DNA from: a virus | IMG/VR virus record: IMGVR_UViG_3300027906_000102 | Location: 1-28,414 of that record | Reading direction: 5' to 3' (one strand) | DNA: 28,414 nt | In this document: one piece after another, positions 1-28,414 of the stretch | Position numbering within the stretch: the stretch's first letter is position 1 | Layout of the letters: each line of letters starts with the position of its first letter | Notes under the pieces: generated by a model | The model's database searches: none | The model's input: only the letters and a program-made list of their open reading frames with translations | Told to the model about the DNA's origin: nothing | Program-made: the position numbers and the translations under genes

Positions 1-119
1 AAATGAGAAGTTCTATTCTCATCATTCGTTAATTCAACAGAAGGAACTAACGATTTAAATGCCTTTACAATTTGCATTGTCGTTAAGAATTGGATTAGGG
101 TTTGGTTAAAAGAGTGCAT
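1..119 (-). CDS. Partial CDS, unknown small protein (cut by window start)
   Basis: An open frame runs off the left edge from an ATG at 119 on the minus strand. It gives at least 39 residues beginning MHSFNQTLIQFLTTMQIVKA with no stop inside the window. It is the next gene in the same direction after the small gene ending at 175. An in-frame GTG lies three codons upstream. No clear Shine-Dalgarno precedes either start, so the start is uncertain. I do not recognise the family. An inverted pair CCAGG/CCTGG lies just upstream at about 131-155 and could be a weak hairpin. Confidence 0.4.
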   Translation of the reverse strand, partial: MHSFNQTLIQFLTTMQIVKAFKSLVPSVELTNDENRTSH

Positions 120-174
120 AGTTTGCACACCAGGTCTTATACACTAGGATGCCTGGAGAGAAATGGATGCAATG

Positions 175-345
175 TTAATCTTTATTTGCATTATGTAATG
201 CATAAAGAATAGTTGATTTCAATTCATAACTTTCTGCTTGATATGCATAGTTATTAGTACGATTAGAAGCTTTAATTTCTTTATCAGCCAATTGGCTAAA
301 GCGATAAAGTTGTGGAAGAGTTAACTCAATAGTTACTTTTTCCAT
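175..345 (-). CDS. Hypothetical 56-aa protein
   Basis: The 56-codon gene begins MEKVTIELTLPQLYRFSQLA and ends HNANKD. A good Shine-Dalgarno (AAGGAGAAAAG) sits just before the ATG. The start overlaps the stop of the upstream gene as TAATG, which indicates translational coupling. The first ten residues alternate like a beta strand (VTIELTL) and are followed by helix-forming sequence. That pattern is compatible with a ribbon-helix-helix-type DNA-binding protein, but no signature residue proves it. No function is assigned. Confidence 0.75.
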   Translation of the reverse strand: MEKVTIELTLPQLYRFSQLADKEIKASNRTNNYAYQAESYELKSTILYALHNANKD

Positions 346-506
346 TAACTTTTCTCCTTAACTGATTCAACATTTGGAATACCTCTAAAGGTATATAATT
401 CATCAGTGCAGTTAGTTTGTTGACTTTCAAATTGCATTTGAAAATCAAAATCAACTGGACATTCTTCAAGCCATTTGTAAAAGGCTTTTTGTTTAGTCAT
501 TGGCAT
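345..506 (-). CDS. Hypothetical 53-aa protein
   Basis: The gene starts at an ATG preceded by a strong Shine-Dalgarno (AAGGAGGAAAC) and encodes 53 residues starting MPMTKQKAFYKWLEECPVDF. An internal ATG two codons later gives an alternative start, MTKQK. The segment KAFYKWLEECP followed by acidic and aromatic residues resembles small phage proteins of unknown role. The stop overlaps the next ATG by one base. The protein is soluble, with no membrane segment. Confidence 0.75.
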   Translation of the reverse strand: MPMTKQKAFYKWLEECPVDFDFQMQFESQQTNCTDELYTFRGIPNVESVKEKS

Positions 507-551
507 TAAGTTTCCTCCTTTTTGAATTTGTTTGGAATTGATTTAAATAAG

Positions 552-567
552 TCACAGATAGCTGTGA
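552..567. promoter_or_regulatory. Short inverted repeat, possible operator or small hairpin
   Basis: TCACAG-ATAG-CTGTGA is a perfect 6-bp inverted repeat in the roughly 120-base gap between the minus genes starting at 506 and ending at 630. Two copies of TTGTAC follow a few bases away (about 571-585). It could be a dimeric repressor site upstream of the small genes, or a weak hairpin after the stop at 630. The rest of the gap holds no gene. Confidence 0.35.
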
Positions 568-629
568 TGATTGTACAGAATTGTACGAAAGCATTTAAAA
601 GACATAAGATAAATCTTTGTATTAAAAGA

Positions 630-872
630 TTATTCATTAGGATCTTTTAAAGCATAAAGATGTAGTTCAGTAGATTTACCATGATCTACTTCAACAGGTA
701 TTAAAGTCATTCCTTTAATAGCTGCTTTTACTTTTCTTTGTACTATTTCATCAAACCATTCACTTTCCATAATGATGTCAGTTTCATGGTTAACTCGATC
801 AAGAATGTAGGAATTTAATTCATCAAGATTTTTGAATGTTTGTAAGCATCCAAGCGGTAATTCATTACTCAT
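630..872 (-). CDS. Hypothetical 80-aa protein
   Basis: The gene encodes 80 residues beginning MSNELPLGCLQTFKNLDELN. Its start overlaps the end of the ArdC-like gene as ATGA (869-872), so the two are probably translationally coupled. The ATG is preceded by GGAGAAGAAAGT, a usable Shine-Dalgarno. The protein is mixed acidic and hydrophobic, with no membrane span and no motif I recognise. Its position directly after an antirestriction gene suggests an early, host-takeover role, but that is inference from context only. Confidence 0.75.
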   Translation of the reverse strand: MSNELPLGCLQTFKNLDELNSYILDRVNHETDIIMESEWFDEIVQRKVKAAIKGMTLIPVEVDHGKSTELHLYALKDPNE

Positions 873-1810
873 ACTTTCTTCTCCTTTGGATGAAGGATAT
901 AATTCCTTGCACGATTAGCTTCTTTCAAGGAGTCTTTAAGAATAGATGGCTTTTTGCGTAAGCATTTAATCCATGACTGTAAATAGTTGGCATGATTACT
1001 TACATCTGAATTAATTTGTAATTCATCTGCAATTAAAAATGCACTTAATTCAGCAACTAATTCTTCTTTAGCATAGGTATCTAAGCCAAACATCCCTGAC
1101 ATATCACGCTTTAGACGCTTGGAATGCCCAGTTGAATGAGCCAATTCATGCGCCCAGGTGGAATACAAAGCATGAGCAGAATGGAACTTCTTACGTTCAG
1201 GCATTGTAACTATGTCTAGAGAGGGAGAATAGCAAGCCCTTTCACCAGCCCATTGGGTTTCTAACGTTTCTCTACGATGGTATTCAGCAAATACCTTTTC
1301 GCAGTTTTCCATACGTTCTGGCTCAGGTCTTGGTTGTTCAGCTTCTCCTTGATGTCTAGCTATAATTTCATCTTTATCTTCTCCTTCTACATCTTTAACA
1401 TTAAAGATTGGAGAGAAATAAAATCCACCAGTTCTAGATTCTTTAATTTTTTCACCAAAGGTATTTTCAACCTCAATTTGGTATCGACTTGGGACACAGA
1501 TATAGCAAGCCTTAGATCCTTTACGGATTCTCCAGCCTTTACTTTTTATCTGTCCAGCTCCTGCCCATAGAGGTAAAGGATAACCTCTAGCTATTTGATA
1601 GAAAGCTAATAGTGCAGGATTTTGTCCTGTATAAATGTGATGACTAAGGATGTTTTGTTGATTACCTCCATTAGTACAATCCCATTCTTTTCTCCAAGGG
1701 TGTTTACCTGATTCCATAAGAGTAATTAGTTCTGCAACTAATTTTTCTTCTGGAGTAGGTTTATTACTCTTGGCTTTTGCTCTTGGTTTTGAGCGAGTTG
1801 CTGTTGTCAT
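869..1810 (-). CDS. ardC: ArdC-like antirestriction protein (N-terminal ssDNA-binding domain plus zincin-like metallopeptidase domain)
   Basis: The 313-residue protein matches the two-domain ArdC layout. The N-terminal region (about 20-140) carries the family pattern of a helix, an HPWRKEW stretch, NQQNILSHHIYTGQNPALL, and GWRIRKGSKACYI (usually ...VRKGEKG...). The C-terminal part (about 165-300) has the zincin motif HELAHSTGH (H221, E222, H225, H229) followed by YAKEELVAELSAFL, the second conserved acidic helix. ArdC proteins of plasmids and phages bind single-stranded DNA and protect incoming DNA from host restriction. The linker at 140-170 is charged and low in complexity. The gene overlaps its upstream neighbour by 47 bases and the downstream gene by 4. 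The family call is firm; the biological role here is inferred. Confidence 0.9.
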   Translation of the reverse strand: MTTATRSKPRAKAKSNKPTPEEKLVAELITLMESGKHPWRKEWDCTNGGNQQNILSHHIYTGQNPALLAFYQIARGYPLPLWAGAGQIKSKGWRIRKGSKACYICVPSRYQIEVENTFGEKIKESRTGGFYFSPIFNVKDVEGEDKDEIIARHQGEAEQPRPEPERMENCEKVFAEYHRRETLETQWAGERACYSPSLDIVTMPERKKFHSAHALYSTWAHELAHSTGHSKRLKRDMSGMFGLDTYAKEELVAELSAFLIADELQINSDVSNHANYLQSWIKCLRKKPSILKDSLKEANRARNYILHPKEKKV

Positions 1811-2006
1811 TGCGTTTGAGTTGTTGTTGAAGTTTTAATGCAGCCTTTTCAGCATCAGATCTGAGGGGGTAATTAGACCCCCACCAGACCGTATGTCCAT
1901 CAAAGTACCAAGGTTTGAATTCAGTTAGATATCCTTGAATAACTGGTTGAACACCAGCTTTATTAGGATAGATATCACTTGATTGATAGACACTTAGTTT
2001 CATCAT
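1764..2006 (-). CDS. Hypothetical 80-aa protein
   Basis: The gene starts within TAATGATG, overlapping the stop of the gene ending at 2006. The second ATG (2003) is an equally good start and gives MKLSVYQSSDIYPN. The N-terminal half is aromatic-rich (KPWYFDGHTVWWGSNYPL), which suggests a small beta fold. The C-terminal half is a Lys/Gln/Asn-rich tail that overlaps the start of ArdC by 47 bases in another frame. No family is recognised. Confidence 0.7.
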   Translation of the reverse strand: MMKLSVYQSSDIYPNKAGVQPVIQGYLTEFKPWYFDGHTVWWGSNYPLRSDAEKAALKLQQQLKRNDNSNSLKTKSKSQE

Positions 2007-2326
2007 TAATCTTTAATTAAAGATTCGTAGCCATATATTCTACAGACATTTTCTATTTGATCTACATTACATGGATGAGTCAATATAGAATCTGTAGCTC
2101 TGTTTAATGCGTCTTTAAGTATTGTGAATAAATCTTCTTCTGCATGCATTTTATCAATGTATTCAGAAGCTTCTTCAGCACAAGGACCACACATATAACC
2201 AGAGTATTTATCTGTTTCAGCAGGTATTCGATTAACGAAACCTTCTTTAAAAGTATCTTTATGGATACCTTTGGCATAGCAATCTATACATAGATCACCA
2301 ATATCTACTGGATTATGAGTTGACAT
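2006..2326 (-). CDS. Small zinc-ribbon-like protein, two CxxC knuckles
   Basis: The 106-residue protein has CIDC near residues 13-16 and CGPC near 47-50. This pair of CxxC knuckles is typical of a zinc ribbon. The segment between them (about 30 residues) contains basic and Gly residues. The C-terminal half is predicted helical and acidic (AEEASEYIDKMHAEEDL). Start and stop overlap both neighbours by one base or more, as elsewhere in this operon. Zinc ribbons of this size in phages may bind nucleic acid or host transcription or translation proteins; the partner here is unknown. Confidence 0.75.
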   Translation of the reverse strand: MSTHNPVDIGDLCIDCYAKGIHKDTFKEGFVNRIPAETDKYSGYMCGPCAEEASEYIDKMHAEEDLFTILKDALNRATDSILTHPCNVDQIENVCRIYGYESLIKD

Positions 2327-2526
2327 TAGCGATTCCTTTCAGCTGCACTTAAAGAAGGATGGCCTTCTTCTGTCCAATAAAAAGCATCTTCTGCTCTTTC
2401 AGCTGCTTCAGATCCAAAATGTTCTTCTATCTCAGAAGGTTTCACTTCAGGATGTTCAGCTTCAAGTTGTTCTAATGCTTCTTCATAGAGACGTTCTTTA
2501 GTGGAACTATTCCCTGGATGACTCAT
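2326..2526 (-). CDS. Hypothetical 66-aa acidic protein
   Basis: The best start is the ATG at 2526 (MSHPGNSSTKERLYEEALEQ), which has an excellent Shine-Dalgarno (CAGGAGGAATCT). A longer frame reaching 2601 exists but overlaps the upstream gene more and lacks such a site. The 66-residue protein is rich in Glu and Ala and predicted mostly helical (EALEQLEAEHPEVKPSEIEE), ending in a basic SAAERNR. It overlaps the preceding gene by 20 bases in another frame. No family is recognised. Confidence 0.7.
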   Translation of the reverse strand: MSHPGNSSTKERLYEEALEQLEAEHPEVKPSEIEEHFGSEAAERAEDAFYWTEEGHPSLSAAERNR

Positions 2527-2731
2527 TAGATTCCTCCTGTGGATACTTAGATAACATTTGTTTGTAGTAATCAGCATCCCATTGTTTTTGAAGTTGAGCA
2601 TTCAAAGCAATAAGTTGATTACGCTCATTTCCTATTTCAAGAGTATTTAAATGATCAGAAACAACATTAGTTAATATGTTGAATTGATTTTGATTAAATA
2701 CCATTATGCGTTCAGTACCATCTTCAAACAT
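2507..2731 (-). CDS. Hypothetical 74-aa helical protein
   Basis: The 74-residue protein begins MFEDGTERIMVFNQNQFNIL. The middle (about 15-50) is a probable amphipathic helix or short coiled coil rich in Asn, Leu and Gln. The start overlaps the stop of the upstream microprotein (TAATG at 2731). The C-terminus overlaps the next gene by 20 bases and carries that gene's Shine-Dalgarno. No family is recognised. Confidence 0.7.
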   Translation of the reverse strand: MFEDGTERIMVFNQNQFNILTNVVSDHLNTLEIGNERNQLIALNAQLQKQWDADYYKQMLSKYPQEESNESSRE

Positions 2732-2814
2732 TAGTTCACTCCTAAGTAGTAGTTGAATAAGAATAGGATTCCAATAATAGAAGATGATTCCATAAAGGCA
2801 CGTATAATATTCAT
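2731..2814 (-). CDS. 27-aa membrane microprotein
   Basis: This is a 27-codon frame starting MNIIRAFMESSSIIGILFLF and ending NYYLGVN. It overlaps the upstream stop as ATGA (2811-2814) and the downstream start as TAATG (2731-2733), so it fits exactly between two genes. Residues 10-25 form one hydrophobic segment long enough to insert in a membrane. The double coupling is the main evidence for translation. Function is unknown. Confidence 0.65.
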   Translation of the reverse strand: MNIIRAFMESSSIIGILFLFNYYLGVN

Positions 2815-3071
2815 TTATTTAATCCAAAGTATTGCATCGTATGTTTATGCAACATATCTAAATCAGATGGACCAAACTCAGGAGTTACTCCGTCATAATG
2901 TGTTCCTCCTGGTAGATATTTATTAGAGCCTTCCATCTTTTGAAATGCTTCTACTAATATTTCTTTATTAATAGGATCAGCTTTTTTCAAAGAGGGTATA
3001 AGAGATTGGAAGAATCCACCTCCAAATTTTTCTAACGCAGTAATAGTGCGTCTGAGTTCATAATCAGTCAT
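2811..3071 (-). CDS. Hypothetical 86-aa protein
   Basis: The gene encodes 86 residues beginning MTDYELRRTITALEKFGGGF. A helical N-terminal half (ALEKFGGGFFQSLIPSLKKA) is followed by a Gly/Pro-containing loop (YLPGGTHYDGVTPEFGPSDL) and a final helix. No clear Shine-Dalgarno precedes the ATG. It is coupled to the downstream microprotein by an ATGA overlap. The fold and role are not recognised. Confidence 0.7.
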   Translation of the reverse strand: MTDYELRRTITALEKFGGGFFQSLIPSLKKADPINKEILVEAFQKMEGSNKYLPGGTHYDGVTPEFGPSDLDMLHKHTMQYFGLNK

Positions 3072-3111
3072 GAGATTAAATTGAATTAGGTTTACTAAGC
3101 AGTTTTAGGTC

Positions 3112-3348
3112 TTACTTAGGACCATGTTTAGATTTTACTAAAGAAGTTAAGTGCCATCCATCAGTCTTATTACATTGATAGGGTCGGGATTTACCTTTAC
3201 CTTTTAATGCAATAGAAGATGCAACAGCACTAGCTTCTTCTCTAGTTGGATACAAGATCTTTTTACATTTGTAACAATATCCAGTAAGACTTGATAGTCT
3301 ACCAATATCTATTAGATGGCTAAGATCTTGTAAACTTAGTCGTTTCAT
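3112..3348 (-). CDS. Small zinc-finger protein of the C-x2-C / C-x(n)-WHLT phage type
   Basis: The 78-residue protein has CYKC at about residues 25-28 and a second half-site PYQCNKTDGWHLTS near 57-70. The combination of CxxC, a central helix starting from TREEASAVASS, and C-x(5)-WHLTS is a familiar layout in very small phage proteins, where the last Cys and the His complete a zinc site. The role in those phages is unknown. The first 24 residues form a leucine-rich helix (LQDLSHLIDIGRL). The gene sits between the DGQHR protein and the rest of the operon. Confidence 0.75.
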   Translation of the reverse strand: MKRLSLQDLSHLIDIGRLSSLTGYCYKCKKILYPTREEASAVASSIALKGKGKSRPYQCNKTDGWHLTSLVKSKHGPK

Positions 3349-3357
3349 CTCTACTCA

Positions 3358-4230
3358 TTAATTATCCTTTCTGATAATTTCTAGAATGTTTGTTCCGATG
3401 ATGTCATCTCTTGGGACAATTTCTAGCATTGGAGGAGTATTAGGAGACATAAACTTCTTAACTGATTTACCTCTTTTCCAATCATTAAAGCATTTGATTT
3501 GTGAATTCAATTGCTGTTGAGAAACATGGCTACCTCTTTTCCTAAATGCAGGATTACTTAATTGATTTCTAAAAGAAAGAATTGAAGAATCTGCAGGTAA
3601 GTTTGCACCAGTAGCTAAGAGAGTATAGTATTCCATTACTTCATCTACACGCCATTCATAATCGTCTGCTATTAGTGCAAAAGTTAGAGCTGCGCTCTTA
3701 CTAAAGCAGCCAAATTTCTTATGGCATTTAGATATAAATGGATAATATGTCTCAATTGTGCTTTGTTTATTATTCCAATATCTAACGATTTTTGAATGAC
3801 TAGGAGCATTGACTGTACCCCATTTTGCTTTTGGAATTTCTGTATAATTAATATACATTTTCATTGCTGCAGCTAACTGAGTGTGATTTGCTGTACATCC
3901 TGAAAGAGTAAGCATGTCACCCGCAGTACGAGTTGCACCAATATCAATAAGTCCAAAAGTAGCTGGATCACAATTCTTTCCAAGAAGGAGACGAACTGTT
4001 TGATTAGCTTTAACTATTGCTGCTAAACGATGTTGTCCATCAAGTAAATTTCCTTGTGGGTCTAGAGCTATCCCTTGGTTGGTAACTCTCCATTCACCCG
4101 ATTCAATAGAACGAGTGTACATCATTAATTTAGACTTACGAATCTTACGATTCTTATTGTTGTTTTGTCTCAAAATGTTTTCTGCCCAGGTGGGAGTCAT
4201 TGAGACAACTTCAAAAGTTGGATCTTGCAT
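3358..4230 (-). CDS. DGQHR-motif ParB/sulfiredoxin-fold-like protein
   Basis: The 290-residue protein contains NLLDGQHRLAAIVKA (DGQHR at residues 64-68), the signature of proteins related to the ParB/Srx nuclease fold. It is preceded by WAENILRQN..NRKIRKSKL and GEWRVTNQGIALDPQG. Downstream is GLIDIGATRTAGDML, which recurs in phage members of this group. The C-terminal 150 residues are helical and lack an obvious helix-turn-helix. Members are often annotated as ParB-like, but a partition role is not shown. Some relatives are nucleases or nucleotide hydrolases, and DNA metabolism or regulation is the most likely area. Positions 4231-4294 hold no gene. Confidence 0.75.
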   Translation of the reverse strand: MQDPTFEVVSMTPTWAENILRQNNNKNRKIRKSKLMMYTRSIESGEWRVTNQGIALDPQGNLLDGQHRLAAIVKANQTVRLLLGKNCDPATFGLIDIGATRTAGDMLTLSGCTANHTQLAAAMKMYINYTEIPKAKWGTVNAPSHSKIVRYWNNKQSTIETYYPFISKCHKKFGCFSKSAALTFALIADDYEWRVDEVMEYYTLLATGANLPADSSILSFRNQLSNPAFRKRGSHVSQQQLNSQIKCFNDWKRGKSVKKFMSPNTPPMLEIVPRDDIIGTNILEIIRKDN

Positions 4231-4294
4231 TAGATTGTTTTAAATTGGAATGAATAAATAGTTTTAAGTCATAATTATTATTGGACTACTAATA

Positions 4295-4498
4295 TCAAAA
4301 GATTTTGATATTACGTTTGGATAGACCAGTACCTGGTATTGCAATAGATGCACGAAGACCAGATTTTCTACCATTAAGTGTTAAACGCAGCGGCCCAAGT
4401 TTTAACGACTTGGACGCTGATTGCGGTCCTCTTTCTGTGACGTTGATACCAAAGATGGTTTTATCAAAGTTGAAAGCGGAGCGTTTTCTTTTGGACAT
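4295..4498 (-). CDS. DUF4236-like small protein
   Basis: The 67-residue protein has the pattern KSLKLGPLRLTLN..KSGLRASIAIPGTGLSKRN. This matches the core of DUF4236 (K-I-GP-x-R-L-N-x-S-x-G-x-x-S-V-x-x-PGTGLSYR). The N-terminus is basic (MSKRKRSAFNF). DUF4236 is of unknown function and occurs in bacteria and phages, often as a short beta domain. A plus-strand frame over the same bases is a shadow. No Shine-Dalgarno is obvious. Confidence 0.75.
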   Translation of the reverse strand: MSKRKRSAFNFDKTIFGINVTERGPQSASKSLKLGPLRLTLNGRKSGLRASIAIPGTGLSKRNIKIF

Positions 4499-4550
4499 GG
4501 CATTGAGGTGTGTTGAGTTTTGGGTCGCCAGAGTGGGCTATTGTATTCAT

Positions 4551-4718
4551 TCATTTAATAGTCCACCTGGGCTTACGTATTTGCTGCTTGCCAATCTCTT
4601 TGTGTTTATCAGAGATAGTTCTCCATTCAGCATCGCTTTTAGCTCTGGCTGATGTAAGTTTAGTCAGCTTGAATTCTGTAGCTGGCTTCCAGCTTTTCTC
4701 TCTTTGCTTTTGTTTCAT
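4551..4718 (-). CDS. Hypothetical 55-aa basic protein
   Basis: The frame from ATG 4718 gives 55 residues (MKQKQREKSWKPATEFKLTK ...), strongly basic and rich in Trp and Lys. A longer start at 4778 is possible but would overlap the neighbouring gene by 119 bases instead of 59. Plus-strand frames over the same DNA read as low-complexity hydrophobic sequence and look like shadows. The family is not recognised, and the start is uncertain. Confidence 0.5.
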   Translation of the reverse strand: MKQKQREKSWKPATEFKLTKLTSARAKSDAEWRTISDKHKEIGKQQIRKPRWTIK

Positions 4719-4857
4719 TGGATTTAATGAATTTGAGTTTGAGATGAAGTTTGGACCAGTAGTCTTGGTTGTTTTCACATAAGGAGATTAGATGCTCCAT
4801 TTCAACTAATTCAATTAAGCAGTTAAGATCTTCTTTGGTTAAATTAGTTGAAGTCAT
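4660..4857 (-). CDS. Hypothetical 65-aa helical protein
   Basis: The frame from ATG 4857 encodes MTSTNLTKEDLNCLIELVEM..., a helical protein with the segment ELVEMEHLISLCENNQDYWS. Helix-plus-(N/D)-x-x-(Y/F)-W layouts like this are common in short phage proteins of unknown role. A TTG start at 4899 would add 14 residues and overlap the upstream gene, so I prefer the ATG. It overlaps the following gene by 59 bases. Confidence 0.6.
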   Translation of the reverse strand: MTSTNLTKEDLNCLIELVEMEHLISLCENNQDYWSKLHLKLKFIKSNETKAKREKLEASYRIQAD

Positions 4858-4870
4858 AGCGTCGTCTACT

Positions 4871-5101
4871 TTATGGATAACCTTGCGCCCTGGGACCAAA
4901 TGTACGATCAGTATCTCGATAGATAATCCGATCTACATGTTGATGACGAAGTTTATTAGTTTCGTCAGTAACTTCAAGAAAGATACGGTCACATTCTTCA
5001 AGTGAGTTACATGGAATATAGCCTCGCCTAATTTCATAGACGTTGATTCTCCATGGACCTTTATCTTTATTACCGTTTTCGGCCCAATTTGGTTCAATCA
5101 T
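4871..5101 (-). CDS. Hypothetical 76-aa protein
   Basis: The 76-residue protein begins MIEPNWAENGNKDKGPWRIN. The middle reads VYEIRRGYIPCNSLEECDRIFLEV, a strand followed by a helix. The C-terminus (DRIIYRDTDRTFGPRAQGYP) is basic. The start overlaps the upstream microprotein's stop as ATGA. No recognised family. Confidence 0.65.
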   Translation of the reverse strand: MIEPNWAENGNKDKGPWRINVYEIRRGYIPCNSLEECDRIFLEVTDETNKLRHQHVDRIIYRDTDRTFGPRAQGYP

Positions 5102-5190
5102 GCTGGATGATTTGGGTGTGAATTATCTATGAATAACTTTATTAATAGATAGCAAATAAGACTAATAGTTATCCAAATAAAGAGATTCAT
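5098..5190 (-). CDS. 30-aa membrane microprotein
   Basis: This 30-codon frame (MNLFIWITISLICYLLIKLF..., ending NHPA) overlaps its upstream neighbour as ATGA (5187-5190) and its downstream neighbour as ATGA (5098-5101). Residues 3-21 are a single strong transmembrane segment, followed by a short polar tail. The exact double overlap argues that it is translated. It parallels the microprotein at 2731-2814. Confidence 0.65.
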   Translation of the reverse strand: MNLFIWITISLICYLLIKLFIDNSHPNHPA

Positions 5191-5378
5191 AGTTCTAGTT
5201 GATGTCTAAAGGCTAGTGTTTTAACACTACCTGTAGGTTTACCAGTTATCCAATAAACTGGTTGATTTAGTGCTACACCTATTTTAGCAATTTTGTAAGT
5301 TTCGCCACTAACAAGACTTACACCTTCACTAGTTGTAGCATGCACTTGATCACCTACTGCGAATTGGATATCTTCCAT
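5187..5378 (-). CDS. Small KOW/SH3-like beta protein, 63 aa
   Basis: The 63-residue protein begins MEDIQFAVGDQVHATTSEGV and continues GETYKIAKIGVALNQPVYWI. The VGDxV...GETYKI...V.WITG pattern is typical of small SH3-like or KOW-like barrels. The assignment is structural only; the ligand is unknown. The start overlaps the previous gene's stop (TAATGG at 5378). Confidence 0.65.
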   Translation of the reverse strand: MEDIQFAVGDQVHATTSEGVSLVSGETYKIAKIGVALNQPVYWITGKPTGSVKTLAFRHQLEL

Positions 5379-5806
5379 TAGCCTTTTGCGTACATCTTTT
5401 CTTCTCTAGATTTTGCAGTACGTTCGTCTGCACTAAGTGGAGGTTCTCCACCAGTTTCTTCGTAGAGATATTGAGGTGTGGGATCTGGGTAAGCTACCCA
5501 TCCAAGTTCAGTGGCTTTTTTCAAGACTTGTTTACTATCTAAATCAGTGGCATTAATTCCATGTTCATATAGATAATCAGCAGCTTCATCTTCTTTATCA
5601 GTTGAAGTTTCAGTTAGTACAAGATCAAGATCATTCTTAGTCCATACATGTGTAGTAAGGTTGATACCTTCATTAATGTATTCTTCTAAGTCAGGAAGAT
5701 CTAGCTTGAGTACTTCTTTGGGTATGCCATGTGAAACAGTCATGAGTCGCTTTGAGATAGCAATACATAACTCTTTCCATGTAGATTCTGGGGTTAATGA
5801 TTCCAT
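5378..5806 (-). CDS. Hypothetical 142-aa acidic protein
   Basis: The 142-residue protein begins MESLTPESTWKELCIAISKR. It is acidic (VLTETSTDKEDEAADYLYEH) and mostly helical by composition. The tail (GGEPPLSADERTAKSREEKM) resembles the tail of the small protein encoded at 2326-2526 (EEGHPSLSAAERNR). The shared PxLSAxER motif suggests related C-termini or a common binding peptide. No family is recognised. About 50 bases of gap follow the upstream gene. Confidence 0.7.
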   Translation of the reverse strand: MESLTPESTWKELCIAISKRLMTVSHGIPKEVLKLDLPDLEEYINEGINLTTHVWTKNDLDLVLTETSTDKEDEAADYLYEHGINATDLDSKQVLKKATELGWVAYPDPTPQYLYEETGGEPPLSADERTAKSREEKMYAKG

Positions 5807-5859
5807 TAGTTATTAGGAATAGATCGGGGTTGTGTTAATGAATCCCCTCTTGGTTGTAT

Positions 5860-6021
5860 TCAAGTGGGGGTCTGGGGGTTGTTACCTTTCTTAACAATCC
5901 GCCAGTTAAATCCGCTTTCTTGTAGTTCTTTCCACTCTTTATTTAGTAGATCGAACCCTACTAGTAATAAGACAATCACAATAGTAATGTTGTCTTCTTT
6001 CCAGAGGTCAGATTTTGTCAT
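5860..6021 (-). CDS. 53-aa protein with one membrane segment
   Basis: I place the start at ATG 6021 (MTKSDLWKEDNITIVIVLLL), two bases after the stop of the upstream gene. A longer frame reaching 6069 would run back inside that gene. Residues 12-25 are hydrophobic (ITIVIVLLLVGFDLL), and the rest is basic and polar. The last codons and the following bases (5821-5880) are G-rich on the plus strand and could fold into a GGGG/CCCC hairpin. Confidence 0.6.
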   Translation of the reverse strand: MTKSDLWKEDNITIVIVLLLVGFDLLNKEWKELQESGFNWRIVKKGNNPQTPT

Positions 6022-6023
6022 GA

Positions 6024-6188
6024 TTAAGGATTTCCAGGTACACGTTTGCCATAATTTGCTGTGATCCACTCTTGTATTGCTTGTGATGCAATATCTCTGA
6101 TTGGAATTTGATCAAATTGGGAAACGATTTGCAATTTGCTATAGATAGAAGTAGGTATTACTACCTCTAGTTGACGCAATTGTGTCAT
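6024..6188 (-). CDS. 54-aa ribbon-helix-helix-like DNA-binding protein
   Basis: The gene encodes 54 residues beginning MTQLRQLEVVIPTSIYSKLQ. An N-terminal beta strand (RQLEVVIP) is followed by helix (TSIYSKLQIVSQFDQ), a turn (IP) and a second helix (IRDIASQAIQEWITANYGKR). This strand-helix-helix order and length match ribbon-helix-helix repressors such as Arc and MetJ, in which paired N-terminal strands enter the DNA major groove. A regulatory role in this early operon is likely. A TAA stop lies two bases before the next ATG. Confidence 0.65.
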   Translation of the reverse strand: MTQLRQLEVVIPTSIYSKLQIVSQFDQIPIRDIASQAIQEWITANYGKRVPGNP

Positions 6189-6199
6189 TAATACACCTC

Positions 6200-6610
6200 T
6201 TAATCCTCCATCATAGTTGAATTCTTCAATGGATCTTCTGGATATTCAACACCAGCCCAGTCTTCTGGTTTAGTGTCGTACATCTCTTCTTTATCTTTCA
6301 TCCAATCAGGTAGCATTTCATCTGGTACTTCTTGATCGAAGTAGCCATTGATTTGTGCTCCTTTGATGTCAGACTCAGAAGCTTTCATTTGTTCGTCATG
6401 CTTATCAGCAGCTATGAAAATGTTATCGACCTTGATTTCCTTTTCATAGTTTGTGTCGGAATGTTTCATTGATTTGGGAGAATGCATTACATAATCATCA
6501 AGATTGTGTTCAGGGAAATCAATCTCATAATTATCTAGATTCTTTACTCCAGGTGGGAGTGGTTCTTTAAAATAATCGCTCATAAGTTTTCGAGTTGACT
6601 TTTCTGCCAT
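6200..6610 (-). CDS. Hypothetical 136-aa acidic protein
   Basis: The 136-residue protein is strongly acidic, especially after residue 85 (VPDEMLPDWMKDKEEMYDTK). It is rich in Asp, Glu, Met and Pro, with no hydrophobic core of note, so it may be partly disordered. It overlaps the short basic protein upstream (6580-6729). The pairing of a basic with an acidic protein in overlapping genes could reflect a complex, but that is speculation. Confidence 0.65.
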   Translation of the reverse strand: MAEKSTRKLMSDYFKEPLPPGVKNLDNYEIDFPEHNLDDYVMHSPKSMKHSDTNYEKEIKVDNIFIAADKHDEQMKASESDIKGAQINGYFDQEVPDEMLPDWMKDKEEMYDTKPEDWAGVEYPEDPLKNSTMMED

Positions 6611-6729
6611 AGAGCGAAGCTAGATCTCCTAGCTCCTTTCTTGTGCAGTTTGAGTGTGGGATCCTTTTGTGTAGCTCTACGTTTAGAAGCTTTAGTTAAC
6701 TTCTTTGTGGTTGAAGATTGTTTCTCCAT
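6580..6729 (-). CDS. 49-aa very basic protein
   Basis: From ATG 6729 the frame encodes MEKQSSTTKKLTKASKRRAT..., a Lys/Arg/Ser/Thr-rich protein ending SSFALWQKSQLENL. A longer frame up to 6798 has no support and would extend into the divergent promoter region. It is the first gene of the minus-strand run and faces the plus-strand gene at 6817 divergently. The composition suggests nucleic-acid binding; the family is unknown. Confidence 0.55.
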   Translation of the reverse strand: MEKQSSTTKKLTKASKRRATQKDPTLKLHKKGARRSSFALWQKSQLENL

Positions 6730-6816
6730 TGGATGTAGTAAATACACATGTTTGATCAATAGTTTAACGTCATATTTAGGACGAATAGAATAGAACAATA
6801 CTTATTGAAATAGATA

Positions 6817-7125
6817 ATGAATTTTCAATCAATATTGAATGTATTTAAAAAGAAACCAGTAGCACCACCAGTGGATGCAACAGGTCGTCCTCTCCTCCAG
6901 AGAGATCCTGGAAGAGCATATGTCGTTGGCGGTAAATTACCTAAACAACAAAAAACTACTGCTCCACCAAATACCAGAGAAGCTTTACAAGCTGCAATCA
7001 ATTGGAATCGCTTACAGCAGAGTAAAGGTAAGTTAGGTATGAGTGGTGGGCAGCAGCAAATAATGGAAGTTATCTCTCAAGATCCAGCTGCTATAAGACA
7101 GTTAGCTGATCAAGGAAGAGTATAA
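6817..7125 (+). CDS. Isolated plus-strand gene, 102-aa unknown protein
   Basis: This is the only plus-strand gene among about 12 kb of minus-strand genes. It encodes MNFQSILNVFKKKPVAPPVD..., a protein with a Pro-rich basic first third and a helical, Gln-rich remainder (NTREALQAAINWNRLQQSKG). The composition resembles the small proteins of the plus-strand virion module more than the neighbouring early genes. It starts 87 bases from the divergent minus gene and is followed immediately by a structured stretch (7126-7216). No Shine-Dalgarno is obvious. Function unknown. Confidence 0.7.
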   Translation: MNFQSILNVFKKKPVAPPVDATGRPLLQRDPGRAYVVGGKLPKQQKTTAPPNTREALQAAINWNRLQQSKGKLGMSGGQQQIMEVISQDPAAIRQLADQGRV

Positions 7126-7216
7126 AGCTGGGACTGTCTTGCACCACAGCGACTTACATAGATGTAATCATACAGACCTATGCTTCGTTTCATACATCTA
7201 ATGCCCAGCTACGCTG
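7126..7216. ncRNA. Compact inverted-repeat/pseudoknot structure between convergent genes
   Basis: Directly after the stop at 7125, several pairings nest and cross. AGCTGGG (7126-7132) pairs with CCCAGCT (7204-7210). CAGCG (7147-7151) pairs with CGCTG (7212-7216). AGATGTA (7160-7166) pairs with TACATCT (7193-7199). CTGT/ACAG (about 7134-7149) can form a small hairpin. The first two pairings cross, giving a pseudoknot. No T-run follows on either strand, so a simple intrinsic terminator is not indicated. It may be a structured 3' UTR, a processing site or a small RNA. Confidence 0.45.
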
Positions 7217-7226
7217 TTAACGTTAT

Positions 7227-7454
7227 TTAAGATTTGGTAGTAATAGTCTCCGTAGGGGTGCGGGGTATTAAGCGTAAAGATTTCTGAGCCATCTCTTCAG
7301 GAGTTCCTCTACCATCAAGTAGAACATCATAATAGGGTTGAAGGTTCTTCCTTTTAAAGCCCAAAATCTTTCCTCTACGATTACTGTATTTTGAGCTTGG
7401 ATGATTGACTTTAAAGACAGCATCACCAACTTTGAATTTAGGTTCTTTAGCCAT
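7227..7454 (-). CDS. KOW/SH3-like 75-aa protein
   Basis: The 75-residue protein begins MAKEPKFKVGDAVFKVNHPS and continues RRGKILGFKRKNLQPYYDVL. This VGDxV...GKILG...YYDVLLDG layout is common to small SH3-like barrels and KOW-type proteins. It ends with a polar Thr-rich tail. It is the last gene of the second minus-strand array and converges on the plus-strand gene at 6817. The partner is unknown. Confidence 0.65.
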   Translation of the reverse strand: MAKEPKFKVGDAVFKVNHPSSKYSNRRGKILGFKRKNLQPYYDVLLDGRGTPEEMAQKSLRLIPRTPTETITTKS

Positions 7455-7474
7455 AATAAATTGAGATTAGAGAA

Positions 7475-7723
7475 TTAATTTAATAGAAAGATTAGTCTTA
7501 TGACCATGAAGATAATGAGGATGTAATAAGTCCACATAATCCACATGCCAACTTTGTTATGGCGTGAGCCACGAACATAAGGATGAGCACCTGGAGGACA
7601 ATCATTCCATCCTTTCTGCATGTAGTCATCAGTAGTAATCTTCTTCTTATTTGGAATACCAAATTGAAGTCCTTCCTCTTTCTCCCAAGGTTTATCCTTG
7701 GATAGATCAAGCCAGTGCTTCAT
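7475..7723 (-). CDS. 82-aa protein with a C-terminal membrane anchor
   Basis: The N-terminal 55 residues are polar and charged (MKHWLDLSKDKPWEKEEGLQ). They contain DDYMQKGWNDCPPGAHPYVR. The C-terminal stretch from about residue 59 (GMWIMWTYYILIIFMVIRLI) is a clear transmembrane helix. The protein is probably a tail-anchored membrane protein with its head in the cytoplasm. The start overlaps the stop of the upstream gene at 7720-7723 as ATGA. Confidence 0.7.
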   Translation of the reverse strand: MKHWLDLSKDKPWEKEEGLQFGIPNKKKITTDDYMQKGWNDCPPGAHPYVRGSRHNKVGMWIMWTYYILIIFMVIRLIFLLN

Positions 7724-7890
7724 GAAGATTCCTCTTGTTGTTTGACGAACTTGTCATACTGCTGATCTTCTTTCATGGATTCCCATTTAGCTTGATCAGC
7801 TTCTTCTTGTCGTCTACGAAGAATAGCTTTAAGAGATTCAGGAACATTTGGATCCCTTTCAATCAGTTCTATAAGATTTAAGTGTTGCAT
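7720..7890 (-). CDS. 56-aa helical charged protein
   Basis: The start at ATG 7890 gives MQHLNLIELIERDPNVPESL... A longer frame reaching 7980 runs back through the intercistronic hairpin element and the end of the upstream gene, so I reject it. The protein is helical and charged (KAILRRRQEEADQAKWESMK). No family is recognised. Confidence 0.6.
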   Translation of the reverse strand: MQHLNLIELIERDPNVPESLKAILRRRQEEADQAKWESMKEDQQYDKFVKQQEESS

Positions 7891-7910
7891 TAATAAATTG
7901 CAATTGAATA

Positions 7911-7970
7911 GAGGGAGTGAATCCCTCAGTCCCAGAACCTTTCGGAATCTGGGAGGGAGAGAATCAATTA
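7911..7970 (-). ncRNA. Intercistronic two-hairpin element (GAAA hairpin plus T-arm-like hairpin)
   Basis: On the minus strand, just after the stop at 7968-7970, the sequence reads GATTCTCTCC. Next comes a stem CCCAGA/TCTGGG capped by a GAAA-type loop (7931-7953). Then CTGAGGG-ATTCA-C-TCCCTC folds as a T-arm-like hairpin (7911-7927). The same three-part order occurs at 8832-8887 and 9861-9911. There is no T-run, so it is not a standard terminator. An mRNA processing or stabilising role is inferred. Confidence 0.5.
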
Positions 7971-8300
7971 ACGTGTACATATATCATCACTAAGGTAAAG
8001 TTTACAATCTTCAGTGATAATAAATGCATGTGTCCTTTGATTTTCTAGACGTTGTAATTGTTTAAGAAGAATCTTTAAAGATTTCTTAGCAGCATCTAGA
8101 TTGTCAAAACTAATACATCCACTACTAACGTGATGAGATTTAATAGTGCTTGCCTGTTCTATGTAAATAGCATTTTTAGCTACATAAGAATCTGGATGGC
8201 AATGATGAAATCCTTCTGTAACTCGGAAAGTTTGAGTTTTAGGAATACGTTGAAGAATGTCTGATTCTGTATCAGGTCGAGCCTTTGGAGGGAAAACCAT
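7968..8300 (-). CDS. Hypothetical 110-aa protein
   Basis: The 110-residue protein begins MVFPPKARPDTESDILQRIP. The central part has several His and Cys residues (GFHHCHPDSYVAKNAI, KSHHVSSGCISF) that could bind metal. The second half is a basic helix (AAKKSLKILLKQLQRLENQR) followed by a short strand region. No recognised family. It is flanked on both sides by intercistronic hairpin elements. Confidence 0.65.
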   Translation of the reverse strand: MVFPPKARPDTESDILQRIPKTQTFRVTEGFHHCHPDSYVAKNAIYIEQASTIKSHHVSSGCISFDNLDAAKKSLKILLKQLQRLENQRTHAFIITEDCKLYLSDDICTR

Positions 8301-8339
8301 AAGTTGAATTAGAGATTGAATAATGACCTGTCTCTTCAG

Positions 8340-8386
8340 GGTAGGTGGGTCAGTTCCTACCGACTCCCCGAAGGGAGTTTCGACTA
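8340..8386 (-). ncRNA. Intercistronic two-hairpin element (UUCG hairpin plus ACTGA-loop hairpin)
   Basis: After the TAG stop at 8384-8386, the minus strand has ACTCCC-TTCG-GGGAGT (8363-8378), a 6-bp stem closed by a UUCG tetraloop. It is followed by GGTAGG-AACTGACCCA-CCTACC (8340-8361). No T-run follows. It occupies the same place between stop and next gene as the elements at 7911, 8832, 9558 and 9861. Confidence 0.5.
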
Positions 8387-8785
8387 TTTAGTCATAGTCT
8401 TAACCTCTTTAGAAGTTTCCACTTCTTTAGCAGGTTGTTGTAGCTTTTCTGCTGCTCTCTTTTCTACACTGATTTTACCTAGTGCAGTACAGAAGCAGTT
8501 ATCAACTACTAGTTCATATCTACTCCTGAATTCACCTCCTTCTGTTTTCCATGTCTTATAGACAACATGGTATGTCAAGGTAACTAAATCACCTTGGTTT
8601 CTCCATTGTTGAAGGTTTTTACCATACCCGTTATAACAAGTAAGAGGTATAGCAGAAGATCCTTCAGGAGCATCAGCAGGTATAACACGAAATTCAGTTA
8701 CTGAAATACGTGAATTTTCAGGGTATCTAGTCGTTACATCGCTAACGATACGACCAGTTAATGAACCGTTGTTACAAGCAGACAT
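8384..8785 (-). CDS. ssb: Single-stranded DNA-binding protein (OB-fold SSB-like)
   Basis: The 133-residue protein begins MSACNNGSLTGRIVSDVTTR. It follows the SSB order: N-x-x-x-L-x-G-R-I strand, a variable loop, V-T-E-F-R-V strand, then PLTCYNGYGKNLQQWRNQGD. That last stretch matches the usual ...W.k.AE...l.KG segment. Next come VTLTYHVVYKTWKTEGGEFR (the G.l....W...G..R region) and YELVVDNCF. The C-terminal 30 residues are charged and lack the acidic DDDIPF tip of bacterial SSBs. It would coat ssDNA during phage replication. The start has a good Shine-Dalgarno (AGGAGA). Confidence 0.7.
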   Translation of the reverse strand: MSACNNGSLTGRIVSDVTTRYPENSRISVTEFRVIPADAPEGSSAIPLTCYNGYGKNLQQWRNQGDLVTLTYHVVYKTWKTEGGEFRSRYELVVDNCFCTALGKISVEKRAAEKLQQPAKEVETSKEVKTMTK

Positions 8786-8831
8786 TGAAGTCTCCTGTTG
8801 TGCTGGAGCCTATCCCAGTCGATTAGGCAGA

Positions 8832-8887
8832 GAGGATGAACCCCTCAGGGAGCCAACCCTTTCGGGAATGACTCCAGGAGAGAATCA
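8832..8887 (-). ncRNA. Intercistronic two-hairpin element
   Basis: On the minus strand after the TGA stop (8885-8887) comes GATTCTCTCC. A stem GGAG/CTCC follows, with an inner CCC-GAAA-GGG hairpin (8849-8875). Then CTGAGG-GGTTCAT-CCTC forms a T-arm-like hairpin (8832-8846). A small GCCTA/TAGGC inverted repeat and a good Shine-Dalgarno lead into the SSB gene. The layout matches the elements at 7911-7970 and 9861-9911. Confidence 0.5.
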
Positions 8888-9535
8888 GCTAATTTCCACG
8901 TTCTTAACCCTCCTTACGAAGGAGTCAATAAATTCCAGTACAGTCTTTGTCAAAGCTGATAAAGCAGGACAATACTTATCCTGGAAGTCGGAAACTAGTT
9001 CGTTCCAGTGCTCCATATGATCCTGCCAACGAAGGAGGATATCGCTCTGGTAGCTAAGAGTCTCATAACCTAGAAGAGGAATTTTACGGACAGATTTAGA
9101 ACGATGCTCCCATTCGGCAGCAACTTCTTTAACCAGTTGAATCTCTTCTTGTTTCAGAGCTAGTAAAGATCCAGCTTCCTTGTTATCAGCTAAAAGCTTG
9201 TCACAACGAGAGCGAACTTCGACTAACTCTTTCTCAAGAGCATCAATGGTATGTTTCTGTCCTATCTTTACCTCTTCAAGACACTTAATCTGAGTGGCAT
9301 GTGTTCCCTTTAAAGAATCAAGTTGATTCATTTGATTGGTATTGAAAGTACGTAACTTATCAATATCAGTCTTAAGAGAAGCACATTCCTCTTGACTACC
9401 ATCGTAATCATGTTCTGATTGAGTAAGAAGAGCATAAAAGAGTTGCTTATCACCATTGAGATACTCTTTGGATGTAAAATCAACGTTGAACTTGTCAACA
9501 ATTAATTGTTTCAACTCTTTGTTAGCTTTGTTCAT
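8885..9535 (-). CDS. Coiled-coil protein, 216 aa
   Basis: Residues about 45-155 form a long coiled coil (for example CASLKTDIDKLRTFNTNQMN and LVEVRSRCDKLLADNKEAGS), with Leu/Ile spacing at a/d positions. The first 40 residues (MNKANKELKQLIVDKFNVDF) may be a small head domain. The last 60 residues include ETLSYQSDILLRWQDHMEHW. No enzymatic motif is seen. It lies between the SSB-like gene and unknown genes, so a replication or scaffold role is possible. A tandem TAGAACAAG(T/C)AGG repeat (9534-9563) precedes the start, and no Shine-Dalgarno is visible. Confidence 0.7.
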   Translation of the reverse strand: MNKANKELKQLIVDKFNVDFTSKEYLNGDKQLFYALLTQSEHDYDGSQEECASLKTDIDKLRTFNTNQMNQLDSLKGTHATQIKCLEEVKIGQKHTIDALEKELVEVRSRCDKLLADNKEAGSLLALKQEEIQLVKEVAAEWEHRSKSVRKIPLLGYETLSYQSDILLRWQDHMEHWNELVSDFQDKYCPALSALTKTVLEFIDSFVRRVKNVEIS

Positions 9536-9557
9536 AGAACAAGTAGGTATAGAACAA

Positions 9558-9609
9558 GCAGGGAGTGAACCCTGCAGGGAACCTGCGAACAGGCTCCGTG
9601 AAAGGATCA
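9558..9609 (-). ncRNA. Intercistronic two-hairpin element with UUCG loop and TTCACT T-arm-like loop
   Basis: After the TGA stop at 9607-9609, the minus strand shows GGAGCCTG-TTCG-CAGGTTCC (9578-9597), an 8-bp stem with a UUCG tetraloop. Next is GCAGGG-TTCACT-CCCTGC (9558-9575), a 6-bp stem whose loop resembles a T-loop lacking one base. Both stems are strong, and no T-run follows. Confidence 0.55.
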
Positions 9610-9837
9610 GACACTCATGGAATTAGCCTCATAAATTCTATGCATTTCAGACCAAGCATCTTTAACAGATGTACCTGGATCAAATAAGCATTCATTTACA
9701 GTCTTCCAAAAGATCTCACCTTTAAGACCAATCATTTCTGTTTGGTACTCGACCATATGTACTCGTTTACCAGGGTGATAAACAAGACGATCAAAGGCAG
9801 CATCTTTACAAGGGTAATAATTAGGTTGAAAAGCCAT
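9607..9837 (-). CDS. Hypothetical 76-aa protein
   Basis: The start at ATG 9837 gives MAFQPNYYPCKDAAFDRLVY... A longer frame to 9912 runs through the upstream intercistronic hairpins and is rejected. The 76-residue protein contains VHMVEYQTEMIGLKGEIFWK and ends TSVKDAWSEMHRIYEANSMSV. No family is recognised. It is bounded by hairpin elements on both sides. Confidence 0.65.
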   Translation of the reverse strand: MAFQPNYYPCKDAAFDRLVYHPGKRVHMVEYQTEMIGLKGEIFWKTVNECLFDPGTSVKDAWSEMHRIYEANSMSV

Positions 9838-9860
9838 AATTAATAAGGGGCTAAAGGACA

Positions 9861-9911
9861 AGGGGGATGAACCCCTCAGTCTGCCTCCGAAGAAGCAGAG
9901 GGAGAGAATCA
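9861..9911 (-). ncRNA. Intercistronic two-hairpin element with UUCG loop
   Basis: After the TGA stop (9909-9911), the minus strand has GATTCTCTCC, then TCTGCTTC-TTCG-GAGGCAGA (9880-9899), an 8-bp UUCG hairpin. CTGA then leads into GGGG-TTCAT-CCCC (9863-9875). The order and flanking words (GATTCTCTCC, CTGAGGGG) repeat those at 7911-7970 and 8832-8887, although the stem sequences differ. Confidence 0.55.
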
Positions 9912-10148
9912 AGTTTCATGCCATACATATCCTTTGGATAGTACGTATGAATAAGCTTTCACCAGGTCTGGATCATGCTTAATATCATTTTGAAAATTGG
10001 TATGTTCATCCTTCGATTGCTCTAAGATATACTCAAGACGATCAAAGGATTCATAATCAATATCAAGATCTCTACAAGCGACTACTGAATCATATTGTTT
10101 ATAAAACAGCTCAACTTGTGTAACTTTATAGTCATTTTCCATATGCAT
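9909..10148 (-). CDS. Hypothetical 79-aa acidic protein
   Basis: The preferred start is ATG 10148 (MHMENDYKVTQVELFYKQYD); ATG 10142 is two codons later. A GTG at 10187 would extend it without ribosome-site support. The protein is acidic and helical (DYESFDRLEYILEQSKDEHT), ending YVLSKGYVWHET. A short ATATTC/GAATAT hairpin lies just upstream. No family is recognised. Confidence 0.6.
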   Translation of the reverse strand: MHMENDYKVTQVELFYKQYDSVVACRDLDIDYESFDRLEYILEQSKDEHTNFQNDIKHDPDLVKAYSYVLSKGYVWHET

Positions 10149-10203
10149 TAATATTCTTGAGGAATATGTAAAGCAGGACGATGACACAGATAAGAACTAT
10201 GAA

Positions 10204-10224
10204 GGAGGTCATTGGATAACCTCC
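10204..10224 (-). other. Hairpin overlapping a stop codon
   Basis: GGAGGT/ACCTCC, a perfect 6-bp stem with a 9-base loop, spans the end of the gene stopping at 10209-10211. The TGA stop lies in its loop and 3' side. The stem contains GGAGG and CCTCC, the Shine-Dalgarno and anti-Shine-Dalgarno words, so it could influence ribosomes at this junction. No T-run follows. Confidence 0.4.
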
Positions 10225-10403
10225 TCATGCCATGATTTGATAGCAGTCGTTGGACGAATAGCATCAGATACCTTGAAACGTAGTGAGTTCCATTTACCTG
10301 ATACATTCTGAACAACATTGTTATTATCAATAGCGTTATCAAGCTTCTCAACAGCCTGGGAAGACTTATTGAGAACAGTGCTAACAGCTTTAATAAAAGA
10401 CAT
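10209..10403 (-). CDS. Hypothetical 64-aa protein
   Basis: The 64-residue protein begins MSFIKAVSTVLNKSSQAVEK, an amphipathic helix rich in Ser, Val and Ala. It continues LDNAIDNNNVVQNVSGKWNS. It ends KSWHEEVIQ. No Shine-Dalgarno is seen; a strong hairpin (10415-10433) sits just before the start. It is the first gene after the long non-coding RNA-like stretch 10404-10785, which may act as its leader. No family is recognised. Confidence 0.65.
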   Translation of the reverse strand: MSFIKAVSTVLNKSSQAVEKLDNAIDNNNVVQNVSGKWNSLRFKVSDAIRPTTAIKSWHEEVIQ

Positions 10404-10414
10404 AGTGATAAAAG

Positions 10415-10547
10415 ACCACTCTCAATGAGTGGTAATAATAGGGAGCAATTTAACGATCTTTCATGCTCCTGTCGGCAGTGAGTATCACTCCTGCTATATA
10501 GCCCTATGGTGATTAATTCCATAGAGGGGTAGCTTCAGTTACTACCC
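10415..10547 (-). ncRNA. Run of hairpins in the non-coding leader region
   Basis: Four perfect inverted repeats follow one another without any credible gene: ACCACTC/GAGTGGT (10415-10433), GGAGCA/TGCTCC (10442-10469), CTATGG/CCATAG (10504-10524) and GGGTAG/CTACCC (10527-10547). The last has a loop reading TAACTGAA on the minus strand. A 124-codon frame over this stretch has unlikely composition. The hairpins directly follow the tmRNA-like element (10551-10662) in the direction of transcription. Together they probably form a long structured RNA or 5' leader for the gene at 10403. Confidence 0.5.
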
Positions 10548-10550
10548 AAT

Positions 10551-10662
10551 ACCGAGGGTGAGGAATTGAACCTCTCCAACACATTCTTTGGTCGATAGCT
10601 ACTAGTTCAGCTCTCTGCAGTGCAGGTAGACCCAATAAATGGAATGTGTTCCATCATCTCGG
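10551..10662 (-). ncRNA. tmRNA/tRNA-like structure: acceptor stem, T-arm and one long internal stem
   Basis: On the minus strand, GCCGAG (5') pairs with CTCGGT (3') as an acceptor-like stem. Just inside the 3' strand is GAGG-TTCAATT-CCTC, a T-arm whose loop fits TTCRANY exactly. In place of D and anticodon arms, AACACATTC (10642-10650 on the plus strand) pairs with GAATGTGTT (10578-10586) in a 9-bp stem. That stem encloses the 44-nt core described separately. The length is 112 bases, too long for a tRNA, and there is no encoded CCA. The layout recalls the tRNA-like domain of tmRNA. No gene overlaps it. Confidence 0.6.
10589..10640 (-). repeat. Copy 1 of a 44-nt duplicated RNA core
   Basis: On the minus strand the core starts TTGGGTCTACCTGCACTGCA and ends in CGACCA. 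It matches copy 2 (10695-10745) with only three differences over 44 bases. Inside, GGTC/GACC can close the core. It is enclosed by the 9-bp stem AACACATTC/GAATGTGTT. The high identity contrasts with unrelated flanks. Confidence 0.7.
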
Positions 10663-10694
10663 CTCGATTTAACGTCTCGATAGACGATGATTTG

Positions 10695-10745
10695 TGGTCG
10701 GTAGCCTCTAGTTCAGCTCTCTGCAGTGCAGGTAGACCCAATTAA
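10695..10745 (-). repeat. Copy 2 of the 44-nt duplicated RNA core
   Basis: This is nearly identical to copy 1 and in the same direction. It is enclosed by a different stem, TGATTTG/CAAATCA (10747-10753 with 10688-10694), with no sequence similarity to the stem around copy 1. A small CGTCT-ATCG-AGACG hairpin lies between the two copies. Unlike copy 1, it is not itself placed inside an acceptor/T-arm fold, but the minihelix at 10786-10824 lies directly 5' of it. Confidence 0.7.
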
Positions 10746-10785
10746 TCAAATCAATTGCTACGTTTAACCTCCAGCTTGAGGTAAT

Positions 10786-10824
10786 ACTGAGGGAGGGAGT
10801 CGAACCCTCCTACACCATCTCAGT
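10786..10824 (-). ncRNA. tRNA-like minihelix (acceptor plus T-arm) overlapping a stop codon
   Basis: On the minus strand, ACTGAG pairs with CTCAGT. Between them are an 11-base linker and GAGGG-TTCGACT-CCCTC, a perfect 5-bp T-stem with an exact tRNA T-loop. It looks like a tRNA with D and anticodon arms deleted. The TGA in the 5' strand of the acceptor stem (10820-10822) is the stop codon of the gene ending at 10820. An ACCTC/GAGGT hairpin (10767-10782) follows. Confidence 0.65.
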
Positions 10825-11002
10825 TGCTTGGATATCCATATGAATTACAGAAATCCATATGAGCATCATGCATTTCAACAGGCCAATCATGTGTACGGCA
10901 TTGAGTTGCAGTAACGGTATCCAGGTGAGCTACAACAATTTGAGCAGCACCTGCGAACAAACCAGCTGCAACAGCGAACACAAAGAAGCGTTGGTAGGTC
11001 AT
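10820..11002 (-). CDS. 60-aa protein with N-terminal membrane or signal segment
   Basis: The start at ATG 11002 gives MTYQRFFVFAVAAGLFAGAA. A longer frame to 11098 would translate the upstream minihelix and is rejected. Residues 5-27 form one hydrophobic segment, which may be a signal anchor. The C-terminal part (CRTHDWPVEMHDAHMDFCNS) has two Cys and several His. This His/Cys pattern resembles small proteins of marine cyanobacteria and their phages, from memory only. The reading frame ends AAC TGA inside the minihelix. Confidence 0.7.
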   Translation of the reverse strand: MTYQRFFVFAVAAGLFAGAAQIVVAHLDTVTATQCRTHDWPVEMHDAHMDFCNSYGYPSN

Positions 11003-11015
11003 GAGTTGAAGTAAG

Positions 11016-11032
11016 CCACCTTCAGTAGGTGG
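11016..11032 (-). other. ACTGA-loop hairpin downstream of a minihelix
   Basis: CCACCT-ACTGA-AGGTGG on the minus strand is a 6-bp stem with a five-base loop. It lies between the tRNA-like minihelix (11037-11086) and the start of the gene at 11002. Hairpins with an ACTGA-containing loop also lie at 10527-10547 and 8340-8361, each directly 3' of a T-arm or tetraloop element. Confidence 0.45.
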
Positions 11033-11036
11033 TAAG

Positions 11037-11086
11037 ACCGAGTGAGGGAGTTGAACCCTCCTAGTCTTTCGACTAGCCCTCTCGGT
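11037..11086 (-). ncRNA. tRNA-like minihelix with GAAA hairpin replacing the D/anticodon arms
   Basis: On the minus strand, ACCGAG pairs with CTCGGT. Inside are CTAGTC-GAAA-GACTAG, a 6-bp stem with a GNRA tetraloop, and GAGGG-TTCAACT-CCCTC, a perfect T-arm whose loop fits TTCRANY. The TAA stop of the preceding gene (11089-11091) lies two bases before the 5' strand. All three stems are perfect, which makes chance unlikely. Confidence 0.7.
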
Positions 11087-11088
11087 TG

Positions 11089-11502
11089 TTACAACCAATA
11101 GAAACCTCCTGATAACTCAGCAACCTGCTTAGGTTGTAAGTGACCAGAGAAGTACTGACCATTGGTTGAACTTACTAACATATGTTGTGCTGTTACTCCA
11201 GGATCAATTCCTCCGACACATTCATCTCCTTTTGTAAGAGAAAGATCAAATTTGCCCCATCCAGAGAGGAGGAAATCTGACATCTTACGGAGATTAGGAT
11301 CGGACTCTTTGATCTGATGGAATAAATAGCCAACAGAATCTTCATTACAGTTATCATCTACAGCTATAAAACTTTGTTGATCAGTTACGGCATCTTCAGC
11401 AGCTTGTAGCTTTTGAACACGTTCGTAAGTTCCTTCAGGAACATTGATCAACTGTTCTAACACAGCAGAATCTTTGCAATGAGGATGGAGACGTATGCCC
11501 AT
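11089..11502 (-). CDS. Hypothetical 137-aa protein
   Basis: The start at ATG 11502 gives MGIRLHPHCKDSAVLEQLIN. The longer frame to 11685 reads through the minihelix at 11549-11589 and the small upstream gene, so it is rejected. The protein is mixed alpha/beta, with DDNCNEDSVGYLFHQIKESD and GDECVGGIDPGVTAQHMLVS. It ends GGFYWL. Cysteines and His are scattered rather than in a clear metal site. No family is recognised. Confidence 0.65.
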   Translation of the reverse strand: MGIRLHPHCKDSAVLEQLINVPEGTYERVQKLQAAEDAVTDQQSFIAVDDNCNEDSVGYLFHQIKESDPNLRKMSDFLLSGWGKFDLSLTKGDECVGGIDPGVTAQHMLVSSTNGQYFSGHLQPKQVAELSGGFYWL

Positions 11503-11548
11503 GTTATTAAGTTGTGGTTGTGCAGTACCTATCTCTGCGGGAGGTAAT

Positions 11549-11589
11549 ACTGAGGGAGGGAGTCGAACCCTCCTTAATACCCACTCAGT
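11549..11589 (-). ncRNA. tRNA-like minihelix (acceptor plus T-arm) overlapping a stop codon
   Basis: ACTGAG/CTCAGT forms a 6-bp acceptor-like stem on the minus strand. A 10-11-base linker follows, then GAGGG-TTCGACT-CCCTC, a perfect T-arm. Stem and T-arm are identical to those at 10786-10824, but the linker differs. The TGA within the 5' acceptor strand (11585-11587) ends the 47-aa gene upstream. Confidence 0.65.
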
Positions 11590-11728
11590 TGACGGGAACA
11601 TATGAGTGCCATGAGCCAGAGTAATGATATGTAATGACAGCCATACCAATAGCAAAGATTGCAAATGGAATTGGATGATCATCAATCATGTAACCGATGT
11701 CAGCAAGAGCACGTTGAATTGAAGTCAT
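11585..11728 (-). CDS. 47-aa small membrane protein
   Basis: This 47-codon gene starts MTSIQRALADIGYMIDDHPI. Residues about 19-34 (HPIPFAIFAIGMAVITYH) form one membrane segment, and the tail is YSGSWHSYVPVN. The last codon and stop (AAC TGA) lie inside the minihelix at 11549-11589, exactly as for the gene ending at 10820. It is the promoter-proximal gene of the minus-strand array 7227-11728. No family is recognised. Confidence 0.65.
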   Translation of the reverse strand: MTSIQRALADIGYMIDDHPIPFAIFAIGMAVITYHYSGSWHSYVPVN

Positions 11729-11855
11729 GAGTAAATCCGTAAAGGGAATAATGATATTCACTGGACTTATAACTACTGTTGTAGAAAGCCAGAGTAATTA
11801 CAGTTCTATCTAATCCTTACTCGAGCGAGATTCTCTCCCCAATTTCAGGCGCAAT

Positions 11856-11897
11856 TGTGGAAAAATACGGTGATTTTGTGGAGAAACGTGTGGAAAA
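11856..11897 (+). promoter_or_regulatory. Cluster of three DnaA-box-like 9-mers
   Basis: TGTGGAAAA occurs at 11856-11864 and 11889-11897, with TGTGGAGAA at 11877-11885. The first two are the reverse complement of TTTTCCACA, which fits the DnaA-box form TTWTNCACA; the third has one mismatch. They lie in the 434-base gap (11729-12162) between the minus-strand early genes and the plus-strand virion module. The rest of the gap is AT-rich and has no convincing gene. A replication origin or a host DnaA-responsive site is possible. Confidence 0.4.
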
Positions 11898-11908
11898 GTA
11901 AGGAAAAC

Positions 11909-11980
11909 AGGACAATGTTACATTCATTTACACTTCGAGAGTGTTACAACGAATGTACCCATGTCCTATTCTTTTTTTTC
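11909..11980 (+). other. 59-bp imperfect palindrome followed by a T-run
   Basis: AGGACA...TACATTC...CACT (11909-11934) is complementary to AGTG...GAATGTA...TGTCCT (11940-11967) with small bulges, centred on TCGAG. ATTC and eight T (11972-11979) follow. As a plus-strand transcript it looks like an intrinsic terminator. But no plus-strand gene ends nearby, so an origin hairpin or a terminator of an unseen small RNA is also possible. A second small hairpin, ACAAAA/TTTTGT, lies at about 12069-12087. Confidence 0.45.
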
Positions 11981-12162
11981 TTTACGGGATCGCATTCAGG
12001 AGGGTGGTGTGTTACCCGTCAGGAAATTTTGTTCCCTATTTGACCTATACACGGTCCATTTCAACGCACAAAAATTCTAATTTTGTAGCGAAATTCCCTA
12101 ATTAGGCCAAGAATGGGGCCAAAAGTGCAAATCCCGCAAGAAAAAGTATTAGTTCCTAATAA

Positions 12163-12372
12163 TTATTTTTTAGATTTCTTATATTTATCAGCTGCACTTA
12201 CTGCTTTTCTAAATGCATCTTCATCTGGAAGGTTAAAAGCTAGTTCTTTTTTGCCTTCGTCAATAAAACCACGAACGTCAGTGTCTGTTTTGCCTTCTTT
12301 AGCCATATTTAAGGCTTTGCCTTTTATAGCTTCTAGTGCTTCGACTCTTTTTTGCCTTGTTCCAGCGTCCAT
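12163..12372 (-). CDS. 69-aa Lys/Ala-rich helical protein
   Basis: The minus-strand frame encodes MDAGTRQKRVEALEAIKGKA, then NMAKEGKTDTDVRGFIDEGK, ending KAVSAADKYKKSKK. The helical, charged composition is protein-like, while the overlapping plus-strand frame is Ser/Leu-rich and looks like a shadow. It stands alone between the non-coding region and the plus-strand module, transcribed away from the latter. No family is recognised. No strong Shine-Dalgarno. Confidence 0.6.
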   Translation of the reverse strand: MDAGTRQKRVEALEAIKGKALNMAKEGKTDTDVRGFIDEGKKELAFNLPDEDAFRKAVSAADKYKKSKK

Positions 12373-12470
12373 TCGCCTACATCAAGTTATTTATTAATAA
12401 TAGTCGTACTATTTCTTAGATTTATCAAGAATAGAATGATTACAAGGAAATATTTTGAAAATAAGCTGAT

Positions 12471-15110
12471 ATGGCTGTCTCCGCTGCAGATTTTTATACC
12501 TATGCGAAATCTACTGGTACAGAGATACCTGATAGCAAGCAAAAGGAAGCTGAATTAGTACCTGTTATTAACAGATGGAAGAAAGGAAGGTTAAGAGAAG
12601 AGAATAAGCCAGAACAAGATAATACAGGTAGGAATATAGGTGCGGCTGCTTTAGGTACTGGTGCTGCAGCTTTAGCTTATGGAATTGGACGTAGATTTGG
12701 TAGAGGAAAAGGTAGCAATCCAGTAAGTAAGCCTCCGCAAGCTGCACCTTCAAATTTACCTAATGTTGATAATGTTACTGGTTTAGCAGATACAACTTTT
12801 ATTCCATCTCCTATTACTCCACAAGACAGTAGAGGAGTAACACTGGTTGGAACTAGAAATCCGAAGACAGGAACATATAGAGCAGCAGTAAATGAGATAC
12901 AAGAACAAGCTCCTTCTACTTCTCCTTCTACTTCTCCTCAAACTAAGGTACAGAATACCGCAGCAGATGAAGCTTTATGGGATTCTAACTATTGGGCTAA
13001 TTTCCATACACTTAGAAAAGCAGATCCATCTTTGGATTTAGGGGAGGTTGATAGAAGAGCTGTACTTGCAGCAAAGAAAGCAACTAATCAACCGATAAGA
13101 GAAGACTATACTCCTGGTCCTGCAACAGATCATAGAATTGAATTACAGAATACTCCTGAAAGTAGTCCTGTTAAATTTAGTCCTCGTTCCTATGCCGAAA
13201 GTACTGGATCTGTAGCACCTAAGACACAAAAGATAGTTTCTTCCCCAACTCAATTCTCTAAAGAGCAATTAAATGAATTAAATACATATGCAGATAGTGT
13301 TATTGATTACGATGGTGATAAAGACTTTATTCGTATACAAGACAAGCTTGAAAATTATTTAGGAGGCAGAACAGATGTATATCCTTTAACTCAACAAGAT
13401 CTACAGAAGTTTGATAATTCATTTACGAATTTAAAGAGAACAGATCTAACAGCAATGGATCATGAGCTTGATGTACTTCATTCTGAGGTAGGTGTTAAGT
13501 TAGGTCGTAAACCTACTGAATATACAAACCGAGATATTGATTTAGAAGATAAACGTTTATATGAAATTAACGTAGAAGGTTCTTCTAATATTCAACAACC
13601 AGGTATATTTAGTGATGATCCTGAATTAAATCCTAAAGGTTATAAATATAGTTCGGAGGAAGGTGTTTATCAATTAACTCCTAATGAAAGAATTATTGTA
13701 AATGCAGGAGAGGACAGCAGATACACATCGAAATACGATAGTCAACCAAAAGCTAAAGAACAAACATTTTTAGCGGAACAGATACAATCACAACCTACAC
13801 AACCAGATACATTAGTTGCAAAACAAAATCTTAATGACCCTGCTCTTTCTATACAATCTTCAGAAGCTGTTGATACAGGTGTAGATCAAGCTATACAAAG
13901 AATTGATACTGAAGTTCAAAGAGATACAGATTCAATCTCTCTTGGAAAGAGTGCTGTTAAGACTGAAGTTTTACAAGAAGATTTATTAGAACAAGCTGCA
14001 GCTAATAAAGCTCAAGCTGCTGGTTTAATAGCTGCAAGAAGAATACAACTAGAACAAGCAGGTTTACGCCCTGGAACTACAGAATTTGATAACGCTTTAG
14101 TTAAAGGTTGGTCTGCAAAGTCAGATGTAGAACCAAGTGTTATTAGTGAAAAATTTAGAGAAAATGTAGTTTTACCAAAAGAAGTTGAAGAAGTTGTTTC
14201 TACAAAAATACCTGAAAGTGATGCTTCAAACGTAGCAAGAAACTATTACAACGAAGATACAGGAAATATACAATTTGCAACAGAAGATGGAGGTAGTCCA
14301 TTAATTAGAGCCATCTATAAAGAAAAAGTCCTTCCAAGTGAAGATGTAAGTAAAGCTGCTAGTGGTACGAGTATTAGAGGAAGATCGAGAAGTTTAGATA
14401 TTGCAGAACCAAAGGTTCGTACTCGTACAAATGAATTTACAGGAAATGAAAGACCTGATCGTATAGGTGGAACATTACCAATAGGAGGAGTACCAGCTGA
14501 GATAGATGGTCAACCTACAATAATTTCGGGTCCTAGTAAAATCGAAGAAGCAAACCTTCGTGATGCAGGATTATATCCAAAAGTCTTAGATAAAACACAA
14601 TATCCTAATCCACAAATGGCCCCTCAACTATCCAAACAGGAAGTTGTTCATTCCATTATTAATCCTTCACCTGTTAGTAGAAAAGACTTAACAGGTGGTG
14701 GAGCAGGAATGGGAGTTTATGGTAGACAACTAGGATATGTACCTGGTCCTACTAGTGCAACTGCTGGAACAAAACCTACTCAACTTCCAGAAGGGAGATA
14801 TGGTGAATTCAATCCAACTACTTCAAGAGATGAATTTAGAAATTACTCTACTGAAGCTTTACAAAAAAGAATTGACACTGGAACATATCAAAGTGGAAAA
14901 GTTAGTGAAGGAGCACGAGAGGCTCAAAAAGAATTAACTCTTAGAACAAACTTAGATTATCCTGTGGACTATACACCTAGCAAAGAAACAACTATAAATT
15001 CAATGCAAGTTAGCGATGACATTAGAAAGATCTATAGTAGTGGTAGGCCTGATGCACAACAGCAAGTAGAGGCTTATAAATCAGCTCTTCGTAAAAAGAT
15101 GGGTATTTAA
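12471..15110 (+). CDS. Large (879-aa) probable internal virion or structural protein
   Basis: This is the first gene of the plus-strand module. The N-terminal 40 residues (MAVSAADFYTYAKSTGTEIP) form a distinct head region. A Gly/Ala segment follows (about 54-72, GAAALGTGAAALAYGIGRRF), with basic residues. Most of the middle (80-700) is Ser/Thr/Gln/Glu-rich with little hydrophobic core and probably extended or helical. Near residue 740-760 a Gly-rich GGGAGMGVYGRQLGYVPG precedes a charged C-terminal domain ending ALRKKMGI. Size, position and composition suggest an ejection or internal virion protein. I do not recognise a named family. The start has only a weak Shine-Dalgarno. Confidence 0.7.
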   Translation: MAVSAADFYTYAKSTGTEIPDSKQKEAELVPVINRWKKGRLREENKPEQDNTGRNIGAAALGTGAAALAYGIGRRFGRGKGSNPVSKPPQAAPSNLPNVDNVTGLADTTFIPSPITPQDSRGVTLVGTRNPKTGTYRAAVNEIQEQAPSTSPSTSPQTKVQNTAADEALWDSNYWANFHTLRKADPSLDLGEVDRRAVLAAKKATNQPIREDYTPGPATDHRIELQNTPESSPVKFSPRSYAESTGSVAPKTQKIVSSPTQFSKEQLNELNTYADSVIDYDGDKDFIRIQDKLENYLGGRTDVYPLTQQDLQKFDNSFTNLKRTDLTAMDHELDVLHSEVGVKLGRKPTEYTNRDIDLEDKRLYEINVEGSSNIQQPGIFSDDPELNPKGYKYSSEEGVYQLTPNERIIVNAGEDSRYTSKYDSQPKAKEQTFLAEQIQSQPTQPDTLVAKQNLNDPALSIQSSEAVDTGVDQAIQRIDTEVQRDTDSISLGKSAVKTEVLQEDLLEQAAANKAQAAGLIAARRIQLEQAGLRPGTTEFDNALVKGWSAKSDVEPSVISEKFRENVVLPKEVEEVVSTKIPESDASNVARNYYNEDTGNIQFATEDGGSPLIRAIYKEKVLPSEDVSKAASGTSIRGRSRSLDIAEPKVRTRTNEFTGNERPDRIGGTLPIGGVPAEIDGQPTIISGPSKIEEANLRDAGLYPKVLDKTQYPNPQMAPQLSKQEVVHSIINPSPVSRKDLTGGGAGMGVYGRQLGYVPGPTSATAGTKPTQLPEGRYGEFNPTTSRDEFRNYSTEALQKRIDTGTYQSGKVSEGAREAQKELTLRTNLDYPVDYTPSKETTINSMQVSDDIRKIYSSGRPDAQQQVEAYKSALRKKMGI

Positions 15111-15112
15111 GA

Positions 15113-15346
15113 ATGACTAAAGCAAAAGAAAAAAAAGCTAAAAAGAAAAAGAAGGATTGGATTGGTAGTGCTGTTAATAGCCCTGGAACATTTACAGCTA
15201 AGGCTAAAAAGAAAGGAATAACCTCTGCTCAATTACAAGAGAATGTATTATCTAATCCAGATGATTACGATGAAAAAACTGTTAAACAAGCGAACTTACG
15301 TAAAACGTTAGTTAAGATAAATAAGAATAAGAAATCTAAAAAATAA
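15113..15346 (+). CDS. 77-aa Lys-rich small virion-type protein
   Basis: An extremely Lys-rich head (KAKEKKAKKKKKDW) is followed by W-I-x-x-A-V-x-x-P-G-T-F-T-A-K-A-K-K-K-G. This 'WIxxAixxPGaltakAkkkG' motif is widespread in short basic proteins found in phage structural clusters. The remainder is helical and ends KINKNKKSKK. A DNA-binding or packaged role is likely. It starts two bases after the previous stop and overlaps the next gene as TAATG. Confidence 0.7.
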   Translation: MTKAKEKKAKKKKKDWIGSAVNSPGTFTAKAKKKGITSAQLQENVLSNPDDYDEKTVKQANLRKTLVKINKNKKSKK

Positions 15347-16020
15347 TGGCAAAAGACGCTCGTTTAGATCTAGGTAGATATGTAAAGAATCCTTTTAATA
15401 GAAGGGGTCAAATACCTAAGCGTTTAGATTTTAATGATCTATTTGTATCTAAAGCTAAAGAAGGTGAATACCCTTGGAACCCATCACGCTTTAGTGAGAA
15501 TGATTTATTAAAGAGATCACAAACTCGTAAACAAACATTAAACCCTGATCTTAATTTTGTTGGTAATTCTCCATTCTTTGATGCAGGAGATGAAGTTTCA
15601 AGTGAAGAGAGATATGAGATGTTTGAGGGTCTTGGAAGATTCGATAGACCTTTTGATTATGACTTTGACGAAGGTAGACCACGTACTAAGATAAGACCTC
15701 AATTTCAGCCAGATTTTAATAGTGAATGGGTAGAAGCATATAAGATGAGTCCGACATTAAATCCTGGAAAAATGTCCAGAAACCCAATGCCTCGTTCACG
15801 TAATCCTGATCCAAATGGTTACTTAATGGATATTGCAGAACAACGTGCAGAATCTGAACATGAAGGTGCTAGTACTATCTCAGAACTTTTAGCACGTAAA
15901 GGAAAAATACAATCAGAACAAAAAGAATCTAAAGTAGAAAAGCAAGAAGAAAAAGAAGGACAAGAAACAGTTGATGAAGTTGAGAATAGTCCAGATAAAA
16001 TAGAAGGAACGGAGAAATAG
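15346..16020 (+). CDS. Hypothetical 224-aa virion-module protein
   Basis: The gene encodes 224 residues beginning MAKDARLDLGRYVKNPFNRR. The first two thirds are rich in Asn, Pro, Arg and Phe with little secondary structure (NPFNRRGQIPKRLDFNDLF). The C-terminal 50 residues are a highly charged Glu/Lys tail (SKVEKQEEKEGQETVDEVEN). It is coupled to the previous gene by TAATG and is followed by a gene starting two bases after its stop. No family is recognised. Confidence 0.65.
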   Translation: MAKDARLDLGRYVKNPFNRRGQIPKRLDFNDLFVSKAKEGEYPWNPSRFSENDLLKRSQTRKQTLNPDLNFVGNSPFFDAGDEVSSEERYEMFEGLGRFDRPFDYDFDEGRPRTKIRPQFQPDFNSEWVEAYKMSPTLNPGKMSRNPMPRSRNPDPNGYLMDIAEQRAESEHEGASTISELLARKGKIQSEQKESKVEKQEEKEGQETVDEVENSPDKIEGTEK

Positions 16021-16021
16021 A

Positions 16022-16597
16022 ATGATTAGAGCAGCTTTAAAATATCTACCTAAATGGGGAGGGACAGGTGTAACTAAAGCTTTGTTAGGACAATCAATAC
16101 CAGGTGCAATTTTATCTGGTGGTGGTACAGCTTTATATACAGGAGATCCTATGGCAGGTGTAGCTGTAGGTATGGCTGACTTATTAGGAAGTACTGCAGT
16201 TGGTAGAGGGTTAGCTAGTAGACGTTTAAAGAATGTAGTTGATACAAGAATTAATCCAGCTCTTGGAAAAGTAACTATACCTTTCTCAGGTGGCAAACAC
16301 CCTTCTGTAAAATTAGCTGGTGCTTGGCAACAAGCAATTGATCCAAAAACTCAACAACCATTAGCTCCAAATTATCTTCCTAGTACTGTTCAGACTGCTG
16401 GAATATGGGGAACAAGTCTAATGGCTCCTTATGCATTAGAACCTATGTTTGTAGGAAATCAAAGAGCAACGCAAACACAGCAATTAGCACAAAGGAGTGT
16501 TCTAAATGGACCTCAACACGGCAGGATGTCTGATGGAACAATGTTTCAATTAGCAGGTGTTCCTATGAGAGCTGATGATATAAGAGGTATGTACTAA
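16022..16597 (+). CDS. 191-aa Gly/Ala-rich probable internal virion protein
   Basis: The N-terminal 65 residues contain long Gly/Ala/Leu stretches (QSIPGAILSGGGTALYTGDP, then MAGVAVGMADLLGSTAVGRG) like a glycine-zipper membrane segment. The middle includes GKVTIPFSGGKHPSVKLAGA, and the end is DIRGMY. It overlaps the next gene as TAATG. Glycine-zipper proteins in phage structural clusters can form the channel for DNA ejection; that role is inferred from composition and position. Confidence 0.65.
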   Translation: MIRAALKYLPKWGGTGVTKALLGQSIPGAILSGGGTALYTGDPMAGVAVGMADLLGSTAVGRGLASRRLKNVVDTRINPALGKVTIPFSGGKHPSVKLAGAWQQAIDPKTQQPLAPNYLPSTVQTAGIWGTSLMAPYALEPMFVGNQRATQTQQLAQRSVLNGPQHGRMSDGTMFQLAGVPMRADDIRGMY

Positions 16598-17604
16598 TGG
16601 ATGTCCGTAGATTCGTAAAAAAAGCTGTAGAAGATGTAAAGCAAGGATACAAGATAGGTGAAACAGCAACTTATGACGCACAGAAAAAACGTGGTTCTTA
16701 TAGACATAGTGTTTTTGATCCTCGTTTTGCTAAGGATATGAAAGAAGGTGTAAAAGATATAAAGGATCCAGCTGGAAAAACTGTTAAGAAAGGTACTAGA
16801 GGTTTAAGAAATCCTGCTGAATTTTTAGGAGCCTATGGTGCTCGTGTAGCTACTGATTTAGGTTCTGATTCTTCTCGTCAGTTCCTTTGGCGTTATAACC
16901 ATCCAATGGCCTTAGCTGAATTGGCAGGTAATGCGGTTATAGGTAAAGAAGGAATGACAAGATTAAATCAATTAACTCCTACACAGAGAGCAGGGATAAC
17001 AGGAGCTTCTATTGGAATGCCAGCTTTTGCTTCTATGGGAACTGTAGATATGACAAATCCTGGTGAGTTATTTAGACCAAAAGGATATGCACAGAATTAT
17101 GCTGAAGTAGGTTCAGAAGATCGAAGAAAAACTGCACAGCCAGGAATAGAATTAGTAGATCGTTTTGTATTAGGTAGAAGAGGTAAACCTCTTAAATATT
17201 CAGATGCTAAAAAAGATATTCCAAACCTAACTCCTCAAGCTTATGGAAATTTCATGAGGCAATATTATCAAGATAAAGGTGCAACAGGTTTAGGATTATT
17301 AAAATTTACTGGTCAAAATTTAGAAGGTATTCCAGAAGCAAGAGTATTAGGATTCCCAATAGGTTTACAAGGAGCTACTGCTGTTGTAGGTGGTGGATTA
17401 GGAGTTAGAGCAGGACTAAGAAAAGGGATGATGAGTCCAGGAGTTTATAAAAAAGCACAAATGGCAACTCCTCGTGGAATTGCTGGTAGAGGTGCATTAG
17501 GAGCATTAGCTGGAATGACGATTGGAAAAGTTACAAATATGGCTATTGCATCTGCTAATAGACCTAAGTATCCATCTACTTACGAATACACTGAAGGACA
17601 ATAA
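16597..17604 (+). CDS. 335-aa probable internal virion protein
   Basis: A basic helical head (VRRFVKKAVEDVKQGYKIGE) is followed by RHSVFDPRFAKDMKEGVKDI. A central region has ALAELAGNAVIG. The C-terminal third is Gly/Ala/Val-rich (GLQGATAVVGGGLGVRAGLR and ALGALAGMTIGKVTNMAIAS). It is related in composition to the genes at 16022 and 17652, suggesting a set of membrane-interacting ejection proteins. A tiny 14-codon frame (about 17608-17652) lies between it and the next gene and may not be real. Confidence 0.65.
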   Translation: MDVRRFVKKAVEDVKQGYKIGETATYDAQKKRGSYRHSVFDPRFAKDMKEGVKDIKDPAGKTVKKGTRGLRNPAEFLGAYGARVATDLGSDSSRQFLWRYNHPMALAELAGNAVIGKEGMTRLNQLTPTQRAGITGASIGMPAFASMGTVDMTNPGELFRPKGYAQNYAEVGSEDRRKTAQPGIELVDRFVLGRRGKPLKYSDAKKDIPNLTPQAYGNFMRQYYQDKGATGLGLLKFTGQNLEGIPEARVLGFPIGLQGATAVVGGGLGVRAGLRKGMMSPGVYKKAQMATPRGIAGRGALGALAGMTIGKVTNMAIASANRPKYPSTYEYTEGQ

Positions 17605-17651
17605 TTATGCTGATAAAATTAAAGTTAGGACAAAAGAATTTCATAACATAA

Positions 17652-18311
17652 ATGGCAGAAAGAACACGAGATGTAGTCGATATGCTTACTTTTGAGAGTC
17701 TGATGAATCAGGCTCGAAGAGGGAATGTTGGACTTAGTGGTGGATTAACACATTTATTCCCAACTACTGCAAATGTAAGAGGAATTGCAGGACTTGCTCC
17801 AGGTGTAGCAGGTGCAGTTCCTAAATCTGCAGTGTTAAGAGGAGGGATGAATGTTGCCAGAATGGGATCAAGACGAATTCCAATTCTTGCAGGTGGTCTT
17901 CAAGCATTAGGTGGTGATCCAATTGGTGGTATTGGTACAGCAGGTGGTGGAATAATTGGTGGAATGTTAGGTGCTCCTCTGGGACCATTAGGTGTTGCAG
18001 GTGGTGCTTATTTAGGTTCAATGGTTGGTTCAGGTTTAACTAAAGGTGCAGCAAGACTTGCAGGTGGTGCAATTGGTATTGATCCTAATGACCCCTTAAG
18101 TGGACCAGATTGGAATCTTGGACCTTTAGCTTTAACTCCATATGCAAAGACTAAGAAGAGAACAAAGAGAGGTATTGAAATAGCTAAGATGCAGTTACCT
18201 TTGTATAATGAAATAGCAGACAGACAGTTAGAGAGAGATTCAGCTCTACAGTCCTTAGCTGATGTAGGCTCTATTATTAGTAATGTTTACTCCAGCAATC
18301 CTTATAGGTAA
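17652..18311 (+). CDS. 219-aa glycine-zipper protein, probable ejection or membrane-pore virion protein
   Basis: Residues about 75-150 form an extended glycine-zipper array (GGIGTAGGGIIGGMLGAPLG, GVAGGAYLGSMVGSGLTKGA). Such arrays pack tightly in membranes. The N-terminus (MAERTRDVVDMLTFESLMNQ) and the C-terminal 60 residues are charged and helical. The role is inferred: phage DNA-ejection proteins often carry such segments. An antisense frame over this region (Leu/His-rich) is a shadow. Confidence 0.65.
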   Translation: MAERTRDVVDMLTFESLMNQARRGNVGLSGGLTHLFPTTANVRGIAGLAPGVAGAVPKSAVLRGGMNVARMGSRRIPILAGGLQALGGDPIGGIGTAGGGIIGGMLGAPLGPLGVAGGAYLGSMVGSGLTKGAARLAGGAIGIDPNDPLSGPDWNLGPLALTPYAKTKKRTKRGIEIAKMQLPLYNEIADRQLERDSALQSLADVGSIISNVYSSNPYR

Positions 18312-18317
18312 TTAACA

Positions 18318-18989
18318 ATGGGCGGATTAGATTTAAATAAAGATGTACAGTTCCTACAGCAATTAAGAACTAATGCTAGTAGTACTCCTGCTACCTCAGT
18401 AGATGCTTCAGCTCCTGGTAATAGTGTAGGAATGACGATCAGAAATGGACGTGTTGTTCCTATAGATGCTCCAAAAGGATGGAAAAGAGCTGGAGCAGGT
18501 TTATTAGATTGGATGACCTTTGGTATTAGTGATCATGATAAGCAAGGCAATCTAACTAATTTCGGTGGTTCAATGCATGGAAACACAGGTTTTGGTCAAT
18601 CCGCAGATGGTATAAAAACAGATGCTTCAGGAAATGTATTAGATACTGAAACAAATGTAAGGGGAGAAATCATTGGAACAGGAAAAACAAAGGAAGAAAT
18701 AAAAGCAGAAAAGGAAAAACAAGAAAAAATTGAAGCAGAAAAAAGGCGAGAAGGCTATTGGAATAAAAGAGTAGATAGAGAAGTTGCGGTTGCTAAAGAA
18801 GGACAGAATAGACAGATGATTCATGGAGGGCTTACAGGAGCTGGTAAATCAATCATGGAAGGAACGCTTAGAGGTGTAGATTCCCTTGATAGAGCACAAG
18901 CTGCTACAGCACAAATGGTTTCTAATATGCCTACACTTCAGTTAACAGCAATGAAGTATGCACAAGGACAGAATTATGGGTTGGGGTAG
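18318..18989 (+). CDS. Hypothetical 223-aa virion-module protein
   Basis: The protein begins MGGLDLNKDVQFLQQLRTNA. It has a Gly/Ser-rich segment, then a charged helix (EEIKAEKEKQEKIEAEKRRE) near residues 125-150 that could form a coiled coil. A final helical part contains ATAQMVSNMPTLQLTAMKYA. The composition fits an internal virion or chaperone-like protein. No family recognised. It starts six bases after the previous stop. Confidence 0.65.
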   Translation: MGGLDLNKDVQFLQQLRTNASSTPATSVDASAPGNSVGMTIRNGRVVPIDAPKGWKRAGAGLLDWMTFGISDHDKQGNLTNFGGSMHGNTGFGQSADGIKTDASGNVLDTETNVRGEIIGTGKTKEEIKAEKEKQEKIEAEKRREGYWNKRVDREVAVAKEGQNRQMIHGGLTGAGKSIMEGTLRGVDSLDRAQAATAQMVSNMPTLQLTAMKYAQGQNYGLG

Positions 18990-19045
18990 ACTTAGCAGTA
19001 TTAAACTAGTTAAAGATCTAATGACAATCTATCGGAGGAGCTAAT

Positions 19046-19504
19046 ATGTGGGGGCCAATAATAGGAGGCGGTTTAAATTTAGCAGGTAGTTTATTTGGCA
19101 GTAATAAAGCCAAGCAGCTGGGTATATGGGGTTTGAGATCAGCTGACCGAAGAGCTGATATGGTAATGCAGCGTGGTAGAGAAACAGATAAAGCTCAGTT
19201 AGGTTCAAAACAAGCAGATCATCTGGCTAATCTCCAGATGGGTCACAGAGGTTTAGCTTTACAAAAAGATGCAGCATTATTCCAACAAGATGAAATAGCA
19301 CCTCGGAAAGCTCGAAATGCTGTAGATGCTTTTAATAGGATGGTATCTGCTGAAAGTGGTGAAGATGCAACAAAACTCCGACAAAGAAAAAATCGAGAAG
19401 GTTTAGCAGCAAAATTACTTGCGGCAAATGCAGGACCAGCAGGAATGTTTGGACCGACAATTCATGATCAACAGGCAAAAGCACAATTAGGATGGTTCGG
19501 TTAA
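19046..19504 (+). CDS. 152-aa probable internal virion protein
   Basis: A strong Shine-Dalgarno (CGGAGGAGC) precedes the ATG. The N-terminal MWGPIIGGGLNLAGSLFGSN is Gly-rich and hydrophobic. The rest is a long helix rich in Gln, Ala and Arg (DRRADMVMQRGRETDKAQLG, HRGLALQKDAALFQQDEIAP). A GGG..AGSxFG head followed by long helices is common in phage internal virion proteins of the T7 gp14 type, but the resemblance is only in layout. Confidence 0.65.
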   Translation: MWGPIIGGGLNLAGSLFGSNKAKQLGIWGLRSADRRADMVMQRGRETDKAQLGSKQADHLANLQMGHRGLALQKDAALFQQDEIAPRKARNAVDAFNRMVSAESGEDATKLRQRKNREGLAAKLLAANAGPAGMFGPTIHDQQAKAQLGWFG

Positions 19505-19508
19505 ATCT

Positions 19509-20948
19509 ATGGCTTGTTCAACTTCCAAATTAGATATTCTTCTCGCTGATGGAAAGACAAAACTTGTCAGTGATTTGAAGGTAGGTGACGAGGTAGATAC
19601 TCTTCATCAACATACTTTCCAACGTGGAAAGCATAAAGTTGTTTTCGTTGAAACTAAGAAATCTAAATTACTTTCGCTTACTTTCTTAGGCGAAACTTTC
19701 GAGTGTTCTCCTACTCATAGATTCTATTCAAAAGATAAAGGTGAATGGATCGAAGCTAAAGATTTGGTTGAAGGAGATAAAGTTATTAGCTTGGATGGAG
19801 AGATTGAATTTATTAGTTCAGAAGAAATAGAAGACGGTGATGTTGTTGATTTAACAGTAGAGGGCGCACATACCTATATCTCTGGAAATATTCTTTCTCA
19901 TAATAAAGGTGATACTTATAATGCTCCACCTCCTCCTCCTCCAGATACAACTTTTAAAGATTATCTAAAGTATCAAACTGAAAGAACTGAAGACGAAGGT
20001 TACAAAGATTGGACTAATCAGTTACAGACTTACAAGAGTAAGAAAGGCAAACAAGCTTCTGGTAGATCTGGTTGGGATGATTTCAAGACAGGTGTAAAAA
20101 ATAAATTAGGTCAAGGTCTACTTACTTATGGTGAGGCTGAAACACAGTTAAAAGATTATGCTAAAGACTACAATTTAGCTCCAGATACAGTAAGTTGGTC
20201 GGGTGGTGTAGACCCACGTAAATCATGGGAAAGAAATAAAGATAAAACAGATTTTAGTTATACTGATTCACCTACTTATGAAACTCCAGAGGAATGGAAA
20301 GATTGGAGTGTTAACAAAGCTTTAACTGATCTTAATACTTACTATACTGGCGGTGATGATGGTGGATTACAGGGAAGAAATAGAGATCTAAATATTAGAA
20401 CAGCCTACGAACAACTTTTAGGAAGAAAAGCAACTGAGGATGAAGTTACTAAAGGTAAATCCCAAATTGGTAAAAATAAATATTATCAAGATATTGAAAG
20501 TTTTAAAGCAGGTCTTACTTCTGGATCTGAGTATAAGAAGAAGTTCTCTAATAGTTATTTAGAAAATTATTATGATGAGATGTATGGAGCACAAGGTAGA
20601 GATGATGATGGTAACAAAACAGGAAAACGTACTTTTAGTTTTGATAAAACACTTCTTCCTACCTATAAGGGTGAAGCTGGTACTACAGGTTCTAAATTAG
20701 AAACAGATACAGGCGTAGCTTTACCTGGTTGGCAGGATTCTTTTACAGGATCACCTGCAGAGATTGATTTCAATTTAGATAATATTAGAGAATCACGTAA
20801 GTTTTTATATAGTGCAGGTTTAACTAATTTACAGGGAACTATAGATGGAGAAATTCAGAAACTTAAGAATGAAGGAGGTAAAGAGATTACTAAGATAAAG
20901 AGTGAAGGAGATATTTTAGGTAATCTAGTTGGTTCGTTTAGTTTCTAA
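19509..20948 (+). CDS. Hint (intein-like autoprocessing) domain at the N-terminus of a structural protein
   Basis: The 479-residue protein starts MACSTSKLDILLADGKTKLV. Residue C3 begins block A, followed by LKVGDEV. Block B is ECSPTHRFYS (S67-x-x-H70). Block F is DVVDLTVEGAHTYISGNILSHN, with H121, H131 and N132. The Hint part is only about 130 residues and has no homing endonuclease. After N132 comes Lys, not Cys, Ser or Thr, so canonical splicing is not expected, but cleavage could be. The rest has a Pro6 spacer, charged repeats and YEQLLGRKATEDEVTKGKSQ, a DUF4214-like pattern. The role in the virion is inferred. Confidence 0.8.
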   Translation: MACSTSKLDILLADGKTKLVSDLKVGDEVDTLHQHTFQRGKHKVVFVETKKSKLLSLTFLGETFECSPTHRFYSKDKGEWIEAKDLVEGDKVISLDGEIEFISSEEIEDGDVVDLTVEGAHTYISGNILSHNKGDTYNAPPPPPPDTTFKDYLKYQTERTEDEGYKDWTNQLQTYKSKKGKQASGRSGWDDFKTGVKNKLGQGLLTYGEAETQLKDYAKDYNLAPDTVSWSGGVDPRKSWERNKDKTDFSYTDSPTYETPEEWKDWSVNKALTDLNTYYTGGDDGGLQGRNRDLNIRTAYEQLLGRKATEDEVTKGKSQIGKNKYYQDIESFKAGLTSGSEYKKKFSNSYLENYYDEMYGAQGRDDDGNKTGKRTFSFDKTLLPTYKGEAGTTGSKLETDTGVALPGWQDSFTGSPAEIDFNLDNIRESRKFLYSAGLTNLQGTIDGEIQKLKNEGGKEITKIKSEGDILGNLVGSFSF

Positions 20949-20960
20949 AAATATACTTGC

Positions 20961-20966
20961 TATAAT
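20961..20966 (+). promoter_or_regulatory. Candidate -10 box before the gene at 21001
   Basis: TATAAT at 20961-20966 is preceded by TTGC. It lies in a 52-base gap after the Hint gene and upstream of the gene at 21001. A matching -35 box is weak. The AT-rich IR AATAAATTTATT lies between the TATAAT box and the start. It may drive the 21001-21934 genes. Confidence 0.35.
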
Positions 20967-21000
20967 TAGTAAATAAATAAATTTATTGAGAATTAGTCCC

Positions 21001-21210
21001 ATGACTGTTGACCCTTTAACTGGTAGCGTCGAAGAAAGAGACAGCGGCGTTATAGGTGATAAAGAAGAAGATAGTTTTAACGTCACAAAATTTGAAGAGC
21101 TATTAAATCGTCTAGAAGGTTCTAAGAAACGTCAGCAACGTCAGAAGTCTGTAGAAGGACGTCGTGACATCTGGGCTGGTGGTCTTGCTAACATGATGAC
21201 CAACTTCTAA
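21001..21210 (+). CDS. 69-aa charged small protein
   Basis: The preferred start is ATG 21001 (MTVDPLTGSVEERDSGVIGD); an in-frame TTG at 20986 is less likely. The protein ends SKKRQQRQKSVEGRRDIWAG then GLANMMTNF. It has a basic helix flanked by acidic stretches and a short hydrophobic tail. Its place at the start of the packaging sub-cluster suggests a structural or assembly role. No family recognised. Confidence 0.65.
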   Translation: MTVDPLTGSVEERDSGVIGDKEEDSFNVTKFEELLNRLEGSKKRQQRQKSVEGRRDIWAGGLANMMTNF

Positions 21211-21234
21211 ACTTTCTATTAGTATTAATTTGTA

Positions 21235-21447
21235 ATGGCTACTTCTCCTCAAGATCCATCTGAAGTTGATGATTGGTTTGATATTGATAAATATCGCCAA
21301 GCTGCTGGAGTAGCTTACGATTTTTCTAAGAAAAAAGTGGAGGATCAAGGTGAAGAAACTCGCAAAACCATCGGTTACGAATCGGAGCAAAAGCGTAGGG
21401 ACGAAGAAAGAGATTCCAAACAAGCAAAACAAGCTTATAGATATTGA
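21235..21447 (+). CDS. 70-aa charged small protein overlapping the TerS-like gene
   Basis: The frame encodes MATSPQDPSEVDDWFDIDKY..., then a strongly charged helix (EETRKTIGYESEQKRRDEER). It overlaps the next gene by 98 bases in another frame. The ATG is preceded by an AT-rich spacer without a clear Shine-Dalgarno. Charged helical composition argues for a real protein. No family recognised. Confidence 0.6.
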   Translation: MATSPQDPSEVDDWFDIDKYRQAAGVAYDFSKKKVEDQGEETRKTIGYESEQKRRDEERDSKQAKQAYRY

Positions 21448-21934
21448 AGTATTTGATTCATGGGTTGATAACCTAGATTCATCAACTCAAGAATCTTTTT
21501 GTTCTTTTTCATCATCTAATTATTCCATCATTGAAGTATATTTATATTCTCGTTTTTTAGGATATAACGGAAGTATAACTGCGTGTGATGCTTGGGTTAA
21601 AGATCATTATGAAAAGCCAGATCAACGTAAGAAACTTCTATATGAAATAGATGCGATGCAAGAAGATATACGTAAATTACGTGATGATGTAGAAGCAGGT
21701 TTAGTTAAAAGAGATGCAGGTGTAGCTCGTGTTGCTTCCATGCAAAAAGAACTACGTGGTCATATTGATCAAGTTGAGAAATTTACAAGTACTAAAGATA
21801 GAAAAGGATTATTAATGGCTGGTGCAGATAGAGCTATTAGAGAGTTAATGTTTATTTTTAAAGATGATCCTATTGAAATACCTTTGGAAGAAGCAACAAT
21901 GAGTGTCTGGGCAAGAATGCAACTAGAAGAATAG
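21350..21934 (+). CDS. Probable terminase small subunit (TerS-like), 194 aa
   Basis: The GTG start at 21350 has GGAGG six bases upstream. The protein has EVYLYSRFLGYNGSITACDA, then WVKDHYEKPDQRKKLLYEID. That is a helical DNA-binding-like N-terminus (about 60-90) followed by a charged coiled-coil region (EIDAMQEDIRKLRDDVEAGL). The C-terminus is helical (RELMFIFKDDPIEIPLEEAT). A helix-turn-helix-like head with a coiled-coil middle, placed 0.9 kb before terL, fits a TerS. TerS recognises phage DNA and regulates TerL. The family assignment is from layout and context, not from a firm motif. Confidence 0.6.
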   Translation: MKKLAKPSVTNRSKSVGTKKEIPNKQNKLIDIEVFDSWVDNLDSSTQESFCSFSSSNYSIIEVYLYSRFLGYNGSITACDAWVKDHYEKPDQRKKLLYEIDAMQEDIRKLRDDVEAGLVKRDAGVARVASMQKELRGHIDQVEKFTSTKDRKGLLMAGADRAIRELMFIFKDDPIEIPLEEATMSVWARMQLEE

Positions 21935-21936
21935 GG

Positions 21937-21970
21937 CAGTTAAAATAAAGATAATTAAAATCTTTAGCTG
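21937..21970 (+). other. Hairpin between TerS-like gene and RG-repeat gene
   Basis: AAAGAT-AATTAAA-ATCTTT (21947-21965) is a perfect 6-bp hairpin, extended by CAG/CTG outside. No T-run follows, so it may be a weak terminator or a translational spacer. Confidence 0.35.
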
Positions 21971-21978
21971 TTAATAAA

Positions 21979-22548
21979 ATGGGTGCTAAGACAGATCCTT
22001 CGATGGATGCAAAAGATAAGCAAATGGCTGCATCTGGTCGTGCTAGACGTGCAGAAAAAATTAGAAGAGATGAGTTACCAGAGGCCAGCCCAGAAATAGA
22101 TGATGGAGCTTTCTCTATGATGGATCCTTCACAAAGAGATGAGGGAGCAAGCCGTGGATTTGAAGGTGCAATAAATAGATCTCGTAGAGGTCGTAGAGGT
22201 CGTAGAGGCGGACCAAGACGTAGTGGAAGACTTCCAATGTTTATTGGAGATTCAAGAAGAGGTGGAGGAAGACCTCCATTTAGAGGTGGAGAAGGAAGAC
22301 CTCCAATGTTTGGTGGAGATCCAAGAAGAGGAGATCCAAGAAGAGGTGGTGGAAGACCTCCAATGTTTGGTGGAGATCCAAGAAGAGGAGATCCAAGAAG
22401 AGGAGAATCTTACAGAAGAGGTGGAGGAGATCCAAGAAGAGGTGGAGGAAGACCTCCATTTACAGGAGGATCTAATTCCCAATATGAAACCAATTCAAAA
22501 TTTAGAGGACTTATAGATGGACTTCTGAAATATAAAGGAAAGAGATAA
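21979..22548 (+). CDS. RG/PR-repeat low-complexity protein, 189 aa
   Basis: The first 55 residues are normal (MGAKTDPSMDAKDKQMAASG). From about residue 68 the protein is Arg/Gly/Pro repeats, first SRRGRRGRRGGPRR and then copies of GGRPPMFGGDPRRGDPRR. The C-terminus (NSKFRGLIDGLLKYKGKR) returns to ordinary composition. Repeats of this type bind RNA or DNA in other proteins. It lies in the packaging cluster, so DNA condensation or capsid interior association is possible, but this is inference. Confidence 0.65.
   Translation: MGAKTDPSMDAKDKQMAASGRARRAEKIRRDELPEASPEIDDGAFSMMDPSQRDEGASRGFEGAINRSRRGRRGRRGGPRRSGRLPMFIGDSRRGGGRPPFRGGEGRPPMFGGDPRRGDPRRGGGRPPMFGGDPRRGDPRRGESYRRGGGDPRRGGGRPPFTGGSNSQYETNSKFRGLIDGLLKYKGKR
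22294..22407 (+). repeat. 57-bp tandem repeat, two copies
   Basis: A 57-bp unit starting GGAAGACCTCCAATGTTTGG occurs twice head to tail (22294-22350 and 22351-22407), differing only in its last bases. A 9-bp unit (CGTAGAGGT) is repeated three times at about 22183-22208. The repeats encode the RG/PR-rich part of the protein and may vary in number through slippage. Confidence 0.8.
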
Positions 22549-22553
22549 CTATT

Positions 22554-22706
22554 ATGACTAAAGGTAAAATGCCTCCACAGCTTGTGGAATACTTCAAAAA
22601 GAAAGAAGCTAAAAAAAATGACGGTACAGAAATGTCCGATAAAGAAAAACGGAAAGCTGCTTTAGAAAAAGCTAAGAAGTATAAAGAGCAAAAAAAAACA
22701 AAGTAA
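22554..22706 (+). CDS. 50-aa Lys-rich small protein
   Basis: The protein begins MTKGKMPPQLVEYFKKKEAK and ends YKEQKKTK. MPPQLVEYFKKK is a pattern seen in small proteins next to phage packaging genes. It starts five bases after the previous stop. The run of nine A (22690-22698) near the end lies in the slippery arrangement A AAA AAA, and a -1 shift would extend the protein (see next entry). Confidence 0.7.
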   Translation: MTKGKMPPQLVEYFKKKEAKKNDGTEMSDKEKRKAALEKAKKYKEQKKTK

Positions 22707-22795
22707 ATAAATCTCCTGGAGAATGTAATACTTGTAATCATCCTGAAATTCAAAAACATCCTGCAGAGATTGATAATGCAGGTAGACATGTTTAA
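22690..22795 (+). other. Possible -1 frameshift extension with a CxxC motif
   Basis: If ribosomes slip -1 on the A9 run (22690-22698), translation continues as NKVNKSPGECNTCNHPEIQK and ends GRHV at 22795. The extension contains CNTC, a zinc-binding-like pair. It has no good start codon of its own. A sequencing or assembly error in the homopolymer would give the same picture. Confidence 0.35.
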
Positions 22796-22840
22796 AATAA
22801 TTTATTAGTTATTATTAAAGTAATAGTTTGATTATTTCTT

Positions 22841-24367
22841 GTGCCTTCCTATACCCATCTTGCATATAGACGTAATGCAAAGGCAGCTGCACGTAATCAA
22901 CAAATTAAGAAACCAAAGAACGAAGAATCTTTAAAAAAGGCTAGAGAAGATTTTGGATTTTTTTGTGATTATGTAGCTGATAAACCTCCTGCAATACATC
23001 ACAAAGAATGGAATCGTAGGTTTATTACGAATGAAGATAGTAGTTGTTTAATTAAAATTGCAGGACCGAATGTAGACTTACTTGCTCCTCGTGGATCTGC
23101 TAAATCTACAGTCCTTGGTTTACTAACTGCATGGGCTATTGGTATCCATACACAAGCTGGATTACCATTACAAATCCTCTATCTTTCATACACTGTTGAT
23201 ATTGCTAGATCTAAATCAGCAACCATTAAACGTATTATTGAAAGTAAAAGATACCAAGAAGTATTTCCTAAAGTACGACTACTTAAAAACGTAACAAGTA
23301 ATGAATACTGGTCTATTGATCATAAGTTTGCAGGTATAGATACCACTGGTGAAGAACAATTTACTCTTTGCGCTGCAGGACTAAAAGGTTCTGTTACATC
23401 CAAGCGTTCTCATCTAGTCATGATTGATGACGCTATAAAATCAGCTGCTGATATCGCCAACCCTGATATTCGTAAAACAATGCAGGAAAATTGGAATGCA
23501 GTTATCGCTCCGACTATGTTTGAAGGGGGTCGGGCCATTTGTCTTGGAACCCGTTTTAGGCATGACGATATTCATTCCACCACCTTTAACGAACAAAATA
23601 ATTGGATCCAAATCGTTCTCTCCGCTATACAAAATAATCCTAAGACAGGTGAAGAAGAATCGTACTGGCCTGAGATGTGGTCCCTTGAATACCTTAAAGA
23701 AAAAAAACGGCAATCTCCGATTGCCTTCTCCTTTCAGTATATGAATCAAGTCGTCCGACAGAACGAGTTGTCCCTTGCACCTGAGTTAATAGTAAAGGCA
23801 GAAATCGCAACTGAATTTGATACACTCGGAGTAGGGGTTGACCTGTCAGCGGGTATAAGAGAAAAGAATGATTACACAGTAATGGTACTGGGGGGAAGGA
23901 TTGATGATCGAATACATATCATTGATTACAGAAGGATACGTGTAATGGGTAATTTAGAAAAATTAGATGCATTAAAAGAGCTATTGAATGATTGGTCAGT
24001 TATAGGTGTAGATCAGTCGGGTAATTATTATCCAACACATTCAACATGTGATGTTTGGTCTGAAGCTGTTCAGTATCAAGCATCATTAGAAGCAGATTTT
24101 AAACGTATCTGTTTACAGAATGAAAGTCTATATAATTTAATTTGGCATCCAGTTAAAGGTTTCCGTGGAGATAAGCTTGCTAGATTCCGTGGAATTATGG
24201 GTATGTTTGAAGATAGAAAAATTATATTTAACCGCTATAGAAACTTTACAAATATGTTTGAAGAACTTACTAACTTTGGTGTCAGTGGTCATGACGATTG
24301 TGTGGATGCATTAGTTTGGTTAGTTACAGGATTAATGAAGAAAGGTCATCTTCAATTGGACTTCTAG
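22841..24367 (+). CDS. terL: Terminase large subunit (ATPase plus nuclease)
   Basis: The gene starts at GTG 22841 (no strong Shine-Dalgarno) and encodes 508 residues. The ATPase half has a Walker A-like motif LAPRGSAKST (81-90; K88), Walker B HLVMIDD (191-197) and a GTRFR segment (236-240) like the coupling motif. The nuclease half has GVDLSAG (D334), VIGVDQSG (D391) and HDDCVDA (485-490), giving the metal-binding acidic residues. TerL cuts concatemeric phage DNA and pumps it through the portal. The length is normal for the family. The central part (about 23440-23880) has more C-ending codons than the rest. Confidence 0.93.
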   Translation: MPSYTHLAYRRNAKAAARNQQIKKPKNEESLKKAREDFGFFCDYVADKPPAIHHKEWNRRFITNEDSSCLIKIAGPNVDLLAPRGSAKSTVLGLLTAWAIGIHTQAGLPLQILYLSYTVDIARSKSATIKRIIESKRYQEVFPKVRLLKNVTSNEYWSIDHKFAGIDTTGEEQFTLCAAGLKGSVTSKRSHLVMIDDAIKSAADIANPDIRKTMQENWNAVIAPTMFEGGRAICLGTRFRHDDIHSTTFNEQNNWIQIVLSAIQNNPKTGEEESYWPEMWSLEYLKEKKRQSPIAFSFQYMNQVVRQNELSLAPELIVKAEIATEFDTLGVGVDLSAGIREKNDYTVMVLGGRIDDRIHIIDYRRIRVMGNLEKLDALKELLNDWSVIGVDQSGNYYPTHSTCDVWSEAVQYQASLEADFKRICLQNESLYNLIWHPVKGFRGDKLARFRGIMGMFEDRKIIFNRYRNFTNMFEELTNFGVSGHDDCVDALVWLVTGLMKKGHLQLDF

Positions 24368-24394
24368 TTTTAGAATAAAGAAAAAGATAGTCCT

Positions 24395-24688
24395 GTGGGA
24401 ACTGAATTCATACCACTTTTATTGACTGCCATTATCTCTTCTATAACAGGAGGAGGTTGGATAGCAAGTAAAGTTTTAGATAGACATCGTGAACGACTGA
24501 AAGATACGATGCAAACAGTAGAGTTTCAAAGATCTAGAATCAATAGTTTAGAAGAGCATGTAAATCGTATGCCTTTGGAATATGTATTAAAAGCTGATTT
24601 TGTTAGAGAAATGAGAGATATGAATGATCACTTTAGAGCAATCCATGACAAGCTTGATAAGCTGGTAGAAAAGCTTATAACCAAATGA
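24395..24688 (+). CDS. 97-aa membrane protein with coiled-coil tail
   Basis: The start is GTG 24395. Residues 5-27 (FIPLLLTAIISSITGGGWIA) form a transmembrane helix. The remainder is a charged helix (RHRERLKDTMQTVEFQRSRI, then EEHVNRMPLEYVLKADFVRE), probably a coiled coil. Small proteins of this kind next to packaging genes in marine phages may be holin-like or virion membrane proteins. The exact role is unknown. The stop overlaps the next start as ATGA. Confidence 0.65.
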   Translation: MGTEFIPLLLTAIISSITGGGWIASKVLDRHRERLKDTMQTVEFQRSRINSLEEHVNRMPLEYVLKADFVREMRDMNDHFRAIHDKLDKLVEKLITK

Positions 24689-24876
24689 ATTACGTACTGG
24701 AAGTAGAAGAAAATAATTTCTATAATTCTACTGATTTATGTGTTAGTTTTCCTATTGAATTAACTGAAGAATTAAATTGGAATAGAGGAGATATTATTCA
24801 ATGGGATATCAAAGGTAATGGTATTGTTTTAACTAAATTAAATGCACCGAATGAATATGAAGTACACGAAGAGTAA
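24685..24876 (+). CDS. AbrB/MazE-like small swapped-hairpin protein, 63 aa
   Basis: The protein begins MNYVLEVEENNFYNSTDLCV. It contains the pattern FPIELTEELNWNRGDIIQWD, then IKGNGIVLTKL. The 'P-x-E-L-x-x-x-L-x-W-x-x-G-D-x-I-x-W....G-I-x-L-x-K' order matches the AbrB/MazE fold, a small dimeric DNA-binding domain. A regulatory role is likely but unproven. Confidence 0.7.
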   Translation: MNYVLEVEENNFYNSTDLCVSFPIELTEELNWNRGDIIQWDIKGNGIVLTKLNAPNEYEVHEE

Positions 24877-24902
24877 AATAATCATAATAAATACTAGATA
24901 TT

Positions 24903-25148
24903 ATGTATGCAAAAAATAAAGCTGGTCTTTCTTTTCAAAACCTTTTAGGAAGTAGCAACCTTAAAGGTTCTATCATGAGTGATCCTTCTAGTTTTAAAAC
25001 GTCACAGATAGGTTCAACAGATGCTGAACGTAGAAAAGTTTTACAAGAAATCATCAATACCCCTGGTTATGATCCTGCATCCGTTATTGAAGCTCAAAGA
25101 CAATGGTTAAGAATGGAACAGGGGTTATCCCCATTTCCCAGAGTTTAG
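24903..25148 (+). CDS. Hypothetical 81-aa protein
   Basis: The protein begins MYAKNKAGLSFQNLLGSSNL. A helical C-terminus is seen (AERRKVLQEIINTPGYDPAS, then VIEAQRQWLRMEQGLSPFPRV). An internal ATG (MSDPSSF) is an alternative start. It sits between the AbrB-like gene and the portal cluster. No family recognised. Confidence 0.65.
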   Translation: MYAKNKAGLSFQNLLGSSNLKGSIMSDPSSFKTSQIGSTDAERRKVLQEIINTPGYDPASVIEAQRQWLRMEQGLSPFPRV

Positions 25149-25183
25149 AAGAGTAAAATAGAAATATATTACTGGTAATAAAG

Positions 25184-25540
25184 ATGTTTTACGGTGGTGA
25201 ATCAAACGTACCTGGTGCTCCTGGTCAGAATCCTCATGTCTTTAATCCCAATGCACATGTCGTAGGTCCTATTCATAGTTATAATCCAAATGCAAATACT
25301 ACAGGTGCTCCTGTTGGATATACACCTCAACCAACTGGATTCATGAATTTACCAGGAGCTGTAGGAAATATGGGAGCAATTGCAGCGAATCCAAGTTTTG
25401 ATATTAATGAAAGTGCAGGAACAAGAAGAATTAGAGGAGTTAGAAATTTACAATCAGGAGGTGGTACAGCAGGAGAAAGAGATGCTGCTTCAAATTTATT
25501 GAGGAACATAACTAGTCCAATACAATTACCTAATTTTTAA
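25184..25540 (+). CDS. 118-aa Asn/Gly/Pro-rich protein
   Basis: The protein begins MFYGGESNVPGAPGQNPHVF and is rich in Asn, Gly, Pro and Ala with three NPNA repeats. The C-terminus (RRIRGVRNLQSGGGTAGERD) is basic and Gly-rich, then helical. The composition suggests an extended or disordered virion protein. Its stop overlaps the next ATG (TAATG). No family recognised. Confidence 0.65.
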   Translation: MFYGGESNVPGAPGQNPHVFNPNAHVVGPIHSYNPNANTTGAPVGYTPQPTGFMNLPGAVGNMGAIAANPSFDINESAGTRRIRGVRNLQSGGGTAGERDAASNLLRNITSPIQLPNF

Positions 25541-25686
25541 TGAAAACAAAAAAACTAGTTAAACAAGCATTAAAACAAACAAAGCTCTTTACTCCAGAAG
25601 ATAGACTTTACTTTAAAAAGTGGTTAGTTTTAAAGAAGAAGAGCAAAACTGCTAAAATCAATAAAAGGAAAGAGGAACAAGATTAA
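25540..25686 (+). CDS. 48-aa basic small protein before the portal
   Basis: The protein begins MKTKKLVKQALKQTKLFTPE and continues DRLYFKKWLVLKKKSKTAKI. Short basic proteins with a 'yTpEErlYfKkwl' helix are common directly upstream of portal genes in marine phages. It overlaps the previous stop and the portal start (TAATG at both ends), so it is translationally coupled to the portal. Confidence 0.7.
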   Translation: MKTKKLVKQALKQTKLFTPEDRLYFKKWLVLKKKSKTAKINKRKEEQD

Positions 25687-28028
25687 TGGCTACCGACGCT
25701 AAAGCCCGTCTTAGAGAAATTATTGATTCCTATCTCGAAAAAGATGGGGGAGCTTCCATCGACACAGGGATTGTAGCGTCACATTTAGCACAAATGAGAC
25801 TCTTCGGTATTAGACAAGGAGTCGAATTCTTCCCTGCACAAGACAACTTTGGTAATCAGAGAAAAGATTTTATTGACAGAGTAATTAAATATAATCAACT
25901 CGAATCAAGATTAGATTCTATTTGGGACTATTTCTTATGTGATGGTCAAGGATTATTTTATATACGTCCTACACAAAATAACTATCGTTTATATTTTTTC
26001 CGCAAACATGAATATAGAAGTTATTACAGTGTAGATGGTGAACTAGATGAAGTAGTAATCATCTATAACTATAAAGTTAGAAAGTCATTAGGTGGTGAAC
26101 AGCCTATTGCAGATTCTGCTTTAACAGGAAGTGATCCAAGTCAGCATCATGGTAAGAAACGTTATATACGTTTATCTATAAAGAGAAAGGTAATTACAGA
26201 GACTCATGCAGAACATGAGATTACTTTTGATGCACCTTACCCATCAATGCCAGGGAAGACGAAAGAATTTGCCAATAGTTTAGGCTTTATTCCTTGCGTA
26301 GAAATTTTCAATAACCCAAAAGGCTTTTCACACGAGGGTTCTGGTGAGTTTGATGCTTTAGCAAATCACATCTGTACTCATGATGAGATGATGTCTACCA
26401 TGAGAAAGAATGTCACTTTCTTTGGTAATCCAACCTTACTTTCATCAAGACCTAAAACTGATCTTGTTGAATCAGGTGGAGACTCAAGTGTACAAAGACC
26501 TTCTATTGCAGCTAACTCAGGATTCGTAGGTGTTGGAGCACTTAGTTCTTCTCGTTATAAATCGGATCCAGTATCTCGTGGTGTTGATGGACAGATACGT
26601 GTGCCAAGAGTTATTGCAAACTTAGAACCTAATGATCGTGTTGGTTATATAGTTCCTGATGCAATTACTGGAGATCAGAATTCCTTCTCTCGTCAATATA
26701 GAGAAGAAATACGTACAGCTTTAGGTGGTGTTGATGAATTATCTATATCAGCAGGTGTAACGGCAACAGAATATAAATCCTTATTTGGACGTGTAGCTGC
26801 AACCTCTAAAAAGAAAGCAAAAGCTATTTATGACTATGGTTTAGCTCGTTGTCTTGAATTAATTCTTTTCCAAGAAGAAAGATTATTTAAGGATTCATTA
26901 GCAGCAGCAGCAGGTTTAGAAAGACCAATGGATTTACCTGATGGTGCAGGTGATGAGGAGAGAGGAGCTTATGAAGCTGCTATGGGAATGTATGAGGATC
27001 AAATAAAAAGATTAATGATTGCATGTTTACGTACAGAGCAGATACCACCAGGAGTTATAGGTTTAATACCTGATGGTGATGTAACAATGCAATGGAGATG
27101 GTTGGGGCCAGTATATGAAGACTCAACTCAGGATACGTTGAATAATTCGATTGTTGTTAGAAACCTTCAAGAATTAGGGGTAGATAGCATAGAAGCACTG
27201 AAATATCTCTTCCCGTCTAAGACGGATGAGGAAAGAGCAGCAATGCTTTCGGGTTTCCCATTCAGGATGGTGAACGAATTACAGAGTGCATACTCTCAAT
27301 TCGCAAAGTTAGTGGGGGGAATGATGCAGACCCCGCACCCACAATCACCCGATCTACCTATGGCAGCAGATCCAAGATTGGATTTAACCCCATATCTGTA
27401 TCGAACATTAGAAGCATTACAAAAGGAGATGAGTTATGCAGGACGCTACCGTCCAATCGACCCCACCGACGAGCCAAGCACCAGCAGCCGTCGCACCGAA
27501 CAGCTACGTGGCGGCAGCTCCAGCAGCGGCTCCACAAGCGGTTCAGACAGCACCAGTTCCGTATCAAGTGGGTACGAGCTTCCCCCAAGCAGTACCACAG
27601 GCAGCCCCCAGCTCCCCATCAAACCCTATTCAGTACGCCCCCCAATCCCAACCAGCGGAAGCCCCACAGGGGAATCCATGGGAATCGGCGTTCAACAAGG
27701 TGATAGGAGTTCTGAACGCTCCAGTCCAATCCCCGTTCCAGGCTCAACCGTATCAGACGGCTCCGACTCCGCAGTATACCCAGGCCAATTACGGACAAAC
27801 CAGCGTCCAGCCTACGCAACAGTTGGCTCCGCAGATCTCGCCTCCCAGCCAGATCTCATTGCCCAGCTCTACCCAAACCTCATCGAATCTCTCCTCGCAA
27901 CAGCTAGATCAGATTCAAGGAACAGTAGGGATGAGCGACGAGAGTCGTCAGGTGATGGACGCATTCGGGATAGAAGCACCAGCGGTACTAAACCAGTACG
28001 CAGTAAATCTAGAAGGGATGCTGGATGA
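25686..28028 (+). CDS. Portal protein with a long low-complexity C-terminal extension
   Basis: The 780-residue protein begins MATDAKARLREIIDSYLEKD. The first 580 residues have portal-like features: an N-terminal helical region, DSIWDYFLCDGQGLFYIRPT, a beta-rich stretch (HEYRSYYSVDGELDEVVIIY) and a helical stem and crown part. The portal forms the ring through which DNA is packaged. Residues 584-780 are a Ser/Arg/Pro-rich tail whose codons overlap another gene in the +1 frame (27436-28028). Either the tail is real and dual-coded or the portal has lost an earlier stop. The portal call rests on context with TerL and fold-like layout. Confidence 0.75.
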   Translation: MATDAKARLREIIDSYLEKDGGASIDTGIVASHLAQMRLFGIRQGVEFFPAQDNFGNQRKDFIDRVIKYNQLESRLDSIWDYFLCDGQGLFYIRPTQNNYRLYFFRKHEYRSYYSVDGELDEVVIIYNYKVRKSLGGEQPIADSALTGSDPSQHHGKKRYIRLSIKRKVITETHAEHEITFDAPYPSMPGKTKEFANSLGFIPCVEIFNNPKGFSHEGSGEFDALANHICTHDEMMSTMRKNVTFFGNPTLLSSRPKTDLVESGGDSSVQRPSIAANSGFVGVGALSSSRYKSDPVSRGVDGQIRVPRVIANLEPNDRVGYIVPDAITGDQNSFSRQYREEIRTALGGVDELSISAGVTATEYKSLFGRVAATSKKKAKAIYDYGLARCLELILFQEERLFKDSLAAAAGLERPMDLPDGAGDEERGAYEAAMGMYEDQIKRLMIACLRTEQIPPGVIGLIPDGDVTMQWRWLGPVYEDSTQDTLNNSIVVRNLQELGVDSIEALKYLFPSKTDEERAAMLSGFPFRMVNELQSAYSQFAKLVGGMMQTPHPQSPDLPMAADPRLDLTPYLYRTLEALQKEMSYAGRYRPIDPTDEPSTSSRRTEQLRGGSSSSGSTSGSDSTSSVSSGYELPPSSTTGSPQLPIKPYSVRPPIPTSGSPTGESMGIGVQQGDRSSERSSPIPVPGSTVSDGSDSAVYPGQLRTNQRPAYATVGSADLASQPDLIAQLYPNLIESLLATARSDSRNSRDERRESSGDGRIRDRSTSGTKPVRSKSRRDAG

Positions 28029-28414
28029 AGCAGTTGTATGGGGTAATAGAGCAGCAGATAATATTAAAGGATTTGCAAATTTCGCAGTAAATGAGCATCA
28101 AGAAAATCTTGCTTATAACGAGATTCTCACTAATCCTGATGTTCTTAGTGACTACACATTGAAGTTCTTCGGTCCAGAAGGCCCTCATCCTGTGTATGAG
28201 AATCAAGCGCAACTTGAGACAAAAGGATATCCAACTCAGCCTGTTCAAGGACAGCAAGTTGGACAGCCAGCAACTCAGTTACCAGCTCCTCCAACTGCTG
28301 AAGCTCCACAACAGCCAGAAAATTTCTGGGGTAGTTTCAATGAGCAGATGGCAAGAGATCCATCAAACGCATGGAAAGTATTGAACCAAGCACAGCCTGG
28401 AACAGTACAAAATA
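27436..28414 (+). CDS. Pro/Gln-rich scaffold-like protein, partial, overlapping the portal
   Basis: A +1-frame open reading frame starts at ATG 27436, seven bases after the Shine-Dalgarno AGGAG, and runs to the window end (326 codons, no stop). The first 140 residues are Pro/Gln/Ala/Ser-rich (SYVAAAPAAAPQAVQTAPVP). From about 165 there is ordinary helical sequence: MSDESRQVMDAFGIEAPAVL, NLEGMLDEAVVWGNRAADNI and NILTNPDV-like segments. A Pro/Gln-rich head and a helical region after the portal fit a head scaffolding protein. The family is not certain. Codon use changes sharply within the overlap. Confidence 0.75.
   Translation, partial: MQDATVQSTPPTSQAPAAVAPNSYVAAAPAAAPQAVQTAPVPYQVGTSFPQAVPQAAPSSPSNPIQYAPQSQPAEAPQGNPWESAFNKVIGVLNAPVQSPFQAQPYQTAPTPQYTQANYGQTSVQPTQQLAPQISPPSQISLPSSTQTSSNLSSQQLDQIQGTVGMSDESRQVMDAFGIEAPAVLNQYAVNLEGMLDEAVVWGNRAADNIKGFANFAVNEHQENLAYNEILTNPDVLSDYTLKFFGPEGPHPVYENQAQLETKGYPTQPVQGQQVGQPATQLPAPPTAEAPQQPENFWGSFNEQMARDPSNAWKVLNQAQPGTVQN

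Follow-up and report, generated by a model that had tools for sequence, protein, structure and literature searches.

Organelles are known to punctuate their transcripts with tRNA-shaped units, and tmRNA and RNA viruses provide known cases of tRNA mimicry. Like the elements described here, the PeSL cassettes of T4-like phages form repeated structured joints around exchangeable small genes, but they carry promoters and simple stem-loops. A widespread cis-acting tRNA mimic inside the messages of DNA phages was not found in the open-access literature, and neither was a paper describing such an element. The stretch of DNA studied here (the window) comprised 28,414 nt, positions 1 to 28,414 of IMG/VR virus record IMGVR_UViG_3300027906_000102. 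Terminase and structural proteins encoded in the window matched phage families, and one of them shared 72% identity with a protein of Synechococcus phage S-EIV1. The window also encoded an ArdC-like anti-restriction protein with a metallopeptidase domain (869-1810, minus strand) and, in a structural gene block, a 479-aa protein with a HINT/intein-like domain near its very start (19509-20948, plus strand; PF07591, E 1.5e-8).

An initial annotation had proposed four minus-strand structures, each pairing an acceptor-like stem with a T-arm, and all four were located where it had placed them, the last being one base longer on its 5' side (10663 instead of 10662). TLS1 (11549-11589, minus strand) possessed the acceptor stem ACTGAG/CTCAGT, a linker TGGGTATTAAG containing GG and the T-arm GAGGG-TTCGACT-CCCTC, with A at position 73 (11548); RNase Z is predicted to cut between this base and 11547. 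TLS3 (10786-10824, minus strand) had the same acceptor stem, ACTGAG/CTCAGT, and the same T-arm, GAGGG-TTCGACT-CCCTC, with a linker ATGGTGTAG that also contained GG and A at position 73 (10785). In TLS2 (11037-11086, minus strand), the acceptor stem ACCGAG/CTCGGT was compensatory to that of TLS1, the linker consisted of GGG and a GAAA hairpin, the T-arm was GAGGG-TTCAACT-CCCTC, and position 73 was C (11036). TLS4 (10551-10663, minus strand) was divergent: the outermost pair of its acceptor stem GCCGAG/CTCGGT was G-U, a 9-bp stem (AACACATTC/GAATGTGTT) bore an inserted element, the T-arm was imperfect (AGAGG-TTCAATT-CCTCA, with an A-A mismatch), and the 3' strand was 13 nt long, not 12, with A at position 73 (10550). 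GG was present in all four linkers. A sequence of ~46 nt occurred twice on the minus strand, at 10741-10690 and, inside TLS4, at 10635-10585; this repeat matched neither the other loci nor IMG/VR.

As initially annotated, TLS1 to TLS3 were situated at the ends of small ORFs, overlapping or directly following their stop codons, and TLS4 lay in non-coding DNA. All of these ORFs were on the minus strand: a small ORF at 11585-11728 had its TGA stop (11587-11585) within the 5' strand of TLS1; a 137-aa ORF between TLS1 and TLS2 (11089-11502) ended in a TAA (11091-11089) 2 nt ahead of TLS2; and a 60-aa ORF between TLS2 and TLS3 (10820-11002) had its TGA (10822-10820) inside TLS3. Upstream of the array was a conserved small protein of 69 aa (12163-12372, minus strand), which served as the anchor for fetching 80 related loci. 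A conserved non-coding stretch between divergent genes (~12110-11800, minus strand) contained AATAGGGAACAAAATTTCCTGAC, also present in the related contigs L002, L006 and L007, and a DnaA-box-like TTTTCCACA; it is possibly a replication origin. A second class of gene-joint element was observed on the minus strand at 9911-9840, 8887-8815 and 7966-7895, starting at the stop codon as TGATTCTCTCC, continuing with a hairpin and ending in GAGGG(G/A)TTCA(T/C), which recalls a degenerate T-arm; one more copy was present in contig L083. At the end of a minus-strand gene block (~7216-7120, minus strand) was a possible larger tRNA-like fold, AGCTGGG...GGTGCAAGACAGTCCCAGCT, and similar-looking CCTGGG..TAAGTCCCAGG elements were seen in S-EIV1 (L003, ~15790-15720 and 16480-16430).

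Using a strict tRNA-half descriptor (5-bp T-stem, TTCRANY or TGCRANY loop, at least six Watson-Crick acceptor pairs, linker of at most 30), three matches were observed within 800 bp on one strand, against 0.03 expected per dinucleotide-shuffled window. Folded alone, TLS2 gave the proposed structure at minimum energy (z -3.5), as did TLS4 except for its G-U end pair (z -1.6). The acceptor stem did not form in the minimum-energy folds of TLS1 (z -1.0) and TLS3 (z -1.6), so that support for these two rests on homologues. ARAGORN identified no tRNA gene and no full cloverleaf in the window, and a true tRNA was therefore dropped as a candidate. None of 4227 Rfam models, the tmRNA model included, matched the window at its gathering score. 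Permissive searches of the window and its relatives returned sub-threshold matches only, among them a 17-nt tmRNA T-arm in contig L002, and on these grounds a known riboswitch or other Rfam family was also rejected: the elements are an RNA family absent from Rfam. Two further candidates were set aside, namely a phage attachment site at a tRNA 3' end, given several copies with differing stems and no integrase among the window proteins scanned, and a tRNA decoy against a tRNA-cutting defence, for which placement at gene joints would be unneeded.

A blastn search of the region against annotated phages gave no matches, and relatives were reached through the T-arm pattern, a conserved leader and the neighbouring small protein. 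The T-arm pattern led to contig L002, in which five such elements occupied the same genome position with a different set of small genes between them; S-EIV1 carried the elements too. Through the conserved small protein beside the array we obtained 80 contigs, and a script run over these together with the window, L002 and L007 identified 111 elements in 51 loci with at least one each. Searching IMG/VR with a DNA pattern of the commonest subtype yielded at least 120 matching stretches; among 84,980 bacterial and archaeal species the pattern matched a single contig, which belonged to a cyanobacterial MAG. The first covariance model (R1) represented the subtype with a D-arm and missed the window copies, which are without a D-arm hairpin. 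BLAST and covariance searching showed that the T7-like cyanophages S-CBP2, S-SBP1 and S-CBP42 carry the element, and direct reading of the capsid leaders of P-SSP7 and Syn5 revealed it there as well. It was situated just upstream of the major capsid gene in S-SBP1, S-CBP42, P-SSP7 and Syn5, and the P-SSP7 copy comes after a small ORF and contains that ORF's stop codon. The family spans S-EIV1-like phages (>100 stretches) and unrelated T7-like cyanophages, all of them viruses of marine and freshwater cyanobacteria. Separately, a sub-threshold match to the Glutamine-II (downstream-peptide) riboswitch was observed in S-SBP1 (L290, 2347-2380), and a similar sequence in P-SSP7 (L310, ~20530-20580); at both sites a small ORF comes next, its stop inside the pre-capsid tRNA-like element.

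In its commonest form the element reads AACTG, ATCCG-TNNAAG-CGGGT, a T-arm of 7 bp with the loop sequence TGCRANY, and CAGTT, after which come A, TT and a hairpin. A second form, which includes the window copies, is distinguished by the loop TTCRANY and by a linker that is short or otherwise differs. The initial annotation held that both the D and anticodon arms were replaced: the subtypes read had no anticodon arm, but most relatives retain a D-arm-like hairpin. Across 52 relatives of the D-arm subtype, 96.3% of cells were paired, and 152 cells had changed on both sides; shuffles gave 47 such cells and slid versions no more than 40. Compensatory change gave strong support to the acceptor stem and T-arm; the small D-arm-like stem was nearly invariant in this set, but P-SSP7 and TTC-type copies have other sequences there that still pair. 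With the alpha hairpin included (see below), compensatory change was found at 12 of 24 pairs. Stems of the window's TTC subtype varied compatibly, the pairs being counted by script since MAFFT misaligned the acceptor stems, in a set chosen partly by pairing; the unbiased evidence of covariation is that of the D-arm subtype. Judged by comparison among relatives, these compensatory changes, which the initial annotation had proposed looking for, prove the stems.

The 110 ORFs behind the elements fell into 36 protein clusters, the commonest of which included the window's 60-aa ORF. The same cluster occurred behind different classes of element and of 5' UTR, and in different orders, so the module appears to have been exchanged relative to the genes. 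Such a distribution would be expected if the joints were mainly a DNA-level module, shared structured sequences between which small genes are swapped as cassettes, with any RNA function secondary. We consider this most improbable, as compensatory changes and tertiary covariation point to selection at the RNA level, and homology-driven exchange would keep sequences alike, not covarying.

In tRNA, D-loop bases 18 and 19 touch T-loop bases 55 and 56. In the elements, the D-arm-like loop ended in AG with G55 (n = 156) or in GG with U55 (n = 7), and never crossed; a few loops ended in CG with G55, and some other ends were unreadable in this way. The corresponding Fisher p of ~2e-12 assumes independent elements, which they are not, and the seven of the U55/GG class represent about three lineages. 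C at position 56 was fixed by the search pattern in this count, and an unbiased hairpin search also gave C. GG was present within the linker of 25 of 26 short-linker or other TTC-type copies. Covariation of the D-loop mimic with the T-loop is consistent with the tRNA contacts 18-55 and 19-56, and G18-U55 versus A18-G55 offers a natural test of how much change a tRNA elbow can tolerate.

The 3' strand was split between the two helices as 5+7, 6+6 or 7+5, with its total kept at 12 nt. Among 148 elements with a readable arm, picked by the P2 motif only with the acceptor stem unused, 132 had a TTRC tail 13 nt past the T-loop, corresponding to the 12-nt strand and position 73. Position 73 was A in 120 of 137 elements. 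The 12-bp acceptor/T stack of a tRNA gene, and covariation consistent with its elbow contacts, recur across the family, with TLS4 deviating at 13 nt. The elements did not encode CCA, position 73 being followed by TT; several of the contigs that carry them also contained tRNA-like genes that have an anticodon arm, and those genes did encode it.

Where a hairpin of at least 6 bp followed, the best one began 2-3 nt past position 73 in 93 of 102 elements. On the minus strand of the window, TLS2 was followed by the alpha hairpin CCACCT-ACTGA-AGGTGG (11016-11032), TLS3 by ACCTC-AAGCTG-GAGGT (10767-10782), and TLS4 by GGGTAGT-AACTGAA-GCTACCC (10527-10547), which starts two bases (TT) behind position 73; loops of the simple-hairpin class often held ACTGA. 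TLS1 was followed by a beta element (11522-11546, minus strand) of two interleaved stems, TACCT/AGGTA (11546-11542 with 11530-11526) and GCAG/CTGC (11538-11535 with 11525-11522), both covarying in 44 distinct sequences. This may be an H-type pseudoknot or two alternative hairpins, the second reading arising because no base separates the second strands. Punctuation of the operon by tRNA-like structures is thus upheld, and the likeness to tRNA exceeds what the initial annotation had seen, extending to the 12-nt stack, the D-loop mimic, A73 and the downstream hairpin.

The conserved features are those that tRNA-end enzymes read: the 12-bp stack, the elbow and an unpaired position 73. We postulate that the element acts in cis as an anticodon-less tRNA mimic within polycistronic phage mRNA, its acceptor stem, D-loop or small D-arm, and T-arm forming a tRNA-like elbow on the 12-bp stack. 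Host RNase Z, the tRNA 3'-endonuclease, would cut the mRNA just past the discriminator base at position 73, leaving an upstream mRNA that retains its stop codon and has a compact tRNA-like 3' cap resistant to 3' exonucleases. The downstream mRNA would begin with about two unpaired bases and then a hairpin or pseudoknot, protecting its 5' end and setting translation of the next gene. The phage could in this way split one transcript into separately stabilised messages using host tRNA enzymes. What the sequences show is the RNA family with its stems, 12-nt register, elbow covariation and downstream hairpin at a nearly fixed distance, together with its location at gene joints and ahead of capsid genes. 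Which enzyme acts, where it cuts and how stability is affected are what we infer here, and we give this explanation as a whole an even chance of being right. The strongest block to RNase Z is C at position 74 (PMC3161902, PMC7479834), and these articles cite the characterisation of a cyanobacterial RNase Z, from Synechocystis. In the elements, position 73 was unpaired and lacked a following C74 or CCA, with T next in those read. Counting against this explanation, most relatives have G55 where true tRNAs have U55, so tRNA enzymes may fail to recognise them; the U55/G18 class comprised only seven elements, and the unformed acceptor stems in the lone folds of TLS1 and TLS3 weigh in the same direction.

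The AUU linker between two stems would suit RNase E too. RNase E prefers such single-stranded sites between structures, and AUU lay between structured elements in most copies, so that another nuclease, mainly RNase E, might cut there, with the tRNA-like fold serving only as a rigid 3' cap. This seems to us distinctly unlikely, as the T-loop, the D-loop contacts and the 12-nt stack are conserved beyond the needs of a plain 3' hairpin.

Of 118 elements preceded by an ORF, 98 overlapped or enclosed its stop codon, most commonly as AAC-TGA at bases 4-6 (54 cases); these counts are approximate, some elements having been counted under two definitions. Such placement favours a 3' cut, as by RNase Z, and disfavours an arrangement like that of mitochondrial tRNA punctuation, with RNase P cutting ahead of each element: that cut would usually remove the stop codon and, in S-CBP42, the 3' end of an upstream ORF. 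Although an acceptor stem with a T-arm is a minimal RNase P substrate, a 5' cut would be incompatible with the neighbouring gene in those 98 cases, and we regard this route as very improbable. Of the processing suggested in the initial annotation, the RNase P half is therefore not supported, while RNase Z cleavage or 3'-end protection is viable, and the idea of punctuation largely stands.

With the upstream stop codon mostly overlapping the element or lying in it, in the acceptor stem, translation might also be what the element controls: ribosomes terminating there would melt the fold, and re-initiation at, or access to, the next start ~30-45 nt behind would depend on the structure. Next starts lay mostly 28-45 nt behind the TT, and a Shine-Dalgarno-like motif was present at only 15 of 109 downstream starts in the stretch scanned, some of these starts being misassigned within beta elements. 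In many beta-class elements (seen, uncounted) the next hairpin pairs the start codon, ATG or GTG with an upstream CAT or CAC, as in CATGGAG..TCCATG and CACGGAG..CCGTG. Translation control as the main function is nevertheless unlikely, for it leaves the tRNA-like elbow, the 12-nt register and the discriminator-like base unexplained; any hairpin would do.

Returning to RNase Z, the broadest form of the proposal is that at least two unrelated cyanophage lineages share an undescribed RNA family whose covarying-elbow mimics let host RNase Z split mRNAs, the capsid message of model phages included, leaving a tRNA-shaped 3' cap and a hairpin 5' end. We hold this tentatively, rating its chances slightly short of even. 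If true, abundant aquatic phages would have a means of tuning stability and level gene by gene, the capsid gene included, via host tRNA enzymes, and the predicted cut sites could be checked in laboratory phage-host pairs, for example P-SSP7 and Prochlorococcus MED4.

Among known systems, the tRNA-like domain of tmRNA likewise combines an acceptor stem, a D-loop and a T-arm and has no anticodon arm, and TLS3 and other short-linker copies resemble it closely. Unlike in tmRNA, no tag reading frame was seen in the elements, CCA is not encoded, the main acceptor stems that were read lack G3-U70, and several copies per genome occur at gene joints. Mitochondrial tRNA punctuation likewise places tRNA-shaped units between the genes of a polycistronic RNA, but the elements are not tRNAs, and their overlap with stop codons speaks against 5' cleavage. 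Like the mascRNA of MALAT1 and viral 3' tRNA-like ends, they are tRNA mimics potentially able to define or protect an RNA 3' end, though in a bacterial virus, at internal repeated sites and with a 5' hairpin at a nearly fixed distance behind. Finally, RNase III punctuation of T7 mRNAs also uses processing sites at phage gene joints, and several carriers of the element are T7-like; the T7 signal is a double-stranded stem, whereas the signal proposed here would be a tRNA mimic addressed to tRNA enzymes.
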